From Actinospica robiniae DSM 44927 (GTDB lineage: Bacteria > Actinomycetota > Actinomycetes > Streptomycetales > Catenulisporaceae), in NCBI RefSeq assembly GCF_000504285.1, contig NZ_KI632511.1, positions 2,787,372 through 2,851,371 on the forward strand: a stretch of DNA of 64,000 bases, in the 5' to 3' direction. A program made the position numbers and the translations under genes. Positions 1 to 64,000 of the stretch are shown here, one piece after another. The notes below the pieces were generated by a model. It was not told where the DNA came from. It was given only the letters and a program-made list of their open reading frames with translations, and did no database searches. The stretch's first letter is position 1. Every line of letters begins with the position of its first letter.

Positions 1-1
1 C

Positions 2-907
2 GGCTTCTTCAATGCGGCGTACCGGATCCTGCTCGAGGACGGCCGGGACGTCGTGCTCAAGATCTCCCCGGGTCCCGCGGCTGCGCTCCTCGGCTACGAG
101 CGGGACATCATGCGCGGCGAGGACGTGTTCTTCCGGGCCGCCGCGATCTCGGGCGTGCCGCTGCCCGAGGTACTCTATTCAGGGTTCGAACGTGCCGCCA
201 TCGACGGCGACTTCCTGGTGCTGGCCGCGCTCGAGGGCGTCACCTGGGACTCGGTCGACGCCGACCTCGACGACGCGGAGAAAGCTGCGCTGCGCACCGA
301 ACTCGGGGCGACGGCAGCGCGCCTGCACACGGTGACCAACCCCAACGGAAGATTCGGCTACCCGGCCGTCCGGGAACTGTCCGCCGACTCCTGGCCGGAG
401 GCCTACACGGCGATGCTCGGCGAACTGCTGCGTGACGCAGAACGCTACAACGTCGCGCTGCCGCTGCCAGCCGACGAGCTGCGGCAGTTGGTCGCGGACA
501 ACACCGTCCACCTTGCCGAGATCATCGAACCCGTACTCGTCCACTTCGATCTGTGGACTGGCAACATCTTCGTCTCCACTCCGCCCGACGGGACCGCGCG
601 CCGCATCACGGGTCTGATAGACGGCGAGCGGATGATCTGGGGCGACCCGCTGATGGAGTTCGTCGGCATGGACGTGTTCGGCCGAGCCGACCAGGACCCT
701 GATATCAGAGCCGGATATCTGCGCGCGGGCGGCACGATCGAGGCCGGCCAGGCCGCGGAACGGCGCATCTCGCTCTACCACCTCTACATGCAACTGCTGC
801 TGCTGATCGAGATGACGCCGCGCGGCTACACGGACCCGGGCTACCTCGAATGGTTCGCCACCGAGTGCCCCCGACGTATCTTCGCGGCCGCGCAACGCCT
901 GCGCTGA
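2..907 (+). CDS. Aminoglycoside phosphotransferase (APH) family kinase, 5' partial
   Basis: Small-molecule kinase of the APH/choline-kinase fold, cut at its 5' end by the window. The frame is open to base 2 and the upstream residues (GFFNAAYRILLEDG, then VVLKISPG) are the kinase N-lobe with the ATP-binding Lys, so the GTG at 53 is not the real start. The catalytic loop HFDLWTGN (Brenner motif HxDxxxxN, His at 542-544) and a later IDGER metal-binding segment near 617 are present, so the visible part looks functional. About 301 residues are seen. The substrate cannot be told from sequence; these families act on aminoglycosides, macrolides or other alcohols. It converges with the NAD kinase gene. 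Confidence 0.85.
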   Translation, partial: GFFNAAYRILLEDGRDVVLKISPGPAAALLGYERDIMRGEDVFFRAAAISGVPLPEVLYSGFERAAIDGDFLVLAALEGVTWDSVDADLDDAEKAALRTELGATAARLHTVTNPNGRFGYPAVRELSADSWPEAYTAMLGELLRDAERYNVALPLPADELRQLVADNTVHLAEIIEPVLVHFDLWTGNIFVSTPPDGTARRITGLIDGERMIWGDPLMEFVGMDVFGRADQDPDIRAGYLRAGGTIEAGQAAERRISLYHLYMQLLLLIEMTPRGYTDPGYLEWFATECPRRIFAAAQRLR

Positions 908-929
908 GGAGCGGACCGGCGGCGCTCCC

Positions 930-1991
930 TCAGCGGGCCAGCGGCGGAGGGGGCACGGGCGCGCCATCCGCGACCGCGGCCGGGGCGTCGGTCAGGTTCA
1001 TCCGGTTGCGCAGCCGGCTGTAGAAGTCCATCGGCGCCAGCCGCACGGCCCGCAGCCGATCCATGGCCGTATACACCGAGATCCAGTCCCCCGGGTCGAG
1101 CACGCCGCGGACCTCGCCGTCGATCGTGACGACGGCCTGCGCGGACTTCTCGAGGATGCGCAGACCGACCTGCTCCCCCGGCCCCGTGACCACCGATCGG
1201 TTGAACGTCATGTGCGGCGCCACCGGCGTGAACACCAGGCCCTCGGCGCACGGCGAGACGACCGGGCCGCCGGCCGCGAAGCTGTAGGCGGTCGAGCCGG
1301 TAGGGGTGGCGACCAGCAGCGCGTCGGCCGAGTACGAAGCCAGGAGCCGGCCGTCGACGTACACGCCGACCGAGACCTGCCGGTCCCGAGCCAGCTTCTC
1401 CACCACGACATCGTTCAGTGCGTGCACGTCGAGCGGAACGCCTTCGCCGCCGGCCTCGTCCCCGGTCACCTGCGGCGGGGGCAACCGACGGCCGCGGTCG
1501 TAGACCATCAGGCTCTCCAGCTCGGAGGGCACCTCCAAGCGCCGGGAGGCGCGCACCGCGAGCAGCATCCGGACGTCGGTCTCGAACCGGCCCTCGTGCA
1601 CCGCGTTCAGCGCGGAACGCACCCGCGCGGCCGGGACCTCGGTGAGAAAGCCCACCCGCCCCACGTCGACGCCGAGCACGAGCGCGTCGTTCTTGGCCGC
1701 GAGCCGGGCGCCGCGCAAGAACGTGCCGTCCCCGCCGAGCGTGACGATCAGGTCGGGCCGGCCGGCCGCGCGCATCTCTTCGCGCGCGCTGCGCCGACCG
1801 CCCTCGCTCCACACGTCGAGGTCGGTGCACTGCACGGTGTTGCGGGAGCACCACTGCCGGACGTCCTCGGCGGCCTGCGCCGCTTCGGGCCGCCCGCCGT
1901 GCACGACCAGGCCCACATTGGTGACCGCCACGTTCGCCTCCGGCTCGATCCTGCGGCCGGTCGGGGTGCGTTGTCCTGTCGGGGCGTCCAT
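930..1991 (-). CDS. nadK: NAD(+) kinase
   Basis: Cytosolic NAD kinase, making NADP from NAD and ATP (or polyphosphate). The protein has the diagnostic GGDGTF motif (residues about 86-91), a GVDVGRVGFLTEV segment and the NRSVVTGPGEQ region, and is 353 residues, slightly longer than the usual ~300 because of an N-terminal tail. I chose the ATG at 1991, 20 bases after the whiB stop; the GTG giving VAVTNVGLVVHGG is an alternative and removes most of the non-conserved tail. The open frame reaches 2387 but that part overlaps whiB and is not coding. It is probably co-transcribed with the whiB-like gene upstream. Confidence 0.93.
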   Translation of the reverse strand: MDAPTGQRTPTGRRIEPEANVAVTNVGLVVHGGRPEAAQAAEDVRQWCSRNTVQCTDLDVWSEGGRRSAREEMRAAGRPDLIVTLGGDGTFLRGARLAAKNDALVLGVDVGRVGFLTEVPAARVRSALNAVHEGRFETDVRMLLAVRASRRLEVPSELESLMVYDRGRRLPPPQVTGDEAGGEGVPLDVHALNDVVVEKLARDRQVSVGVYVDGRLLASYSADALLVATPTGSTAYSFAAGGPVVSPCAEGLVFTPVAPHMTFNRSVVTGPGEQVGLRILEKSAQAVVTIDGEVRGVLDPGDWISVYTAMDRLRAVRLAPMDFYSRLRNRMNLTDAPAAVADGAPVPPPPLAR

Positions 1992-2011
1992 TGCGGGGGC
2001 GACGCGCGTGG

Positions 2012-2389
2012 TCAGCGCCGCCGGACCCGCTGCTCGTTGATCAGCTCCCAGCGCTCCAGTTCGCTCAGGCCGCCCCACACCCCGAACTCTTCCTCGTTCT
2101 CCAGCGCATAGCCGCGGCACAGCTCCCAGACCGGGCAGCGTGCGCAGACGCGCTTGGCCTCGCGTATCCGCCGCGACTTCTCCCGGCGCTCCTCCCGGAT
2201 CGCCACCGGGCCGAAGAACAGCTCCTCGGTCTCGGTCCGGCAGGCGCCGGCGAGCTGCCAGTCCAGCGCTCGCATCTCGGTGGTGCGCACCCGCGGCGCG
2301 AGCGAACGTCCTCGGCCACCGGGCCGGGCGCGGCCCACGATTCGTGCGCGGGGCACCGGCATGGTGTCCACGGTGCTCAATTCCCACAA
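2012..2389 (-). CDS. WhiB-family iron-sulfur transcription factor
   Basis: WhiB-like (Wbl) regulator, a 4Fe-4S protein found only in actinobacteria and their phages that works with the principal sigma factor. The four cluster cysteines are at about residues 50, 82, 85 and 91 (AC...CARC...C), followed by the GVWGG turn (103-107) and a basic C-terminus for DNA contact. The assigned frame gives 125 residues; the first ~38 are not conserved, so the start may be the ATG before PVPRARIV or the one before RALDWQ. Which Wbl paralogue it is cannot be said. It lies 20 bases upstream of nadK and diverges from the receiver gene at 2571. Confidence 0.92.
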   Translation of the reverse strand: MWELSTVDTMPVPRARIVGRARPGGRGRSLAPRVRTTEMRALDWQLAGACRTETEELFFGPVAIREERREKSRRIREAKRVCARCPVWELCRGYALENEEEFGVWGGLSELERWELINEQRVRRR

Positions 2390-2570
2390 CCCTTCACGTC
2401 GCTGATCTGCGGACCTCCCCGCATCGGCCCGGCCTCACGGATAACCGCTCAGGGCACGGATAAACCGCGACTCGGCGGCGCACCACGGGTGCCGCGAGGG
2501 GGGTGCGGCCTGATAGCTTCGCTGTGCGGGCGGACCGCGATCACCGTGACGGTGAAGGCAGGAGGAGCAA

Positions 2571-3668
2571 TTGAGCGGCGTCCACGAGGCCGGAGGCGGA
2601 CGTCTCGCCGGCCTGCTGCGGGCGATGCGCTCGTTCCACGCCGGAGACGTCGCGGCGCGCGCGCCGATCGTGCCGGGTGAGACCGACGATGTCGCGGAGC
2701 TGGTCCGGCTGTTCAACGCGATCGCGGAACGCGCGCAGCTGCTCGAGGAGCGGGGCAGCGCCGCCCGCGCCGCGGCCGACGGATCCACACGCGCCTCCCG
2801 GACCGGGTCCGAGCCGCCGCGGATCGGGGCGAACGACCTGCCGGCGATCGCGGTGTTCGAGAACGCGGACACGCCGGACGGGCTCGAGCCGATGTACGCG
2901 ATGGCGAGCAACGTGGTGCGCGGGCTCGGCGGCGCCTGGGACAGTGCCAAGGTGCTGCGGGTGCACTCCCCCGAGCAGCTGCGGGAAGCCGCCGCGCGCT
3001 ACCAGATCCTGTGCGCCCTGCTCGACGCGCGCGGGCCGCACGAGGCGCTGGCCGCCATGGCCGACCGACTCGCCTCCGCCCTGCCCGACATCCCGGCCGT
3101 GTTCTTCGCCCCGGACGGCGACCCCTCGGCGGCCGACCGCGCGGCCGAGGCCGCCCGCGGCCACTCCCGGGCCGAGATCGCCCGCTCGGCCGGGCAGGCC
3201 ACCGAGCGGCTGACCCTGCACTGGCTCACCAGCGCCCCCAGCGCCGACGAGCTCACCGTCGAGGTGGCGGACCCCGGCTACGGCAGGATCCGCTTCGGCG
3301 GCGAGAAGGTGCTGATCGTCGACGACGACGTGCGCAACGTCTTCGCCCTCGTCAGCGCCCTGGAGCTGTACGGCCTGACCGCCCTCGCCGCCGACAGCGG
3401 CTTCGAGGCGATCGAGATGCTCCAGCGCACCCCGGACGTGAGCCTGATCCTGATGGACTTGATGATGCCGGGCCTCGACGGCTACGCGACCACCGCGCGG
3501 ATACGCGCCACCCCCTCGTCCGCGTACCTGCCCATCATCGCCGTCACCGCCCGCGCCGCCGAAGCCGACCGCGAACGCAGCCTCGCCGCCGGCTTCGACG
3601 GGCACGTGACCAAGCCGGTGGAAGTCGAACTGCTCTTAAGTCTGATCAGAGGCCTGATCGCTGCCTGA
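2571..3668 (+). CDS. HAMP-like/response-regulator receiver protein
   Basis: 365-residue protein ending in a canonical receiver domain (about 243-363) with LIVDDD acidic pocket, phospho-acceptor Asp295 in LILMDLMMPG and Lys348 in VTKP. Residues about 20-62 (GDVAARAPI...LVRLFNAIAERAQLLEE) resemble a HAMP segment. Between them lies a ~150-residue stretch I do not recognise. There is no transmembrane segment, histidine kinase core or DNA-binding domain, so it looks like the two ends of a HAMP-rich hybrid kinase with the kinase missing. The TTG start at 2571 is fixed by a strong AGGAGG six bases upstream. A short hairpin (3663-3683) overlaps the stop. Confidence 0.8.
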   Translation: MSGVHEAGGGRLAGLLRAMRSFHAGDVAARAPIVPGETDDVAELVRLFNAIAERAQLLEERGSAARAAADGSTRASRTGSEPPRIGANDLPAIAVFENADTPDGLEPMYAMASNVVRGLGGAWDSAKVLRVHSPEQLREAAARYQILCALLDARGPHEALAAMADRLASALPDIPAVFFAPDGDPSAADRAAEAARGHSRAEIARSAGQATERLTLHWLTSAPSADELTVEVADPGYGRIRFGGEKVLIVDDDVRNVFALVSALELYGLTALAADSGFEAIEMLQRTPDVSLILMDLMMPGLDGYATTARIRATPSSAYLPIIAVTARAAEADRERSLAAGFDGHVTKPVEVELLLSLIRGLIAA

Positions 3669-3730
3669 CCGCGCGGGTCAGGCAATCGTCAGGACGTCTC
3701 GGCGACTTCCGGATGGTGATGCGCGGCTTC

Positions 3731-4225
3731 ACTGCGAATTGATGATCGGTTGAGCGCTCATGGGGTGGGGTGGCTTGCCGGGTCAGCGTGGTGATCGTTG
3801 GGTCGTGGGCGGCCGCTTCGTCTGACCACCCGCCCACCCGTTGCGTTAGCCGGGCGTGTTGCAGTTTCAAGATCGAAAGGCGCCGCTGGCAGGCCCTTCC
3901 CTCGGAGAGAGTGCCGGGGTCCTTCGGGTGCTGTCGTTTGTGGGGCGGGCTCGGGTTCGGGGTGGTCGGGTGCCGGGGGTGTGCTCTCTCCTCGGTCGGT
4001 CCCCGGAGGCAATCAGGGACCTGCCGGGAGGTCAAGCGGCGGCGGCCCTCGTTGATGCTCGATCTTGCATCGCGCCGCTTGACCTCCCGGCAGAACCCTG
4101 ATCGGGCTTCGCCTGCCCGACCGAGGAGAGAGCCCACCCCCTGGGGAGTGGTGCGAGCTGCGCTCGGGCCGATTCCCGTCCCGCGGCGCGATCACGCTCG
4201 ATCAGGAAGAATCCTGCATCGCCGT
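3731..4225. repeat. Left arm of a long imperfect inverted repeat
   Basis: This ~495-base arm matches the reverse complement of 4668-5176. Shared blocks, read inward, include a TTGATGATCGG stretch near 3740, GTGGTGATCGTTG near 3788, TGCCCACCCGTTGCGTT-like sequence near 3830, GCTCTCTCCTCGGTCGG near 3982, and GAGCTGCGCTCGGGCCGA near 4153. The arm itself carries a smaller inverted repeat at about 4010-4110 (CTGCCGGGAGGTCAAGCGGC against GCCGCTTGACCTCCCGGCAG). Short frames across it are similar between arms but look like by-products of the DNA repeat. No gene is supported here. Confidence 0.85.
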
Positions 4226-4667
4226 TCCAGGCCGCTGTCTTCTTCTCTACTCCTTCAACGCCGGGGAACATACCCGAGTGCCCGCAAATCCCCAGAAATT
4301 TTATTTATCCGGCAAAGACCAGATACGCGGTTTTTGTCGGTGGTGGCATCTAGCATGGAAGAGTACGAGGGTCGGGGCTTGTGACGTGAGAGTGGTGGAC
4401 GGGGTGGCTGGGCAGGTGGGGCCGGCAACGGTGCAGGATCTCCCCTCGGGGTGCGACCGCTCCGCGCGATCCCGCACATCGCGGGAGCACCGGATGGATC
4501 GCGCCACGGCGATGCAGCATTCTTCCGCGACGGGCACGGCTGGCCTGCAGGATTCTGCCGCGAGATCTGGGATCGGGGCCGACCGCACCAAGGCGATGCA
4601 CGATTCAGCAGCAAGCGCGACCGGAGCACCGACCCATCGCACGGATCGAAGGTCGGGATGGCGGATC
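4226..4667. other. Gene-free centre of the inverted repeat with a degenerate short repeat
   Basis: I see no coding signal between the two arms. A degenerate element of the form GATGCAGGATTCTTCCGCG recurs at about 4431, 4511, 4545 and 4595, again at 4673 inside the right arm, and in reverse orientation at about 4205-4223 in the left arm. Spacing is irregular (roughly 35-80 bases) and copies diverge. The stretch is less GC-biased than the genes around it, for example the AT-rich run near 4295-4330. Confidence 0.6.
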
Positions 4668-5176
4668 ACGGTGATGCAGGATCCTTCCGCATCGATCGTG
4701 GCCGGCCACCGGACGGGATTCGGCCCGAGCGCAGCTCGCACCACTCCCCCAGGGGGTGGGCTCTCTCCTCGGTCGGGCAGGCGAAGCCCGATCAGGGTTC
4801 TGCCGGGAGGTCAAGCGGCGCCATGCAGAATCAAGCATCAACCCAAGCCACCGCCGCTTGACCTCCCGACAGGTCCCTGATTGCCTCCGGGGACCGACCG
4901 AGGAGAGAGCACACACCCGCAACCCCACCACCCCCAACGTCAGCCCGCCCCACCAACAACAGCACCCCACAGACCCCGGCATCTCTCTCCGAGAGAAGGG
5001 CCCCAGCCGGAGGCGAAAGCTTAAAACCCCAGCCCACCCCACCAACGCAACGGGTGGGCAGGTGGACAGACAAAACAGGCGACACGGAGCGGCCGCCCAC
5101 ACCACAACGATCACCACACCGACCCGACAAGCCACTCCAGGCCCCACCCACACTCAGCCGATCATCAAATCGCATT
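4668..5176. repeat. Right arm of the long imperfect inverted repeat
   Basis: Reverse-complement partner of 3731-4225, with its own internal inverted repeat at about 4795-4885 (CTGCCGGGAGGTCAAGCGGC against GCCGCTTGACCTCCCGACAG). Together the arms hold four copies of one unit (CTCTCTCCTCGGTCGG ... ATCAGGG ... CGGGAGGTCAAGCGGC) in alternating orientation. Bases 5177-5466 up to the patatin gene hold no convincing gene. Confidence 0.85.
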
Positions 5177-5466
5177 AGCGCGCCGCTTGAGGTCTCCGGT
5201 GCGTCGTCACCGTCCGTCAGCGCGGTCGTCTCCAGTATCGAATGCCCCCACTCATCCAAGCCGAGCGCCGTTGCGGACAGCCGAAGGTCGGCGAGTACCG
5301 CCCACGACCGGGCGATACCGAGCCCGGCTGGGCGGATCAGCTCTTCGCAGGTTCCCCGACGTCGACAGTGCCCTGACGGACTCGCTCACCCGCACCCGGA
5401 CGTAATAACCCGGTTCGCAGCGGTTATCCGTCTCCTGTCCTGCGGCCCAGCGGAGGAGAACAGAGG

Positions 5467-6327
5467 ATGACCGTGCGACCACGCGGTGCGACCAATCCGA
5501 CCACGGCCTTCGTCTTCGGCGGGGGCGGATCGCGCGGCGCCTGCGAGGTGGGGATGCTGCGCGCGCTGATGGACGCCGGGATCAAGCCGGATCTGATCCT
5601 GGGCACCTCGGTCGGGGCCGTCAACGGCGCGTTCTTCGCCGCGCAGCCGGGCCCGGAGCGGGTCGCCCGGCTCGAGGCGGTGTGGACCGGCCTGGAGGCG
5701 AGCGGCGTGTTCGAGGGCTCGTTCGCCGGGCGGGTGAGCACCGCGCTGCGCAGCCGGACCCACTTCCACTCCAACGTACCGCTGCGGCGGCTGCTCGAGG
5801 ACGCGTTGGGCGACTATGAGTTCGCTGACCTCGCGGTGCGTTTCGAGTGTGTAGCGGCGTGTATCGAACGCGCCGCCGAGGTGTGGTTCGACTCCGGGCC
5901 GGTAGTGCCGGCCGTGCTCGCCTCCAGCGCCGTGCCCGGGCTGCTCCCGCCGGTCGCCTACCGGGGCGAGCATTTCCTCGACGGCGGCCTGGTGGACAGC
6001 GTGCCCGCGGGCCGCGCGGTCGAGCTCGGCGCCACCCGGATCTTCATCCTGCACGCCGGGCGGGTCGAGCACGCGTTGGGCGTTCCGCGTCAGCCGTGGG
6101 AGGTGGCCTCCGTGGCCTTCGAGATCTCCCGGCGCCATCGCCTGCACCGCACCCTGGCCGACCTGCCGGACGGCGTCGAGGCGCACCTGCTGCCCTCCGG
6201 CGCCACGCCGCCGGCGTCCGGCGACTGGGGACGCTACCTGCGTTACCGGGACTACGGACGGACCGGCGACCGCATCGAGCGCGCGTACGTCGCGTCCGCC
6301 GCGTACCTCGGGGCGGCCGGGCTGTGA
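5467..6327 (+). CDS. Patatin-like phospholipase (RssA-type)
   Basis: Patatin-fold serine acyl hydrolase of 286 residues, likely cytosolic or membrane-associated, using a Ser-Asp dyad. The oxyanion loop GGGGSRGACEVG (18-29), nucleophile elbow GTSVG (Ser48) and the DGG motif with Asp172 are all present. An AGGAGA-type ribosome site precedes the ATG at 5467. Its stop overlaps the GTG of the acyltransferase gene (GTGA), so the two are translationally coupled, which suggests joint lipid remodelling: one removing and one adding acyl chains. The substrate is unknown. Confidence 0.9.
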   Translation: MTVRPRGATNPTTAFVFGGGGSRGACEVGMLRALMDAGIKPDLILGTSVGAVNGAFFAAQPGPERVARLEAVWTGLEASGVFEGSFAGRVSTALRSRTHFHSNVPLRRLLEDALGDYEFADLAVRFECVAACIERAAEVWFDSGPVVPAVLASSAVPGLLPPVAYRGEHFLDGGLVDSVPAGRAVELGATRIFILHAGRVEHALGVPRQPWEVASVAFEISRRHRLHRTLADLPDGVEAHLLPSGATPPASGDWGRYLRYRDYGRTGDRIERAYVASAAYLGAAGL

Positions 6328-7352
6328 TCATCAGGTTTCTGCTACGCCACACGCTGCCGCGCCGGATCGCCGGCTTCGCCCTGTTCGCACTCTGCGTGCT
6401 GCTCGCGGCGCTTCTGCTGCCCGTCGCGACGCTCGTCAGCCGGCGCGCCGGCCGCTTCGCAGCGTTCGCCCGCAGCTATCTGGCGGTGGAGGCGACCGGC
6501 CTGTGGCAGCTGGCTCGGCTGCGCAGGGCCGGGCCGGAGGCCCACTACGAGCTCTTACACCGATCGCTCGGACGCCTCTACCGCACCGCCTGCCGGCATT
6601 TCGACCTGCAGATAGCGCCGCCCTCCCCCGCTCCCTTGCTTCCGCGCGGGCCGATGATCCTCGCCGCGCGGCACGCCGGTCCGGGCGATTCCTTCCTGCT
6701 GGTCTACGGCCTGCTGGCGGTCTCCGGGCACCATCCCCGGGTGGTGCTCAGCCGTCTGCTGACGATGGATCCCTTCATCGACATACTGTTGCGCCGCACG
6801 CCCAACTGCTTCGTCGGGCTCGAGCCGGACCAGCGGCGCCGCGTCCCCGACCGCATCGCCACGATCGCGGGCACGCTCGGGCCGGACGACGCGCTCGTCA
6901 TCTTCCCGGAGGGCTGCAAGTTCACCACCGCGCGTCGCAGCAGGCTGATCGAGCGGCTGCGCGCGCGTCGCGCCAAGCTGCTGCCGACGGCCCGCAAGCT
7001 CGAGCACGTCCTGCCGCCGCACAGCTCCGGCCTGTTCGCGGCGATCGACGCCGCGCCGGCCGGCACCCAGGTCGCGTTCCTGGCGCACACCGGGCTGGAC
7101 TGGATCGAGTCGGTGCGCGACGCCTGGGTCGCGGTGCCGTTGACCACGCCGGTGGAGGCGACCTGGTGGACGGTCCCGGTGGAGGCGATCCCGGCCGAGG
7201 AGGCGCAGCGCGAGCAGTGGCTGCGCGAGCAGTGGCTCCGGATGGACGCCTGGATCGAGCGGAACGCGCCGGCGCCGGAAGACGCCGATGCCGGCTCGCT
7301 CAGCACGAACCGGCAACAGGCGATCACCGCGAGTGGGGACTCGACGGCCTAG
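6324..7352 (+). CDS. PlsC-like 1-acyl-glycerophosphate acyltransferase family protein
   Basis: 342-residue acyltransferase. An N-terminal hydrophobic segment (about 12-35, FALFALCVLLAALLLPVA) should anchor it in the membrane. The HxxxxD catalytic motif is HAGPGD (His117-Asp122) and FPEG lies at about 194-197; both are hallmarks of the PlsC/LPLAT superfamily, which moves acyl groups onto glycerol-3-phosphate derivatives or other acceptors. I placed the start at the GTG at 6324, overlapping the patatin stop; the open frame upstream of it is in the shadow of the patatin gene. Its last bases overlap the convergent gene at 7349 by four bases. Confidence 0.85.
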   Translation: MIIRFLLRHTLPRRIAGFALFALCVLLAALLLPVATLVSRRAGRFAAFARSYLAVEATGLWQLARLRRAGPEAHYELLHRSLGRLYRTACRHFDLQIAPPSPAPLLPRGPMILAARHAGPGDSFLLVYGLLAVSGHHPRVVLSRLLTMDPFIDILLRRTPNCFVGLEPDQRRRVPDRIATIAGTLGPDDALVIFPEGCKFTTARRSRLIERLRARRAKLLPTARKLEHVLPPHSSGLFAAIDAAPAGTQVAFLAHTGLDWIESVRDAWVAVPLTTPVEATWWTVPVEAIPAEEAQREQWLREQWLRMDAWIERNAPAPEDADAGSLSTNRQQAITASGDSTA

Positions 7353-7873
7353 TCACGCAGGCGCGCCCGGTTCTCCGCGCGCGCCTCGCGTGCCATCTCG
7401 GCCTCGACGACCGCGGGGACGGCCACCACCCTCGCGCCGAGGAAGCCGCCGATCAGCAGCAGCACCCCGCTGCCGAGGAGCAGCCAGACGCCGACGCGGC
7501 TGTGGTGGACGGCCGCGCCCGCGTCGTCGCCGAAGTACCGGTAGGCCTGCACCGCGAACATCACGAAGATGATCAGCGACGCCGCTCCGGCCAGCCGCGT
7601 CACCCAGCCGGTGCGATCCACCAGACCGAGCAACGCGACCAGTGCGACCAGAATGGCCAGCGCACCGACCGTCTTGGTGAAATCACTCTGGGTGTGGAAC
7701 TCGGTGTTCACGAGCGCCTTGAGCGTCAGCTTGTCGCCGACCAGCGGCCCGGCCCAATCCACGAACGCGCTCACCACCAGGGCGGCGACGGCGAGGAAAG
7801 TCAGCGCCATCCGCCCGATCTGCCGCGCCGTCCGATCGGACTCCAATTCTGCTTCACGTACTTCACCAGCCAT
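7349..7873 (-). CDS. Four-TM membrane protein of unknown function
   Basis: 174-residue integral membrane protein. Four hydrophobic stretches are visible: ALTFLAVAALVVSAFVDWAG, VGALAILVALVALLGLV, LAGAASLIIFVMFAVQAY and VGVWLLLGSGVLLLIGGFLG, with charged ends. I do not recognise the family; the layout (acidic N-terminus, two TM pairs separated by a loop containing FHTQSDFTKT) resembles small actinobacterial hypothetical membrane proteins. The ATG at 7873 (MAGEVREAELES) is preferred over upstream starts because sequence further upstream lacks coding character. It converges with the acyltransferase gene and diverges from the exonuclease. Confidence 0.75.
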   Translation of the reverse strand: MAGEVREAELESDRTARQIGRMALTFLAVAALVVSAFVDWAGPLVGDKLTLKALVNTEFHTQSDFTKTVGALAILVALVALLGLVDRTGWVTRLAGAASLIIFVMFAVQAYRYFGDDAGAAVHHSRVGVWLLLGSGVLLLIGGFLGARVVAVPAVVEAEMAREARAENRARLRD

Positions 7874-8003
7874 CAGGTTCCAGCCTCCAGCCGACTCAGT
7901 CGTTTTCGGAAGCGTCGGGTAACCGCGCGGCGCCGGGCGCAAACCCGGTTTGCTAAGGTGCTCATGATCGCCACCTCCGTGACCGGGCGAGAAGGAGTCG
8001 AAG

Positions 8004-8993
8004 TTGCAGCAGCCGCCGTCCACCCGGGAATCCTGGGTCGCGATCGACTTCGAGACCGCGAACCTGCACGGCGCCAGCGTGTGGGAGGTCGGCATGGTGG
8101 CGGTGTCCGAGCAGTGGGCTCCGATCGCCACCTTCCACCGGCTCATCAGGCCTCGAGCACCCTACGACGTGCAGCGGCGGTGGGATCCGGCCTACGCGCT
8201 GATGCCGCCGGAGGCCCGCGACGCCGACGAATTCGACGTCGTACTCAAGGAGATGCTCGAGTTCATCGACGGCCGGCTGCTGATCACGCATAACGCGAGC
8301 TTCGAGATGAAGGTCTTCGAGCAGAGCTGTGCGGTGTTCGGACTTCCTTTGCCAGACCTCGAATTCCTGTGTTCGCTCGAGACAGCGCGGCGGGTCTGGC
8401 CGGCCCGGTCCTACAAACTCTCGAATCTCGCCGAGACGCTGAATCTTCAGGCCCAGCCGAACCACCGCGCGCTCGACGACGCGGTCACCGCGTTCCGTCT
8501 CCTCGAGGCCGCGGCCCGCACGGTGGACGCCGGCGGCATACGAGAGCTGATTCTCGCCGCAGGTGTGCGGACCAGGCAGCTGGCCGCCGCCCTGCCGCGG
8601 CCGCTCGCCGCACCGGATGACGTCTCCCGGCCGCTCGGCGGCGGGCCGTCGAGCTGGGCCGTCCGCGCGGCCGGCACGAGGCCCGCGCCGAACTGGTTCA
8701 GTGCCCTGACGGCGACGGGTCCGTTGGCCGGTAAGACGATCCTGGTCAGCGGCGAGCACGGCGGGCTGAGCCGGAGCGATCTGAAGTCGGCGCTGGCGCG
8801 GGCCGGGGCGAGGGCGGTCAGCGCGATCTCGGGCCGGGTGGACATCCTGGCGTGGGACGGCATGGCCTCCGCACCGGGCAAGGGGATCGCCCTCGAAGCC
8901 GAGAACCGCAAGCGGACCGGGCAACGCAAGCAGCTGATCCGCTCGATCGGCCATGAGGACCTGATGGCTCTGCTCAAGCTGCACGCCGGATAG
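8004..8993 (+). CDS. DnaQ-like DEDDh exonuclease with C-terminal BRCT-like domain
   Basis: 329-residue protein. The N-terminal 3'-5' exonuclease domain has IDFETAN (Asp15, Glu17), THNASFEMKVF in the ExoII region and HRALDD (His154, Asp159), so all DEDDh metal ligands are present. Residues about 232-310 (PLAGKTILVSGEHGGLSRSDLKSAL in two parts, then a GKGIALEAENRKR region) look like a BRCT domain such as those joined to this exonuclease type. Role: probably repair or trimming of 3' ends. The start is a TTG with GAAGGAG nine bases upstream. The 3' end overlaps the convergent LysR gene by 20 bases. Confidence 0.87.
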   Translation: MQQPPSTRESWVAIDFETANLHGASVWEVGMVAVSEQWAPIATFHRLIRPRAPYDVQRRWDPAYALMPPEARDADEFDVVLKEMLEFIDGRLLITHNASFEMKVFEQSCAVFGLPLPDLEFLCSLETARRVWPARSYKLSNLAETLNLQAQPNHRALDDAVTAFRLLEAAARTVDAGGIRELILAAGVRTRQLAAALPRPLAAPDDVSRPLGGGPSSWAVRAAGTRPAPNWFSALTATGPLAGKTILVSGEHGGLSRSDLKSALARAGARAVSAISGRVDILAWDGMASAPGKGIALEAENRKRTGQRKQLIRSIGHEDLMALLKLHAG

Positions 8994-9924
8994 CCGGGAC
9001 GTCCCATTTCGGTGTCCAGCACGCGCTTTCCGGCGTGTCTGACCGCCTGGATCCGAGGTAGTCGCGCAGGGTCGCGAGCGCCGGATGGGCGTTGTCGCCG
9101 CGCCAGATCAGCGACAGCGGGTAGATCGGCGACGGGTCGCGAATCAGGATGCGGCGAAGGTCGTAGCTGTCCGGCCACATGTACCGGGACCGCACACCGA
9201 CCAGCGTCGCCAGGTCCGCCGAGTCGGCGAGCTCGTCGAGCAGGGCCTCGTTGCCGAACACCGGGCCGATCATGTCGATGGTGAGCCCGAACGCGGCGGC
9301 GAGCTCGGCGTAGTAGTCGGCCACCTCGCCCCGGGCGCCCAGGCCGGGCATCCAGATCCGGTGTCCGGCCAGCTGCGCGGGCGTGACGGAGCGGGCGTTG
9401 GCGAGCGGATGGCGCGGTCCGACCAGAAGCTCATGCGGCTCCGCGATCACCGGGCCGGTGCGGACCTTCTCGGGCAGAAGCCGTTGCGGCGGCACGCCGT
9501 GGAAGGTCGCGTCGATCGTCCCGGCCGCGACGGCGGCAGCCGCGGCGTCGACGTCGGCGTCCAGGGTGACGACGTCCAGCTCGATCTCGGGGTGCGTGCG
9601 GTAGAAGTCCTGCAGCAGCACCGCGGACGCGACGCGCCGGTTGACGACGTCGATCCGCAGCGCGCGCCGGCCGGGCCGGACCGAAGCGTCCGCCCGCTCC
9701 GCCACCCGCAGCAGTTCGCGCGCGTGCGGCAGGAACGCCTGGCCGTCGACGGTGAGCCGGGCGCCTCGAGCGGTGCGGATGAACAGGCGCACGTCGAGGT
9801 CCTTCTCCAGTGCCGCGATGCGCTTGGAGACGGCCTGCTGGGTGATCGAGAGCGCGTCGGCGGCCTCCTGGAACCTGGAGTTGTCCACGACGGCGACGAA
9901 GGTGCGCACGGCTTCGATGTCCAC
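8974..9924 (-). CDS. LysR-family transcriptional regulator
   Basis: 316-residue LysR regulator: an N-terminal winged HTH (residues 1-60, AVRTFVAVVDNSRFQEAADA then ITQQAVSKRIAALEKDL) followed by a periplasmic-binding-like effector domain (about 90-295). It is divergent from the MFS transporter gene, the usual arrangement when a LysR protein controls its neighbour, and a perfect 15-base inverted repeat sits between them at 9943-9957. The effector is unknown. Confidence 0.92.
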   Translation of the reverse strand: MDIEAVRTFVAVVDNSRFQEAADALSITQQAVSKRIAALEKDLDVRLFIRTARGARLTVDGQAFLPHARELLRVAERADASVRPGRRALRIDVVNRRVASAVLLQDFYRTHPEIELDVVTLDADVDAAAAAVAAGTIDATFHGVPPQRLLPEKVRTGPVIAEPHELLVGPRHPLANARSVTPAQLAGHRIWMPGLGARGEVADYYAELAAAFGLTIDMIGPVFGNEALLDELADSADLATLVGVRSRYMWPDSYDLRRILIRDPSPIYPLSLIWRGDNAHPALATLRDYLGSRRSDTPESACWTPKWDVPAIRRAA

Positions 9925-9942
9925 GCGCCGGACTCTACCTGA

Positions 9943-9957
9943 ACAACCAGAGGTTGT
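9943..9957. promoter_or_regulatory. Likely LysR operator
   Basis: ACAACC-AGA-GGTTGT, a perfect 6-3-6 inverted repeat 18 bases upstream of the lysR start in the gap shared with the divergent transporter. Position and symmetry fit a LysR-type binding site; this is an inference from context. Confidence 0.5.
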
Positions 9958-10041
9958 GCCTTGCCGCAGAGTCAGTTGCTTGACCCGCCGGCTTCGCCTT
10001 GATTGGATTCGGCACGGTCAACGAAGCGTTGTGGAAGGCGG

Positions 10042-11327
10042 GTGTGCGGGGTGGCCGGACGACGGACTCTGGGGCGGCGTTTCGGCTGGCTGTGGGCGGC
10101 GTATGCGGTCAGCGCGTACGGGTCGGGGCTGGGCTTCGGGGCGTTCCCGCTGATCGCCGTCCTGGTGCTGCACGCCGGACCGGCGCAGGTCTCCGCGCTC
10201 TCCGCGATCGGACGGCCGTGGGCGCGCTGCTCGCGCTACCGCTCGCACCGTGGGTGGAATTGCGCCGTAAACGCCCGGTCATGATCGCGATGGACCTGGC
10301 CCGGTTCGCGGCGATGGCCACGGTTCCGGTCGCCTACGCGTTCGGCGTGCTGAGCTTCGCGCAACTGCTCGCCGTCTCAGCCGTGCTGGCCACAGCCAAG
10401 ATCGTCTTCAATTCGGCCAGCGGCGCTTATCTCAAGACCCTGGTTCAACCGGCGGACCTGCTGGTGGCGAACGCGCGGTTCGAGTCGACGAACTGGAGCT
10501 CCATCGCCGTAGGGCCGCCGCTGGGCGGCGCGGCGATCGGTGTGTTCGGCCCGGTGACGACGGTGGTGGCCGACGGACTGAGCTACCTGCTCTCGGCGCT
10601 GGGCGTCCTGGCGATCGGCGGCCGGGACGAGGCTCCGGCGCCGTCGGCCGGCAAAGGCCGGGTACGGGCCGGGGACCTGCTCGAGGGCTGGCGCCACATC
10701 CTGACCCATCCGGTCCTGCGCGCGCTCTACCTCAACAACCTGACCGTGGGCGGCCTGATCATGGCCACCGAGCCGCTGCTGGCGGTGCGCCTGCTGCGCC
10801 AGCTCGGATTCCCGCCCTGGCAGTACGGTCTCGCTTTCGCAGCACCCTGTGTCGGCGGTCTCATCGGCTCGCGCCTCGCCAGCCGGTTCGTGGCCCACTA
10901 CGGCCGGCACCGGGTGTTCCGGATCGTCGGCGCGCTGCGCGCGGTCTGGCTGATCGGGTTGGCCTTCATCCGCCCCGGCGTCGTCGGCCTGCTCACCGTG
11001 ATAGCCGTCGAGCTGGCGATCATCGTCAGCATGAGCCTGTACAACCCGGTCCTCGCCACCTACCGGCTCGAGCAGACCCCGCAGCACCGCGTCGCCCGCA
11101 CTCTGTCGGCCTGGTCGATCGGGCAGCAGGCCTCGATCGCGACGTTCACCGCACTCGGTGGACTGCTCGCCGGAGTGACGAGCACGCAGACGGCCCTTAC
11201 GGTCGCCGGGCTGCTCATCCTCGCCAGCCCGCTACTGCTGCCGCGTCGTGAGCAACCCGTGCCGGACGCGTCCGCATCACCAGTCGTCGGCGAGCAGAGT
11301 GCCGAGCGGGCCGAGGTCCAGGCCTAG
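10042..11327 (+). pseudogene. MFS transporter with an apparent frameshift near base 10210
   Basis: Major facilitator drug-exporter type membrane protein. The first part (RRFGWLWAAYAVSAYGSGLG ... VSALSAIG) is read in the frame of a GTG at 10042 or 10051, but the rest (AVGALLALPLAPWVELRRKR onward, about 370 residues with ten or more hydrophobic segments) is in another frame. The two join at about 10206-10212, where one base appears to be missing after GCGATCGG. Neither frame alone makes a whole protein. It could be a true pseudogene or a sequencing error. The 3' end overlaps the convergent gvpK by 51 bases. Confidence 0.7.
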
Positions 11328-11567
11328 GTCTTCGCGCCCGATGCCGTGGCTTTCACACAGTTGCGTCATACGTTCGTCCAGCAGCATCAGCGCGGTGCCG
11401 AGCCGCTCTTCGCGGTCAGGCGAAAGATCGCCCCGATCGATCCGCCGGATCGCCTGGCGTTCCATCAGCTGGCGCAGCAACTCGACTACGGTCAGGACCA
11501 GGCAAGCCAGATCACGCGCGGGTTCGGCCGGGTCGAGGTCCACCCGTGCGGTGGTCGCGGTGCTCAC
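11277..11567 (-). CDS. gvpK: Gas vesicle protein GvpK
   Basis: 96-residue GvpK, a small non-shell gas-vesicle protein needed for assembly in other organisms. Recognised from the LVLTVVELLRQLMERQAIRR core, the IDRGDLSPDREERLGTALM region and the C-terminal LGLDLGPLGTLL. It is the last gene of the minus-strand gvp operon, overlapping gvpS by four bases, the same terminal position as in Streptomyces gas-vesicle clusters. Confidence 0.93.
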   Translation of the reverse strand: MSTATTARVDLDPAEPARDLACLVLTVVELLRQLMERQAIRRIDRGDLSPDREERLGTALMLLDERMTQLCESHGIGREDLGLDLGPLGTLLADDW

Positions 11568-11794
11568 AGCGGCCCGCCCTCGTGCCAGGGCGCCGGTAGG
11601 CTGTCGCTGACCGAGGCGAGCAGCGCGCGCAACGAGAGCCGGATCAGCGGGACGTCCGCCAGCGCGATCACGAGGTCGCCTTCGACGACCACGCCGGTCG
11701 CCAGCACCCGGTCGAGCAGGTCCACCAGCGGCACGCCGACCGGCGCGTCGCTGTCCGGGCCGGTCCAGGGGTGAGCGCGTTCGATCAGAGGCAT
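11564..11794 (-). CDS. gvpS: GvpA-family minor shell protein (GvpS-type)
   Basis: 76-residue member of the GvpA/GvpJ/GvpM fold. It has VPLVDLLDRVLATGVVVEGD followed by LVIALADVPLIRLSLRALLA, the paired helix-strand pattern of gas-vesicle shell subunits. Named GvpS from its place between gvpL and gvpK in the actinobacterial order; GvpA-family paralogues other than GvpA are thought to act in nucleation or at the tips. Its start lies within the 3' end of gvpL (overlap 10 bases). Confidence 0.85.
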   Translation of the reverse strand: MPLIERAHPWTGPDSDAPVGVPLVDLLDRVLATGVVVEGDLVIALADVPLIRLSLRALLASVSDSLPAPWHEGGPL

Positions 11795-12618
11795 GATTCA
11801 GTACTCGTTTCAGCGAACGAATACGGCACCCAGGGCCCAGACGCCTCGATCTCGACGGCGACGGTGTCCGCCCGCAGCGCGTCGATCGCGGCGTGCAGCT
11901 GCTCGGCGTGGTCCACGTTCACCAGATACGCGCCGTTGAACAGTTGGACGCGGTGCTTGCCGGTCACCTGAGCGCCGTGCGGACGGCGGCGGACCGCGCC
12001 GTCGGCCAGAGCCCTGATAGCCGCGTCGATCCGCTCGACCTCGGCCAGTGCAGCCGCCTGCTTGGCCTCCTGATCCTGCCGACGGGCGCGCACCCGGTCG
12101 AGATACGCCCGGCCGGCCCCGGGCGCGGGCACGGATGCCGACGGCGATCGAGGCGGCTCCGCGCCGTCTCGGGGTGCGCCGATCTGCTTCGCGTAGACCT
12201 TCACCGCCCACTCCGCGTGATCGCGCAGTCGGTCGAGGAGCGCGCGGAACTGGCCGGCTTTGGCCTCGAGCGACGCGGCGGCCCGGTCCGCGTCGGTGAA
12301 CAGGGTCGCGAAGGGCAGCGGAATCACCGGGCCGGAGGCCGCGACCGTGGTGACGATCGAGTGATGCGTGCGCGCGAGGACCTCGAGATCCGCCGGATCG
12401 GCGAGCCGGCCGCGCAACGCCTCCTCGGAGAACTCGGCGGCGGGCACGTCCTGCGCGACCACCACCAGGCCGGCGGCCTCGCCACCGAGCGCCAGCCGGT
12501 AGGGGGCCGAGCCGCCCGCGTATCCGCCGCAGCCGACGGGCGGGCCGCCGTCAGTGTCCTGAACCGCGAAGATACACGTCAGGGTGCTGACCTCGATTTC
12601 GGCGAACGCGCCCACCAT
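11785..12618 (-). CDS. gvpL: Gas vesicle protein GvpL (GvpF/L family)
   Basis: 277-residue GvpF/GvpL-family protein. Features of the family include the early DVPAAEFSEEALRGRLAD segment, LEVLARTHHSIVTTV, VIPLPFATLFTD and the C-terminal YLVNVDHAEQLHAAIDAL region. These proteins contact GvpA during vesicle nucleation. It has a charged insertion (about 150-200, DRVRARRQDQEAKQAAALAE) that is probably coiled. It abuts gvpJ without a gap. Confidence 0.9.
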   Translation of the reverse strand: MVGAFAEIEVSTLTCIFAVQDTDGGPPVGCGGYAGGSAPYRLALGGEAAGLVVVAQDVPAAEFSEEALRGRLADPADLEVLARTHHSIVTTVAASGPVIPLPFATLFTDADRAAASLEAKAGQFRALLDRLRDHAEWAVKVYAKQIGAPRDGAEPPRSPSASVPAPGAGRAYLDRVRARRQDQEAKQAAALAEVERIDAAIRALADGAVRRRPHGAQVTGKHRVQLFNGAYLVNVDHAEQLHAAIDALRADTVAVEIEASGPWVPYSFAETSTESCL

Positions 12619-12975
12619 TCACGCTCCCGCCGATTCGCCGACGAGCTGTTCGAGCTGGGCGACGCGTTCGAGCAGCTGCTGCCGCTCGGCCTCGTGCAGC
12701 GCGCCGGTCGAGGAGAGCGCCGGATCGGTCTCCCACCAGTCGACCCCGGCCTTGCGCGCCGTCTCCACCGACGAGATGAACAGCCGCAGCCGGATCGTCA
12801 GCAGTTCGATGTCGAGCAGGTCGATCTTCACGTCGCCGACGATCACGATCCCCTTGTCCAGCACCCGTTCCAGCACGTCGGCGAGGCTGGCGGTCGCCGG
12901 TGCGGCCCAGGGCGAGGGATCTCGGTCGGTGCGGTGTCCGTAGCGGTCCGTGGTCGCCGTGTTAACGCCGGTCAT
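12619..12975 (-). CDS. gvpJ: Gas vesicle protein GvpJ (GvpA family)
   Basis: 118-residue GvpA-family minor protein: SLADVLERVLDKGIVIVGD, then KIDLLDIELLTIRLRLFISS, plus a ~40-residue C-terminal helix (ALHEAERQQLLERVAQLEQL) beyond the shell fold. I chose the ATG at 12975, which overlaps the gvpZ stop by 14 bases; the GTG at 12966 is possible. The long open frame further upstream is the shadow of the acidic gvpZ gene. Confidence 0.9.
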   Translation of the reverse strand: MTGVNTATTDRYGHRTDRDPSPWAAPATASLADVLERVLDKGIVIVGDVKIDLLDIELLTIRLRLFISSVETARKAGVDWWETDPALSSTGALHEAERQQLLERVAQLEQLVGESAGA

Positions 12976-13954
12976 CCTCTTCCTCATCCTCGTCTTCGTC
13001 GTAGTCCTCGTCGTCGTAGTCCTCGTCTTCGTCTTCGTCCTCGTCGTAGCCCTCTTCCTCGCCCTCGCCCTCGCCGTCCTCGCCCTCGTACTCCTCCTCG
13101 CCCTCCTCCGGCTCCTCTTCCTCGCCGGAGCTGACGACCTCGCCGTCCTGGATCTCGCCGCGCCAGCCCTCGACGTCCTCGTCCAGGTGCAGCGACACGT
13201 GCCGGGCGAAGTGCTTGAGGTCGAGCCGCAGCCGCCGGCCCTGGGCCCGCCAGATGTTCGCGGTCTTCTCGAAGAATCCGGCCGGCGTGTACTCGACCAC
13301 GACGACGATCCGGGTGAGGTTCGGGCCCAGCTCGTGGAAGGTGACCACGCCCTCCGTGCTGCCCTTGGCGCCCTCGGAGGTCCAGTGGATCCGCTCGTCC
13401 GGGACCTGCTCCTGCACCGTCGCGGTCCAGCTCCGGTTCGAGAACGCGATCTTGGCCTTCCAGCTGGTGGTGACCTCGTCCTTCGCGTCGACGCTCTGCA
13501 CGCCCTTGACCATCGAGCCGAACTCTTCGAGCTGCGTCCACTGGTCGTAGACCTTGCGGAGGGGCACGGGCACGTCGATGGACTCGATGATGTTGATGAC
13601 CTTGATGTTGCCACCGCCTCCGCCACCGCCTCCGCCGCCGTCGCCGTCGCCCCCGCCCATCCCCGGGATGGCGTTCTTGACCTTGCCGCCGAAGCCCTTG
13701 GCCCGCTCCTTGAAGAACGAGCTCGCCGGGTTCTCACCCTTCAGCGCCCGCGCGCCCGCCTTCATCGCGGGCGAGGCGTCCTCCGACGAGATCGCCGAGT
13801 CGGTCAGCCGCCCGACGACGTCGCCGATCTTGCCCTCGGACTTGTCGACGAGGCCCTGGGCCACATGGCTGAGGTAGTTGACGAGCTCCTTGCCCAGTTC
13901 CTCGAGCCCGCCGCCCTTCTTCGAGTCCTCATCCTCCTTCGCCATCCCGCTCAC
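12962..13954 (-). CDS. gvpZ: SRPBCC-domain gas-vesicle cluster protein (GvpZ-type)
   Basis: 330-residue protein in the gvpZ position. Order: charged N-terminal helices (1-105), a glycine-rich linker of about ten consecutive Gly, a START/polyketide-cyclase-like SRPBCC domain (about 118-260, INIIESIDVPVPLRKVYDQW onward), then a ~70-residue tail made almost only of Glu, Asp, Gly and Tyr. The role in vesicle formation is not established. The acidic tail contrasts with the basic tail of GvpA and the mixed acidic/basic tail of GvpY. Start overlaps gvpY stop by four bases. Confidence 0.85.
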   Translation of the reverse strand: MSGMAKEDEDSKKGGGLEELGKELVNYLSHVAQGLVDKSEGKIGDVVGRLTDSAISSEDASPAMKAGARALKGENPASSFFKERAKGFGGKVKNAIPGMGGGDGDGGGGGGGGGGNIKVINIIESIDVPVPLRKVYDQWTQLEEFGSMVKGVQSVDAKDEVTTSWKAKIAFSNRSWTATVQEQVPDERIHWTSEGAKGSTEGVVTFHELGPNLTRIVVVVEYTPAGFFEKTANIWRAQGRRLRLDLKHFARHVSLHLDEDVEGWRGEIQDGEVVSSGEEEEPEEGEEEYEGEDGEGEGEEEGYDEDEDEDEDYDDEDYDEDEDEEEDDRR

Positions 13955-14481
13955 CGCCCCGCCTTGGCAGGGTGGCGGCCCGGCGTCTTCTTGGCCGGCG
14001 CCTTCTTGGCGGCCGCGCGCTTCTTCGGCTTCGGACGCGGGGGTTCTTCCTCGTAGCCTTCGTCCTCTGCCTCGTCCTCGTAGTCCTCGTAGTCCTCGTC
14101 GGCCTCCTGGCCCTCGTCTTCGTCTTCCTCGGCTTCCTCGTCCTCTGACGGGCCGCCCTGCTCGTGCAGCTTCGCCATCGCCTCGGTCCGGTCGCGCAGC
14201 GAACCGCTCAACGAGCTGACCTGGCGGTCCACCGCGGCGGTCGCGGCCGTCTTGACCGCGCCGAGAAGATCGTCGCGCACCTGATCGCGCAGGCCCGCCA
14301 GCTGCGGGTTCTCCGTTAGCTGGCGCATGCCCGCGGCGGCCAGGTCGCCGGGCGAGAGCTTCAGCCGTCGCCCCGCGGCGAACATGGCGAGTCCCAGGGC
14401 GAGCTTCGCCTTCTTCGTCCGCCCCAAGAAGTAGCCGCCCGCCACCGCCGCGGCCATCGCAGTCCTGCAGGTTTTGTCCAT
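13951..14481 (-). CDS. gvpY: Gas-vesicle cluster protein (GvpY-type)
   Basis: 176-residue protein in the gvpY position of the cluster. Residues 1-100 carry a small hydrophobic segment (AVAGGYFLGRTKKAKLALGL) and a helical part; 105-150 are very acidic with repeated YEDYED-like runs; the last ~30 residues are Lys/Ala/Pro-rich (KKRAAAKKAPAKKTPGRHPA). Such a bipolar tail could make electrostatic contacts with the acidic GvpZ or basic GvpA tails, which is inference. Function in vesicle assembly unknown. Confidence 0.8.
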   Translation of the reverse strand: MDKTCRTAMAAAVAGGYFLGRTKKAKLALGLAMFAAGRRLKLSPGDLAAAGMRQLTENPQLAGLRDQVRDDLLGAVKTAATAAVDRQVSSLSGSLRDRTEAMAKLHEQGGPSEDEEAEEDEDEGQEADEDYEDYEDEAEDEGYEEEPPRPKPKKRAAAKKAPAKKTPGRHPAKAGR

Positions 14482-14482
14482 T

Positions 14483-14749
14483 TCACGTGTCTCTTCTCGC
14501 TCCGTGGCCTGCCTTGGCTTTTTCCTGGGCCTGCTCGAGCAGGTCGAGCAGGCGGTCCTCCTCCGCCTCGAACTCCTCCTCGCCGAGGTCTCCGTCCTCG
14601 TAGGCGTGGTTGAGCGCGGCCAGCTGGGCCCGGAGCGCGTCGGCGCTGTAGAGCTCCCGTTCCGCCGTGTCCAGCAGCAGATCCGCCACCCACGCCGTCC
14701 CCCGCACCGGCGCCAGCGGCAGGAGCAGCAGTCCCGAGATCAGTCCCAT
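14483..14749 (-). CDS. gvpG: Gas vesicle protein GvpG
   Basis: 88-residue GvpG. Typical start MGLISGLLLLPLAPVRGTAW with a hydrophobic N-terminus and a charged helix (LNHAYEDGDLGEEEFEAEED) followed by a leucine/glutamine-rich end. GvpG is one of the accessory proteins required for vesicle formation in other systems and can bind GvpF/L. It sits between gvpF and gvpY with gaps of a few bases. Confidence 0.92.
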   Translation of the reverse strand: MGLISGLLLLPLAPVRGTAWVADLLLDTAERELYSADALRAQLAALNHAYEDGDLGEEEFEAEEDRLLDLLEQAQEKAKAGHGARRDT

Positions 14750-14756
14750 GACCCCG

Positions 14757-15494
14757 TCACACCCCGACCGGCTGCGGCGTCGGCTGCGCGCAGAAGCTGT
14801 AGCAGGGCAGCGGGCCGGTCAGGCGCAGCTCCGCGTGCGAGGCGGCTTCCGCGGCGAGGCGTTCGACCGCCTCGGAGACCGCGTCGAGCTGCCCGAGGTC
14901 CACCAGGAAGCTGATGTTGGCGACGTACCCGTCGGCCTCGGGACCCGGCACCGCGTCCTCGACCAGGTCGAAGAGAAGACGCCGTGCCTCCTCGGCCACG
15001 AGTTCGGCCCGCTGCCGCAGACCGTCGGCCACGGCCTCTCCCAGCCGGATCCGCGCGGTGTAGTCGGGGTTGCGCTCGACCTCGGCACGCAGCCTGCGGA
15101 GCTTCTCGCTCCCCCGGACCAGCTCGGCCAGCCCGCGCTCGACCGCCGCGACCTTCAAGTTCATCTCGGCCCGGCCGCGCACCCGCTCGAGCGCGGCGAG
15201 CTTCGCCTCGGCGTCCCGCTCGAGCGACGCGCGCAGCGACGGCTCGTCCTCGGCGATCAGGCCGAAGGTGGCCGGTAGCAGCGGTGCCGTGCGGGAGAGG
15301 CGGGTGAGCACCTCCTGATGCGCCATCACGTCGCGGCGCCGGGCGCGCACCAGCGCCGGCGCCGGGCTGACCACGGCCGCGATCGGCCCGGCCGGCAGCA
15401 GCCGCACCGGCGCGGACGCTCCTCCCACGCCGCTGAGCCCGGCGGGCACGGCGCCCTCGGCCGCGGTGGTCACGCCGTACACATACAGGCGCAC
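14757..15494 (-). CDS. gvpF: Gas vesicle protein GvpF (GvpF/L family)
   Basis: 245-residue GvpF. Family signatures: N-terminal LYVYGV, GPIAAVVSPAP, VMAHQEVLTRLSRTAPLLPA then FGLIAEDE, EMNLKVAAVE and the C-terminal VANISFLVD...LTGPLPCYSF. GvpF binds GvpA and is thought to prevent aggregation or start assembly. The gene lies two bases after gvpA, fitting tight translational coupling to the major shell gene. Confidence 0.94.
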   Translation of the reverse strand: MRLYVYGVTTAAEGAVPAGLSGVGGASAPVRLLPAGPIAAVVSPAPALVRARRRDVMAHQEVLTRLSRTAPLLPATFGLIAEDEPSLRASLERDAEAKLAALERVRGRAEMNLKVAAVERGLAELVRGSEKLRRLRAEVERNPDYTARIRLGEAVADGLRQRAELVAEEARRLLFDLVEDAVPGPEADGYVANISFLVDLGQLDAVSEAVERLAAEAASHAELRLTGPLPCYSFCAQPTPQPVGV

Positions 15495-15496
15495 GA

Positions 15497-15916
15497 TCAG
15501 GCCTCCTGCTTCTGCTTGCCCTTGTGGCGTCGCGAGCCGTGCTCGTCCTCGTCGCCGCCGATCAGCGAGTCCTTCAGGCCCTTGGCCTTCTCGCCGGCCG
15601 AGCTGATCGCCTTCTTGCCGCCCTTCTTCGCCGCGCCCTTGGCGGCGCTGCCCGACATGCCGCCGAACAGCTCGGGCACGGTGCGGGTGGTGCGGTCGTG
15701 CTCCAGATCAAGCCGGTTGCAGACGTCGGCGAAGCGCAGGTAGGTGTCGACGCTGGCGACCACGATCCGGGCGTCGATCTTGATGATCTCGATGCCCACC
15801 AGCGATATTCGGATGAAGGCGTCGATGACCATGCCGCGGTCCAGGATCAGCTCCAGCACGTCGTACAACGTGCCGCTCCGGCGGGCGTAGATGACGTCGT
15901 TGGTCAGGACAGTCAC
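15497..15916 (-). CDS. gvpA: Gas vesicle major structural protein GvpA
   Basis: 139-residue GvpA. The conserved shell core is residues about 10-75 (LYDVLELILDRGMVIDAFIR, then ISLVGIEIIKIDARIVVASV). After the core comes a ~55-residue Lys/Ala/Gly-rich extension (GSAAKGAAKKGGKKAISSAG ... EHGSRRHKGKQKQEA) that classical ~70-residue GvpA proteins lack but actinobacterial ones often have. The shell core makes the amphipathic ribs of the gas-filled wall. Confidence 0.95.
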   Translation of the reverse strand: MTVLTNDVIYARRSGTLYDVLELILDRGMVIDAFIRISLVGIEIIKIDARIVVASVDTYLRFADVCNRLDLEHDRTTRTVPELFGGMSGSAAKGAAKKGGKKAISSAGEKAKGLKDSLIGGDEDEHGSRRHKGKQKQEA

Positions 15917-15962
15917 GGCGGCGTTGCTCCTCGGGTCGGGATGGTCCGGGCGGCGGGCGTGC

Positions 15963-16346
15963 TCACGCGTCGGCGGTGCCCCGGTGGTAACGTCGAAGCC
16001 TGCGATAGCCGAGCAGGTCGCCGTCCTGCCCCAGGTCGACCTCGTAGGTGGCCATCAGGCTCATCGTGTCCGGGATCCGGCGCAGCTCCACGACGTCCAC
16101 GCAGACCCGCCAGTTCCCCTCCTCGCCGCGGCTGACCTCCGAGCTGCCCTCGGCCGGGTGGTCGATGAGCCCGCTCAGGCTCGCCGCCGCGCGGCGGGCG
16201 GCGTCCTCGGCGTTGGCGATCCGGGACGCGCGCTTGGACTCACGGCCGGACGCACGGCCGGACTCGCGCTGGGGTGCGCGCTTCCCGGCGCGCGGGCGGC
16301 TGGAGCGCGCGGAGCGGCGCTCGGCGGTGGCGGCCTCGGATTCCAT
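15963..16346 (-). CDS. gvpO: Gas vesicle protein GvpO
   Basis: 127-residue GvpO, first gene of the operon. The conserved part is the C-terminal ~70 residues (WRVCVDVVELRRIPDTMSLM then ATYEVDLGQDGDLLGYRRLR); the N-terminal half is a basic, Arg/Ser/Ala-rich stretch. I chose the ATG at 16346 rather than the upstream frame start at 16382. The gap to the secreted-protein gene upstream is about 120 bases and must contain the operon promoter; no consensus box stands out. Confidence 0.92.
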   Translation of the reverse strand: MESEAATAERRSARSSRPRAGKRAPQRESGRASGRESKRASRIANAEDAARRAAASLSGLIDHPAEGSSEVSRGEEGNWRVCVDVVELRRIPDTMSLMATYEVDLGQDGDLLGYRRLRRYHRGTADA

Positions 16347-16401
16347 GGTCCCCAGTCTTCGTGGGGCCGGACCGGGGTGCACTCCGGAATGAGCCGAAAG
16401 T

Positions 16402-16435
16402 GGCGGGGCGGGCCGCCATCGCGGCCCGCCCCGCC
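16402..16435 (-). terminator. Hairpin terminator after the phospholipase-D-fold gene
   Basis: Perfect 15-base-pair GC stem (16402-16416 with 16421-16435) with a four-base loop, 34 bases past the stop of the minus-strand gene at 16470. On the minus strand it is followed by ACTTTCGG, so the T-tract is weak. Confidence 0.7.
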
Positions 16436-16469
16436 TCGGGACGATCGAAAAGCAATCAGAACACGGGGC

Positions 16470-18239
16470 TCAGCTGACGTTGAACGCCGTGTCGTCGATG
16501 ACGAACGAGGTCTGGTCCACGGAGTCCTCGGCGCCGGTGAACTTCAACGTGACGGTCTGTCCGGCGTAGCTGCCCAGCGTCGTGAACGTGTGCTGGGTGT
16601 AGCCGGTGTTCGCGTTGAGGTTGGAGTAGGTGTAGAGCGTCGTGAGCACGGTGCCGGAGCTGTTGAGCACCTGCAGCTTCAGCGTGTCGTAGGCCGTGGT
16701 GGTGCTGGTCTCTGCCGTGTCGATGTGCATGTAGAAGGTGAACTTGTACGTCGAGCAGCCGCTGGGCACGGCGACGGACTGGGAGAGCGTGTCGGTCGTC
16801 GTCTTGCCGTAGCCGTCCAGCCACGCGTCCCAGGTTCCGCTGTGCGGCGGCTCCTTGCTGTTGTCGGCGATGACGCCGGAGGACGCCGTCCACGGGGCGG
16901 CGGTGCCGGTCTCGAAGCCCGGGTTGCCGAGCAGCTGTGCGGCGGTGCAGCCGCTGCCGCCGCCGGACGCGCTGATGGTCCAGGTGAAGGACGCGGAGCC
17001 GGACGGGCCGGTCGAGTCGGTCGCCACGACCGTCGTCGAGTAGGTGCCGGCGGTGGTCGGCTTGCCGGAGATCGCGCCGGTGCTGGAGTTGATCGACAGG
17101 CCGGCGGGCAGGCCGGTGGCGGTGTAGGCCAGGGTGCCGCCGGCCGCGTCGGAGGCGGAGATCTGCAGGCTCGCGGCGGTGCCGACGGTGCCGGTCTGGC
17201 TGCCGGGGTTGGTCACCGTCACCGAGCCGCTGCTCGTGCTCGATCCGAAGTCGGTGTCGAAGGTGTTCTCCACCCCGCTCAGCACGCCGGCGTCGGACAC
17301 GATCAGGCCGAGCTCCCGGTTGCTGTTCAGCGAGTTGGCGGTCATGTTCTCGGAGCCGAGGAACACCTTCGCGCTCGAGGTGCCGTAGTCGGCCACGACC
17401 GTCTTGGCGTGCACGTAGAAGCCGGTCGAGGACGTGTAGGTGGTGACCTTGGCGCCCGCGGCCTCGACCTGGCTGATGCCGGAGGCCCACTCGTTGCTCT
17501 CGTTCTCGAGCACCAGGCGCACCGTCACGCCGCGGTTCTCGGCGGCCACGATCGCACTGAGCTCGGCGGAGTCGGAGAACTCCTCCTGCTCGATGTCGAG
17601 GGTGTGCTGGGCGCCGTTGAGCAGCGCGACGATGTGGGTCTGCGAGTCGGTCGGGGACCAGACCAGGTCGTCGCCGTCGCCCGGGGTGATCGAGGTCTTG
17701 GCGAAGTCGGCGTTGAAGACCGCGACGATCGCGTTGACGTCGTTCAAGTCGGTATCGAAGACCCCGAAGTCGCGCGAGGTCGAGTAGTAGGTCGTGTCCA
17801 GGTTGCCGGTGGAGATGTAGGACTCTTTGTTGTCGACGGTGACCGTCTTCTGGTGCGTGTAAGTGAACGACGACGAGGAGTAGGTGACGCTGACACCGCC
17901 GGCCTGCAGGGCGCTGTAGGCGGCGCTGTTGACGGAGGTCTCCTGGCCGTCCAGGATGACCCGGACGTTCACGCCCGCCTTCTCCCGGGCGATCAGGTCG
18001 TTCTCCATGGTGGTGTCGCGCAGCTCGTACATGGTCATGTCGATCGAGCTGGTGGCCGCGTTGACGAAGCTGTAGATCGAGCTCTCGCCCTGGTCCGGCA
18101 GGATCAGCAGCGAATAGGTGCCGCCGGCCGCGTGGGCCGGCGCGGCGGCGAGGGCGGTGGCCGCCGCGGTGGTGGCGGCGGCGAGTGCGAGCCCGAGCCG
18201 CCGGGTCGCGGCGGCTGTGCGATTGCGCTTGCGGGGCAT
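16470..18239 (-). CDS. Secreted phospholipase D-fold protein with Ig-like and C-terminal binding module
   Basis: 589-residue exported protein. Signal peptide 1-38 (basic MPRKRNR, Ala-rich core, ending AHA). Two HxKxxxxD motifs mark the PLD superfamily: HQKTVTVD followed by a GNLD turn, and HAKTVVAD followed by GSENMT. Next comes a putative Ig/cadherin-like repeat (GLPAGLSINSSTGAISGKP) and a C-terminal beta-sandwich starting GNPGFETG that resembles a carbohydrate-binding module. Likely acts outside the cell on phosphodiesters such as phospholipid, teichoic acid or nucleic acid; the substrate is not evident. The ATG at 18239 has AAAGG upstream; the open frame before it is untranslated leader. 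Confidence 0.85.
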   Translation of the reverse strand: MPRKRNRTAAATRRLGLALAAATTAAATALAAAPAHAAGGTYSLLILPDQGESSIYSFVNAATSSIDMTMYELRDTTMENDLIAREKAGVNVRVILDGQETSVNSAAYSALQAGGVSVTYSSSSFTYTHQKTVTVDNKESYISTGNLDTTYYSTSRDFGVFDTDLNDVNAIVAVFNADFAKTSITPGDGDDLVWSPTDSQTHIVALLNGAQHTLDIEQEEFSDSAELSAIVAAENRGVTVRLVLENESNEWASGISQVEAAGAKVTTYTSSTGFYVHAKTVVADYGTSSAKVFLGSENMTANSLNSNRELGLIVSDAGVLSGVENTFDTDFGSSTSSGSVTVTNPGSQTGTVGTAASLQISASDAAGGTLAYTATGLPAGLSINSSTGAISGKPTTAGTYSTTVVATDSTGPSGSASFTWTISASGGGSGCTAAQLLGNPGFETGTAAPWTASSGVIADNSKEPPHSGTWDAWLDGYGKTTTDTLSQSVAVPSGCSTYKFTFYMHIDTAETSTTTAYDTLKLQVLNSSGTVLTTLYTYSNLNANTGYTQHTFTTLGSYAGQTVTLKFTGAEDSVDQTSFVIDDTAFNVS

Positions 18240-18564
18240 GTGGGTGGGGCCTTTCGAGATCGGTGGGTCGCCGATGAAGCGGCATCCGGCAGGTTTCCCG
18301 GACGATGCAGAGGCTTGATTACCCAGGGGCGCCCGCGTCATGACGCTCGCGTGAACGGCCGATGCGAAGACTTGACGGATCGTCACATCTGCTCACTGAT
18401 CGGCGCCGCGATCGGCAGCCCTCGACCGCGATGCATCCGATGATTTAATCGAGCCCCGAGACCACGGCCTGCGGATATCGTCGATCACTGATCGCAGGGC
18501 CCGCAAAAGGTCGGTGCTCTGCCTTGACGCGCCGCAGTGCCGGTGTAACCCTGTCTGCGAGCCG

Positions 18565-18578
18565 TGACAACGATGTCA
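18565..18578 (+). promoter_or_regulatory. LacI-type operator-like palindrome
   Basis: TGACAACGATGTCA lies 48 bases upstream of the GTG of the secreted glycosidase-like gene. The central CG and flanking symmetry resemble LacI-family sites that control sugar-utilisation genes. Bases 18240-18625 otherwise hold only the divergent promoter region of two secreted-protein genes; no further gene is seen. Confidence 0.4.
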
Positions 18579-18625
18579 TATGTCTGCCACGGTCTACTCC
18601 GCCACCACGTGATCAAGGAGGACCG

Positions 18626-20302
18626 GTGCACCTGTTACGCACACTCACCTGCACGACCGGCCGGCGCCGGCCGACGCGCGTCCTCGCGCTGCTGTGCCTG
18701 CTCGTCGGAGCGCTGTTCGCGCTGCCGGCGACGGCCTCGTACGCCTCGGACTACACCGCGAGCAACCTGCCGGACTGGGCGATCGGACCGTTCACCCGCC
18801 AGCCGCAGGCGAATCCGGCGCCCGTCCTGACCGCGAACCCGAACGACAGCTGGGAATCGCAGCACGTGCTCAACCCGGGCGTGGTGTACCGCAACAACCA
18901 GTTCGACATGCTCTACCGGGCCGACGGCGGCAACCCCGACCAGATCGGCCTGGCCACCAGCACCGACGGGCTCAGCTTCACCCGCAGCGCGAGCAACCCG
19001 GTCATCACGAACAACGTCGACCCCTACGAATCCGGCGGGGTCGACGATCCGCGGCTCTACGAGCTCAACGGCACGTACTACAGCTTCATCTCCGGCTACG
19101 ACTGGTCCAACAGCCCGCCGCAGACGATCATGGAGACCACGTCCACCGACCTGGTGCACTGGACGACGGCCGTGCCGATCATCAACACCAACTACGACCC
19201 GGCGGTCGTTACCGACGGGAACGACACCCCGGTCCTGATCAACACCCAGTACGGCCAGCGGTACGTGATGTACTTCGGCGACTCGGATCCGGCGAAGGGC
19301 CGGTTCATCGCCTACTCGACCGACATGCTGCACTGGACGAACATCACACCGTTCACCATGAACTTCCCGAGCGACTACGCGCCCTGGGAGATCTGCGTGA
19401 CCGTCACGAACTACCAGACCGTCGCGAACGGGCCTGTTAACCACAACATCCTCATGTTCGTGGCCGGCACTCTGATGGCGCACGACCGCTGGTACTACGG
19501 GATCAGCGAAGTCGAGTTCTCCTCGACGAACCTCACCCAGCAGCTGGGTCAGCTCACCGAGGCCTCACTGAGTCCGGCCGAGCCCTACGAGCTCAACGGG
19601 CGCACGGCCAATACGGTGTTCATGAACTCGATCCTGTTCCACAACAACCAGTGGTACATGTACTACGGCGCCGCCGACACCTCGATCGGGTTGGCCACCG
19701 CGCCGTTGCGGCCGAGCGCGCAGACCGCGTTCAGCTCGACCGGATTCGAGCCGGGGCAGCGGTATCCCGATTGGGCGGACGTCGTCGACACCGGCGGCGG
19801 CCAGAGCGGCGGGATCAGCAACGTCACGGCGTATCCCGGCTACGGCCTGACCGGGCCGGAGACCAGCATGCGCCAGGAGAACGCGCACAGCGGAACCACG
19901 GCCCTGATGTACTCGGGAGACGCGACGGGCGGCACCGCCGACTACGCCTACACCAAGGTGTTCGACACGTCGGCGCATCCACCGGCCATCGATTCCGGCA
20001 CCACGCTGTCGTACTGGATCTACCCGCAGAACTCGGCTGCCAGCACGTGCGTCGCGCTCGACATGGTCTTCTCCGACGGCACCGCGCTGCGCAATCTCGG
20101 CGCCGTCGACCAGAGCGGCAACCGTCTGCATCCGGCCTCCCAATGCGGGCATCTGACGCTCAACCAGTGGAACCACGTCACGGCGAACATCGGCGCCGTG
20201 GCCGCGGGCAAGACCTTGCAGCGCATCGACCTCGGCTACGACCAGCCGGGCGGCAACGGCACCTACCGCGGCTACGTGGACGACATCAGCCTGACCGGCT
20301 GA
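18626..20302 (+). CDS. Secreted five-bladed-propeller glycoside hydrolase-like protein (GH43/GH130-like)
   Basis: 558-residue exported protein. The GTG at 18626 with AAGGAGG six bases upstream is preferred to the open-frame start at 18524. Signal peptide about 1-42 (LALLCLLVGALFALPATASYA). Residues about 50-380 repeat the blade pattern of GH43/GH32/GH130 enzymes: NPGVVYRNNQFDMLYRADGG, IGLATSTDGLSF, VDDPRLYELNGTYYSF, DPAVVTDGND, RFIAYSTDMLHWTN. The C-terminal ~170 residues form a second jelly-roll-like module. Probably acts on an extracellular polysaccharide; substrate unknown. Confidence 0.75.
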   Translation: MHLLRTLTCTTGRRRPTRVLALLCLLVGALFALPATASYASDYTASNLPDWAIGPFTRQPQANPAPVLTANPNDSWESQHVLNPGVVYRNNQFDMLYRADGGNPDQIGLATSTDGLSFTRSASNPVITNNVDPYESGGVDDPRLYELNGTYYSFISGYDWSNSPPQTIMETTSTDLVHWTTAVPIINTNYDPAVVTDGNDTPVLINTQYGQRYVMYFGDSDPAKGRFIAYSTDMLHWTNITPFTMNFPSDYAPWEICVTVTNYQTVANGPVNHNILMFVAGTLMAHDRWYYGISEVEFSSTNLTQQLGQLTEASLSPAEPYELNGRTANTVFMNSILFHNNQWYMYYGAADTSIGLATAPLRPSAQTAFSSTGFEPGQRYPDWADVVDTGGGQSGGISNVTAYPGYGLTGPETSMRQENAHSGTTALMYSGDATGGTADYAYTKVFDTSAHPPAIDSGTTLSYWIYPQNSAASTCVALDMVFSDGTALRNLGAVDQSGNRLHPASQCGHLTLNQWNHVTANIGAVAAGKTLQRIDLGYDQPGGNGTYRGYVDDISLTG

Positions 20303-20362
20303 CCTGGCTGATCCGGCTGGCCCCGGCCGGCCTGCCGACATATGTGAACTGATACAACAAAT

Positions 20363-20401
20363 CCGGCCCGCGGCAACGGCTTCCGCCCTGCCGCGGGCCG
20401 G
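20363..20401 (+). terminator. Hairpin terminator after the propeller protein gene
   Basis: 13-base-pair GC stem CCGGCCCGCGGCA / TGCCGCGGGCCGG with a 13-base loop, 60 bases past the stop at 20302. The rest of 20402-20519 shows nothing coding. Confidence 0.6.
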
Positions 20402-20519
20402 CGCGTTTCCGGCCGAGGCCGCAGCCCAAGCGGATCCGTGCCCTGATTCCGCCCTGCGTCCCGGCGGTCCGGGCCGGTTCCGGAAATCGGCATTCGCGGC
20501 GGTTTTACCCGAAGTGGTC

Positions 20520-20549
20520 TTGACCACTGCTCCGGGCCGGGCGTACGGT
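20520..20549 (+). promoter_or_regulatory. Candidate housekeeping promoter of the lectin gene
   Basis: TTGACC (20520-20525), 18-base spacer, TACGGT (20544-20549), about 90 bases upstream of the lectin ATG. Match to the sigma-70-like consensus is partial. Confidence 0.35.
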
Positions 20550-20637
20550 CCGGCCAAGGTTCGTAAAGTTACCTAACCATCTGCGGCGGCCGCCACACCC
20601 ACCTTCGGCAGACCACCACCAGAAGGGACCCACACCC

Positions 20638-21612
20638 ATGCGCTTGACCAAGCGCCACCTGACCATGCTGGTCACGGCGCTGCTGACGGCGGCCATGGCC
20701 GCCCTCGGCATCGTCGCCGCGACCGGCACGGCCCAGGCCAGCACGACGCGCAACTTCCTGGTCACCCTCTACGGCTGGCCGGACAACTCCCCGCCCGGGA
20801 ACGACATCGCCTACCCGGCGAGCGACGGCAACCCCACCCTCCACAACGCGGCCGGCGGCACCGGCACCTACGCCAACCCGATCACCTACGCCACCGACGA
20901 GTCCGAGCTGGCCGTCGGCACCATCGTCTACTACTCCTATCTGCACCGGTACTTCATCATGGAAGACGACTGCGTCGAGTGCGACCAGGACTGGAGCGGA
21001 TCAGGGTCCTACCACATCGACCTGTGGATCGGCGGCCAGGGCGGCAACTCCAACGACGTGATCAACTGCGAGGACGACCTGACCCAGGACTCCGCCCCGG
21101 TGATCGTCGATCCGCCGAGCAACGAGCCGGTGGACACCACGCCGCTGTTCAACTCCTCCACCAACGCCTGCTACAACCCGGCCGGCTTCACCGGGGGCGG
21201 AGGCGGCGGCGGGACGACACCTCCGCCGGGCGGCTCCACCGGCCCGGTCACCGGATATCAGGGGCTTTGCCTGGACGACCGCAGCGCGAGCACCGCGAAC
21301 TACAACCCGATCCAGGTCTACACCTGCAACGGCACGACCGCGCAGTCGTGGACGGCCGAGTCCAACGGCAGCCTCGAAGTGCTCGGCAAGTGCCTCGACG
21401 TGGACGCGGCCGGCACCGCCAACGGCACCAAGGTGGATCTCTACTCCTGCAACGGCACCGGTGCCCAGGTCTGGCAACACCAGTCCAACGGCGAGCTGCT
21501 CAATCCCGCCTCCGGCAAGTGCCTCGACGACACCGGCTACGGCGCCGCCGGCACGCAGGTGCAGATCTGGTCCTGCACCGGCACGTCCAACCAGGACTGG
21601 ACCGTGCCTTAA
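20638..21612 (+). CDS. Secreted protein with C-terminal ricin B-type lectin domain
   Basis: 324-residue exported protein with signal peptide 1-35 (ending AQA). Residues 36-180 form a Cys-containing domain with FLVTLYGWPDNSPPG and YFIMEDDCVECDQDW, suggestive of a double-psi barrel (RlpA/3D-like), but I am not certain. A Gly/Pro/Thr linker (about 182-203) leads to a ricin-type beta-trefoil (CBM13) with three repeats ending AQSW, AQVW and NQDW, each with a CLD motif. Likely binds surface or environmental glycans. Ribosome site AGAAGGG precedes the ATG. Confidence 0.85.
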   Translation: MRLTKRHLTMLVTALLTAAMAALGIVAATGTAQASTTRNFLVTLYGWPDNSPPGNDIAYPASDGNPTLHNAAGGTGTYANPITYATDESELAVGTIVYYSYLHRYFIMEDDCVECDQDWSGSGSYHIDLWIGGQGGNSNDVINCEDDLTQDSAPVIVDPPSNEPVDTTPLFNSSTNACYNPAGFTGGGGGGGTTPPPGGSTGPVTGYQGLCLDDRSASTANYNPIQVYTCNGTTAQSWTAESNGSLEVLGKCLDVDAAGTANGTKVDLYSCNGTGAQVWQHQSNGELLNPASGKCLDDTGYGAAGTQVQIWSCTGTSNQDWTVP

Positions 21613-21625
21613 GCACACTCCGTCT

Positions 21626-21659
21626 CGGCCCGCCCCGGCACTTCGCCGAGGGCGGGCCG
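21626..21659. terminator. Bidirectional hairpin between convergent genes
   Basis: CGGCCCGCCC / GGGCGGGCCG stem (10 base pairs) between the lectin stop at 21612 and the STAS-GAF stop at 21661. Confidence 0.55.
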
Positions 21660-21660
21660 G

Positions 21661-22467
21661 TCACAGCGCGAGGTCGGCGAGACTTTCGGCGGTCAGCTCC
21701 TCCGGATCGCCGCGCCACTCCTCGGAGACCGGCTGATGCGTCGAGACGACGCCTAGCAGCCCGTCCGCGGTGACGACCGGGATCGAGACGCAGGAGCCGA
21801 CCCCGGAGCGGATCAGCACCTCGAGTTCGGGGCTGCCGGCGAAGATGGGCGAGTTGGACACGTTGCGCACGTAGACCGGGCGCTGATCGGTGGCGGCGGC
21901 GCCGCAGCTGGTGCCGTAGCCCCGCACCGTCTCGAAGAACGAGGAGAACCGCTGGCCGAAGCCGGGAGTCGCGACCAGCCGCAGCGTCCCGGTGGCCTGG
22001 TGGAAGTACTGCGCGCTGCCCATCCGCGCACCGGTCGCCCTCATCGCCTGGGCCAGCGCGTCGGACAGCGTCTCGACGTGCGCCTGCGCCGCGTCCTCGG
22101 CCGCGACCGCGAGCCCGAAGTCCCAGGGGTAGGGCAGACCGGTGGCCTGCATCACATAGCGCACCGAGCTGTGCGGGTTGGCGATGTCGAGACGGATGCC
22201 GAGCTCCGCCAGCCGCAGATACTGCCGGTAGATCGCCCGCGCACCCGGGACGTCGCAGAACGTCAGCCGGCTCAGGTCCAGGGTCAGCCGGTTCGCGGCC
22301 CGGAACCGGACCCGCTCGAGGAGCGCCTCGAACGCCGAGACCGAGCCGTAGTCCAGCTCACCCGCCACATGCAGCAGCACCGTGCGCTCGCTCACGGTGA
22401 CCGCGGAGCGCAAGGCCGAGCCCGGGGACGACCACCTCACTGCCTGACTCCGATCCAGCACATCCAC
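21661..22467 (-). CDS. STAS-GAF regulatory protein
   Basis: 268 residues: an N-terminal STAS domain (about 20-115) and a GAF domain (about 135-262). The STAS loop reads FCDVPGARAI, where anti-sigma antagonists usually have D-S-S/A-G; the phosphorylatable Ser is missing, so it may not be switched by an RsbW kinase. The GAF domain (QATGTLRLVATPGFGQRF, VGSCVSIPVVTADGLLGVVS) could bind a small ligand or cluster. It is divergent from the STAS gene at 22639 and is probably a sensory input to the partner-switching region. Confidence 0.85.
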   Translation of the reverse strand: MDVLDRSQAVRWSSPGSALRSAVTVSERTVLLHVAGELDYGSVSAFEALLERVRFRAANRLTLDLSRLTFCDVPGARAIYRQYLRLAELGIRLDIANPHSSVRYVMQATGLPYPWDFGLAVAAEDAAQAHVETLSDALAQAMRATGARMGSAQYFHQATGTLRLVATPGFGQRFSSFFETVRGYGTSCGAAATDQRPVYVRNVSNSPIFAGSPELEVLIRSGVGSCVSIPVVTADGLLGVVSTHQPVSEEWRGDPEELTAESLADLAL

Positions 22468-22638
22468 CCACCATAGCCTCCGCGGCCGTCGCGTCGCGCA
22501 TCACGTCGCACCGAATAACCCGACGCTGGTCGGGCACCCGAAGACGGACGCCGCAGGCTGACGGCGCGAACGCGGACCGGTGGGCTTCGCGGCGGCCGAC
22601 TGCGCGCGCGCCGACAACAAATCAGTGTATTACCATTA

Positions 22639-23022
22639 GTGCGCGGAGTGAGTGACGTGGAGAACTTCGACACCCCGACCATGGCGCGGATCGAGCGGGG
22701 CATACGCGTGATCGCCGACGGCCCGCGACTCGCCTTGCACGGCGACCTCGACATCGACACCGCGCCGGTGCTGCTCGACGTCGTCTTCGCGCGGCTCGCC
22801 GACTGCGGCCGGCACGGCATGGCGCGGCTGGAGATCGACTGCGCCCGGCTCGACTTCTGCGACTCCAGCGGACTGGCCGCGCTGCTGCTGGCGCGGCAGC
22901 GATCCGAGGAGGCCGGGGTGGGCCTGAGCCTGCGCCGGCAGCCCGAACATCTGCGCCATCTGCTGGAGCTCACCGGGATTCGCGCGCTCTTCCCGCCCGA
23001 GCACCCGCCGGATTCTCCATGA
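22639..23022 (+). CDS. STAS-domain anti-anti-sigma factor
   Basis: 127-residue single STAS domain (about 28-115). It keeps FCDSSGLAALL, with the Ser that RsbW-type kinases phosphorylate in SpoIIAA/RsbV proteins. Unphosphorylated it should bind an anti-sigma kinase and free its target. The assigned start at 22639 gives a short N-terminal tail; a downstream start is possible. It opens the plus-strand run leading to rsbR, with a gap of about 117 bases. Confidence 0.88.
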   Translation: MRGVSDVENFDTPTMARIERGIRVIADGPRLALHGDLDIDTAPVLLDVVFARLADCGRHGMARLEIDCARLDFCDSSGLAALLLARQRSEEAGVGLSLRRQPEHLRHLLELTGIRALFPPEHPPDSP

Positions 23023-23139
23023 ACGTTTCGGCCGTAGACCCCGTTTCCTTCCGGCGCGACCGGGTAACGCGAAGCAGGCCCCGGCGAATGGACGCACGGG
23101 CCGCGCTAGGCGCTGCGCGCCGAGGGAAGAGGTAAAAAA

Positions 23140-23988
23140 GTGAATCAGGGGTCCGCAGATCACCTGCTCGGTCTGATGACGACGCGGCGGGAGGAGCTCG
23201 CCGCCAACTGGATCGAGGTGGTCTCCGCCACCCTGGCCGGCCGGATCAGCCAGGCCGAGATCGACCGGGAACTGCACGAGCTCTACGCGGCCATCGTCCA
23301 GGCCGTGCACACCGGCGGCCTGGAGGCGGGCGGCGAGCACTACACCGAGGTGCGGGCGCTGCTGGCCGAACTCTCGCGCAACCGCGCGCGGCAGGGCTTC
23401 ACCCCGGCCGAGACCGCGGTCAGCGTCTTCGCCCTCAAGCAGAGCCTGCAGCAGCTGCTCGACGAGGGCTCGTCCGCCGACATCGGCGCGTACCTGGCGC
23501 TGAGCCGGTTGACCGACGAGCTCGGCATGTTCACCGTGGACAGCTACGCCGCCACCCGCGAGGAGATCATCAGCGCGCAGGCGGAGGAGCTGCTCGAGCT
23601 CTCCACGCCGGTGGTCAAGCTGTGGGACGGGGTCATCGGCGTGCCGCTGGTCGGCACCCTCGACTCCGCGCGCACCCAGGTGGTGATGCAGAAGCTGCTC
23701 GAAGCCCTGGTGGACACCGGCTCCGAGCACGCGATCATCGACATCACCGGCGTGCCGGCGGTGGACACCGAAGTCGCCCAGCACCTGCTCAAGACCGTCG
23801 TCGCGGCCCGGTTGATGGGCGCCGAGTGCGTCGTGTCCGGTATCCGGCCGCAGATCGCCCAGACGATCGTGGCGCTGGGCATCGAGTTCGGCGACATCGT
23901 GACCAAGGCCACCCTCGCCGACGCGCTGCGTCACACGCTCCGCCGCTCCGCCGAGACCAATGCCCGGCGCACGGAGGCGAGCGCATGA
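23140..23988 (+). CDS. rsbR: RsbR-type stressosome protein
   Basis: 282 residues. The N-terminal ~140 are an all-helical RsbRD/RsbR-type sensor region (TTRREELAANWIEVVSATLA). A STAS domain follows (about 160-275: VPLVGTLDSARTQVVMQKLL, AIIDITGVPAVDTEVAQHLL). The VDTEVA Thr matches the site that RsbT phosphorylates in RsbR of Bacillus. Together with RsbS it should build the stressosome scaffold holding RsbT. The downstream gap to rsbS is filled by a 77-base tandem duplication. Confidence 0.9.
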   Translation: MNQGSADHLLGLMTTRREELAANWIEVVSATLAGRISQAEIDRELHELYAAIVQAVHTGGLEAGGEHYTEVRALLAELSRNRARQGFTPAETAVSVFALKQSLQQLLDEGSSADIGAYLALSRLTDELGMFTVDSYAATREEIISAQAEELLELSTPVVKLWDGVIGVPLVGTLDSARTQVVMQKLLEALVDTGSEHAIIDITGVPAVDTEVAQHLLKTVVAARLMGAECVVSGIRPQIAQTIVALGIEFGDIVTKATLADALRHTLRRSAETNARRTEASA

Positions 23989-24139
23989 GCGAGCTTGCGA
24001 GCGAATCAATGAGCACAGAGTGTGCGCGAACGCGCCGACCGAGCTCTAGCGAGGTCGCGTCGTGAGCGAGCTTGCGAGCGAATCAATGAGCACAGAGTGT
24101 GCGCGAACGCGCCGACCGAGCTCTAGCGAGGTCGCGTCG
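23986..24139 (+). repeat. 77-base tandem duplication between rsbR and rsbS
   Basis: Two copies of 77 bases (23986-24062 and 24063-24139), identical as far as I can read, begin at the rsbR stop TGA and end at the rsbS start; the next bases repeat the opening TGAGCGA. Each copy starts GTGAGCGAGC or ATGAGCGAGC and contains GAGCGAGCTTGCGAGCGAAT, itself partly palindromic. There is no gene inside. Confidence 0.9.
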
Positions 24140-24516
24140 TGAGCGAAAGACTGCCCATTTTGCGGATCGGTTCTACCCTCCTGGTCTCCATCCAGGTCGA
24201 CCTGGACGATCAGACGGTGCTCAACCTGCAAGAAGACCTGGCCGACGAGGTAGTCAAACACAGTGCCCGCGGCGTGATCATCGACATCACCGCGGCCGAG
24301 ATCGTCGACTCCTTCGTCGGCCGGATGCTGGCCACGATCGCGGCGATCAGCCGGCTGCTGGACGCCGAGACGGTCGTGGTCGGGATGCGTCCGGCGGTGG
24401 CGATCACCCTCGTCGAGCTCGGACTCTCCCTCGGCGGCGTGCGCACCGCGCTGAATCTGGAGCAGGGGCTGGCGATCCTGGCCGAGCGCTCCGCCGCGAC
24501 CACGGCGGGTCCGTGA
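24139..24516 (+). CDS. rsbS: RsbS-type STAS protein (RsbT antagonist)
   Basis: 125-residue single STAS domain: LPILRIGSTLLVSIQVDLDD, GVIIDITAAEIVDSFVGRML, ETVVVGMRPAVAITLVELGL. The Ser in VDSFVGR corresponds to the RsbT-phosphorylated Ser of RsbS. In the stressosome, RsbS sequesters RsbT until both scaffold proteins are phosphorylated. The GTG start lies directly at the end of the tandem repeat, so the duplication has moved the start away from rsbR. The stop overlaps the rsbT start (GTGA). Confidence 0.92.
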   Translation: MSERLPILRIGSTLLVSIQVDLDDQTVLNLQEDLADEVVKHSARGVIIDITAAEIVDSFVGRMLATIAAISRLLDAETVVVGMRPAVAITLVELGLSLGGVRTALNLEQGLAILAERSAATTAGP

Positions 24517-24932
24517 CCACGCCCACGAACGCGGCGGCCGGCCGAACCCAACCCATCACCACCTCCGACGACGTGGTGCGTGCGCGGCAGCTGGCGCGCA
24601 CGCTCGCGGTGGAGTGCCGGTTGTCGTTGGTGGACCAGACGAAGCTGGTCACCGCCGCGAGCGAGCTCGCTCGCAACACCCTGGTCTACGGCGGCGGCGG
24701 CCTGATGTCCGGCGGGGTGCTCGAACGCACCGGCCGGCGCGGGGTGCGCCTGAGCTTCGCCGACGACGGGCCCGGGATCGCGGACGTGGACCTGGCGCTG
24801 AGCGACGGCTGGTCCTCGGGCAGCGGCATGGGCCTGGGCCTGAGCGGCGCCCGGCGGCTGGTCGACGAGTTCGACCTGCGCACCGGGCCGGGCGAGGGCA
24901 CGACGGTGACGGTGACCAAGTGGGCCCACTGA
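24513..24932 (+). CDS. rsbT: RsbT-type serine/threonine kinase
   Basis: 139-residue GHKL ATPase-fold kinase. N box SELARNTLVYGGGG, G1 box DDGPGIADVD and G2 box GSGMGLGLSGARRLVDEF are intact. RsbT phosphorylates RsbR and RsbS and, once free, activates a PP2C phosphatase. The GTG start overlaps the rsbS stop. The next gene, a kinase-phosphatase protein, starts inside its 3' end (13-base overlap), the expected partner position. Confidence 0.92.
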   Translation: MTTPTNAAAGRTQPITTSDDVVRARQLARTLAVECRLSLVDQTKLVTAASELARNTLVYGGGGLMSGGVLERTGRRGVRLSFADDGPGIADVDLALSDGWSSGSGMGLGLSGARRLVDEFDLRTGPGEGTTVTVTKWAH

Positions 24933-26020
24933 ACGCGCTTGATCTGCCGCCCGACCCGCACGAGGGCGTCTGGCTGCGCCAGCAGGTCGCGCTGCCGGGC
25001 CAGGCCCGCCGGGCCGCCGCGCAGTTCGCGCGCCGGGCCGCCCTGGGCGCGGACCGCATCTCAGAGATCGAACTCGCCGTGACCGAGGTCGCGGTGAACC
25101 TCAACCGGCACGCGGAGGACGGCTCCCTGCTGCTGCGGCTGCTGCGCACAGCCGCCGGCCCGACGGTGGAACTGCTCGCCATCGACCACGGGCCGGGCAT
25201 CGCGGACCTGGCCACGGCGCGGCGGGACGGCTACTCCTCGGCCGGCACCCTGGGCGTGGGCCTCGGCGTGGTGCAGCGGATGGCCGACACCTTCGACGTC
25301 CAGTCGCTGATGGGCCGGGGCACCGTGCTGCTGGCGAGGTTCCAGGACCGCGCGGACGCGCCGTACCCGGAGCCGGCGGTGGTCGGGCTGACCCGGCCGC
25401 TCAGCGGCGAGACCGTGTGCGGCGACGCTTGGGCGGTGCGCACGGTCGGGGAGCCGGCCGAAGCGGAGCCGGCCGGCGAGGAGTCCGATCCGGGCGCCGA
25501 GCAGCTGCTGGTCGTGCTCTGCGACGGCCTCGGCCACGGGCCGCTGGCGGCCCGCGCCAGCGCGCACGCGGTGACGGCCTTCCGCCGGGCGGCCGCGACC
25601 GAGCCGACCGAGATCGTCAGGGCTCTGCACTCGGCGATGGCCGGCACTCGCGGCGGCGCCCTCGGCGTGGCCCGGATCGACCTGCGCACGCGACGGGTGT
25701 CCTACTGCGGCGTGGGCAATATCAGTGCCTTCATCGTCACCGATCTCGGTCGCTCCAGCCTGCTCTCCGCGCCCGGGATCGTGGGCCACCACCTGCCCCG
25801 GCTGCGCGGCTTCGAGGCCGATCTGCCGGCCGGCGCGAGCCTCGTACTGCACTCCGACGGGCTGACCGAGCGCTGGGATCCGTCCTCGATGGCCGGCCTG
25901 TTGCGCCATCCCGGCACGGTGATCGCGGCGCAGCTGCTGCGCGAGGCCGGGGTGCGCCGCGACGACGCCGGCGTCGTGGTGGTCAAGACGGCCGAGGCGG
26001 CGCCGGGAGGCCGGCCGTGA
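24920..26020 (+). CDS. GHKL ATPase-PP2C (SpoIIE) fusion, RsbX/RsbU-like
   Basis: 366 residues. Residues about 10-130 are an RsbT/RsbW-like ATPase domain (ELAVTEVAVNLNRHAEDGSL, IDHGPGIADL, GVGLGVVQRMAD); about 145-360 are a SpoIIE/PP2C phosphatase (VCGDAW, LCDGLGHGPLAARASAHAVT with Asp202, HSDGLTERW, RRDDAGVVVV). Such proteins directly follow RsbT in actinobacterial stressosome operons and probably dephosphorylate RsbR/RsbS or a stand-alone STAS protein. The start GTG at 24920 overlaps rsbT. Confidence 0.88.
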   Translation: MGPLNALDLPPDPHEGVWLRQQVALPGQARRAAAQFARRAALGADRISEIELAVTEVAVNLNRHAEDGSLLLRLLRTAAGPTVELLAIDHGPGIADLATARRDGYSSAGTLGVGLGVVQRMADTFDVQSLMGRGTVLLARFQDRADAPYPEPAVVGLTRPLSGETVCGDAWAVRTVGEPAEAEPAGEESDPGAEQLLVVLCDGLGHGPLAARASAHAVTAFRRAAATEPTEIVRALHSAMAGTRGGALGVARIDLRTRRVSYCGVGNISAFIVTDLGRSSLLSAPGIVGHHLPRLRGFEADLPAGASLVLHSDGLTERWDPSSMAGLLRHPGTVIAAQLLREAGVRRDDAGVVVVKTAEAAPGGRP

Positions 26021-27762
26021 CCGGCGTCCCGCTGCTCGCCACGGCCCTGTCGAGCGAGCCGGACGTGTTCGCGCTGCGGCGCGACGGGCGCACGGTGGCC
26101 GAGGTGCTCGGACTCGCCCCGCAGGACCAGATCCGGCTCGCCACCGCGCTCAGCGAACTCGGCCGCGACCGGCTCGGCTGCGCCGAGGTCACCATCCGCT
26201 TCACCCTGCTCGCGCAGCCCGCCGCCACCCTCGAGGTGACGCTGCGCTGGGCCGGGGGGCCGGCCCCCGGCGCCGACGCGCTGCGCTCCGCGCACCGGCT
26301 GGTGAGCGACCTGGACCACGAGATCTGCGGCACCGGCGGCCGGATCGTGCTGCGCCAGCCGGTGCGCCTGCCCGAAGCACACTTCGCCGAGGCGGCCGAA
26401 CGCGTCGCGGCGGCCGTCCACGACGGCTCGGCCACCAGCCGGGAGGAGGACCTGCGCATGCAGACCAGAGATCTGATACTCGCACTCGAACAGGCCCGCG
26501 CCCACGGGGACGAGCTCCAAGCGCTCAACGCGGAGCTCGAGCAGACCAACGCGGGCGTGATGGCGCTCTACACCGAGCTCTCCAGCGAGCTGGAGCAGAC
26601 CAACATCGGCGTGGTCGCCCTGCACGCCGAGCTGGAGGACAAGAGCCGGCGGCTGCGCGAGGCGAGCGAGGCCAAGACCCGGTTCTGGGCCAACGTCAGC
26701 CACGAGCTGCGCGGGCCGCTCAACTCGGTGATCGGCCTGAGCCGGCTGCTGGCCGAGGCCCCGGACGGGGAGCTCGGCGAGCAGCAGCGCCACCAGGTCG
26801 CGCTGATCGCAGCGTCCGGCGAGACCCTCCGGGCCCTGGTCGACGAGCTGCTGGACGTGGCCAAGGCCGAGGCCGGGCAGCTGGTGCCGCAGCCGGTGCA
26901 GGTGGATCTCGGCCTGGTGCTGGTGCAGCTCGAAGCCGTCATCCGGCCCTCGCTCCCCCGGCCGCAGGTCGAGCTGCGCTTCCCCGGGCCCACCGGACTG
27001 CCGGCCCTGGTGACGGACGAGACGATGCTCATCAGGATCCTGCGCAACCTGATCTCCAACAGCGTCAAGTTCACCGAGTCCGGCCACGTGCGGATAGAGG
27101 TGGCCGAGCCCGAACCGGACTCGGGCCGGATCGCGATCCTGGTCGAGGACACCGGGATCGGCATCCCGGAGGCCGAACACGAGCGGATCTTCGAAGAGTT
27201 CTACCAAGTCCGCGGCGCGCACCAGCGCGGCAAGGCCGGCACCGGGCTCGGCCTGCCCTACGCGCGCCGGCTGACCGAGCTGCTCGGCGGAAGCCTCACC
27301 GTCGACTCGGAACCCGGCCGCGGCACCCGGATGACGGTCACCCTGCCCGTCGCCGCCGACCCGGCGCCCACCTCGTTCGCGAAGGTGCCGTGCCTGGTCA
27401 GCGCGGACGACGACCCGGCCTTCGCGGCAGCGTTCCGGCCGCTGCTGGACCGCATCGCCGAGCGGGTGGTGCAGGTCGCGGACGGCGCCGACCTGCTCGC
27501 CGCGGCCCGCCAGGAGCACGCGGCCGCGCTGGTCGTCGACCTGGACATGCCGCAGGTGGACGGCTACGAGGCGGTGCGCCGGCTGGCCGACGCCCCGGAT
27601 CTGGTCGACGTCCCGGTCGTGGTGGTCACCGCGTTCCCGCCGGAGCAAGTGGATCGGACCCGGCTGGCCCACGCCCGGGCCGTCCTGGCGAAGGACAGCG
27701 TCGACGTCCCCGAACTCGCCCGCGCCCTCGGCGTGCCGGCCCGGAAACCGGAGTCCCGATGA
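26017..27762 (+). CDS. Hybrid histidine kinase with RsbT-like N-terminus and C-terminal receiver
   Basis: 581-residue cytosolic kinase with no TM segment. Order: a degenerate RsbT-like ATPase region (1-130, PQDQIRLATALSELGRDRLG but weak later boxes), a coiled coil (about 145-220) with a twice-repeated ELEQTN-GV-AL element, HisKA with VSHELRGPLNS (His229), HATPase with NLISNSVKF, DTGIGIP and GTGLGLPYARRL, then a receiver (about 455-570) with Asp508 in VVDLDMPQ. It joins the two-component and partner-switching worlds. GTG start overlaps the preceding stop; its own stop overlaps the next ATG. Confidence 0.88.
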   Translation: MTGVPLLATALSSEPDVFALRRDGRTVAEVLGLAPQDQIRLATALSELGRDRLGCAEVTIRFTLLAQPAATLEVTLRWAGGPAPGADALRSAHRLVSDLDHEICGTGGRIVLRQPVRLPEAHFAEAAERVAAAVHDGSATSREEDLRMQTRDLILALEQARAHGDELQALNAELEQTNAGVMALYTELSSELEQTNIGVVALHAELEDKSRRLREASEAKTRFWANVSHELRGPLNSVIGLSRLLAEAPDGELGEQQRHQVALIAASGETLRALVDELLDVAKAEAGQLVPQPVQVDLGLVLVQLEAVIRPSLPRPQVELRFPGPTGLPALVTDETMLIRILRNLISNSVKFTESGHVRIEVAEPEPDSGRIAILVEDTGIGIPEAEHERIFEEFYQVRGAHQRGKAGTGLGLPYARRLTELLGGSLTVDSEPGRGTRMTVTLPVAADPAPTSFAKVPCLVSADDDPAFAAAFRPLLDRIAERVVQVADGADLLAAARQEHAAALVVDLDMPQVDGYEAVRRLADAPDLVDVPVVVVTAFPPEQVDRTRLAHARAVLAKDSVDVPELARALGVPARKPESR

Positions 27763-29378
27763 TCGCCGACGGCGCCGCCGGGATCGAGACCGGCCGCGTC
27801 CTGATCGTCGACGACAACGCGGCCAACCGCTATCTGCTGGCGCAGTGGCTGCGCCGGGCCGGCCACGAGGTCGTCGAGGCGCTCGACGGCACCGAGGCGC
27901 TCGAGACCCTGGCCGGGCTCTCGCCGGACGCCACGCCGGAAGTCGCCGTGCTCGACGTCATCCTGCCGGACATGACCGGATTCGAGCTCTGCCGCCGGAT
28001 CAAGGCCGCGCCCGCGACCGCGGACATGCCGGTGATCCACGTCTCGGCCACCGCGATCTCCGTCGCCGACCGCGCGCAGGGCCTGCACGAGGGCGCCGAC
28101 GCCTACCTGACCGAGCCGGTCGACCACGACGAGCTGCTCGCCACCCTCACCGCGGTGCTGCGCTACACCCGGGCCCGCCGGATCGCGCAGCGGCTGGCCG
28201 ACCGGCTGCTGCGGCTCAACGAGGCCACTCTGGACCTGTACCGCGCCACCGACTTCGCCCGGTTCGCCATGGCCGCGGTCTCCGGCGCCCGGACCGTGCT
28301 CGGGGTCGAAGCGGCCGGCGTGTACCTGAGCGTCTCCGGCCGGCCGGTGCGCACCTACCGGCTCACCGGCGAGGACGCGGTGGTGAACGAGCCGATCTCG
28401 AGTGAGCTGCTCGAAGAAATCGCTTACCGCGCGCTCGGCGCGAGGCCGGGCGCGGGCATAGCGCTGATGACACAGCAGGAGTGGCGCGAGATCGTGCCCA
28501 AGCCGCGGCTGAGCGGGGACATCCTGGTCGCGGCGGTGCGCGCCCGCGCCGACCGTCCACCGGTCTGCGTCGCGATCTCGTGCGAACGCGCCCCCGCCGA
28601 CGACGATCGCATGCTGCTGATTCAGATCGCCCAGGCCTGCGCGCTGGCCCTGGAATCCCTGCGCAGTTACACCGAGCAGCACGCGCTCGCCCTCGAGCTG
28701 CAGCGCTCCTTCCTGCCCAGCCGCCCGCCCGAGACCCAGGGCGTGCGGCTGGCCGTGCGCTACGTCCCGGCGAGCGCGCAGGCCGAGATCGGCGGGGACT
28801 TCTACGAGGCGATCGAGACGCCGGGCGGCCTGCTGCTGGCGATCGGCGACGTGGTCGGGCACTCGCTCGAGGCGGCCATCCTGATGGGCGAGGTGCGCCA
28901 CGCGCTGCGGGCCTACGCGATCGAGAACCATCCGCCGGAGCGGATCCTGAGTCTGCTCGACAGTGTGCTGCTGCACGGCCGGACCCAGCTGGCCACCGCG
29001 ACGCTCTGCCTGGTGCTGGTCGAGCCGGGCTGCCGCCGGGTGCGCATCGCCAACGCCGGCCACGTCCCGCCGCTGCTACTGGCCGCCGACGGAGACCGCT
29101 TCGTCACCGAGCACGGCCGGCTGCTCGGCCTCGGCGGCGGCAGCTACGAAGCCACCGCGATCGAGCTGGCCGGGCCGACCCGGCTGGTGCTGTGCACCGA
29201 CGGCCTGGTCGAGGTGCGCCGGGAGGATCTGAGCAAGTCGCTGGCCGGCTTCGCCGACGCGGCGCGCCGCGGCCCGGCCGGACTGGAAGAGTTCTGCGAC
29301 GCCCTGCTGGACGAGTTCGGCCGGGCCAAGGACGACGACATCGCCCTGCTCGCGGCCGATCTCACGCCGGGCGCCTGA
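27759..29378 (+). CDS. Response regulator with SpoIIE/PP2C output
   Basis: 539 residues. Receiver domain 1-130 (VLIVDDNAANRYLLAQWLRR, Asp66 in AVLDVILPD; the usual KP Lys is replaced in TEPVD). A middle GAF-like region (about 145-300) leads to a SpoIIE/PP2C phosphatase (about 320-535): LQRSFLPSRPPETQGVRLAV, IGGDFYEAIE, GDVVGHSLEAA, LCTDGLVEVR, KDDDIALLAAD. It is translationally coupled to the hybrid kinase and is the likely recipient of its phosphate; its substrate should be one of the phosphorylated STAS proteins. Confidence 0.9.
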   Translation: MIADGAAGIETGRVLIVDDNAANRYLLAQWLRRAGHEVVEALDGTEALETLAGLSPDATPEVAVLDVILPDMTGFELCRRIKAAPATADMPVIHVSATAISVADRAQGLHEGADAYLTEPVDHDELLATLTAVLRYTRARRIAQRLADRLLRLNEATLDLYRATDFARFAMAAVSGARTVLGVEAAGVYLSVSGRPVRTYRLTGEDAVVNEPISSELLEEIAYRALGARPGAGIALMTQQEWREIVPKPRLSGDILVAAVRARADRPPVCVAISCERAPADDDRMLLIQIAQACALALESLRSYTEQHALALELQRSFLPSRPPETQGVRLAVRYVPASAQAEIGGDFYEAIETPGGLLLAIGDVVGHSLEAAILMGEVRHALRAYAIENHPPERILSLLDSVLLHGRTQLATATLCLVLVEPGCRRVRIANAGHVPPLLLAADGDRFVTEHGRLLGLGGGSYEATAIELAGPTRLVLCTDGLVEVRREDLSKSLAGFADAARRGPAGLEEFCDALLDEFGRAKDDDIALLAADLTPGA

Positions 29379-29390
29379 CCCGGACGGCTT

Positions 29391-29437
29391 CGGCCCGGCC
29401 GGTCCCGCTCTGACACAGAGTGGGACCGGCCGGGCCG
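29391..29437. terminator. Strong bidirectional hairpin
   Basis: 21-base-pair stem with a single G-T wobble (29391-29411 with 29417-29437) and loop GACAC, between the PP2C gene and the convergent STAS gene. Confidence 0.75.
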
Positions 29438-29454
29438 GCGGCCATGGGTCGGGG

Positions 29455-29850
29455 TCAGCCCGCCACCGCGTGCTCCACGTCCGGGTAGAGATCGAAGTAC
29501 TCCAGCGTCCCGGTCAGCTCGAGCACCCGGTTGACCTCCATCCCGACACCCGCCAGCCGCAGCGAGGCCTGGTGGTCCACCGCCCGGCGGTGGATGTCGA
29601 GCAGCGCCCGCAGCCCCGAGGAGTCGCAGAACCCCAGCCCCGACATGTCCAGGATCACCGGGCCGTCGAGCAAATGGTCCGCCACCGCCTCCCGCATCCG
29701 CTCGCAGGACCCCAGGTCGAGGTCGCCGGCCAGCCGGACGACGGTGTGCTGCGCGGACCTGTCGATCCGGACATCGAGTTCGCCCGCCACATCCATCCTT
29801 GCCACCCATCCACTCATGCTTATTCCGATGTCGGCCGACCGGCCGGTCAT
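29455..29850 (-). CDS. STAS-domain anti-anti-sigma factor
   Basis: 131-residue STAS protein (domain about 28-125) with intact FCDSSGLRALLDIH phosphorylation loop. I chose the ATG at 29850 because it overlaps the stop of the upstream kinase gene (ATGA); the ATG at 29817 (MSGWVARMD) is also plausible and shortens the tail. Kinase and antagonist in one coupled pair is the classic RsbW-RsbV arrangement, here in the order kinase then STAS. Confidence 0.88.
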   Translation of the reverse strand: MTGRSADIGISMSGWVARMDVAGELDVRIDRSAQHTVVRLAGDLDLGSCERMREAVADHLLDGPVILDMSGLGFCDSSGLRALLDIHRRAVDHQASLRLAGVGMEVNRVLELTGTLEYFDLYPDVEHAVAG

Positions 29851-30365
29851 CCGGCCCGGCCACGGGCCAGGGACACCGACACCGTCTTGCCCGAGGCGTG
29901 CACCCGGGTCTCGACCTCGCCGGCGAGTTTGCGCAGCATGTGCAGGCCGAAACCGCCCAGGCCCTCGGGCTGCGGCGGCTTGGCCCGGGGCACGACGCTC
30001 GAGGTGTCGCTCACGGCGATGTGCACGTACCCCTCGTCCAGCGCGAGCCGAAGCGTGCACGGCCCGGGCGCGTGTCGCACCACGTTCGTCACCAGCTCGC
30101 TGATCGCGAGCAGGGCGTCTTGCACGGTGGTCTCGGCCACCGCCGGCTCGGCCCGCTCCAGGAAGTCACGCGCGTACTCGCGCGCGGCGGGAATCGAACC
30201 GGAGCCCCCCGGCAGCTCGCGCGTCATACACCGCTTGTCGTCATCCACAATGCTGCTCAGCCCCACTTGTCCTCTTCGCTGCCGCGCGGGGTGCGACATC
30301 GTCCGCGCCCGAGCGTACCCCCGCGGGGTCGGGCCGGTCTCCGTATCCGTCGCCTCGTCGATCAC
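29847..30365 (-). CDS. RsbW-type ATP-binding anti-sigma kinase
   Basis: 172-residue GHKL kinase-fold protein (domain about 50-168): DALLAISELVTNVVRHAPGP is the N box, with VSDTSS and GLGGFGLHMLRKLAGEVETR as G1/G2 equivalents. Such proteins bind a sigma factor or other target and phosphorylate their STAS partner. The first ~45 residues are basic and not conserved, so the true start may be a downstream ATG (MSHPARQRR or MTRELPGG). Coupled to the STAS gene at 29455. Confidence 0.88.
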   Translation of the reverse strand: MIDEATDTETGPTPRGYARARTMSHPARQRRGQVGLSSIVDDDKRCMTRELPGGSGSIPAAREYARDFLERAEPAVAETTVQDALLAISELVTNVVRHAPGPCTLRLALDEGYVHIAVSDTSSVVPRAKPPQPEGLGGFGLHMLRKLAGEVETRVHASGKTVSVSLARGRAG

Positions 30366-30401
30366 GCTGCCACCTCGGCGTGGTCACGGTGCGTACGGCG
30401 C

Positions 30402-30752
30402 TCAGTCGCGCGCATGGCCGTCGGTCTCGCAGTGCGCGAGGACGTGGCAGTGCCCGTCGTCGGTGTAATGCGCCTCGTCCACCAGGACCCGTACGGAATC
30501 GAGGTTCGAGGCCGCGCGGCGGGTGGCGGCGGCGCGCAGCAGCGTCGCCACTGCCGCCTGGGTGTCATCGCCGGCCACCGCGCCGGACACCGTGACGCAC
30601 AGGCGCCCCCCGGCCAGGGACGCGGCCTGGTCGAACTGCTCGCCGAGCGCGGCGATGAACGCCGGCTCGGGGCTGCGTATGTCGGCGTGCGGCTGCAGGC
30701 GCAGCTGGTAGCTGGTGGAGCCGGGCGGCTCGGCAACGTGCTGCGGGCTCAA
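30402..30752 (-). CDS. Hypothetical protein
   Basis: 116-residue protein of unknown family. The coding frame is the one reading SYQLRLQPHADIRSPEPAFI and LCVTVSGAVAGDDTQAAVAT; a second open frame over the same DNA has random-looking Arg/Pro/Ser composition. The start is probably the TTG at 30752 with AAAGGA upstream; a GTG further up (30779) is possible. It lies upstream of, and 36 bases from, the RsbW-type gene on the same strand and may belong to that operon. No motif identified. Confidence 0.55.
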   Translation of the reverse strand: MSPQHVAEPPGSTSYQLRLQPHADIRSPEPAFIAALGEQFDQAASLAGGRLCVTVSGAVAGDDTQAAVATLLRAAATRRAASNLDSVRVLVDEAHYTDDGHCHVLAHCETDGHARD

Positions 30753-30984
30753 TAACCATGTCCTTTCCACGAATGACTCCGGCCGATCTTGCGGCGCCGG
30801 GAACCCGTCGAGACCGGCGAGTCCGTATGCCCGGCGTGATCTCGGCCAAACGGTGGCCCCCGCGGGTTTTTGCCGCATCCGCTCAGACCCGCCCGTCTCA
30901 CGCCTGACTCACGCCTGACTCGAATGACTCGCGCACATTCGGGTATGCGGGAGCCCCACCGTCACCCGCTCGAGGAGTACCGCC

Positions 30985-31449
30985 ATGCCGCCTGTGGATC
31001 CCGACGCCTTCGCCCACCTGAGCCTGCGCCTGCGCACGTCCGGGCCGATCCGGGGGCGCCGCGGCACTCCGGTGCTCTCGATCGAGGGCGAGCTGGACCG
31101 CTCGACGGTGGCCTCGCCGGAGTGGCGGGCGACGGTGGCCGAGGCGGCCGGGCAGCCCGGCGACGTCGTCGTACTCGACCTCAGCCGCCTGTATTTCCTG
31201 GACCTGGCGGGCCTGGCCGAATTCGAGAAGCTGGCCGCCTCGCTCGCCGCGGCCGGCCGGCGGCTCGCGCTGGCCGCGATCCGCCCGCGGATCCGCGAGT
31301 TCCTCCGGCAGGCCTGCGCGGATTTCGGAGACGAATATACTGAACTGGATGAACAGGACGGCATCGGTGCGGGGCCCGCGTGGGAGCCGGTCCCGGCGCG
31401 CAAGCCGGCCGTGGCCCGGCCGGCCGCGGCCGGCCTCGCGGCGGCCTGA
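30985..31449 (+). CDS. STAS-domain protein lacking the phospho-serine
   Basis: 154 residues: STAS domain about 20-118 plus a Pro/Ala-rich tail. The usual DSSG loop reads FLDLAGLAEFE, so the Ser/Thr acceptor is absent. It could act as a constitutive binder or pair with other STAS proteins rather than as a phosphorylation switch. AGGAG lies eight bases before the ATG. It begins the second plus-strand run of this region. Confidence 0.8.
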   Translation: MPPVDPDAFAHLSLRLRTSGPIRGRRGTPVLSIEGELDRSTVASPEWRATVAEAAGQPGDVVVLDLSRLYFLDLAGLAEFEKLAASLAAAGRRLALAAIRPRIREFLRQACADFGDEYTELDEQDGIGAGPAWEPVPARKPAVARPAAAGLAAA

Positions 31450-31560
31450 GCCCGCACCCGGCCCGAAGCTCCGGCGAATGCCGGGTGAACCGCGCCGGGC
31501 CGAGTCGATAAGCTGCTCCGGGCGGCGCGATCAGAGTGCCGCTGGAAAGGAGGCGCCGGC

Positions 31561-32046
31561 GTGATGTCGTCAGACCGCCGCGTGCCGTCCCCGCAGCTCG
31601 CCGACACGCAGCTCGCCGACACCTCGTACGGCCCGGATCCGCAGCCGCTCGAGCGCGGATCCGGCGACGCCACCATCGCCGAGGCGCGCGCCGCCGTCGC
31701 CGACTACGTCACCGCGCACTGCCCCTGGGTCTCCCCGCAGGGCGTCGTACTGGCAGTCTCCGAGCTGGTGAGCAACGCGATCCGGCACGCCGACGGCTGG
31801 TGGCTGCTGCGCGTACGCGCGGGCGAGGAGGAGCTGGCGGTCGAGATCGAGGACCGCAGCCCGGCCCCGCCCGAACCGCGCCGGCCCGACTACACCGGCG
31901 AGGGCGGCCTGGGCCTGCACATCGTGGCCCGCCTCGTCTCCCGATTCGAGGTGGAGGCGGGCGTGCCCGCGGGCGGCAAGACCGTGCGGGCGGTGTGGTG
32001 CCGCGAGGCGGACGAGCCGCACCGGCTCACGGCGCAAGGCCGTTGA
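31561..32046 (+). CDS. RsbW-type ATP-binding kinase
   Basis: 161-residue GHKL fold protein (domain about 35-150): GVVLAVSELVSNAIRHADGW N box, VEIEDRSPAPPEP in place of a clear G1 box, GGLGLHIVARLVSRFEV G2 box. Probably phosphorylates a STAS partner such as the protein at 32110, 63 bases downstream. N-terminal 30 residues contain a short direct repeat (PQLADTQLADT). A GGAAAGGAGG-like site precedes the GTG at 31561. Confidence 0.87.
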   Translation: MMSSDRRVPSPQLADTQLADTSYGPDPQPLERGSGDATIAEARAAVADYVTAHCPWVSPQGVVLAVSELVSNAIRHADGWWLLRVRAGEEELAVEIEDRSPAPPEPRRPDYTGEGGLGLHIVARLVSRFEVEAGVPAGGKTVRAVWCREADEPHRLTAQGR

Positions 32047-32109
32047 CCGGTAGGATCGCACAACGCGGTCCGCGCCACGCCATGCCGCCCCTGAACCCCC
32101 GGAAACAAG

Positions 32110-32475
32110 GTGTCGGAAGTGGACGAGCATCAGGGCTTCGCGTTGAGCACGCCGCCGACCGTGGACGACGCGACCGGCCATCTGCTCCTCGCCGCGGCCG
32201 GAGAGCTCGACCTGGCCTCCGCCGGCGAGCTGCGGCTGATCCTGCTGCGGGCGCTGCGGGAGCACACCGTCGTGCTGGAGATGCGGGAGCTGACGTTCTG
32301 CGACTCGGCCGGCCTGCGCACCGTGATCGAAGCGCACCGGCACGCCCAGAAGTACGGCACCGCCCTGCGGATCGCCGCCCCCTCGGCCGCCCTCACCCGC
32401 GTGTTCGACCTGGCCGGCGCCACCGGCATCATCGCCACCTACCCCGACGTGGCCAGCGCGCTCGCGGCGGGCTGA
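32110..32475 (+). CDS. STAS-domain anti-anti-sigma factor
   Basis: 121-residue STAS protein with FCDSAGLRTVIEAH carrying the acceptor Ser, and a GELDLASAGELRLILLRALR first half typical of RsbV/SpoIIAA proteins. The GTG at 32110 follows AACAAG. It is likely the antagonist of the kinase encoded just upstream. Confidence 0.88.
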   Translation: MSEVDEHQGFALSTPPTVDDATGHLLLAAAGELDLASAGELRLILLRALREHTVVLEMRELTFCDSAGLRTVIEAHRHAQKYGTALRIAAPSAALTRVFDLAGATGIIATYPDVASALAAG

Positions 32476-32639
32476 GCCCCGGCCGGCCGCCGGCCCCGGC
32501 ACCGGCCCCCGGCGAGAAGAACATCCTTGCGAACCCGACCCGTTTGGGCCCGGTCCGATCGGCAACCCCGAGTTCAGCGAATCCTGACGCGCATCAGTAA
32601 GCCGTCACGCGATACCGGACAGATAAGGGGTTTTCCATC

Positions 32640-32813
32640 GTGGGTGTCATTCTGTTGGTCCTGCTGCTCGCGCTCGTGCTCGGCGGGCTCGGCTTCGCCG
32701 CGCACGTGCTGTGGTGGATCGCGGTGATCGTCTTCGTGGCCTGGCTCATCGGCTTCGGCATCAGGAGCGGCGAGTCGTCCGGCGGCCGGCGCCGCTGGTA
32801 CGGCCGCTGGTAG
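32640..32813 (+). CDS. Small hydrophobic two-TM protein
   Basis: 57-residue protein with two adjoining hydrophobic helices (VILLVLLLALVLGGLGFAAH and VLWWIAVIVFVAWLIGFG) and a basic, Gly/Arg/Trp-rich tail ending RRRWYGRW. This layout is common in short actinobacterial membrane proteins of unknown role. GTG start with AAGGGG nine bases upstream. It lies between the STAS gene and the coiled-coil gene, in the same direction. Confidence 0.7.
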   Translation: MGVILLVLLLALVLGGLGFAAHVLWWIAVIVFVAWLIGFGIRSGESSGGRRRWYGRW

Positions 32814-32833
32814 GCCGGGGGGCGGTGGTGGAG

Positions 32834-33271
32834 ATGACCGAGGGCCAGCACAGCGCCATCCTCGTCGCGCGGTACGAACACACCCGCGCGCAGGTCCGGG
32901 CGAATCAGGCGGTGGACGTGGCCGAGGACATCCTCGGGCACGCCTGGGTCGACCAGCTCGCCGCCCTGCGCCGCCGGGTCTCCGACCAGGTCCGCGCCTC
33001 CTGCGACACCGCCCAGGCGGCCTGGAAGCTGCTCCAGCACGCCGAGGGGAGCGGGGACGCACGTGAGATCGCCACCGCCCGCCGCATGCTCGGCCGGGCC
33101 CGCACGAACCTCACCGAAGACCTCGCCGCGGCCCGCCTCGAGCTCGCCGAGATCGACGGGCAGCTGCGCCGCGTGCACCAGGCCGCACTCGACCGGCTGC
33201 ACCGCCGGCACGAGGACTTCGACCGCCTGCAGGCGGCGCACACCGCGGCCTTCGGCACCGCGCGCGCGTAG
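32834..33271 (+). CDS. Coiled-coil protein of unknown function
   Basis: 145-residue, almost wholly alpha-helical protein rich in Ala, Arg, Glu and Gln with heptad-like spacing (DQVRASCDTAQAAWKLLQHA, LTEDLAAARLELAEIDGQLR). No enzyme or DNA-binding motif seen. The ATG at 32834 is 20 bases after the small hydrophobic gene; a GTG nine bases earlier is possible. Followed by a strong terminator, so it probably ends the transcription unit. Confidence 0.65.
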   Translation: MTEGQHSAILVARYEHTRAQVRANQAVDVAEDILGHAWVDQLAALRRRVSDQVRASCDTAQAAWKLLQHAEGSGDAREIATARRMLGRARTNLTEDLAAARLELAEIDGQLRRVHQAALDRLHRRHEDFDRLQAAHTAAFGTARA

Positions 33272-33321
33272 CCGGCGACGCCCGGGCGGACCGACCCAGC
33301 GGCCGAACGCCGCGCTGAACG

Positions 33322-33369
33322 TCAAAGCGGTGGGGCTCCCCGTGAAATCGGGGAGCCCCACCGCTTTGA
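33322..33369 (+). terminator. Strong hairpin terminator
   Basis: Perfect 20-base-pair stem (33322-33341 with 33350-33369), loop GTGAAATC, 50 bases after the coiled-coil gene. There is no T-tract. The remaining 33370-33667 holds no gene I can support; it ends in the leader of the acetyltransferase gene. Confidence 0.8.
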
Positions 33370-33667
33370 TGTTCCCCATCGTTTCGGATCAGACGCAGTC
33401 GTCGCCGCCCGGGCTCTGCGCGAATCGCGCTTATATCAATGACCTGAATCTTTGCGCAACGGCGCCGGGCGTCGTCGCCGCGGTACGCCGCCTTGGTGGG
33501 CGGCAGCCGCCCGACCAGGACTCGAGCAAGATCGATTCCCCTCCCATTACTGCCTCAGAGTGATCTATGGGAGCAGCTAGTGCCTTTGTCTCCAAGACCT
33601 CGACGAATCGTTTACTATTTGACTTCGTTCGGCTGAATCCTCTGGTCGGGCGCTTCGTCCGCTCAGT

Positions 33668-34234
33668 ATGGAGTCGCTCATGAGCTTACCCACCCGCGCT
33701 CCGGGCACCGGGCCTGCCGAGGCCGCGCCGGGCCAGGCTGGGAGTTCGGACCGGAAGGTCGAGCTGCGTTGGGTGGAGCGTGAGGATCTCGAAGCGATCG
33801 CGGATCTGGACCATAAGACCTTCCCCGATATGCCGTATCCGCTGTTCGTGCTGCGCCAGCATCTGGATGCCAAGCCGCAGAGCATCTTCCTGGTGATCGA
33901 GGAGGACGGGGTGGTGGGCGGGTACGCGCTGGCACTGGTGATCTCGAGCCGCCGGAAGGCCTGGCTGCTCGGGATCGCGGTCGCGGAGGAGTACCGAGGC
34001 CGGCACTACGGCGACCGACTGCTCTCCTCGGTCCTGGAACAGTGCCGGAACCAGGGCGTGCGGCAGGTGTTGATCACCGTGCGTCCGAACAACGACGCCG
34101 CGTTGGGCCTGTACAAGAAGTACCACTTCCGCAAGACCTCACGCGAAGAGAACTACTACGGGGATCTGCAGCCCAGGGAGATCCTGCGGTCTAAACTCTA
34201 CGAGGCTCCGAGCCCGTTCAGTTACAGCGCCTAG
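33668..34234 (+). CDS. GNAT-family N-acetyltransferase
   Basis: 188-residue GNAT protein (domain about 30-165). The acetyl-CoA-binding loop is EEYRGRHYGDRLL and the later VRPNNDAALGLYKKYHF is the typical strand-helix end of RimI-like enzymes. It may acetylate a protein N-terminus or small amine; substrate unknown. It is close to the protein encoded at 35140-35754 on the opposite strand: they share MPYPLFVLRQH, PQSIFLVIE and ITVRPNN-AALGLYKKY blocks, so the two are recent paralogues. Confidence 0.88.
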   Translation: MESLMSLPTRAPGTGPAEAAPGQAGSSDRKVELRWVEREDLEAIADLDHKTFPDMPYPLFVLRQHLDAKPQSIFLVIEEDGVVGGYALALVISSRRKAWLLGIAVAEEYRGRHYGDRLLSSVLEQCRNQGVRQVLITVRPNNDAALGLYKKYHFRKTSREENYYGDLQPREILRSKLYEAPSPFSYSA

Positions 34235-34271
34235 GTCTTCGCCCCACAAGCCGCCGGCATGAAGCCCCCCA

Positions 34272-35135
34272 TCAGAGCCGGAACCATTTGCGCGTGAGCA
34301 GCACACTGAAGATCGCTATGGAGAAATCACCCGCGTAGCACTCCACCGTCACGGTGTAGATGCCCGGCAGCGGCAGGCCCTTGAGATCGCTGAGGCCGAG
34401 CGGGTTGAGGTAGTTGACCAGGCAGATGTGCAGCGCCAGGGCGAAGTCGTCCGCTGACAAGAGGGTCAGCAGGCCGCTGAACACGGCCAGTTGGACGACC
34501 ATGACGAGCAGCAGGCGGCCGGGGCGGTATCCGTACCCGCAGAGCAGATCGGCCAGCCGCATGCCGATCCGCACGAGTCCCGGCGGCCGGTACCGGCACT
34601 TCATCTGCCGTTCGGCCAGCGCACAGCGGTCCTGGGCCTTGTGATCCTGCAGCGACAGGTAGACGTTCGCCGCGCGCTGGAAGGCGAACGCGGCGTGGGC
34701 GAAGCAACCGACCCGGCCGAACTCGGCGCCGAGGGTCTCGTAGCGCTTAGCCAGCGCGGTGTTCTGGGCCCGGTGCAGCCGGTACTCGCCCTGCGACTCG
34801 ATCTCCGCGGCCAGCAGCCCGCGCACCAGCGCCCGCCTGCGCACGGCGGGGTTCTCGGACTCGATCCGGGGATCGAGTTCGACCGGCTCGAGCCGCAGAC
34901 TGCCGCTTCGGCCGTACGGTCGGCTGGCGAAGCTGATGTTGAACAGCTCGACCGCCCGGTCGAGCCGGTCGTCCAAGTCGGCGAGCAGGGCCTCCTCGTT
35001 CGGCGGCGCCGCCTGGCTCTCCTTCGCCGGACCGGGCTGGAGAGCTTCCTCCAGCATCGGCGCGTACTCGTTCACGCGCCGCTCGATCCAGATGACGATA
35101 CTGCTGTCTGCCGGGCTTTCGAAGAAGTCCGACAC
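34272..35135 (-). CDS. Two-TM membrane protein of unknown function
   Basis: 287 residues. The N-terminal ~190 are soluble and helical with a Tyr/Ala-rich part (FAHAAFAFQRAANVYLSLQD) reminiscent of TPR-like helices. Two hydrophobic segments follow (LLLVMVVQLAVFSGLLTLLS and a C-terminal YAGDFSIAIFSVLLTRKW). The spacing of two helices around a loop ending EC-YAGDF superficially resembles a pore module, but no selectivity filter is present. It begins four bases after the GNAT gene at 35140 ends, so the two are one transcription unit. Confidence 0.7.
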   Translation of the reverse strand: MSDFFESPADSSIVIWIERRVNEYAPMLEEALQPGPAKESQAAPPNEEALLADLDDRLDRAVELFNISFASRPYGRSGSLRLEPVELDPRIESENPAVRRRALVRGLLAAEIESQGEYRLHRAQNTALAKRYETLGAEFGRVGCFAHAAFAFQRAANVYLSLQDHKAQDRCALAERQMKCRYRPPGLVRIGMRLADLLCGYGYRPGRLLLVMVVQLAVFSGLLTLLSADDFALALHICLVNYLNPLGLSDLKGLPLPGIYTVTVECYAGDFSIAIFSVLLTRKWFRL

Positions 35136-35139
35136 TCTT

Positions 35140-35754
35140 TCAGGATCCTGCCTCGCCGCTGAGCAGGCCGCCTGGTTTCGAACCGAAGCCGTGCGAGAGG
35201 CCGCCCCCCAATCTCGCCCGTATGGGGTCGCCCTGGAGCTTGGCCTGCATGATCTCCCTGGGCTCCCGATTTCCGTAGTAGTTCTCTTCGCTGGAGGTCT
35301 TGTGGAAGCCGTACTTCTTGTAGAGACCCAGGGCCGCTTCGTTGTTCGGCCGGACGGTGATCAATACCCGCCGCGCACCCCGGGACGCGCAACTGGCCAA
35401 GACCGCCGCTAACAACCGGTCGCCGTAGCTTTGGCCCCGGTAGTCTTCCGAGACCGCGAGAGCGAGCAGCCATGCTTTGCGGTGGTTCGACACCACCGTC
35501 GCCAGAGCGTATCCGCAGATCGTCTCGTCGGCCTCGATCACCAGGAAGATGCTCTGCGGCCGGGCGTCCATATGCTGGCGTAGGACGAACAGCGGATAAG
35601 GCATCTCGGGGAATACCTCGCGGTCCAGGTCCGCCACCGATTCAAGATCCTCACGCCTCGCCCAGCGCAACTCCGCCCCGGCGGCCGAAGCCCGGTCCTG
35701 ATCCGATCTGTGATCGGAACGGCTGACTGTCGAGGCGTCGCCGGACGAGTTCAT
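35140..35754 (-). CDS. GNAT-family N-acetyltransferase
   Basis: 204-residue paralogue of the enzyme at 33668-34234, with acetyl-CoA loop EDYRGQSYGDRLL and VRPNNEAALGLYKKYGF. Its C-terminal tail (GGGLSHGFGSKPGGLLSGEA) is longer and Gly-rich. It is the first gene of a minus-strand pair with the two-TM protein, which could be its partner or substrate. ATG at 35754. Confidence 0.88.
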   Translation of the reverse strand: MNSSGDASTVSRSDHRSDQDRASAAGAELRWARREDLESVADLDREVFPEMPYPLFVLRQHMDARPQSIFLVIEADETICGYALATVVSNHRKAWLLALAVSEDYRGQSYGDRLLAAVLASCASRGARRVLITVRPNNEAALGLYKKYGFHKTSSEENYYGNREPREIMQAKLQGDPIRARLGGGLSHGFGSKPGGLLSGEAGS

Positions 35755-35851
35755 GAGCTACTCCATACTGGGCGTGCGAAGCGCGCCCGACCCGAGGTTC
35801 GGCCGAGGCGAGGGGACGACGAGGTTCCCGGTGACCGCTCGGCCCGGACGG

Positions 35852-36841
35852 TCACCGGTCCCGGACCGGGGATCTGCGGTACCCGATCGCCTCCCGCCCG
35901 GCCGGCGCCTTCGAAATCAGGCGGTTGATCTCTATCTCCCACCTGTCCTGGTATCCGGTGACCTCGAACACGCCCTCCCACAGCCTCCGCATCGCCTTTC
36001 CGCGCGCCGGGAGCCAGAGCCCGTACAACTCGTCGATGAAGACCGGCACGATCCGGGACGCCTCGCCGCGCGTGGCCTTCTCGTTGGCACTGGCCGCGAC
36101 GCCGAGCAGCCAGATGTGCAGGGCCAGGTCCTCGGCGAACCGGACGAAGGTCTTCAGGTCATCCGGGCCGCCGGTCAGCCGCAAGGTGTAGGAGTTCTTG
36201 CCGGCGTTCTCCTTACGGATGCCCACCGTCTGCCGGCCGCCCTGCTGAAGGATCGCGGCCCAGCGCAGCTGCCCGGGCGTGGTGTTCAACGGGGTGCGGT
36301 AGTCGAGCCTCTTCTCGCCCATGGTCCGATGCACCGCCTGGACCGCCTTGTTCCCGATGGCGGCGATGTCCACGCCCTCCGCGGCCTCCGCCTGGTTGTC
36401 GGCGACGTCCAGATAGCCGTCCTCCAGCGCGATGGAGTCGTGCTTGCCGATGACCTCGACGACGCCCGGCTGCCGCAGGTAGTGGTCCCAGGTGCGGCGG
36501 TAGTCGGCCGTGGCCGCCACCAGCCGGGAGTACGCGGAGCCCTGCAGCACCCGGCCGCCGCTGAGCACGGCGTGCCAGGCCACCGTGCCGATGCCGCGGG
36601 CCCGGCCCTTGCCGTTGAGTCGCAGCCGGCAGTCCACGCCCTCGAGCTGATCCGGCGAGACGGCGCGTTTGACCGGATAGTCGACCCGGCTGACCGTGCG
36701 CCCGGGAATGAACTGCAGCAGTTCCCGGCCGACCTCGTCGGTCAGCACGGCCGTGTTCTGCACCAGGCAGGTCTCGACCGCCCCGAGGACGAGCGCGCCG
36801 CCGTCCTGCGGACCGATCCGCTCAGTCCCAGAGGTATTCAC
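35852..36841 (-). CDS. SCO2521 family protein
   Basis: 329-residue protein of an actinobacteria-restricted family of unknown function. Recognised by context and by conserved stretches such as VLGAVETCLVQNTAVLTDEV and RTMGEKRLDYRTPLNTTPGQ. No catalytic motif or membrane segment is visible. The GTG start overlaps the preceding SCO2522-like gene by 20 bases; it is the last gene of a four-gene operon with a variant P-loop ATPase. The family name follows the Streptomyces coelicolor locus and is my recognition, not a search result. Confidence 0.75.
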   Translation of the reverse strand: MNTSGTERIGPQDGGALVLGAVETCLVQNTAVLTDEVGRELLQFIPGRTVSRVDYPVKRAVSPDQLEGVDCRLRLNGKGRARGIGTVAWHAVLSGGRVLQGSAYSRLVAATADYRRTWDHYLRQPGVVEVIGKHDSIALEDGYLDVADNQAEAAEGVDIAAIGNKAVQAVHRTMGEKRLDYRTPLNTTPGQLRWAAILQQGGRQTVGIRKENAGKNSYTLRLTGGPDDLKTFVRFAEDLALHIWLLGVAASANEKATRGEASRIVPVFIDELYGLWLPARGKAMRRLWEGVFEVTGYQDRWEIEINRLISKAPAGREAIGYRRSPVRDR

Positions 36842-37856
36842 GGCGGATCCGATGCGAGCAGTTGGAGGAGATCGAGTAGGGGTACGGCTCGGCCGCGGCC
36901 GCCTTGGTGGCGAGTTCGAAGGCCTCGTCGACCAGGGAGATGTGGTTCATCACCACGTCGGCGGCGACCTCCGTGATCGAAGCCGAGCTGGGCAGGATCG
37001 ACACCGCCCGATAGGCGCAGAACGGCGCCGCGGCGGGGTTGACCTTGATCACGGTCGGCAGTTCCTCCCAGGTGCGGGGAAGGCTGGTCGCGGCCGAGAT
37101 GTCGCAGGGCACGGCCACCCGGCGGCCGTCGTTGCGCAGCATGCCGAGGCGCAGCAGATGCCAGACCGCCGTGAGCATCGAACAGGACCACACGCGCTCG
37201 ATGCGCTTGCCGCCCCCGGGTTCCGGCACGGCGGCGACGCGGTCGTTGTAGAGCTCGGCGTCGATCAGCACGGAGTGACCGTGATTGCCGTACTCCTCGG
37301 GCTGGCGCCACTCGATCGCCTCCATCGCGGCGCCGACGTCCTCCGAGCGGCGGCCGTTGCTGACCCAGCCGCTGAGCAGCGGCGAGCTGCCCGAGCCGTT
37401 CGACCCCTCGATCGGCTCGGGGGTGATCAACCCGAGGACGATCTCGGCCAGCGGCACCCGCGAGCGGGAGTCCGGGTAGAACATGCTGCTCGCGTCGACG
37501 CACCCGGATTCGCGCGCGACGTAGTCGATGCGCAGTCCGGTCTCCCGCATGGCCTCGTTCAGCATCGCCAGGGCCACGGCCGGGCTGGGCCTCGGATCGG
37601 TCGGGTTCGTGTTGTAGTCGTCGATCATGAGGCAGGTGCTGATCCGGGCGTCCTTGCCGTGCGCCGCGCGGGCCTCTTCGACCGCGAGGGCGACCCGGGG
37701 CAGGACCGCCGCGAACTGGTCGCGCACGAGACCGAGGTCGGCCAGCTGACGCAGATACAGATGCCCCGCCTCGACCGAGAGGTGGGCGAAGGGCACCCGC
37801 TCGACGCCCGCGGACTCGGTCGCCTCGTGGTACTCGACGGCGATGTCCTCGCTCAC
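36822..37856 (-). CDS. SCO2522 family protein
   Basis: 344-residue member of the second family in this conserved cluster. Notable segments: VPFAHLSVEAGHLYLRQLAD, STCLMIDDYNTNPTDPRPSP (an acidic DD-containing loop), RVWSCSMLTAVWHLLRLGML. It looks soluble; function unknown. I chose the GTG at 37856, which overlaps the P-loop gene's stop (GTGA); the open frame further upstream is shadow. Confidence 0.75.
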   Translation of the reverse strand: MSEDIAVEYHEATESAGVERVPFAHLSVEAGHLYLRQLADLGLVRDQFAAVLPRVALAVEEARAAHGKDARISTCLMIDDYNTNPTDPRPSPAVALAMLNEAMRETGLRIDYVARESGCVDASSMFYPDSRSRVPLAEIVLGLITPEPIEGSNGSGSSPLLSGWVSNGRRSEDVGAAMEAIEWRQPEEYGNHGHSVLIDAELYNDRVAAVPEPGGGKRIERVWSCSMLTAVWHLLRLGMLRNDGRRVAVPCDISAATSLPRTWEELPTVIKVNPAAAPFCAYRAVSILPSSASITEVAADVVMNHISLVDEAFELATKAAAAEPYPYSISSNCSHRIRREYLWD

Positions 37857-38815
37857 CAGTCCTCCCACAGCGTCTCGTTGCTCAGGTTCTCGGCCAGCGA
37901 CACGAAGGCCCGCACCGTCGCCTGGTTGGCCACCTTCGAGACTTCGACGTCGGCGTTGGAGACGATCTGCTCGCGCCACTGGAGCACCGGGTCGAACGGG
38001 ATCTGGCCGGCCGTGTTCGCCCGGCCGAGCCTCTTCTGGTCGGCCAGCTCGGTCAGCTTCCGGTCGTATTCGCGCAGCCAGGACTCCTGTGCGGCGGTCT
38101 CGGCGCCGAATCTGGCCTCCTTCAGGTTGACCACGGCGGTGCGCACGTAGCGCAGCGACTTGCGCAGCGTCTCGCGGTCGTGGCCCCGGTCGACGCCCCC
38201 TTCGATCAGGCCTTTGCGGCCGAACACGAGGCCCTCCGCGGCGATGATGTGCTGCCGGGTCCAGCGGTGGAACACCAGCCAGCGGCAGATCGCCTGGTCC
38301 ATCTGCGGCAGCGCGGTGGCCTCGAGCACCAGGTCCACCGCGTAGGAGCGGCCGGCCGAGAGGTCGACGATGATGAAGTCGAACTCGTTGTCCAGGTCGA
38401 CCAGCAGCCGGGCGCAGCTCTCGGCCATCGAGTTCGGCTCGCCGCGGCCGGCCCGGCCGCGCGGTCCCGGCCGGCTGCGGGTGTCGAATTCACCCCCGTC
38501 GAGGTCGCCGGGGATCAGCACCAGCCGGCCCGCCGATCTGCGGCGCAGGTCGCGCAGACTGTCGTTGTCGGTCACGGCGGCCACTTCGAGCTGCTGCGGC
38601 CGCTTGCCGCGCAGGAAATAGCTGTGCAGGCCGTCCCCGGAGTCCACTCCGCGCTCGGCCTTGGGGATGTCGAACACCGCTCCGGCGGTGGGCGAACCGA
38701 AATCGAAGTCGAGGTACGCGACGTCGTCGCCCATGAGCGCGCGCCGGTAGGCGATGTTGCAACTCGTCACCGAACGCCCCGTACCGCCCTTGTCGGATGT
38801 GGCGAAGACGATCAC
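37853..38815 (-). CDS. SCO2523 family variant P-loop ATPase (ParA/MinD-like)
   Basis: 320-residue ParA/MinD/SIMIBI-class protein. The N-terminus reads MIVFATSDKGGTGRS: the deviant Walker A KGGxGKS has Arg in place of the second Lys. The Walker A' region LDFDFGSPTAGAVFDI and Walker B FIIVDLSAGRS follow. The Lys-to-Arg change may reduce hydrolysis, so it could act as a nucleotide-dependent switch or an inactive scaffold. It lies three bases after the SCO2524-like gene and is coupled to SCO2522-like. Confidence 0.85.
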   Translation of the reverse strand: MIVFATSDKGGTGRSVTSCNIAYRRALMGDDVAYLDFDFGSPTAGAVFDIPKAERGVDSGDGLHSYFLRGKRPQQLEVAAVTDNDSLRDLRRRSAGRLVLIPGDLDGGEFDTRSRPGPRGRAGRGEPNSMAESCARLLVDLDNEFDFIIVDLSAGRSYAVDLVLEATALPQMDQAICRWLVFHRWTRQHIIAAEGLVFGRKGLIEGGVDRGHDRETLRKSLRYVRTAVVNLKEARFGAETAAQESWLREYDRKLTELADQKRLGRANTAGQIPFDPVLQWREQIVSNADVEVSKVANQATVRAFVSLAENLSNETLWEDW

Positions 38816-38818
38816 CGG

Positions 38819-40654
38819 TCACAGCCTCCGATCCGCGTCCTGGCGGGCCGCGGCCAGTTCGTCGAGATCCCGCAGCACCTGCTCCACGATCGAGCGGGCG
38901 CTGGCGGGACGACTCGCGACCAGGAACTCGGCGCGCTGCAGGCGCAGCCCGGCCTCGCGCAGCCGCTCCTGGGTGGGCGAGCGCGGGTCGGAGGGAGCGG
39001 TCAGCTGCTCCTGGGAGAGCAGGTGATCGGCCTCCGCGACCTCCGCCTGGGCGGTCTCGACCAGGCTGTTGTCCGGGGCCACCGGGGACTCGGCGAACAG
39101 GGAGGCGGAGACGAGCATCTCCATGACCCGCTCGGTGATGCCCCAGACCGGCAGGTCCGAGTCGTTCGTCTCGAAGGCGAACGCGCCGGCCACGTTGTCC
39201 CACAGGCCGTTGGCGAGCCGGCGGGTCTGCATGTGCTCGCCGATGTCGTCGGACACGCGCAGCAGCCGGGAGCGGGTACGCCAGTCCAGCGAGTTGCGCG
39301 CGGCGCGCAGGGCGGTCTTGCCCAGCTGCGGGGCGAAGTCGACGACGTTCCAGGCCAGCGCCGGGCCGCCCTTCTCCGAGCCGGGCATCGGAATGCGCAG
39401 GCCCGGGTGGTGCAGGGCGACGGCTCCGTCCTGCGCGTTCAGGGCGCGGCGGCTGATCCGGCCGCGCTGGGCCAGTTCCTCGGAGATCGCGGCCAGCCGC
39501 ACGAGCAGCTGCTCCTGGGTCGGCTCGCGCGAGTTGCCGACTCGCTGCACGACCAGGGCCGCGGCCAGCAGCGAATAGTACTCGGAGACCTGGTCGTCGG
39601 TGGTGGCCCAGGGGATGTCCTCGACCGGCAGCTTGTTGTCGCCGAACAGCGCGATCGCGGACCAGTACTCGAGCGTCAGGCCCCAGCGAAGCTGCAGGGC
39701 CTCGCGCATCACCTGCTGCTGCCCGGTCAGCAGGCCGAGCCGGTTCGTGCGCTCGGAGAAGAGGTCGATCAGACCGTCGAGCGCCTGGACGGTGAAGTAG
39801 AGCGACGGGCGCGGTTCGGCCAGGCCGTCGCTCTGCTTCACCTCGGCCGCCGAGCCGATGTCGACCTCGGGCGCGTTGTTGGTCACCCCCCAGGCCCAGC
39901 CGCACTCGAAGAACTTGCCCGCGTCCAGCTCGTCCTCCACCGAACGCAGGCCGAAGGTCAGGTCGCGCAGCTTGGCCCGGATCGGAGCCAGCCGGGTGAG
40001 CAGGGCGTTGTTGGCGGTGCGCCCGGTGTTGCGCCCTTGGCTGATGGTGCGCACCAGCGCCTGCTCGGCCGGGGAGCCGGTCGGCATGACGCTGATGGAG
40101 AAGGACCGGAGCAGGCCGACCATCGAGGCGTCGAGCCGGCGGTCGAGCCGGCTGCAGACGACGTCGATCTCGTCCACCAGATCCTTGCGGGTGAGCTGGC
40201 GCTGGAAGCTGCGGGCGAAGCCCTTGGCGGCCAGGCAGAAGGTCAGGGCCATCGAGTAGGCGTCGACGACCTCGTATTCGGTCTGCTCCGGTGAGATCGT
40301 CTCGTCGGCCGAGAGCGCGGAGAGGTAGCTCTTCGAGCTGAAGATCGGGTTGCCGGCGTCGTCGGTGTACCGGTCGAGGTATTCGGTGATCTGCCGGACC
40401 AGCAGTCGCGGGATGTCGCGCTCGTCGCCCAGCGGTTTGAGCGTCTCGAGAACGTCGTCCCGGATCGAGTCCGGCCGGTCCAGGGCCAGCGATTCGATCT
40501 CCGTGGACGGGTAGAGCAGGATCAGCAGCTGCTCGGCGTCGTTGATGCTACTGGACTGGTCTCGCCCGCCCCAGCGCCACTGCTCCTCGCCGTAGCAGTA
40601 CCGCGCGTAGGCAGTCCACAGATCGAGCAGGCGTTGTCTCGGATTGGTCTTCAA
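38819..40654 (-). CDS. SCO2524 family protein
   Basis: About 611-residue soluble protein, first gene of the SCO2524-2521-like operon. No known catalytic motif; it is leucine- and arginine-rich and mostly helical (RLLDLWTAYARYCYGEEQWR near the start, TSEVAEADHLLSQEQ-like helices at the end). The TTG at 40654 (before KTNPRQRLLD) has a weak GGGAG site and is preferred to the TTG at 40690. The conserved four-gene order is the main clue that it works with the P-loop protein. Confidence 0.75.
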   Translation of the reverse strand: MKTNPRQRLLDLWTAYARYCYGEEQWRWGGRDQSSSINDAEQLLILLYPSTEIESLALDRPDSIRDDVLETLKPLGDERDIPRLLVRQITEYLDRYTDDAGNPIFSSKSYLSALSADETISPEQTEYEVVDAYSMALTFCLAAKGFARSFQRQLTRKDLVDEIDVVCSRLDRRLDASMVGLLRSFSISVMPTGSPAEQALVRTISQGRNTGRTANNALLTRLAPIRAKLRDLTFGLRSVEDELDAGKFFECGWAWGVTNNAPEVDIGSAAEVKQSDGLAEPRPSLYFTVQALDGLIDLFSERTNRLGLLTGQQQVMREALQLRWGLTLEYWSAIALFGDNKLPVEDIPWATTDDQVSEYYSLLAAALVVQRVGNSREPTQEQLLVRLAAISEELAQRGRISRRALNAQDGAVALHHPGLRIPMPGSEKGGPALAWNVVDFAPQLGKTALRAARNSLDWRTRSRLLRVSDDIGEHMQTRRLANGLWDNVAGAFAFETNDSDLPVWGITERVMEMLVSASLFAESPVAPDNSLVETAQAEVAEADHLLSQEQLTAPSDPRSPTQERLREAGLRLQRAEFLVASRPASARSIVEQVLRDLDELAAARQDADRRL

Positions 40655-40946
40655 TGCGGCTCCCGCCCCCTGCCGGCCGGTCCTTCCCAAGCGGGCGGTG
40701 GCCGTGGCTGCGACTGAATTCTGCCGACCTCCTACCCATGATGAAGAGCTCTGATTCTTTGAACAATGGGTGTATCGAACCCCACTCCTAGGACCGGCTC
40801 GACACGCTCAACGCCCGGTATATCTGGGCGCACGACGCCATTTCCGACCCCTTCTGCGAATAAGGGCACTCACTTCATCTTCCGTTCGCGGGGGTCGCTT
40901 CCAGTCCCATGGACCCCGGTGGTCGCGGGGGCCACGGCAGTTGCCA

Positions 40947-40981
40947 ACTTGTAGGAACAGGATCTAGCTTGTACCTACAAG
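40947..40981 (+). promoter_or_regulatory. GntR operator (double inverted repeat)
   Basis: CTTGTACCTACAAG (40968-40981) is a perfect palindrome around CC; an upstream half site ACTTGTAGG (40947-40955) matches it in the same symmetry. It ends 14 bases before the gntR ATG, so it probably mediates autorepression of gntR and the coupled dioxygenase. Bases 40655-40946 show no gene and should contain the divergent promoters. Confidence 0.65.
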
Positions 40982-40995
40982 TGTGAGGAGGCTTC

Positions 40996-41784
40996 ATGGC
41001 GGCCGAGAACGCGGCGCTCTACCAGGACCTCGCGGCCGGGCTTCGGCGCGCGATCGGCGACGGCACGTATCCGCCCGGGTCGCAGCTGCCCTCGGAGCAC
41101 GAGCTCGCCCGGGTGCACGGGCTGGCGCGGAGCACGGTGCGGCGGGCGCTGGGGATCTTGGCGGAGGACGGGGTGATCGCCACGCAGCAGGGGGCGCGGC
41201 GGACGGTGCTGGCGCAGCCGCGGGTGCAGAGCTTCAGCCGGCTGCGCTCCTTCTCGCGCTGGGCGCAGTCCATCGGGGAGGTGCCGGGCGGGCGGGTGGA
41301 GCTGCTCGAGCGGCGGGCCGCCACCGAGACGCAGGCCCGCGAACTCGGCCTGGCCGCCGGGGATCCGCTGGTCTACCTGGTCCGGGTCAGGCTGCTGAGC
41401 GGCGTGCCGATGATGATCGAGCGGACGGCGTACGCGGAGCGGGCCGGGCTGCGGCTGTCCTTCCTCGACCTGGAGCGGGAGTCGATCTCGGAGCGGCTGG
41501 AGGAGCACGGGATCGTCTTCGCCCACGCGGAGCACACCATCGACGCCGTCAACGCGAGCGCCGAGGACGCGCGCCTGCTCGAGATCGAGCTGGGGCGCGC
41601 GATCCTGCGCGAACGCCGGCGCACGACCGACCCGCAGGGCCGGCCGCTGGAGTGGTCGGAGGACCGCTACATCGGCGACGGCGTCGCCTTCACCGTTCGC
41701 AATTCCCTCGCCCTGGCGCCGTTGACGCGCGACCGGGCCGTTCCCCCGACCCCGACCCCGCCCCCGACAGGAAGCGCTCCGTGA
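40996..41784 (+). CDS. GntR-family (HutC/UTRA) transcriptional regulator
   Basis: 262 residues: winged HTH (1-70, YQDLAAGLRRAIGDGTYPPG, LPSEHELARVHGLARSTVRR) and UTRA effector domain (about 90-245, with VYLVRVRLLSGVPMMIERTA). The HutC subfamily binds small metabolites. The gene overlaps the dioxygenase gene (GTGA) and is preceded by a clear palindromic operator, so effector and enzyme substrate are likely related. GGAGG precedes the ATG. The Pro-rich tail (PPTPTPPPTG) is not conserved. Confidence 0.92.
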   Translation: MAAENAALYQDLAAGLRRAIGDGTYPPGSQLPSEHELARVHGLARSTVRRALGILAEDGVIATQQGARRTVLAQPRVQSFSRLRSFSRWAQSIGEVPGGRVELLERRAATETQARELGLAAGDPLVYLVRVRLLSGVPMMIERTAYAERAGLRLSFLDLERESISERLEEHGIVFAHAEHTIDAVNASAEDARLLEIELGRAILRERRRTTDPQGRPLEWSEDRYIGDGVAFTVRNSLALAPLTRDRAVPPTPTPPPTGSAP

Positions 41785-42947
41785 ACCCGCAACCTACCGC
41801 CCGGATCGAAGCCGGCGGCGCCGAACTCGTCCTCGACGATGCCCGCTACCCCGCCATCTGGCTTCGGGACAACTGCCCGTGTGCCGACTGCGCGCTACCC
41901 GGCAGCGGCCAGAAGCTTTTCGGCATCACCGACCTCCCCTCCCCCGCCGAGTTGACGATCGTCGAGGCCGCATACGGGTCCGGCGAAGTATCCGTCCGCT
42001 TCGCGCCCGGCGGCCACACCTCGCGCTTCGCAGAGTCCTGGCTTCGTGCGCACCGGCTCGGCGCCAACTTGCCGTACGACGACCGGGCCGAGGATGCGAA
42101 GGTGCTCTGGAACAGAGCGACCTTCGCCTCCGCGGATTCGCTTCCGGGCGCTTCGTTCGCGCAGTTCGCTCGTGACGAGTCCACCCGCCTCGGCTGCCTC
42201 GATGCCCTGCTGACGTACGGCTTCTTTCTGCTCCACGACGTCGCGGTCCGCGAACGCGCCGTCCTGGAGGTCGCCGAGACGTTCGGGTACGTGCGGGAGA
42301 CCAACTACGGCTCGCTCTTCGACGTGCGCGTGGAGCAGAATCCTGCGAATCTCGCCTTCAGCTCGCTGCCGATCACGCCGCACACCGACAACCCGTACCG
42401 CGACCCGGTGCCGACCATTCAGCTCCTGCACTGCCTGGCGAACGCGGCCGGCGGCGGGGAGTCCGGGCTGGTCGACGGCTTCGAAGCCGCGGCCGCGCTG
42501 CGCGAGCAGAACCCTGACGCGTTCGACCTGCTGGCTCGTACGCCCGTCACCTTCCGGTACGCCGACGAATCGGCCGATCTGGCCGCGACGAACCCGATGA
42601 TCGACGTCGACGTGCTCGGCCGGATCAAGGGGATCCGCTTCAACAACCGCTCGATGCGGCCGTTGACCGGCCGGCTGCCGGTCGAGCGGGTCGCAGAGTT
42701 CTACCAGGCCTACCGGGCGTTCGCGGAGCTGCTCTACCGGCCCGGGGCCCAGCTGAACTTCCGGCTCGAGCCGGGTGACTGCGTGGTCTTCGACAACACC
42801 CGCACCCTGCACGCGCGCACCGGCTTCACCGCCGGCGGGCACCGGCACCTGCAGGGCTGTTACGCCGACCTCGACGCCGCCGCCAGCGCCCGCAGCATCC
42901 TGCGACGGGCGCGGGCGGAGGCGGCTCAGGGCTCGAAGTCCTCGTAG
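41781..42947 (+). CDS. Gamma-butyrobetaine hydroxylase-like 2-oxoglutarate dioxygenase
   Basis: 388-residue Fe(II)/2OG oxygenase of the TauD/GBBH group. N-terminal DUF971-type zinc domain (about 20-110: YPAIWLRDNCPCADCALPG with the Cys ligands), then the oxygenase domain with HTD (PHTDNPYRDPVP) and distal His in RTLHARTGF. Family members hydroxylate gamma-butyrobetaine (carnitine synthesis), trimethyllysine, or trimethylated aminoethylphosphonate (TmpA). No TmpB/PhnZ HD-domain oxygenase is nearby, so the substrate is open. Coupled to gntR; 3' end overlaps amt by 22 bases. Confidence 0.87.
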   Translation: MNPQPTARIEAGGAELVLDDARYPAIWLRDNCPCADCALPGSGQKLFGITDLPSPAELTIVEAAYGSGEVSVRFAPGGHTSRFAESWLRAHRLGANLPYDDRAEDAKVLWNRATFASADSLPGASFAQFARDESTRLGCLDALLTYGFFLLHDVAVRERAVLEVAETFGYVRETNYGSLFDVRVEQNPANLAFSSLPITPHTDNPYRDPVPTIQLLHCLANAAGGGESGLVDGFEAAAALREQNPDAFDLLARTPVTFRYADESADLAATNPMIDVDVLGRIKGIRFNNRSMRPLTGRLPVERVAEFYQAYRAFAELLYRPGAQLNFRLEPGDCVVFDNTRTLHARTGFTAGGHRHLQGCYADLDAAASARSILRRARAEAAQGSKSS

Positions 42948-44311
42948 CTCGCCGAGAACGGCGCCGGCGCGGGCCTGGCCGACGCGGCCCCGCCGAAGCT
43001 GACCGCCGCGCGGTGCAGGGTCCCGGCCAGGCCGCCCCAGTCGTAGGCGGTCTCGGCGTGCTCGGTCTGGTCCACGCCGGTGATCTCGGCCTCCGCGCTC
43101 ACCCGCAGGCCGACGGTGGCGTGCACCAGCTTGGCCAGCGCGAAGGAGAGCACGAACGAGTACACCAGGATGATCCCGCCGCCCTCGGCCTGGGCCCCGA
43201 GCTGGTCGAAGCCGCCGCCGTAGAACAGCCCGACCCTGGCCCCGTTGGAGAACCCGGCGACCTCGGCGGGCGCGGCGAACAGGCCGATGCAGAGCGTGCC
43301 GACGATGCCGCCGATCAGGTGCACCCCGACCACGTCGAGCGAGTCGTCGAAGTCGAAGCGGTGCTTGAGGTTCACCGCGTAACAGCACACGAATCCGGCG
43401 ATGAGCCCGACGAAGAGCGCGCCGGTCGGGGAGACCGAGCCGCAGGCGGCGGTGATCGCGACCAGGCCGGCCACCGCGCCGGAGGCGGCGCCGACCGTGG
43501 TGAACGTCCCGTGCTGGGCCTTCTCCGCGGCCAGCCAGCCGAACACCGCCGTGCACGCGGCGATCTGGGTGTTGAGGAACACCACCGAGGCCTGGCCGGC
43601 CGAGGTGAGCGCGGAGCCGGCGTTGAAGCCGAACCAGCCGAACCACAGCAGTCCGGCGCCGAGCATCACCAGCGGCACGTTGTGCGGGCGCATCGGGTCC
43701 TTGCGGAAGCCGATCCGCTTGCCCACCACCAGCGCGCAGGCCAGCGCTCCGGCGCCGGAGTTGATCTCCACGGCCGTGCCGCCGGCGAAGTCCATGACGT
43801 GCAGCTTCGCGTTGATGAAGCCGTTCGGCGAGAAGACCCAGTGCGCGATCGGGAAGTAGACGAGCGTCACCCAGCCGGCCACGTACACGGCCCAGCCGAC
43901 GAACTTGGTCCGGTCGGCGATCGCGCCGGAGATCAGGGCCGGGGTGATGATGGCGAACATCAGCTGGAAGCAGGCCACCGCGAAGATCGGCACGCCGCTC
44001 GAGCCGTAGAGCGCGAGGTGGCTGCCGGGCTTGATCCCGGTGTCCACGCCGTGCATGCCCCACTGCGCGAAGGTGCCCCAGAAACCGTTGCCGTGTGCGT
44101 CGTTCGCGTTACCGAACCCCACGGACCATCCGTAGAGAACCCACGCGACGCTGACCACGGCGATGCAGATGAAGTTCATCATCAGCATGTTCAGCACGCT
44201 CTTCGCGCGGACCATGCCGCCGTAGAAGAACGCCAGTCCGGGCGTCATGAGCAGGACCATCGCGGAGCTCGCGAGCACCCACGCGGTGTTGCCGGTGTCC
44301 ACAGTCGGCAC
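42926..44311 (-). CDS. amt: Ammonium transporter (Amt/MEP/Rh)
   Basis: 461-residue integral membrane protein with about 11 TM helices; FFYGGMVRAKSVLNMLMMNF is the AmtB signature, followed by GFNAGSAL and the HLIGGIVGTLCIGLF segment with a pore histidine. Carries NH4+/NH3 across the cytoplasmic membrane. I chose the GTG at 44311 with GGAGGA nine bases upstream. In many actinobacteria amt is followed by glnK and glnD; here it is followed by the convergent dioxygenase gene, so it is monocistronic. Confidence 0.95.
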   Translation of the reverse strand: MPTVDTGNTAWVLASSAMVLLMTPGLAFFYGGMVRAKSVLNMLMMNFICIAVVSVAWVLYGWSVGFGNANDAHGNGFWGTFAQWGMHGVDTGIKPGSHLALYGSSGVPIFAVACFQLMFAIITPALISGAIADRTKFVGWAVYVAGWVTLVYFPIAHWVFSPNGFINAKLHVMDFAGGTAVEINSGAGALACALVVGKRIGFRKDPMRPHNVPLVMLGAGLLWFGWFGFNAGSALTSAGQASVVFLNTQIAACTAVFGWLAAEKAQHGTFTTVGAASGAVAGLVAITAACGSVSPTGALFVGLIAGFVCCYAVNLKHRFDFDDSLDVVGVHLIGGIVGTLCIGLFAAPAEVAGFSNGARVGLFYGGGFDQLGAQAEGGGIILVYSFVLSFALAKLVHATVGLRVSAEAEITGVDQTEHAETAYDWGGLAGTLHRAAVSFGGAASARPAPAPFSASYEDFEP

Positions 44312-44516
44312 GATTACGGTTCCTCCGGTCGGCGCAGCTCTCGTCAAGGTCAGCAAGCGCGATGCGATGCGCCCATACGATCTCCGCGCCCGGTTACCGG
44401 GCGCGGCGCGAGATGTTTCGTTCCGGTGACAGATGCAACGCGAAGGTTACGTCTAGTTGACGCGCGCCCCGGCGGGACGCGGCGGGGGTTGCGTCCACGG
44501 GCCCGGCAGCGCACAC

Positions 44517-44549
44517 TTTGCAGTGCAAACTTTGCGATGCAAACTTTGA
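44517..44549 (+). promoter_or_regulatory. Tandem palindromic operator
   Basis: TTTGCAGTGCAAAC (44517-44530) and TTTGCGATGCAAAC (44531-44544) are head-to-tail copies of one 14-base unit, followed by a third start TTTGAC. Each is an inverted repeat TTTGCA/TGCAAA. They end about 25 bases before the membrane-protein start, suggesting control by the winged-helix protein encoded in the same operon. Confidence 0.6.
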
Positions 44550-44570
44550 CGCGACGAGCCAGGGGGCGAC

Positions 44571-45365
44571 GTGACCACCGTGCCGGCAGAGATTCCCGAG
44601 CCCGATCGAGGCGCGGCCGCCGCGGCCGGCGACCTGGTCGCCGAGCTGCGCTCGATCCGGCGGCGCACCCGCCGCCTCCGCCGCGCGTACGGCTTCCCGC
44701 TGCTGGTCTTCGGGGTCCTGATCGCCGCGGCCGCTCCGCTCTACGTCCAGCATGAGCCGCATCCGGGCCTGAGCGCCGGGGTGTCGGGGCCGGATCCGGC
44801 CTGGGTCCAGAGCTTCGGCGGCATGGTGGACGGCTACCGCGACTCCGCTCCGGTCACGCTCGCCGTGTTCTGGCTCGCCGCCATCGCGGTCGGCGCGGCG
44901 GCGATGGTGCTGTGGTACCGCCGCCACGCCCGGCAGACCGGCGTGCGGAGCCGCGTGGCGCCGAGCATCCTGACCTGGGCGGCGGTCAGCGCGCTCGTGA
45001 TCGGCCTGCCGCTCTTCGGCCGGAACTGGTTCATCTCGGAGCTGGGGTGGAACGCGAGCTACCGCGGCACGCTCGCGCTGCTCGTGATCGGCCTGGGCCT
45101 GTGCGTCCTGGCCGCGACGGAACGCAGCCTGTTCCTCGCCGTCACGGCTCTCGCCTTCTGCGCGACCGCCGTCTACAGCATGCTGGGCGACCCGGAGAAC
45201 ACGGTCTTCCGGGTGCTCTCCTGGTGCGGAGTGCGCGACGATCAGATGCCGTATACACTCGCGCCGATGGCCGCGGTCCTGTTCCCGGCCGCCGTGCTGC
45301 TCATCGGCGCGGCCGTCGCCGCCGGCCCGCCGCACCTGCCGAAGCGGAAGAGTGCCGCCCGATGA
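44571..45365 (+). CDS. Six-TM membrane protein of unknown function
   Basis: 264-residue integral membrane protein. A charged N-terminal segment (about 20-42, LVAELRSIRRRTRRLRRAYG) precedes roughly six hydrophobic helices (FPLLVFGVLIAAAAPLYV; LAVFWLAAIAVGAAAMVLWY; ILTWAAVSALVIGLPLFG; TLALLVIGLGLCVLAATE; FLAVTALAFCATAVYS; APMAAVLFPAAVLLIGAAVA). Family unknown. GTG start with a GGGGGCGA site. The stop overlaps the start of the regulator gene at 45362 (ATGA); this sensor-like membrane protein plus regulator pair recurs in actinobacteria. Confidence 0.8.
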   Translation: MTTVPAEIPEPDRGAAAAAGDLVAELRSIRRRTRRLRRAYGFPLLVFGVLIAAAAPLYVQHEPHPGLSAGVSGPDPAWVQSFGGMVDGYRDSAPVTLAVFWLAAIAVGAAAMVLWYRRHARQTGVRSRVAPSILTWAAVSALVIGLPLFGRNWFISELGWNASYRGTLALLVIGLGLCVLAATERSLFLAVTALAFCATAVYSMLGDPENTVFRVLSWCGVRDDQMPYTLAPMAAVLFPAAVLLIGAAVAAGPPHLPKRKSAAR

Positions 45366-45706
45366 CGCTCGAGAACCCGCCGGCCGCCCACCCCACCGCA
45401 GACCTCGACGACGTCGTCCACCAGCGCAACCGGCTCGGCATCCTGACCGTCGTGGCCGAGGCGGACGAGGCCGAGTTCTCCTTCCTCCAGGACGTCCTCG
45501 GCCTGACCGCCGGCAACCTCAACCGCCACCTCGCCGTGCTGTCCAAGGCCGGCCTGATCGCCCTGCGCAAGAAGGACACCCGCGGCGGCCGCCCGAAGAC
45601 CTGGGTCAAGATCACCGAGTCCGGGCGCAAGGCGCTCGCCCGCGAGATGTCCGCCCTCGAGCAGCTGCTGCGACGCCACCAGGCCGGGCCTACCTCTCCG
45701 CCTTAG
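45362..45706 (+). CDS. Winged-helix transcriptional regulator
   Basis: 114-residue DNA-binding protein, a MarR/ArsR-like winged helix: RNRLGILTVVAEADEAEFSF, LGLTAGNLNRHLAVLSKAGL (recognition helix), RPKTWVKITESGRKALAREM (wing). Translationally coupled to the membrane protein and probably the repressor acting on the tandem operator at 44517-44549. The 3' end overlaps the convergent EamA gene by 17 bases. Confidence 0.9.
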   Translation: MTLENPPAAHPTADLDDVVHQRNRLGILTVVAEADEAEFSFLQDVLGLTAGNLNRHLAVLSKAGLIALRKKDTRGGRPKTWVKITESGRKALAREMSALEQLLRRHQAGPTSPP

Positions 45707-46610
45707 CCTTCAGGCTCGCTCCGACCGACGCGGCGGCCACGCACAGCACCGCGAGCCACTGCGGCCAGTGCAGCGACTCGCCGAGCACGACGAGGCCGAC
45801 GAGGGCGGCCACCGCGGGTTCGAGGCTCATCAGGATGCCGAAGACCCGCGGCGGGATCTTGCGGAGCGCCTCGAGCTCGAGCGAGTACGGGATCACCGAC
45901 GACATCAGCGCGACGCCGAGGCCGGCCGCGAGCACCCAGGGGCGCAGCAGCGCCGTTCCCCCTTGCGCGATGCCGAACGGCACCACCATCAACGCCGCGA
46001 CGGCCATGCCCAGAGCCAGGCCGTTGCCGGCCGTGGTGTGCCGGCCCAGTGCCGCGCCGGCCAGGATGTACACGCCCCAGCACGTCCCGGCGGCAAGGGC
46101 GAGCAGTATGCCGACGAGGTCGAGGCCGCCTCCTCCCGCGTCCATCAGCAGCACCACGCCGCCGGCCGCGAGCAGCGCCCAGAGGCCGTCGAGCCAGCGC
46201 CGGGACCCGAGCAGCGCCACCGCCAGCGGGCCGAGGAACTCGATCGTCACCGCGACGCCGAGCGGGATGCGGGCCAGCGCGAGGTAGAAGCACAGGTTCA
46301 TCGCGCCGAGGGTCACCCCGTAGCCGGCAATCACCGCCCAGGTGCGGCGGGTCAGCCGCGGCGACGGCCGCCAGGCGAGCATCAATACCGCCGCCGCGAA
46401 GAAGATCCGCAGCGAAACCGTGCCGAGGCTGCCCACCGTGCCGAACAGGTGCGTGGCCAGCGCGGCGCCCACCTGGACGCTGATGATGCCGAGCAGCACC
46501 AGCGCCGGCGGCGGGATCTCGCCGAAGGCGCGGCGGGCTGAGACGGTCGGTGCGAGCCGAAGGGCCGGCGCGCGGCCGGCCCCGTCGTCGACGTGCAAGG
46601 TGGTGGCCAT
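45690..46610 (-). CDS. EamA/RhtA-family exporter
   Basis: 306-residue membrane protein with ten hydrophobic helices arranged as two EamA repeats; VSLRIFFAAAVLMLAWRPSP and VAVTIEFLGPLAVALLGSRR are typical of the RhtA (threonine/homoserine exporter) branch. Likely exports an amino acid or related metabolite. The first ~30 residues are soluble. It faces the regulator gene end-on. Confidence 0.9.
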   Translation of the reverse strand: MATTLHVDDGAGRAPALRLAPTVSARRAFGEIPPPALVLLGIISVQVGAALATHLFGTVGSLGTVSLRIFFAAAVLMLAWRPSPRLTRRTWAVIAGYGVTLGAMNLCFYLALARIPLGVAVTIEFLGPLAVALLGSRRWLDGLWALLAAGGVVLLMDAGGGGLDLVGILLALAAGTCWGVYILAGAALGRHTTAGNGLALGMAVAALMVVPFGIAQGGTALLRPWVLAAGLGVALMSSVIPYSLELEALRKIPPRVFGILMSLEPAVAALVGLVVLGESLHWPQWLAVLCVAAASVGASLKAKAER

Positions 46611-46642
46611 TCAGGGATTATCTCCAGCCGGATCTTGCCGCG

Positions 46643-47215
46643 TCACGCGGCCTTCAGGTCGGCGCGCCGCTCGGCCAGCCAGCTGAGCATGGTGTGCGCG
46701 CTGTAGCGCTGGTGCATGCGCAGGGAGGGCGACAGCGCGTCTTCCGGCTGGATGCAGCGCCCGACGAAGAAGCCGGCTATGCCCGCGAGCACGCTGTCGA
46801 CCTGCTCCGGGTCGGCCCCCGCCGCGGCGGGATGCCGGGCCAGCAGGGCGGTGGCATCGTGTCCGTCCGCGGCTGCGTCGGTCCGCTCGGTCCAGCGCAG
46901 CCGGGGCGCGGGCACCCCGGCCGGGAGCAGCGAGTTGATGCGCGCCTCGATCACATAGCTCTCGGCGGCGAACGGCGCCTCGCGCGCGCCCGCGGCCTTC
47001 ACGAACCAGCAGCCGCCGCGCCCGCGCACCCGGGCGGCGAAGCCGGAGGTGAACCCGCAGCCCGCGCTCGCCTCCGCGCGTGCCTGCCCGCCGACCCGGG
47101 CGGAGATCACGGCGCGCACTCCGGCCGGCAGCCCGTCCCAGCCGATCCGGCGGGCGGTGCTCTCGTACGCGGGGCGTGCCGGCGGGGTCGCGAGCGTGTC
47201 CATGGAGGTCAGCAT
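46643..47215 (-). pseudogene. Internally deleted APH-family kinase relic
   Basis: About 190 residues. The N-lobe of an aminoglycoside-phosphotransferase-like protein is clear (FTSGFAARVRGRGGCWFVKA, SYVIEARINSLLPAGVPAPR, LRWTERTD), and so is the C-terminal helical end (DSVLAGIAGFFVGRCIQPED, HTMLSWLAERRADL), but the central ~100 residues with the HxDxxxxN catalytic loop and the DxD metal site are missing; the frame runs straight from AAADG to HDATALLARHP. The deletion kept the frame, so a short product could still be made but not an active kinase. Start at MLTSMDTL or the next Met. Confidence 0.6.
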
Positions 47216-47315
47216 GCCAAGGTCGGCGCGCGGGGCGCCACTGATATCGGTGAGCCCTCGCCCTGTGAAGGACGGCCTACAACGGCTCATCATTCGCCAC
47301 AATTCGGGTAGCCGA

Positions 47316-48866
47316 ATGCGCATGGCTACCGCGATTCATGAGACCGAGCTCAAGTACGACGCACCGGCCGGCACACCGCTGCCCGAGCTGCTGGACCTGG
47401 GCGAGCTGCCGCATGTGGCCTCGCAGTCGGCGGCAGCGACCGTGAAGTTGGACGCGACGTACTACGACACCGCCGCGTACGACCTCGCCCGGGCCGGCAT
47501 CACGCTGCGCCGACGGACTGGCGGCAAGGACGCCGGCTGGCACCTGAAGGTTCCGGAGGGTGCCGCGAGCACGCGGACCGAGCTGGGGCTTCCGCAGGGG
47601 TCCGAGCCGCCGGCCGAGTTCGTCGAGCTGCTCACCGCGCGATTGCGGGGCCGGCCGCTGCACCCGGTGGCCACGATCACCACGCGGCGCAGCCTGTGCG
47701 CTCTCGTCGACGCCGACGGTAGCCCGCTGGCCGAGATCGCGCACGACACCGTCACGGCCGCGGCCATGGGCAGCGAGGCGGCGCTCAAGCGGTGGACCGA
47801 GGTCGAGGTCGAGCTCGCCGCCGACGTGGACGCCGGCCAGGGCGCGCGGCTGCTGAAGGCGGCCGACCGCACGCTGCGTAGCAGGGGGCTGACGCCGTCT
47901 GCGCATCGGATGAAGCTCGCCGCCGCACTGGCGGACGCGTTGCCGCAGGAGCCGGAGTTGCGGCTGCAGAAGGCGGGTGCCGCCGACGTCGTGCGCGCCT
48001 ACCTGCGCGAGCAGTGCGAACAACTCCTGCGGATGGACCTGCTCGTGCGACGCTCCGAAGCCGACGCGATCCACCGCATGCGGGTGGCCGCCCGCCGCAG
48101 CCGGGCCGCGTTGCAGGAGTTCGGCACGCTGTTCGGCGGCCTGCGCACCCAGCAGCTGATCAATGAGCTGCGTTGGCTCGGCCAAGAGCTCGGCGCGGCC
48201 CGCGACCAGGAGGTGCTGCGGGATCTGTTTCTCCGCCAGCTCGATGAGATCCCGGTCGAGTCCGTCCTCGGTCCGGTGCGGGCCCGCATCGCCGGCCACT
48301 TCGCGCCGCTCGTCGCCGACGCGGAAAGGCGTGTCGGCGAAGTGCTGAACTCGCCGCGGTATCTGGACCTGCTCAACGATCTGGAGGACTTCGTCGCTGC
48401 CCCGCCGTCGATCGAGGCCGACGCGGAGGAAGCTCAGCGTCCTGCGAAGCGTGCGCTCCCGCGGATGGTGCGCCGCTCCCAGCGCCGCGTCGGGCGCAGA
48501 ATGCGCGCGGCGACGCAGTCGCTTCCCGGCGAGCGTGACAGTGCCCTGCATTCCGCGCGCAAGGCCGCGAAACGCGCGCGATACGCCGCGGAGGCCGCGT
48601 CGCTCGCCCTCGGCAAGAAGCCGCGCAAGTCGGCGAAGGCACTCAAGAAGCTTCAGTCGAGCCTCGGCCGTCATCAGGACGCGGCGATCGCGTCCGACGT
48701 GCTGCGGACCGTGGCACTGCGGGCCCATGCCGAGGGCGAGAACGCGTACACGTACGGCCTGCTGCACGAACGGCTGGCCGCACACCGCGACCGATCCGCC
48801 GAGCACGCGCGCCACGACTGGCTACGGGCGAACCGGCGCAAGCGCACAGCCTGGATGAAATCGTAA
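47316..48866 (+). CDS. CYTH-CHAD domain protein
   Basis: 516 residues. CYTH domain about 5-200 with ETELKY (the ExExK-type start), RRRTGGKDAGWHLKVPEG and a series of charged strands lining a triphosphate tunnel; CHAD domain about 225-500, helical and rich in His and Arg (DAIHRMRVAARRSRAALQEF; ALHSARKAAKRARYAAEAAS). CYTH proteins hydrolyse triphosphates and CHAD domains bind polyphosphate, so a role in polyphosphate metabolism is likely. Two adjacent ATGs (47316, 47322) are both possible starts. Confidence 0.9.
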   Translation: MRMATAIHETELKYDAPAGTPLPELLDLGELPHVASQSAAATVKLDATYYDTAAYDLARAGITLRRRTGGKDAGWHLKVPEGAASTRTELGLPQGSEPPAEFVELLTARLRGRPLHPVATITTRRSLCALVDADGSPLAEIAHDTVTAAAMGSEAALKRWTEVEVELAADVDAGQGARLLKAADRTLRSRGLTPSAHRMKLAAALADALPQEPELRLQKAGAADVVRAYLREQCEQLLRMDLLVRRSEADAIHRMRVAARRSRAALQEFGTLFGGLRTQQLINELRWLGQELGAARDQEVLRDLFLRQLDEIPVESVLGPVRARIAGHFAPLVADAERRVGEVLNSPRYLDLLNDLEDFVAAPPSIEADAEEAQRPAKRALPRMVRRSQRRVGRRMRAATQSLPGERDSALHSARKAAKRARYAAEAASLALGKKPRKSAKALKKLQSSLGRHQDAAIASDVLRTVALRAHAEGENAYTYGLLHERLAAHRDRSAEHARHDWLRANRRKRTAWMKS

Positions 48867-48920
48867 GAATATTGATCAACTGCCACTGATTCGCCGAGTA
48901 CCACTATTGCGACGTCATGC

Positions 48921-48938
48921 CGTCCGCCCGTACGGACG
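48921..48938 (+). promoter_or_regulatory. Inverted repeat ahead of the response regulator
   Basis: CGTCCG-CCCGTA-CGGACG, a 6-6-6 inverted repeat ending just before the ATG at 48942. It may be an operator for the OmpR-type regulator or a hairpin limiting translation. Confidence 0.3.
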
Positions 48939-48941
48939 ATA

Positions 48942-49676
48942 ATGCCGGGCATGGGAAGACAAGATTCACGTCCTGTGGTGATTCTCGCCGACGACGATGA
49001 CGCGATCACGTCCAACCTGGCCCCCTTCCTCGAAAGGGCCGGGCTTGCCGTGCACGTCGCCTCGGACGGCGAGGCCGCACTGGAACTGGTGGAACGGCTC
49101 GACCCGGACGGATGCATACTCGACGTGCTCATGCCCCGTGCCGACGGCCGGGAGGTGCTGCGCCGGCTGCGCGCCGACGGCCACTGGCTGCCGGTGATCC
49201 TCCTGACGCAGGTGGGTGAATCGACCGAACGCGCGATCGCCCTGGAGGAGGGGGCGGACGACTACCTCAACAAGCCGTTCGACCCGTACGAGCTGCTGGC
49301 GAGGTTGCGCGCGGTGCTGCGCCGCGCCCGGCCGGGGCGCAGGCCGCTGTCCGCGTCGCCCGCGCTGCGGGCCGGCAGCCTGCGGATGGACCGGATCTCG
49401 CGCCGGGCCTGGCTCAAGGACACCGAACTCCTGCTGACGCCGAAGGCGATGCTGCTGCTCGACTACCTGCTCACCCACCCGGACGAGCTGATGAGCCGAG
49501 ATCGGTTACTCGAGGTGCTGTGGGGGTTCGACTTCCCGGTCGGAACGCGCGCCGTGGACAACCGGATCGCGGAACTGCGGCGGGCGCTCGGCGACGAGCC
49601 CACCCGCCCGGAGTGGATAGCGACCGTGCCCGGCCAGGGGTATCGGTTCGTCGCGCGAGTGGACGAGGTGCGATGA
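48942..49676 (+). CDS. OmpR/PhoB-family response regulator
   Basis: 244 residues: receiver domain (about 10-125) with DDDD pocket, Asp61 in CILDVLMPR and Lys near 111 in YLNKPFDPYE; then a winged-helix effector (about 145-240, ELLLTPKAMLLLDYLLTHPD; VDNRIAELRRAL; TVPGQGYRFVARV). Coupled to the sensor kinase by an ATGA overlap. Target genes unknown. Confidence 0.94.
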   Translation: MPGMGRQDSRPVVILADDDDAITSNLAPFLERAGLAVHVASDGEAALELVERLDPDGCILDVLMPRADGREVLRRLRADGHWLPVILLTQVGESTERAIALEEGADDYLNKPFDPYELLARLRAVLRRARPGRRPLSASPALRAGSLRMDRISRRAWLKDTELLLTPKAMLLLDYLLTHPDELMSRDRLLEVLWGFDFPVGTRAVDNRIAELRRALGDEPTRPEWIATVPGQGYRFVARVDEVR

Positions 49677-50680
49677 CGCGGCTGGTACCCGGGAGCCTGC
49701 TACGGCTGCGGCTGCTCGCTCCCTTGCTGGGCGGAATCGCCCTCGGCCTCGTCATCGAGCTGACCGAACCCGAGACCAGGCTGTACGCGCTGGTCTCGCC
49801 CGCGCTGCTGGTGGGCGTGGCCGGCCTGCTCGGCACCGTGGTTCCGGCCTTCCTCACCGTGATCCGGCAGCGGTCCGCCGCGGCGACCGAGGCGGCGGTG
49901 GGCGAGGCGGTGGCCAAGGCGGCCGAGGACCGGCTGCGTTTCCTGATGCGGCTCGACCACGAGCTGAAGAACCCGCTGACCGCCATCCGCGCCGGGCTGG
50001 CGAACATCGAGCAGGTCGGGCCGGTGGTGGCGGCCGAGACCTCCGCGAGCGCCGCCCTGGCCAGCGTCTCGGCGCAGGCGAACAGGATCGCCCGGCTCGT
50101 CGGCGATCTGCGCAAGCTGGCGGACCTGGAGACCAGGGCGATCGAGGCCGCGGCGGTGGACCTGCCCGCTCTGCTGCACGAGGTGACCGAAGCCGCCGAG
50201 GCGATCCCGCTGGCGAGCGAGCGGGTCGTCCGGGTGAACGTGCCGCAGGCGCCGTGGCCGCTTCCGCTCGTCGAAGGCGACCGGGACCTGTTGTTCATCG
50301 CGCTGCAGAACCTCGTCGCCAACGCGGTCAAGTTCTCCGCACCCGGCGACACGGTGGAGATACGCGCCAGCGAGGACGGCAACTGGGTGCTGCTGGAGGT
50401 CGCCGACACCGGGGCGGGGATCCCCGAGGACGAGATCGGCGAGGTCTGGCACGAGCTCGCCCGGGGCCGCGCGGCCCGCAGTGTGCCCGGTACCGGGATC
50501 GGGCTCGCCCTGGTCCGTGTCGTGATCACCCGGCACGGCGGGCAGGTCGCGATCCGCAGCCGGGACGGGCAGGGCACGGTGGTCAGCATCCGGCTTCCGG
50601 TGCAGGGCCGTACCGGAATCGCGCCCGCTGTCGCAGTCCCGCGACAGCGCCGCGATTTCCGCGGCAAAGCGCGTGCCTAG
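49673..50680 (+). CDS. Two-TM sensor histidine kinase
   Basis: 335 residues: two closely spaced TM helices (about 10-62, LLGGIALGLVIEL and LVSPALLVGVAGLLGTVVPA) with almost no extracellular part, a short linker, HisKA with LDHELKNPLTAI (His96), and HATPase with NLVANAVKF, ADTGAGIPEDE and GTGIGLALVRVV. The lack of a sensing loop suggests it detects membrane or cytosolic cues. ATG overlaps the regulator stop. Cognate of the regulator just upstream. Confidence 0.93.
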   Translation: MTRLVPGSLLRLRLLAPLLGGIALGLVIELTEPETRLYALVSPALLVGVAGLLGTVVPAFLTVIRQRSAAATEAAVGEAVAKAAEDRLRFLMRLDHELKNPLTAIRAGLANIEQVGPVVAAETSASAALASVSAQANRIARLVGDLRKLADLETRAIEAAAVDLPALLHEVTEAAEAIPLASERVVRVNVPQAPWPLPLVEGDRDLLFIALQNLVANAVKFSAPGDTVEIRASEDGNWVLLEVADTGAGIPEDEIGEVWHELARGRAARSVPGTGIGLALVRVVITRHGGQVAIRSRDGQGTVVSIRLPVQGRTGIAPAVAVPRQRRDFRGKARA

Positions 50681-50720
50681 GGTGAATTTGGCAACGACCG
50701 GACTTACCTGGAGGCATTCG

Positions 50721-51308
50721 ATGAACACGTACCGCCGCATGGCCATGACCGTAACGACGACCTGCGCGGCAATCGCGTCGCTGGGCGCGTGCTCCGCCGG
50801 GGTGACCTCGGCGGACCCGAAGACGCCCGTCTCCGCTGCCGTGAGCCGCGCCGGATCCTCGCCGACCGCGTCCCCCACTCATGCGACGTCGGCTTCCGCC
50901 GCTGCGGCCGGTACGGTCCACGTAGACGGGCCGATCGGTTCCTTCCCGATTCCGAGCGGTGCGCAGGTGGTGGCGAACATGCCCTGCGGCAAGGAGGTCC
51001 TCATCGAGCTGGGCTCGGTGACCCCCACTCAGGCGTCGACCTTCTACACTGCGGCTCTTCCTCAGGCGGGCTACCAGATCACGGTCAACACACTGAGTTC
51101 CGACCCCACCACCGGGGCCGCGAAGGGCATGGCGGAGTTCACCTTCACCGGCCACGGATATACGGGCCTGATCATCGCGATGGCCAACCTCGGCGCGGAC
51201 GCTTCCGCTGATCCTTCCGTGGGCAGTCTGCCCGGCAACATGGCCGAGAACGCCGTCGAGATCTCGCTGACCCCGGCCGGCACGACCCCCAAGTCTTCGT
51301 GCGGCTGA
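50721..51308 (+). CDS. Secreted lipoprotein of unknown function
   Basis: 195 residues. Signal peptide ending in a lipobox (SLGAC-S, Cys at about residue 24), then a Ser/Thr/Ala/Pro-rich linker (about 30-65) and a compact domain (about 68-190) with VDGPIGSFPIPSGAQVVANM and TFYTAALPQAGYQITVN, which resembles small secreted actinobacterial proteins. ATG at 50721 with GGAGG upstream, about 40 bases after the kinase stop; it may belong to the same operon and report to the kinase. Confidence 0.8.
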   Translation: MNTYRRMAMTVTTTCAAIASLGACSAGVTSADPKTPVSAAVSRAGSSPTASPTHATSASAAAAGTVHVDGPIGSFPIPSGAQVVANMPCGKEVLIELGSVTPTQASTFYTAALPQAGYQITVNTLSSDPTTGAAKGMAEFTFTGHGYTGLIIAMANLGADASADPSVGSLPGNMAENAVEISLTPAGTTPKSSCG

Positions 51309-51391
51309 CGCTGAGGACGGGGCGCCAGTGTCGTCGCTCCTCGACACCCTGCGGTCATGGACCCTGCCGAGGCGGATGCTCATCGCGAAGA

Positions 51392-51439
51392 AGCGAGACG
51401 GCTCGCAGTAGTCTTCAGACTACTGCGAGCCGTCTCGCT
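51392..51439. terminator. Strong bidirectional hairpin terminator
   Basis: Perfect 22-base-pair stem (51392-51413 with 51418-51439), loop TTCA, between the lipoprotein gene and the convergent DUF5709 gene. Confidence 0.85.
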
Positions 51440-51453
51440 TTGACGCAGATCTC

Positions 51454-51924
51454 TTACTCCCGATCGATGTCGGGGTCCTCCTCCACGTGCACCGCCGCTT
51501 CCTCGGCGCTCGCGGCACCGGCGTCGATGCCGACGTCGGACGCCGTCAGCTCATTGTCGGTGTCGGAGTGGGTGCCTTCGTCCGGCGCGACCAGCCGGCC
51601 GGACCGAGCGCCCCCCGCCTCCGGGTCGATCGGTTCGCCGGTGCCGCCGGGCAGGTCGCCGACCCCGTCCCGCTGCTGGTCCTCGCCCACGTCGGGCTCC
51701 TCTTGGGCCAACCGCTCATCGAGCGTCTCGCCCTCGCGCTGCTCCGCCGCGGTGATGCCGATCTTCTCGGCTCCCAGCGGTTTCTCCGGCGGCGAGTAAC
51801 CCTCGTCGAGGGTCTCGTCGTAGTCGCGCTCGCCGACCGCGTCCTCGAGGTCGAGGGGCGCCGCGTCGGCCTGTTCCTCGTTCTCGGGCTGGTAGACGTC
51901 GTCGCCCATCTCGTCGTCGCTCAT
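51454..51924 (-). CDS. DUF5709 family protein
   Basis: 156-residue, very acidic, probably disordered protein. The conserved part is N-terminal: [20 protein letters not shown] and [20 protein letters not shown]. The family is confined to actinobacteria and has no known function. The ATG overlaps the catalase stop (ATGA), so it is made together with the catalase; an oxidative-stress link is an inference. Confidence 0.85.
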
Positions 51925-53651
51925 GAAGCGGCCCCGGTGAGCGAGGGGAAGCGGTCCCAGACCCGGTGCGTGCCCATCAGCTCGCTGATCTGACTCAGCA
52001 CGGTCGTGCCGTCGGCGCCGACGACGATGCCCGGCGCGTCGCCGGGAATGCCGGTGGCCCGTAGGGCGAGTTCGCCGTCTCCCCAGGCGCCGATGGCTTT
52101 CGAGTGCCGCCAGGCCTCAGTGAGCAGCAGGGTGATTCGCGGGTCCACGGCGTGCTGCGCGCCGGTGGGGGCGCCCGCTTTGGCGTCGCGGCTGGGGTGC
52201 GCGTCCGGGGCGGGCGCGGGGGCGCCGGCGAAGAACGGGCAGCCGCCGTCGAGCGAGTTGGGCTTGTACGGCGCCACGCCGGTGTGCACCGCGTCCTGGT
52301 GGAAGCCGTCGCGCAGCATGTCGTTGACCGGCGCGTGGGTGCGGTTGATCGGGATCTGGGCGAAGTTCGGGCCGCCCAGCCGGGTGATCTGGGTGTCGAG
52401 GTAGGAGAAGAGCCGGCCGGCCAGCAGCGCGTCGTCGGTGACGTCGATGCCGGGCACGAGGTGGCCGACGTGGAAGGCGACCTGCTCGACCTCGGCGAAG
52501 AAGTTCGTCGGGTTGCCGTTGAGGGTCATCAGGCCGAGCGGCCGCACCGGGGCGAGCTCTTCCGGGACGATCTTGGTGGGGTCGAGCAGGTCGATGCCCT
52601 CGAAGGTCTGCTCGGGGGTGTCCGGGAAGGTCTGCACGCCGAGCTCCCACTGCGGGTAGGCGCCGGCCTCGATGGCGTCGTAGAGGTCGCGGCGGTGGAA
52701 GTCCGGGTCGGCGCCGCCGATCAGCTGCGCCTCCTCCCACACCAGCGAGTGCACGCCGAGCTTCGGCTTCCAGTGCCACTTGACCAGGGTGCTCTCCCCC
52801 GCCGCGTTGACCAGGCGGAACGTGTGGACGCCGAAGCCCTCCATCATCCGGAACGAGCGCGGGATGCCGCGGTCGGACATGTTCCACAGGGTGTGGTGGG
52901 TGGCTTCGGTGTGCAGCGAGACGAAGTCCCAGAAGGTGTCGTGGGCGCTCTGCGCCTGCGGGATCTCCCGGTCCGGGTGCGGCTTGCCGGCGTGGATGAC
53001 GTCCGGGAACTTGATCGCGTCCTGGATGAAGAAGACCGGCATGTTGTTGCCGACGAGGTCGAAGACGCCTTCATCGGTGTAGAACTTCGTGGCGAAGCCG
53101 CGGGTGTCGCGGACGGTGTCGGCCGAGCCGCGCGAGCCGAGCACGGTGGAGAAGCGCACGAACACCGGCGTCTCGACCTCGCCGGTGAGGAAGGCCGCCT
53201 TGGTGATCTTCGCGGCCGTGCCGTAGCTGCGGAACACCCCGTGCGCGCCGGCTCCGCGCGCGTGCACGACCCGCTCGGGGATGCGCTCGTGGTCGAAGTG
53301 CATGACCTTCTCGCGCAGGTGGTGGTCCTGCAGCAGGATCGGCCCGCGCGGGCCCGCCTTGAGCGAGTGGTCGCTGTCCGGGAGGCGGACGCCCTGCGCG
53401 GTGGTGAGGTACTCGCCGTTCTGCGCCCGGGCGTCGTCGCCCGCGTCGGGTCCGCGGCCGGTGGCCGAGAGCGGCGCGGGCTGCGCCTGGTCCGGCTTCG
53501 GCGGCAGCGGCGCCCGGGGCTCGGTGGGTTCGGAGACCGTCGCCGGCTCCGCGCCGGGCGCGCCCGGCGCCTCGGCGTGCGGCCGATCGCCGCCGGAGGC
53601 CGCCTCCGTCATCTTCTCGACCATCTTCCTGACCGGACCAGGCTCGTTCAT
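51921..53651 (-). CDS. Catalase (large-subunit-like, monofunctional heme catalase)
   Basis: 576-residue heme catalase breaking down H2O2. Active-site His in [18 protein letters not shown], Asn in [12 protein letters not shown], proximal heme Tyr in [18 protein letters not shown]. The ~90-residue N-terminal extension is Pro/Ala-rich. After the core, only the end of the DJ-1/GATase-like domain of ~750-residue clade 2 enzymes remains ([20 protein letters not shown] onward), so the C-terminal domain is shortened internally. The ATG at 53651 is chosen; the frame further upstream is leader. Forms an operon with the DUF5709 gene. Confidence 0.93.
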
Positions 53652-53965
53652 GGCACTCCCGCTCGTACGCACGCCTTCGTTCGGATAGCAGAGGACTGCG
53701 GCAGTCGGGGAGGTCCGCCGCGGTCGGCGGCCGGGTTCTGGGGCCGGCCTCCGGAGCGGCGGACCTCGTTCCGACGCGGCGCGACCCATGCCCCCCCACC
53801 GGGCAAACATGCGCGGCGGTGTGGAGATCAACCCGTTCGGGCCTGTCGCCCACGCGCATGACCGGGGCCGAAACGGGCACTACAGGCGACTGTCCGCAAG
53901 CCGCCGGATCGGCGGGCTTTGCCCGGCCCGCGGTCCCCCGGCCCGACGTGAGGAGAGCGGCACCG

Positions 53966-54817
53966 ATGACTACCGGGGAAGAAACGCTGAGGATGGCGCC
54001 GACGCGGCAGATGGCCGTGGTCACCGGGGCGTCGAGCGGCATCGGCTCCGCCCTGGCGGACGAGCTCGTCGAACAGGGCTTCGACCTGGTCGTCGCCGCC
54101 GAGGACGAGGGCATCGTGGAGACGGCCGAGCGCCTCACCGCCCGCGGTGCGGTGGTCCGCCCGGTGCGGGCCGACCTGTCCACCTTCGACGGGGTGGAGC
54201 AGCTGGTCAGCGCCACCGGCTCGGTCGGCCGGCCGATCGAGGTGCTCGCGGTGAACGCGGGCGTCGGCGCCGGCGGCGGCGGCGGCGGCGATTTCGCCCG
54301 CGACCTCGATCTGGACACCGAGCTGCGCCTGGTCGCGCTCAACTGCGCCGGCTCGGTCCACCTGGCCAAGCGGATGCTGCCCGACATGGTCGAGCGGCAC
54401 GCGGGCAAGGTGCTGTTCACCTCGTCGATCGCGGCCGCCGCGCCCGGGCCGTACCACGCCGTGTACGAGGCGTCGAAGGCGTTCGTCGGGCAGCTGTCGC
54501 AGTCGCTGCGCGAGGAGCTGCGCGACACCGGCGTGACGGTGACCTCGCTCATGCCCGGCCCGGCCGACACGAAGTTCTTCAAGCGGGCCCGCACGCAGGA
54601 CACGAAACCCGGCTCCGGCCCGAAGGAGGACCCGGCCGACGTCGCCCGGGAGGCCTACCAGGGCCTGATGGCGGGCAAGGACCACGTGGTCGTCGGGTCG
54701 TGGCGGAGCAAGGCGCAGGCCGCGGCCGCCCGGGTCATGCCGGCGACCGCCGGCGCCAAGACGCAGCGTTCGACGACCGAGTCGGGTTCCGATTCCAGCT
54801 CCGACTCCAAGGGCTGA
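53966..54817 (+). CDS. Short-chain dehydrogenase/reductase (SDR)
   Basis: 283-residue classical SDR: TGASSGIG cofactor motif, VNAG, catalytic Ser in FTSSIAAAAPG and YEASK. A run of Gly follows VNAG (GVGAGGGGGGDF), and the C-terminal 35 residues are a Ser/Thr/Ala-rich tail (STTESGSDSSSDSKG). Substrate unknown. ATG at 53966 with AGGAGAG upstream; the longer open frame upstream is not coding. It diverges from catalase. Confidence 0.9.
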   Translation: MTTGEETLRMAPTRQMAVVTGASSGIGSALADELVEQGFDLVVAAEDEGIVETAERLTARGAVVRPVRADLSTFDGVEQLVSATGSVGRPIEVLAVNAGVGAGGGGGGDFARDLDLDTELRLVALNCAGSVHLAKRMLPDMVERHAGKVLFTSSIAAAAPGPYHAVYEASKAFVGQLSQSLREELRDTGVTVTSLMPGPADTKFFKRARTQDTKPGSGPKEDPADVAREAYQGLMAGKDHVVVGSWRSKAQAAAARVMPATAGAKTQRSTTESGSDSSSDSKG

Positions 54818-54835
54818 TGAGTTCGGGTACCTCGG

Positions 54836-55393
54836 TCACGGGTTGTTCTTCCCATCGAGGTCGTAGACCAGCAGTCCGTCGTCGCGCAGCCGCGCCCCGG
54901 CGGTCGGGGTGTGCGGCGCGAGCCTGCCGTCGTGCATCAGGTGTCGCACTTCGTCGCCGCGGGCCAGGACGGCGAAGTCCGCGATGATGCGGCGGTGGCA
55001 GCGCCACCACACCGTCTCGCTGCACATGACGGCCGTGCGGACGGCGTCGGCGCCCACCTGGGTCAGCAGCTCGTCCATCGCGGCGACGAACTCTGGGTCG
55101 CGGGTGTAGCCGGCGTAGCCGCGGAAGGAATCGTTGCGCCAGAAGGTGTCGGGCGAGTCTGGGGCCGTCTTGCGGAAGCCGCCGAGCCGCCCCTCCCAGC
55201 GGTACTCGACGCCCTCCTCCGGCAGCCACTGCAGCAGCCGCTCGCGGCCGACGTCCGGGTTGCGGCGGCTGCCGGGCGCGGTGCGCACGTCGACGATCCG
55301 GCCGATCGACGCGTCGCGCAGCAGCTCGGCGAGCTGAGGGCGCTCCAGCGTGCCGTGGCCGACGGTGAACAGCGGCAGCGATCCGGTTGGCAT
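54836..55393 (-). CDS. DUF488 family protein
   Basis: 185-residue DUF488 protein: FTVGHGTLERPQLAELLRDA start, VDVRTAPGSRRNPDVGRERL, YRWEGRLGGFRK, CSETVWWRCHRRIIADF with the Cys and His typical of the family. Function is unknown; family members often sit near DNA-modification or stress genes. ATG at 55393. The open frame reaching 56318 is the shadow of the kinase gene. It converges with the SDR gene and diverges from the kinase gene. Confidence 0.9.
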   Translation of the reverse strand: MPTGSLPLFTVGHGTLERPQLAELLRDASIGRIVDVRTAPGSRRNPDVGRERLLQWLPEEGVEYRWEGRLGGFRKTAPDSPDTFWRNDSFRGYAGYTRDPEFVAAMDELLTQVGADAVRTAVMCSETVWWRCHRRIIADFAVLARGDEVRHLMHDGRLAPHTPTAGARLRDDGLLVYDLDGKNNP

Positions 55394-55514
55394 GGCGGGC
55401 GGGTACCCCGTTCGGCCCGTCCCACCGGCGGCGATGCCGCATCGGCGTTTCATCCGCCATTCGGGGGTTACCGGAAGATCTCGGACTCCGAGGTCCAGGC
55501 CGGAGGCAAGTCGT

Positions 55515-56819
55515 ATGGGTCCCCTCACCCATCTGGGAACATCCACAGTCGCATGCAGTCTCACCGAAGACACCGAAGGTGCCGACACCGCCGTGCCCTC
55601 GGTCGAGCCACAACGGCCCGGGCAGTTCGTCGGCGGCCGGTACCGGCTCGTGCGCCGTCTCGGCGCCGGGGCCAGCGCGTATGTGTGGATCGCGCACGAC
55701 GACCGGCTCGACCGCGACGTCGCGGTCAAGATCCTGCGGGCGACGGGCGAGGCCGGCGGCGCGGAGCAGCAGCGGCTGCGGCGCGAGGCGCACGCGCTCG
55801 CGCACCTGAACCACCCGGGCATCACCGCGGTGTACGACCTGGTCGAGGACGCGGACCCGGCCGAGGGCGCCCTCGCTCTCGTCACCGAACTGCTGACCGG
55901 CGAGGATCTGGCCGCCCGGCTCCGGCGCGGCGCGCTCGGGCTGGACGAGACGCTGCGGCTGTGCGCGCAGGTGGCCGACGCCCTCGATGCCGCGCACCGC
56001 GCCGGGGTGATCCACCGCGACGTCAAGCCGGCGAACGTCATGCTCACCGCGAACGGGGTCAAGCTGCTGGACTTCGGAATCGCCCGCACCGAGGCGGAGA
56101 GCGAGCTGACCGGGCCGTCGGCGATCGGGACGCCGGCGTGCATGGCGCCGGAGCAGTGGCTCGGCAAGACGCCCGAGCCCGCCACCGACGTCTACGCGCT
56201 CGGCTGCCTGCTCTACTGGTGCCTGGCCGGCCAGGCACCGTTCGCCCAGCGGGTGCTGCCCGCGCTCGCCGTGGCGCACCTCGAGGCCGCTCCGCCCGCG
56301 CTGCCCGACCGCGGCCAAGACGCGCGGATCGACGCGCTCTACCGGGCCTGCGTCGCCAAGGACCCGGCGGACCGGCCGACGGCCACGGCCGTCGCCGCCG
56401 CACTCGACCCGGCCCGCCGCGCCGCTCCGCCCGCACCCGCGCCCGTTCCCGCCGCGCGACGCCCCAGCCGCTGGCGCTCAGGGTCGGCCCGTTCACGCGC
56501 CGCGGTGATCGTGACCGGAGGCAGCCTCTGCCTCGCCGGCGCGATCGGCGTGCCGCTGGCCGCCTCGTCCTCGGCCGCGCAGCCCGTCAGCAGCAGCACC
56601 GTGACACACCCCACTCCGCGATCGACGACGTCGTCCACGCCGGCCGGCTCCGCTAGTAAGAGCACTGCGAGCTCATCCCCGCGTCACAGCAGCAAACCGG
56701 CGGTGCCGCCGCCTGCCGCCGGGGACGCCGGTGACAAGGCGTCGCATACCCAGCCGGTGCCGCCGGGGCTGGCCAAGAAGCCCGGCAAGACCCCGCCCGG
56801 GCACGTCTCCGGCCGGTAG
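55515..56819 (+). CDS. Serine/threonine protein kinase with one TM segment
   Basis: 434-residue Hanks-type kinase (PknB group). Kinase domain about 36-300: GAGASAYVWIAHDDRLDRDV then AVKIL (Lys), HRDVKPANVML, LDFGIAR, GTPACMAPEQWLG. A TM helix (about 330-350, AVIVTGGSLCLAGAIGV) and an extracellular Ser/Thr/Pro-rich tail of ~80 residues follow; no PASTA domains are seen. ATG at 55515 with CCGGAGG upstream is preferred over the earlier frame start. Substrates unknown. Confidence 0.93.
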   Translation: MGPLTHLGTSTVACSLTEDTEGADTAVPSVEPQRPGQFVGGRYRLVRRLGAGASAYVWIAHDDRLDRDVAVKILRATGEAGGAEQQRLRREAHALAHLNHPGITAVYDLVEDADPAEGALALVTELLTGEDLAARLRRGALGLDETLRLCAQVADALDAAHRAGVIHRDVKPANVMLTANGVKLLDFGIARTEAESELTGPSAIGTPACMAPEQWLGKTPEPATDVYALGCLLYWCLAGQAPFAQRVLPALAVAHLEAAPPALPDRGQDARIDALYRACVAKDPADRPTATAVAAALDPARRAAPPAPAPVPAARRPSRWRSGSARSRAAVIVTGGSLCLAGAIGVPLAASSSAAQPVSSSTVTHPTPRSTTSSTPAGSASKSTASSSPRHSSKPAVPPPAAGDAGDKASHTQPVPPGLAKKPGKTPPGHVSGR

Positions 56820-56822
56820 CAA

Positions 56823-57857
56823 TCAGAACCCTGCCGGAGTGCGGCTGAGAAGCGCGCGCACGATGCCGGGGAGGGTTTCCGGGCTCAGGCCGCGGTCCGA
56901 ACGGGCCGCGACGTGGGCGTCCGGGCGCACGAGGACGGCGCCGTCGGCGGGAAGCTCACAGGCGTCGAACCACTCGCCCTTGCGGCACAACGCAATATCG
57001 ATGCCGGTCTCGCGGCTCACTGCTTGCACGGCTTGCGACCAGTCGGCGGCCTCGGGGCCGACGAGTAGGGCGAATCCGGGTCCGCACAGGTCGAGGCTCG
57101 AGAGCTGCTCGCCTTGGCCAGCCTTGGAATCGGCTCCTGATTCGGCCCCTGATCCGGCCTCGAGCCACACGTGCGGCAGCCGGGTGCCGACCTGGCCGCT
57201 GAGCTGCTCGACCCACTCGCCATCAGCTGCGGCAACGTCGTCGGCCACGGCCGAGGAGATGTAGCGGTAGCGGGTCATGATGACGGCGGAGTCGAGTTGG
57301 CGAGCCACGTCCTTCTCGTTCTCGGTGGTCACGACGCCGTACCTGGCCAGGAAATCCGTGCGCAGCCTGGCCTGTGCGGCCGCGAGCACGGCGCGCGGAC
57401 GCCGCTCGGCCTGGTAGGTGTCCAGGAGCGCGGGGTCGGCGTGGCCGGCCAAGACCGCCGGCAGCTTCCAGGCGAGGTTGTGCGCGTCGGCGATGCCGGT
57501 GTTGGCCCCGAATCCACCCCACGGCGCGTGCCGGTGCGCCGCGTCACCGGCGAGCAGAACCCTGCCAACGCGGTACGCGTCCGCGACGTGCACGCCGGTG
57601 TCCCAGGTACTGCCGGCCAGAATCTCGACCTTGATATCAGGGTCGCCTACTGCCGCGCGGACCAGTTCGGCGCAGCGCTGCGGCGGAAAGTCCTCCAGGC
57701 TCTCGCGCTGCGGGTCGAACTCGAAGTGGAACGACCACTCGTCCGTGTTGTTCTTGGACAGGATCACCCCGCGGACGGTCTCGTTCGCGACCTCGCACTG
57801 GCTGAACGTGCGCCCCTCGACCAGCTCGGACAGATCCGCCCGGGCGAAGACGTTGAC
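56823..57857 (-). pseudogene. FAD-dependent aromatic monooxygenase, C-terminal part
   Basis: C-terminal ~345 residues of a class A flavin hydroxylase (PheA/TfdB-like). The FAD-ribityl motif VGRVLLAGDAAHRHAPWGGF and DAHNLAWKLPAVL are intact, as is the thioredoxin-like C-terminal domain (GLSPETLPGIVRALLSRT). The frame continues upstream to base 57857 (VNVFARADLSELVEGRTFSQ), where the IS982-family element begins, so the shorter open frame starting at 57767 is not a real gene start. The remaining N-terminal piece is at 58942-59215. Confidence 0.85.
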
Positions 57858-57895
57858 CTAGATGACTGATCGGGTTTCATTGCGCGGGGGTGGCG
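57858..57895 (+). repeat. IS982-family left terminal inverted repeat
   Basis: Begins CTAGATGACTGATCGGG and continues through TTTCATTGCGCGGGGGTGGC. Matches the right end in reverse complement at 37 of 38 bases. Confidence 0.88.
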
Positions 57896-57923
57896 CGAGC
57901 GTTTTGGCTGGTCGGGTCGTTGG

Positions 57924-58823
57924 TTAGTGGTCGTAGGCGATCAGGGAGCGCTTGACGTGCGCGCCGGTGCTCCAGTTGTGCCAGACGGCGGCGTTCAGGG
58001 CCAGGATGCGCTGGACTACGCGGGCGAACAGTCCGGACGGTTCATGTGCTCCTGGATGCTCGATGCCGAGTTGACCCTTGAGGGTGTCGATGACGGATTC
58101 GACCCGGTTGCGAAACCACTTGGGAAACACCCCCGGATCTGTCTCGTTGCGCATCGCCGGGCGCACCAGGACGACGCCTTGATCGAGGAGTTCCGCTTCG
58201 AAGGGTTTGCTGCGAAACCCCTTGTCGCCCACGGCCGTGGTGGCGTGGGGCATCGTCGTGTATGGCTGTTCCTGCATCAGGAGCACGGCCCGGCGCTCGT
58301 CGATGAGTTTCGGGTTGACCAGGACGAACCCGGTGACCAGGCCGTCAGCGGTGACCTCGAGGAGGAGTTTGCAGCCCCAGAAGTACACACTGTGGGACTT
58401 GTCGTAGCCGTAGCCGGCGTATCCGAACAGGTTCGAGCAGCGCACCGTCGTGCGCGAGGTTCCGCAGATCACCTTGGTCCCGTCGATCAGACGGACCACG
58501 TCCTGACTGGAGGGGCACGCGGTCGCGAGGTAGAACACCGTGTGCTGCATCAGCGGGCCCACGGCGCGCAGTCTCACGTTGTACTGCGATTGAGACAAGA
58601 GCCTGGGAAACAGGTGCCCGATCAGCTTCGGGGCCGAGCGGATCCAGTGGCGCTCGTCGTTGAAGCGCAGATGGGCTTGGGCTACGGCGATACACACGAC
58701 CTCGGCGTCGGTAACCTCCGGCGGTCGACCGGGGCGGTCGGGGGCGGATTCCAGCGAAGGCATGATGCAGTCGGTCAGCGCCACGTAGAGTGCAGTCAGA
58801 AGGGTGTCCAGGTCGATGTGCAT
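57924..58823 (-). CDS. IS982-family transposase
   Basis: 299-residue DDE transposase. Matches to the IS982 family: PGRPPEVTDAEVVCIAVAQA, LFPRLLSQSQYNVRLRAVGP, LIDGTKVICGTSR (first Asp), TAVGDKGFRSKPFE (second Asp), RVESVIDTLKGQLGIEHPGA (Glu), and the typical end KRSLIAYDH. It is full length with no disruption, so the element may still be mobile. The ATG at 58823 is near the right inverted repeat. Confidence 0.92.
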   Translation of the reverse strand: MHIDLDTLLTALYVALTDCIMPSLESAPDRPGRPPEVTDAEVVCIAVAQAHLRFNDERHWIRSAPKLIGHLFPRLLSQSQYNVRLRAVGPLMQHTVFYLATACPSSQDVVRLIDGTKVICGTSRTTVRCSNLFGYAGYGYDKSHSVYFWGCKLLLEVTADGLVTGFVLVNPKLIDERRAVLLMQEQPYTTMPHATTAVGDKGFRSKPFEAELLDQGVVLVRPAMRNETDPGVFPKWFRNRVESVIDTLKGQLGIEHPGAHEPSGLFARVVQRILALNAAVWHNWSTGAHVKRSLIAYDH

Positions 58824-58903
58824 AGCGAACTCCCAGGTGAGATTGGTTATTCGCTATCCAGCCTGGACACCCTTCGTGATCGTTCACAGCAGATCGACGG
58901 GTT

Positions 58904-58941
58904 CGCCACCCCCACGCAATGAAACCCGATCAGTCATCTAG
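58904..58941 (-). repeat. IS982-family right terminal inverted repeat
   Basis: Reverse complement of the left end, reading CGCCACCCCCACGCAATGAA then ACCCGATCAGTCATCTAG on the plus strand. Confidence 0.88.
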
Positions 58942-59215
58942 TGGTGGGTGGGCGGCAGCGTCCAGCTGGTGATGCCGAGCGTCTCGCGGATCGGGCTGGC
59001 GGCGCCGTCGGCGGCGATGACGTAGTCGGCCGTGAGAGCGCGTCCGTTCACGATCGCGGCCACGCCGTGCGCGTCCTGGCGCAGCTCGGTCAGTTCGGCG
59101 TCGAAGTGCACCTGGGCGCCGCGTTCCCGGGCGAGTCCGGTCAGCACCGGCTCGAGCAGCACCTGCGGGCAGAAGCAGAAGGATGACGGACTCGGGTCCG
59201 CGCCCATACTCGCGT
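58942..59215 (-). pseudogene. FAD-dependent monooxygenase, central fragment
   Basis: About 90 residues of the same monooxygenase: FCFCPQVLLEPVLTGLARER, VHFDAELTELRQDAHGVAAI, TADYVIAADGAASPIRETLG, which is the DG motif region of flavin hydroxylases, ending LPPTHH at the insertion. The first ~110 residues, including the GxGxxG nucleotide fold, are missing; upstream DNA turns directly into the divergent TetR gene. So the gene is broken at both ends. Confidence 0.8.
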
Positions 59216-59219
59216 GTAA

Positions 59220-59804
59220 CGCAAGAAGCGCGAGCTGCGCGCCCGGATCGCGGACTGCGCGCTGCAGCTGTTCGCGGACAAGGGCTTCGACCAGACCACG
59301 GTGGCCGAGGTCGCCGCGGCGGCCGACGTGTCGGTCAAGACCGTGTTCAACTACTTCCCCGCCAAAGAAGACCTCTTCTTCGACCGGGCCGACGAGGTCG
59401 AACAGCGCTGGCTCGAAGCGGTGGCCGACCGCACGCCGGACGAGAGCGTCCTGGCCGGGCTGCGCCGCAGATCGCTCGGCCGCTTCGACGACCACCCGCA
59501 CGGCCGGACCGCCCGCTTCCGCCGGGTGATGGCCGGCAGCGCCGCCCTGCAGGGCCGCGGCCAGCAGATGTGGGCAACACACGAGGACGCCATCGCCGCC
59601 GCCCTGGCCGAACTCCTCGGCGCGGCCCCGGCCGACCCGACTCCGCGCATCCTCGCGCACCAGGTGCTCAGCATCCACCCCCTCGCCCTGCGCGTGGCGG
59701 AGGAGCTCACCGCCCAGGGCGTCGAGGACGTGGAGGCCAAGGAACGGATCAGGGACCTGATCAATCGCTCGTTCGACATCCTCGAGCACGGCCGCGGCGC
59801 CTGA
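59220..59804 (+). pseudogene. TetR-family regulator, start missing
   Basis: About 194 residues of a TetR regulator: HTH region ARIADCALQLFADKGFDQTT, VAEVAAAADVSVKTVFNYFP and a helical ligand domain to the stop. The frame has a TAA at 59217-59219 and no ATG, GTG or TTG between it and the GTG at 59301, which lies inside the HTH. An ATG at 59183 preceded by AGAAGG is in another frame and gives PRPYSRV, so the gene is either truncated by a deletion or frameshifted. It probably once controlled the divergent monooxygenase. Confidence 0.75.
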
Positions 59805-59878
59805 CCCCATCCGACGTTCCTTTGAAGACCTGGCCCGACTCACCAGAAATCTGAAACTTCAATACTCGGAAGCACACT

Positions 59879-60275
59879 TCAGTCTTCTGTAGCCACAAAA
59901 GTCACAACGAACCCCGATGGCGGCTCCTTTGCCAGACAGGGACACACGGGCCCCCGGTAGGCTCGGCCTGCGGAGCCTTGTGCGCTCATCTCTGCCTGGC
60001 ATGGGGTTTCCATCCCCTGGCTGACATCACGCCGGCAACCATGCGAAAAAATCTTGTTGCCACGGAATCTGTTCCCTGATAGCGCGAACTTCGTAGCGTT
60101 CTGTAGGAGGTCATCGCGGTGCTGGACCTTCCGAACGTCGGCATCTACGCGATCGGCTTCCCCGGCTAGGCCGTGCCATCCCAGGACGTCATAGCCGGCC
60201 TTGACGGCGGCTGTCAGCGCGGTGGCCTCGTAGCGTACGGCGAGCTCGTCGTGACGCGTGGCCACCGCGCTGTCT
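59879..60275 (-). pseudogene. Possible transposase C-terminal remnant in a gene-poor gap
   Basis: The 59805-60371 gap has no intact gene. On the minus strand near 60190-60275 a frame reads AVATRHDELAVRYEATALTA, which resembles the end of IS5-type transposases (D-K/E-L-A-V-R-Y-E-A-T). The sequence after it (down to 59879) has no recognisable content. GC content drops here compared with the genes. I regard this as a likely mobile-element scar with limited certainty. Confidence 0.3.
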
Positions 60276-60371
60276 CGTGGATCCAGGGCTCCGCCTCGTA
60301 GCTCGCCAGGCGTATCAATCGGCTGCGCGGGTATCCGCCTCCTCTCGGATCACCCAACCGACGGAGGCGAC

Positions 60372-61532
60372 GTGGTGGAGCAGGTTTTCGGGCGCGACCG
60401 CTTGACGTTCGGCGTCGAAGAGGAGTTTCTGCTGGTCGACGCCGAGACGCGGGTGGCGGCCGCACGGTCCGACCAGGTCATCGCGCAGGCCCGGTTGGAG
60501 CTCGGCGACCAGATCGAGTCCGAGTTCTATCTCAGTCAGCTCGAGACGCACAGCGAGCCGTGCGGCACCGCTGCCGAGCTGCGCCGCGATCTCGCCCGCT
60601 GCCGGCGCGTAGCGGCACGCGCCGCTCGGGACGCGCGATGCCTGCTGGTGGCCAGCCCTTGCGCGGTCCTCACCAGCCGGCCGCTGCCGATCCGCAGCTA
60701 CGGCCGCTACCTGCGCCTCGCCGAGCATCTCGGCCCGGTGCTGGTGAAGGCCGACTGCGAGATCAGCGGCCTGCACGTGCACCTCGGCTCGCTCGGCCGC
60801 GGCGAGTCCCTGGCGCTGAGTGCTGCCCTGCGGCCCTGGCTCCCGGTGCTGCAGGCGCTCGCGGCCAATGCCCCCTTCGCCGCCGAGGCCGACACCGGCT
60901 GGGCCAGCCGACGCGGCCTGACGTACGGACGCTGGCCCACCGTCGGCCCGGCTCCGGTCCTCGACGAGCGCGGCTACGACAAGACCGTGGCCGAGCTCAT
61001 CTCGACCGGCATCATCATCGACCCGGCGATGCTCTACTGGTACGCCCGGCCGAGCGCGCACTACCCGACGCTCGAGACCCGCGTGGCCGACGTGAACGGC
61101 GACCTCGACACGACCGTACTGCTCGCGGTTCTGCTCCGCGGCCTGGCCACCGTCATCCTGGCCGGCCTGGAACAGCGCCTGGACCACCGCCCCGGCGCGG
61201 GCAAGATCGACGACGACCGCCTCGTCGAGAACCACTACCGGGCGGCGCGGTACGGGATGGCCGCGCGCCTGTTCGACTCCGCGACCGGCCAGGACCAGCC
61301 GGTGCCGGCGCTGCTGGACGCGCTGCTCGAGTTCGCCGAGCCGGCCCTCGACGCCCTCGGCGACCTGCCGTTCGCCGTGTCCACCCTGCACCGCCTGCTG
61401 CGCGACGGCGGCGGCGCGGAGCGCCAGCGCGCCGAGTACGCCCGCACCGGCTCCTGGACCGGCCTGGTCGACTACCTCGCCCGCGAGACCATTGCGCTCA
61501 GCGACGACGAGGCCCGCTCCCCGGTGAGGTGA
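60372..61532 (+). CDS. YbdK-type carboxylate-amine ligase (glutamate-cysteine ligase family 2)
   Basis: 386-residue GCS2/YbdK protein: FGVEEEFLLVDAETR start, ESEFYLSQLETHSEPCGTAA, SGLHVHLGSLGRGESLALSA, ARPSAHYPTLETRVADVNGD. This fold forms an amide between a carboxylate and an amine with ATP; related actinobacterial enzymes (EgtA group) make gamma-glutamylcysteine or are weak carboxylate-amine ligases. The GTG at 60372 with CGGAGG upstream is chosen; the earlier frame start is not conserved. Confidence 0.9.
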   Translation: MVEQVFGRDRLTFGVEEEFLLVDAETRVAAARSDQVIAQARLELGDQIESEFYLSQLETHSEPCGTAAELRRDLARCRRVAARAARDARCLLVASPCAVLTSRPLPIRSYGRYLRLAEHLGPVLVKADCEISGLHVHLGSLGRGESLALSAALRPWLPVLQALAANAPFAAEADTGWASRRGLTYGRWPTVGPAPVLDERGYDKTVAELISTGIIIDPAMLYWYARPSAHYPTLETRVADVNGDLDTTVLLAVLLRGLATVILAGLEQRLDHRPGAGKIDDDRLVENHYRAARYGMAARLFDSATGQDQPVPALLDALLEFAEPALDALGDLPFAVSTLHRLLRDGGGAERQRAEYARTGSWTGLVDYLARETIALSDDEARSPVR

Positions 61533-61546
61533 GATGACGTGCGGCG

Positions 61547-62407
61547 TCAGGCCGCGCGCCAGAAGTCGGCGTGACGCGCGACGTCGAGGAACTGGTGCCG
61601 CTCCTTCGCGGAGTAGACGGCCGGAAGGCTCCAGAGCATGTCCACGACGTTCTCGTCGCGGGCCGCGAGGACGTCGCAGGGTTCTCCGTCGTGGCCGGTG
61701 AACGCGCAGGCGTCGAGGCGCCCGATCCCGGCCCCGACCCATACGATCACCGGCCGGACCTTGACCGCCAGACCCGTGGCGTCACTGAGGATCCGCGTGG
61801 CCGAGTCCGCGTCATGGCCGCGTTCGTGCGAGCCGATGGGCGGCCCGGCCTGCTTGACGGTCAGGGCGAAGACGCCGGCCGGGCCGATGATCAGCCGGTC
61901 GAAGTCCGCGCCGACGCGCTTGCCGCCGGGCGAGAGCACCACCCAGCCGTCCCGCCGCAGCTTGGTCAGCGCGCGGTCGAGCACGCGCGCGGCCCGGTGG
62001 CCGGCTTCCGGCGCGGCGGGCGGTGCTGCGGGCGGCGTCAGGGACGGTGCCGCAGCAGGCGCCGCAGCCGGCGCGGGCTCGGGCGGCAGTTCGGCTGCCG
62101 GAACCGCTTCGGGTACTTCAGCCGCCTCAGAATCCTGATGGGCTTCAGGAGCTTCAGGGGCTTCAGGTGCTTCGGCCTCGGCCGGCGCCTGTGCCGCCCA
62201 CACCTCCTCGACCACCCGTGCGGCGACGACGCCGTAGTCCAGGAAGTCCCAGAGCGCCCGGGCCACGGCGTGCACGCGGATCGGGTCGCCGACGGCGAAC
62301 TCGCCCGACTGCCGGTCGTAGCGCCCCAGCTCCCGGCCGGTGAGCGCGTCGTTCACGTACAGCACGTCACGTCCGTCGCTCCAGGAACGTGACACGGAAA
62401 GCTCCAC
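61547..62407 (-). CDS. NERD-like domain protein with Ala/Pro/Glu linker
   Basis: 286 residues. N-terminal ~75 residues form a small domain (YVNDALTGRELGRYDRQSGE); a long Ala/Pro/Glu-rich linker (about 75-140) follows; the C-terminal part (about 145-280) looks like a NERD/nuclease-related domain: LTKLRRDGWVVLSPGGKRVG, DFDRLIIGPAGVFALTVKQ. Whether the catalytic residues are complete is uncertain. GTG at 62407 with GGGCGGAG upstream. It converges with the ligase gene. Confidence 0.7.
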   Translation of the reverse strand: MELSVSRSWSDGRDVLYVNDALTGRELGRYDRQSGEFAVGDPIRVHAVARALWDFLDYGVVAARVVEEVWAAQAPAEAEAPEAPEAPEAHQDSEAAEVPEAVPAAELPPEPAPAAAPAAAPSLTPPAAPPAAPEAGHRAARVLDRALTKLRRDGWVVLSPGGKRVGADFDRLIIGPAGVFALTVKQAGPPIGSHERGHDADSATRILSDATGLAVKVRPVIVWVGAGIGRLDACAFTGHDGEPCDVLAARDENVVDMLWSLPAVYSAKERHQFLDVARHADFWRAA

Positions 62408-62529
62408 GGCTCCGCCCTCTCGTCGCCCGCCACCGCATCGAAACACAGGGTACGAAGACTCCCCATACCCTGGCCACCGGCGCACGGGGGTACGCGCCCG
62501 GGTGAACGGCTTGCGATCGGCCCGCGGCC

Positions 62530-62590
62530 GACGGCAACCTCGGCGGCGTGCGCGTCGTATGCACAGGTGTGTTCACAGAACTCAGATTCC
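62530..62590 (+). repeat. First copy of a ~60-base direct repeat
   Basis: GACGGCAACC ... GTATGCACAGGTGTG ... GATTCC; matches 62763-62825 and precedes the first of two related small genes. Bases 62408-62529 hold only promoter-like sequence. Confidence 0.6.
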
Positions 62591-62610
62591 ACCGGGAAGG
62601 AAATCCTCTG

Positions 62611-62746
62611 ATGAATCGCCGTTCCACCTCGCTGCTCGTCTCCACCGGCGTCGCGCCGGTGGACGGCCAAGAACGTCGGAAGTGCCGACCTGTGCGCGGG
62701 CCTCGTTCCCGACGACATCGCCGCACACCTGCCGCAATGCGCCTGA
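62611..62746 (+). pseudogene. Small gene, first copy, frameshifted
   Basis: ATG at 62611 (ribosome site GGGAAGGAAA) reads MNRRSTSLLVSTGVAP, after which the matching sequence is in another frame: WTAKNVGSADLCAGLVPDDI then AAHLPQCA and a TGA at 62744-62746. The shift lies at about 62655-62660 (one extra base or two missing). The reconstructed ~45-residue protein resembles the C-terminal half of the gene at 62814. Family unknown. Confidence 0.5.
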
Positions 62747-62762
62747 GAATCCTCTGCGCGTT

Positions 62763-62825
62763 GACGGCAACCTTCGCTGTGCCCTCGGCGTATGCACCGG
62801 TGTGGGGTCACGAGTGATGGATTCC
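62763..62825 (+). repeat. Second copy of the ~60-base direct repeat
   Basis: GACGGCAACC ... GTATGCACCGGTGTG ... GATTCC, 233 bases after the first copy. The pair suggests a tandem duplication of a leader plus small gene. Confidence 0.6.
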
Positions 62826-63056
62826 GGCGCACGACCGGAGGTCTCGGCAACGGGGCGGGGAGGCTTGCCGGTGGAGGCGGAGTTCGGCGCGGTGACGCGT
62901 CCGCGCAGGGGGGACGCGGCGGACTCCAGCTCGGTGTTGTTCCGCTACGACCAGAGCACCGGTGCCTGGAGCGTGATCGAGTACGGCTCCTCCATGACCT
63001 GCACGGCCGTACCCGCCGAGGTCGTCGGGCATTTGCCTTACTGCTTCTCGGGCTGA
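62814..63056 (+). CDS. Small protein of unknown family, second copy
   Basis: 80 residues from GTG at 62814 (or 79 from ATG at 62817). The C-terminal half (SSSVLFRYDQSTGAWSVIEY, GSSMTCTAVPAEVVGHLPYC) ends in a C-x(n)-HLPxC motif shared with the upstream frameshifted copy. No signal peptide is evident in this frame. Immediately followed by a strong terminator. Function unknown. Confidence 0.55.
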   Translation: MMDSGARPEVSATGRGGLPVEAEFGAVTRPRRGDAADSSSVLFRYDQSTGAWSVIEYGSSMTCTAVPAEVVGHLPYCFSG

Positions 63057-63069
63057 CCCTGGACATGGA

Positions 63070-63102
63070 GAAACCCCTCCCGGTGTGTCCGGGAGGGGTT
63101 TC
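63070..63102. terminator. Hairpin terminator between convergent genes
   Basis: GAAACCCCTCCCGG / CCGGGAGGGGTTTC stem (14 base pairs) with loop TGTGT, between the small gene and the hydrolase gene; A and T runs at the ends make it usable both ways. Confidence 0.85.
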
Positions 63103-63112
63103 GTCGTGTTTA

Positions 63113-63802
63113 TCAGTGGTTGACGATGGTGGAGACGATGTGGGCGGCCTGGTCCTCCCACTGCGAGTACAGGGAGCCGTTGAAGGAGTCCTGGACGTCC
63201 TGGGCGGCGCGGTGCAGGGACATGCTCTGGTAGCCCGACGGCAGGTTCTTCAGGAACGCCTTGGCCGCGTAGGTCGGGTCGTTGAGCTGGCTCGGGGTGC
63301 CCCAGCCGCAGGAGGGGCGCTGCTGGAACAGGCCGAGGGAGTCGTGGTCGACCGCGACGTTGAGGTTCTGGAGCTTGGATTCCTGCATCGAGGTGGCAAC
63401 CGCGATGGTCGCGGCGTACGGGGACAGGTGCATGTCCTCAGCGGCCTTGACGATGGAGGTGGCGTTGGACCACTGGTCGGAGTCCAGGGTGATGTGCGAC
63501 TGGCTTCCGACGGTGCCGGTGGGCTCGAGGGTCGCGGTGGTGGAGCCGGCGAACAGGCTGGTCGGGGTCACGGCCTTGGCCGCGGTGGCGGTGGCGGTGG
63601 CCGGGGCGGGGCTGGCCGTGGTGGTCACGCTCGCGGGGGCGACGTGCGCGGTGGCGGGCTTGGCCGGGGCGGTGGCCGCGGAGGCGGTGATGGGCGCGAC
63701 GCCGACGGCGATGCCGGCCAGGGCGAGGGCGGCGGCGGGGTAGTGGCGCGGGTTGGAGATGAAGGTGCGGAACGCGGAGGTGGACATGCGGTTCTTCAGC
63801 AC
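63113..63802 (-). CDS. Secreted lysozyme-like (SLT-type) cell-wall hydrolase
   Basis: 229 residues. Signal peptide about 1-42 (LALAGIAVGVAPITASA), an Ala/Thr/Pro-rich linker (43-95), then a small helical domain (about 105-228) with AATIAVATSMQESKLQNLNV and DHDSLGLFQQRPSCGWGTPS, in which Glu of the SMQES segment sits where transglycosylases have their catalytic Glu. Actinobacterial homologues are called transglycosylase-like. Start at GTG 63802 with GAAGGAGAG upstream, or the ATG five codons later. Expression is likely set by the c-di-AMP riboswitch in its leader. Confidence 0.82.
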   Translation of the reverse strand: MLKNRMSTSAFRTFISNPRHYPAAALALAGIAVGVAPITASAATAPAKPATAHVAPASVTTTASPAPATATATAAKAVTPTSLFAGSTTATLEPTGTVGSQSHITLDSDQWSNATSIVKAAEDMHLSPYAATIAVATSMQESKLQNLNVAVDHDSLGLFQQRPSCGWGTPSQLNDPTYAAKAFLKNLPSGYQSMSLHRAAQDVQDSFNGSLYSQWEDQAAHIVSTIVNH

Positions 63803-63814
63803 GAGTTCTGGGGC

Positions 63815-64000
63815 CTCTCCTTCGGCCGCCTACCGGGTTAGCTGACGGGTTCGGGCGGAAGGGGAGTTCGCCCTACAGCCCCGTGCACGCCGTGACGCGG
63901 ACGCACGGGGCTCCGTGCGGGGTGCGTCTGCTGGGTGCGGGGGGCCGATTCACCCCGGGGGACCGGCACGGTTGAGTGCCTGGTACTCATTGGGTCCCCG
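63815..64000 (-). ncRNA. c-di-AMP riboswitch (ydaO/yuaA), 5' end at or just beyond the window
   Basis: On the minus strand the leader holds, in order, GGGGACCCAATGAGTACC, GGGGTGAATCGG, TAGGGCGAACTCCCCTTCCG, CCCGAACCCGTCAGCTAACC, GGTAGGCGG and GAAGGAGAG, the conserved blocks of the ydaO class. In actinobacteria these riboswitches precede cell-wall hydrolase genes and turn expression down when c-di-AMP is high. The 5'-most P1 strand may extend past base 64000. Confidence 0.85.

Follow-up and report, generated by a model that had tools for sequence, protein, structure and literature searches.

RsbY of Bacillus cereus is a phosphatase with a receiver-PP2C architecture. RsbK of the same species, a hybrid kinase, is described as containing a signalling helix (PMC4574943), and in the RsfSR system of Mycobacterium smegmatis a receiver-PP2C was shown to act on a STAS antagonist (PMC10950880). 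In Streptomyces coelicolor, SCO7325 is reported to be an RsbV-type antagonist and SCO7327 to be OsaD, with a link to osmotic stress (PMC9739823). In Vibrio vulnificus, an rsbR-S-T-X cluster is directly followed by the two-component system VvD1/VvD2 and is free of sigma factor genes; such sigma-free loci combining stressosome and two-component genes are already published (PMC9237108, PMC10014275), and novelty of the arrangement described below is not supported.

We analyzed a 64,000-nt stretch (the window) of contig NZ_KI632511.1 of Actinospica robiniae DSM 44927, in which a preliminary description had presented an 11.6 kb locus (21661-33271) as a single partner-switching super-module of STAS proteins, switch kinases, PP2C phosphatases and a hybrid histidine kinase in three transcription units. 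Pfam searches recovered each of the components named there at its coordinates, and the proposed joining of a stressosome to a phosphorelay holds, with both lying in one operon. The strands and gaps, however, suggest at least four transcription units, namely 22467-21661 (minus), 22639-29378 (plus), (30752-) 30365-29455 (minus) and 30985-32475 (plus).

The six-gene operon and its neighbors

The core of the locus is a tight plus-strand operon of six genes. It begins with rsbR (23140-23988; RsbRD_N sensor domain and STAS), rsbS (24139-24516; STAS only) and rsbT (24513-24932), a GHKL switch kinase whose N-box, G1 and G2 motifs were found with Pfam and in an alignment of 24 chosen RsbT rows (A1). 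A GHKL-PP2C gene follows (24920-26020; HATPase_c_2 and SpoIIE), and then a hybrid histidine kinase (26017-27762), in which a pseudo-RsbT domain and a coil segment precede the Pfam-matched HisKA, HATPase_c and receiver domains. The last gene encodes a receiver-PP2C (27759-29378; receiver at 27798-28148, SpoIIE domain at 28821-29360). No equivalog-level NCBIfam name exceeded its cut-off for the core proteins among the best 25 matches listed.

We took as a stressosome module adjacent RsbR, RsbS and RsbT genes in that order, with phosphorylatable residues in the first two products and ATP motifs in the third, and all of these features were found. At the positions that we assume to be equivalent to the Bacillus phosphosites, and name after them, RsbR has Ser176 and Thr210 and RsbS has Ser58, each invariant in 41/41 rows. 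The GHKL-PP2C retains the N-box Asn and G1 Asp in 41/41 rows and is probably an RsbX-like resetting phosphatase with a GHKL domain of its own. The phospho-His of the hybrid kinase is present in 32/33 rows (with one gap) and its receiver Lys in all 22 rows reaching that position. The kinase gene adjoins that of the receiver-PP2C, with the acceptor Asp present in 33/33 rows, and the four metal-Asp positions of the PP2C are likewise kept throughout (33/33). Its receiver is nevertheless atypical, with Ala at the Thr/Ser switch position in 33/33 rows and the Lys in 4/33, making a classical phosphoswitch less than certain. No RsbU_N precedes the PP2C in the window, where Pfam matches a receiver and SpoIIE only and the pseudo-RsbT stands on the kinase instead; from its sequence, the receiver-PP2C would be an RsbU-like output phosphatase.

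Conservation was assessed at 40 of 41 places with a close RsbS orthologue, in 38 genomes of the order (G170 was dropped for a stop in frame), with relatives' genes taken as stop-to-stop frames and labeled by best match to the window's proteins rather than by Pfam. RsbR, RsbS, RsbT and the GHKL-PP2C are all present in 40/40 loci. The coil-HisKA kinase and the receiver-PP2C complete the set of six in 32/40, and in 31 of these 32 the pseudo-RsbT is in the same frame as the kinase. In six further loci the last two genes are replaced by one pseudo-RsbT-coil-PP2C fusion (in one frame in five, split in L085), and of the remaining two, L079 lacks either effector form and L094 is broken. Outside the order, Pseudomonas, Burkholderiales and xanthomonads likewise have R-S-T genes with a histidine kinase gene after them.

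Around this core stand five further STAS genes and two RsbW-type genes, all assigned with Pfam. Each RsbW-type kinase (HATPase_c_2) is paired with a STAS antagonist: W1 (29847-30365, minus) with the gene at 29455-29817 (minus), which begins 29 bp downstream and has a DSSG phosphosite, and W2 (31561-32046, plus) with the gene at 32110-32475 (plus), which lies 63 bp away and has a DSAG site. A STAS gene with a DSSG site precedes rsbR (22639-23022, plus). The other two, a STAS-GAF protein (21661-22467, minus) and a STAS protein (30985-31449, plus), have the usual phosphorylatable Ser replaced, judged by what we take to be the STAS phosphosite motif; all of these sites were read from the sequence. 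W1, the STAS gene before rsbR and the two genes without the Ser are lineage-specific neighbors.

The 11.6 kb account for 7 of the 31 PF01740 matches in the genome. Leaving out RsbR and RsbS, 5 of 29 lie here as against 0.034 expected, and none of 20,000 random placements put five STAS genes into any interval of that length; the crowding is not due to chance. The flanking STAS/RsbW set is, however, repeated in 0/40 relatives, and a conserved module spanning the whole locus was rejected. As such, the super-module of the preliminary description is two things, a conserved six-gene operon and a local crowd of STAS and RsbW-type genes. Single genes of these kinds do gather around the 40 loci, with 14 RsbW-type genes against roughly 2.5 expected and 16 STAS genes against roughly 1.5, both from this genome's density (the former is approximate, as 48 genome matches were used and 50 exceed the cut-off). 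RsbW-type and STAS genes also follow the effector in L152.

The N-terminal region of the hybrid kinase

Residues about 3-117 of the kinase (26023-26367), for which there is no Pfam match, are by profile comparison and structure prediction a degenerate RsbT with a GHKL fold, newly seen here. Their profile matches that of RsbT with P 1.5e-9 and that of the GHKL domain of the RsbX-like gene with P 7.4e-4, where the best of 50 column shuffles reached 0.015. An origin from an RsbW-type domain (P 0.15) or by duplication of the ATPase domain within the kinase (P 0.07) was rejected against the RsbT value. A quick tree of 88 chosen domains (136 columns) places RsbT and pseudo-RsbT together with an SH-aLRT of 89, and support for pseudo-RsbT as a single group is only 75. 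The predicted structure is confident and has a GHKL fold of the RsbW/SpoIIAB kind (Z 15.4 to RsbW). Searched against the sequences of solved structures, the pseudo-RsbT profile gave three matches, the best with E 0.46, and the RsbT profile found a SpoIIAB structure.

In an alignment of the window with 34 of the 38 strong-match loci (A2; L067, L070, L085 and L094 were left out), the N-box Asn is lost, the position being Asp in 27, His in 6 and Glu in 2 of 35 rows, and the ATP-lid/G2 segment is missing. The domain is thus derived from RsbT without being an RsbT kinase. Intermediates exist in L163, which keeps the ATP motifs, and L196, which keeps the N-box and G1 without the lid, while L202 has lost them; a Marinimicrobia locus retains the motifs, which have decayed in actinobacteria. 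A phylum-wide profile search gave matches in 19/396 genomes at E <= 1e-4, weak evidence with ten candidates scored per genome, and four of the 19 were better than 1e-8. No description of the domain was found in the literature searched, which covered few subscription papers. The preliminary description did not mention it.

The segment between pseudo-RsbT and HisKA (26470-26670) is called a coil from a reading of its residues and a repeated TNxGVxAL motif, which also occurs in orthologues. In the six fusions described above, pseudo-RsbT and this same segment stand directly before a PP2C, and this exchange of kinase for PP2C shows the two as a unit that can precede either effector.

Diverged stressosome effectors (group 2; 20 places out of many) also seem to start with half an RsbT (profile P 1e-7), although among their 14 coil-bearing effectors a simple model picks it up in just one, the rest depending on profile comparison (A3, 13 of these 14 loci, L114 left out). 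For group 2 the structure model has lower confidence (pLDDT 82) and gave no fold match at E <= 0.001, the best being RsbW chains at E 0.003; the counterpart of the coil is modeled as one long helix. The SCO7325-SCO7327 region of Streptomyces coelicolor is presumably such a group-2 locus.

The proposed pathway and its alternatives

We lean toward reading the core as a stressosome-to-phosphatase pathway into which a phosphorelay has been inserted, with pseudo-RsbT as its input and release of SigB-type sigma factors as its outcome. Going by families and motifs, RsbR and RsbS would form the sensory complex, RsbT would be the switch kinase and the GHKL-PP2C would reset the system. The hybrid kinase would receive its input through the pseudokinase domain, which homology and fold show to be RsbT-derived, and then the coil. 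Most likely pseudo-RsbT docks on the RsbR/RsbS surface, or else pairs with RsbT, such that pseudo-RsbT would alter the coil once RsbT has phosphorylated the complex and departed from it. The coil would in turn set kinase activity and hence the flow of phosphate to Asp66 of the receiver-PP2C, changing, as has a precedent in RsfR, the dephosphorylation of STAS antagonists. These would compete for RsbW-type kinases, for example in the two adjoining kinase-antagonist pairs, which may then let go of SigB-type sigma factors whose genes lie elsewhere, at the closest 30 kb upstream. Pseudo-RsbT would thereby be a stressosome input domain at the place of Bacillus RsbU_N, and a worn-out copy of RsbT on a sensor kinase could be the plug between a stressosome and a two-component phosphatase. 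More generally, we give about even chances to a duplicated RsbT, fused before a histidine kinase, having become a pseudokinase plug that serves as a second, RsbU_N-independent and interchangeable connector of kinases and PP2Cs to the stressosome. If true, this would explain signaling from some stressosomes to kinases without RsbU_N. A domain derived from RsbT and unmatched in Pfam, at the front of such kinases and phosphatases, is a concrete candidate for such a connector.

The coil alone could also be the input, with freed RsbT binding it as it does the RsbU linker and pseudo-RsbT acting as a lineage-specific modulator such as a cis clamp, a possibility that we hold to be real but rather unlikely. 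RsbT is reported to contact the RsbU linker and order it into a coiled coil (PMC12143880). In a second sample of 80 loci of up to 16 kb, 27 of them actinobacterial (some genomes are in both samples, among them L142/G248, L158/G057 and L150/G290), 73 have a coil-bearing effector after the stressosome genes, the coil motif itself being a counting criterion, and 47 of these 73 (Pseudomonas, xanthomonads and most Burkholderiales) have no pseudo-RsbT that the model detects, indicating that some stressosome-kinase links do without the domain. Against this, all 23 actinobacterial effectors counted in that sample have pseudo-RsbT, which is also kept in the PP2C fusions, and where present it thus seems to be under selection. 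The loss of the ATP motifs, and the relatives without the domain, would suit a decayed, role-less remnant of a gene fusion; with nine invariant columns over 35 rows (46% mean identity), a well-folded model and retention in nearly all the kinases of the close sample and in the fusions, we regard this as very improbable.

As to the output, the absence of a sigma factor stands for the whole window, where neither a Sigma70_r2 nor a SigB-type match was found, and a sigma gene hidden there was rejected; the locus lacks the sigma gene of a SigB operon. The nearest Sigma70_r2 matches stand 8.6 kb ahead of the window's start and 12.0 kb beyond its end, which puts them some 30 kb upstream and 43 kb downstream of the locus, and the genome's nearest SigB-type sigma, about 30 kb upstream, has next to it two genes that encode RsbW-type ATPase domains. 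The preliminary description had suggested that the target may be a non-sigma one, and had held that a sigma factor beside the locus in relatives, pairing with these kinases, would make it a standard module. By position, such a gene was found in two of the 40 loci, where a SigB-type sigma is accompanied by an RsbW-type gene, upstream of rsbR in L080 and directly after the effector in L084; in three more loci a sigma occurs at another place within about 20 kb, in two cases truncated at the edge of the locus. That the pathway ends on STAS/RsbW proteins controlling something other than a sigma factor would suit the 0/80 second-sample loci with a SigB-type sigma, the lack of a sigma among the five STAS genes and two RsbW-type genes crowded here, and the SiaABC system of Pseudomonas, a STAS/GHKL pathway with another output (PMC7647112). 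We nevertheless consider it improbable, given L080 and L084, the 13/20 group-2 loci (many sharing synteny) in which a sigma of the SigB type lies no more than about 20 kb away, and the six SigB/F/G-type sigmas of this genome. The terminal enzyme is a PP2C, which would act on STAS proteins, and because a sigma and an RsbW-type gene adjoin the operon in two relatives, SigB-type sigmas are the most likely final targets. With the end of the pathway placed at the PP2C, STAS proteins become the set in which to look for its output.

Among described systems, the operon shares with Vibrio vulnificus the R-S-T-X order followed by two-component genes and no sigma. In contrast to that system, whose RsbR has a globin sensor and for whose output an action on c-di-GMP is predicted (PMC9237108, PMC10014275), the output here is a PP2C, a GHKL domain is part of the RsbX-like gene and the kinase carries the pseudo-RsbT. 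With RsfS/RsfR it shares a histidine kinase and a receiver-PP2C that would control a STAS antagonist (PMC10950880). It differs from RsfS/RsfR and RsbK/RsbY in its sensor domains and in having stressosome genes, of which the abstracts on those systems mention none; its receiver switch residues are atypical by the standard of canonical receivers. As with RsbRST-RsbU of Bacillus subtilis, the stressosome would control a PP2C by way of a preceding domain and linker (PMC12143880). Unlike in Bacillus subtilis, there is no sigB in the operon, a domain derived from RsbT takes the place of RsbU_N and, in the window, a histidine kinase and receiver are inserted.

The six-gene core and its neighbours

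The window (C1:2787372-2851371) lies in a genome of 9.92 Mb on a single contig, and its core consists of rsbR, rsbS, rsbT, an RsbX-like GHKL-PP2C gene, a hybrid histidine kinase gene and a receiver-PP2C gene. Neighbouring genes from rsbS through receiver-PP2C overlap by 4 to 13 bases and therefore look like one operon. rsbR and rsbS are separated by a tandemly repeated 77-base unit, present in two copies at the rsbR stop/rsbS start junction (23986-24140). Each unit encodes an ORF of 26 codons, the stop of which overlaps the next start. The genome has 23 copies of the unit's 21-base core, often two or three in tandem at a spacing of 71 or 77 bases, while a reversed control pattern has no genome match. 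The unit is a dispersed start-junction repeat.

A search with RsbS over 293 genomes of the order gave a match at E <= 1e-10 in 165, and the listed matches fall into two sets: 41 close places in addition to the window, all at E <= 2.3e-45, and distant ones at E >= 7.5e-37. Forty of the 41 close places were read, and rsbR, rsbS, rsbT and GHKL-PP2C are present in all of them. A coil-HisKA kinase and a receiver-PP2C come next in 32/40, and a single protein fusing the kinase front directly to PP2C comes next in six (split in locus L085). The two other loci have no effector (L079) or a broken one (L094).

The preliminary description had listed stressosome, STAS, RsbW-type, PP2C and kinase components without a sigma factor. 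Pfam bore out the list, and family and SigB-type searches found no sigma factor in the window, so that the observation stands with small corrections. Its interpretation is only partly supported: the five STAS and two RsbW genes were read as one module with the core, and the flanking STAS/RsbW set is repeated in none of the 40 close loci. Two same-genus loci, L061 and L064, have no STAS or RsbW match outside the core. Across the close loci, core neighbourhoods are rich in such genes, with 14 RsbW-type and 16 STAS genes spread over 16/40, where the density in the window genome would predict roughly 2.5 and 1.5, a rough figure since genomes and detection methods differ.

A small protein without Pfam match (30402-30752) lies between the RsbW-type gene W1 (29847-30365) and the STAS gene at 30985, and has a homologue (102 bits) just upstream of rsbR in L061. 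Further along, a protein for which Pfam has no match (34272-35135) sits between two GNAT acetyltransferase genes that are alike by eye (33668-34234, plus strand; 35140-35754, minus strand).

An RsbT-derived domain at the kinase front

Pfam matches nothing in kinase residues 1-214 at E <= 0.01. A 35-row orthologue alignment of the N-terminal domain (residues about 3-117, hereafter pseudo-RsbT) matched the RsbT profile at P 1.5e-9 across 105 columns. In the same program, the controls gave 7.4e-4 for the GHKL of the RsbX-like gene, 0.15 for the RsbW type, 0.07 for the kinase's own ATPase and 0.12 or worse for HisKA, receiver, RsbS and RsbR; the best of 50 column shuffles reached 0.015. The receiver-PP2C set also matches (1e-6), as expected because it includes fused proteins. 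The AlphaFold2 model has the order b-a-a-b-b-a-b-b at mean pLDDT 96. Foldseek returned 19 matches at E <= 0.001, 18 of them RsbW, SpoIIAB, UsfX/anti-SigF or Rv1364c chains and one a histidine kinase, and VIA-align against RsbW gave Z 15.4 and an rmsd of 1.7 across 102 residues. In a quick tree built from 88 GHKL domains, RsbT groups with pseudo-RsbT (SH-aLRT 89), and four groups each occupy one side of a branch (support: RsbT 94, pseudo-RsbT 75, RsbX-like 61, RsbW type 100).

Throughout the 35 rows, the kinase N-terminus lacks the N-box Asn of active kinases and the segment bearing the G2 motif; the Asn position is N in 24/24 RsbT rows and D, H or E in 35/35 pseudo-RsbT rows. What we take to be the ATP motifs form a decay series, being present in L163, reduced to N-box and G1 in L196, and lost in L202 and the actinobacteria. 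In L163 (3277-3912, a Marinimicrobia MAG), the first gene past the stressosome genes encodes a protein that opens with an RsbT-like domain bearing these motifs, followed by the coil. This domain appears to show pseudo-RsbT in its ancestral state. Effectors of the diverged group-2 stressosome loci have a half domain at their N-terminus. It matches RsbT at P 1e-7, where 50 shuffles all stayed at 0.052 or worse, and pseudo-RsbT only weakly (P 1.3e-4, probability 54), and its model has lower confidence than that of pseudo-RsbT. We found no description of an RsbT-derived input domain at a kinase front in the literature searched.

Spread of the core and a probable sigma output

A second sample took the best 80 loci from an RsbT profile run against named genomes. 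R, S and T occur together in all 80, and a gene with its best match to GHKL-PP2C in 79 (the exception is L187). With the coil motif itself as criterion, 73/80 have a coil-bearing effector: 24 kinases with pseudo-RsbT, 47 without, one pseudo-RsbT-PP2C fusion (L152), and L163, truncated where its gene runs into the contig end. Within these loci, pseudo-RsbT is found in 23/23 actinobacterial effectors versus 3/50 others (L163, L196, L202). Among the hosts of the 80 loci are Pseudomonas, Variovorax, xanthomonads, other Burkholderiales and a Planctomycetaceae MAG, and the core is thus a widespread arrangement; it is of a known kind.

A SigB-type sigma was found in none of these 80 loci, in 13/20 group-2 loci and in 5/40 close loci (L080, L084, L092, and L058 and L072, both cut by the locus edge). 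We favour an output through a sigma reached in trans, via RsbW/STAS pairs such as W1 with the STAS gene at 29455 and W2 (31561-32046) with that at 32110; these STAS proteins would be the targets. This reading is favoured because of neighbouring genes in relatives, namely an RsbW-type gene immediately upstream of rsbR and next to a divergent sigma (L080), a fused effector followed by an RsbW-type gene as well as a convergent sigma (L084), and RsbW-type and STAS genes after the effector (L152), and because six SigB/F/G-type sigmas lie above the cut-off in the window genome, the nearest 30 kb upstream of the core beside RsbW-type ATPase genes. This nearest sigma, of SigB type, lies at L118 (7157-9399, C1:2777156-2779398 on the contig carrying the window), in a minus-strand row between a gene with an RsbW-type ATPase domain and a MEDS + ATPase gene, presumably RsbA-like. 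It is a possible partner for the core.

In the receiver-PP2C, 33/33 rows keep the acceptor Asp and have Asp at four metal positions. Its receiver (27798-28148) is atypical, since Ala replaces the conserved Thr/Ser in 33/33 and the conserved Lys is found in only 4/33 (Glu or Gln in 28/33); the kinase's own receiver keeps Lys in 22/22 rows reaching that position. We infer phosphotransfer from the kinase.

Comparison with known systems

In the simplest reading, pseudo-RsbT and the coil segment between it and HisKA would form a unit that senses the stressosome, with the signal presumably running towards the effector; it may dock on RsbR/RsbS, pair with RsbT or clamp the coil. Bacillus RsbT is described as binding the RsbU N-terminal domain and linker, ordering a coiled coil and activating the phosphatase, and such linkers are proposed as a part common to phosphatases, kinases and cyclases (PMC12143880, whose main text does not contain the word GHKL). 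RsbU has an N-terminal domain and linker where the window core has pseudo-RsbT and coil segment, heading a kinase or a PP2C. Stressosome loci that have two-component outputs and lack a sigma are on record for Vibrio and others (PMC9237108, PMC10014275), and the window core shares both features. RsfR of Mycobacterium smegmatis is reported as a demonstrated receiver-PP2C that acts on a STAS antagonist, an activity lowered by phosphorylation (PMC10950880), and it shares with the window protein the joining of a receiver to PP2C.
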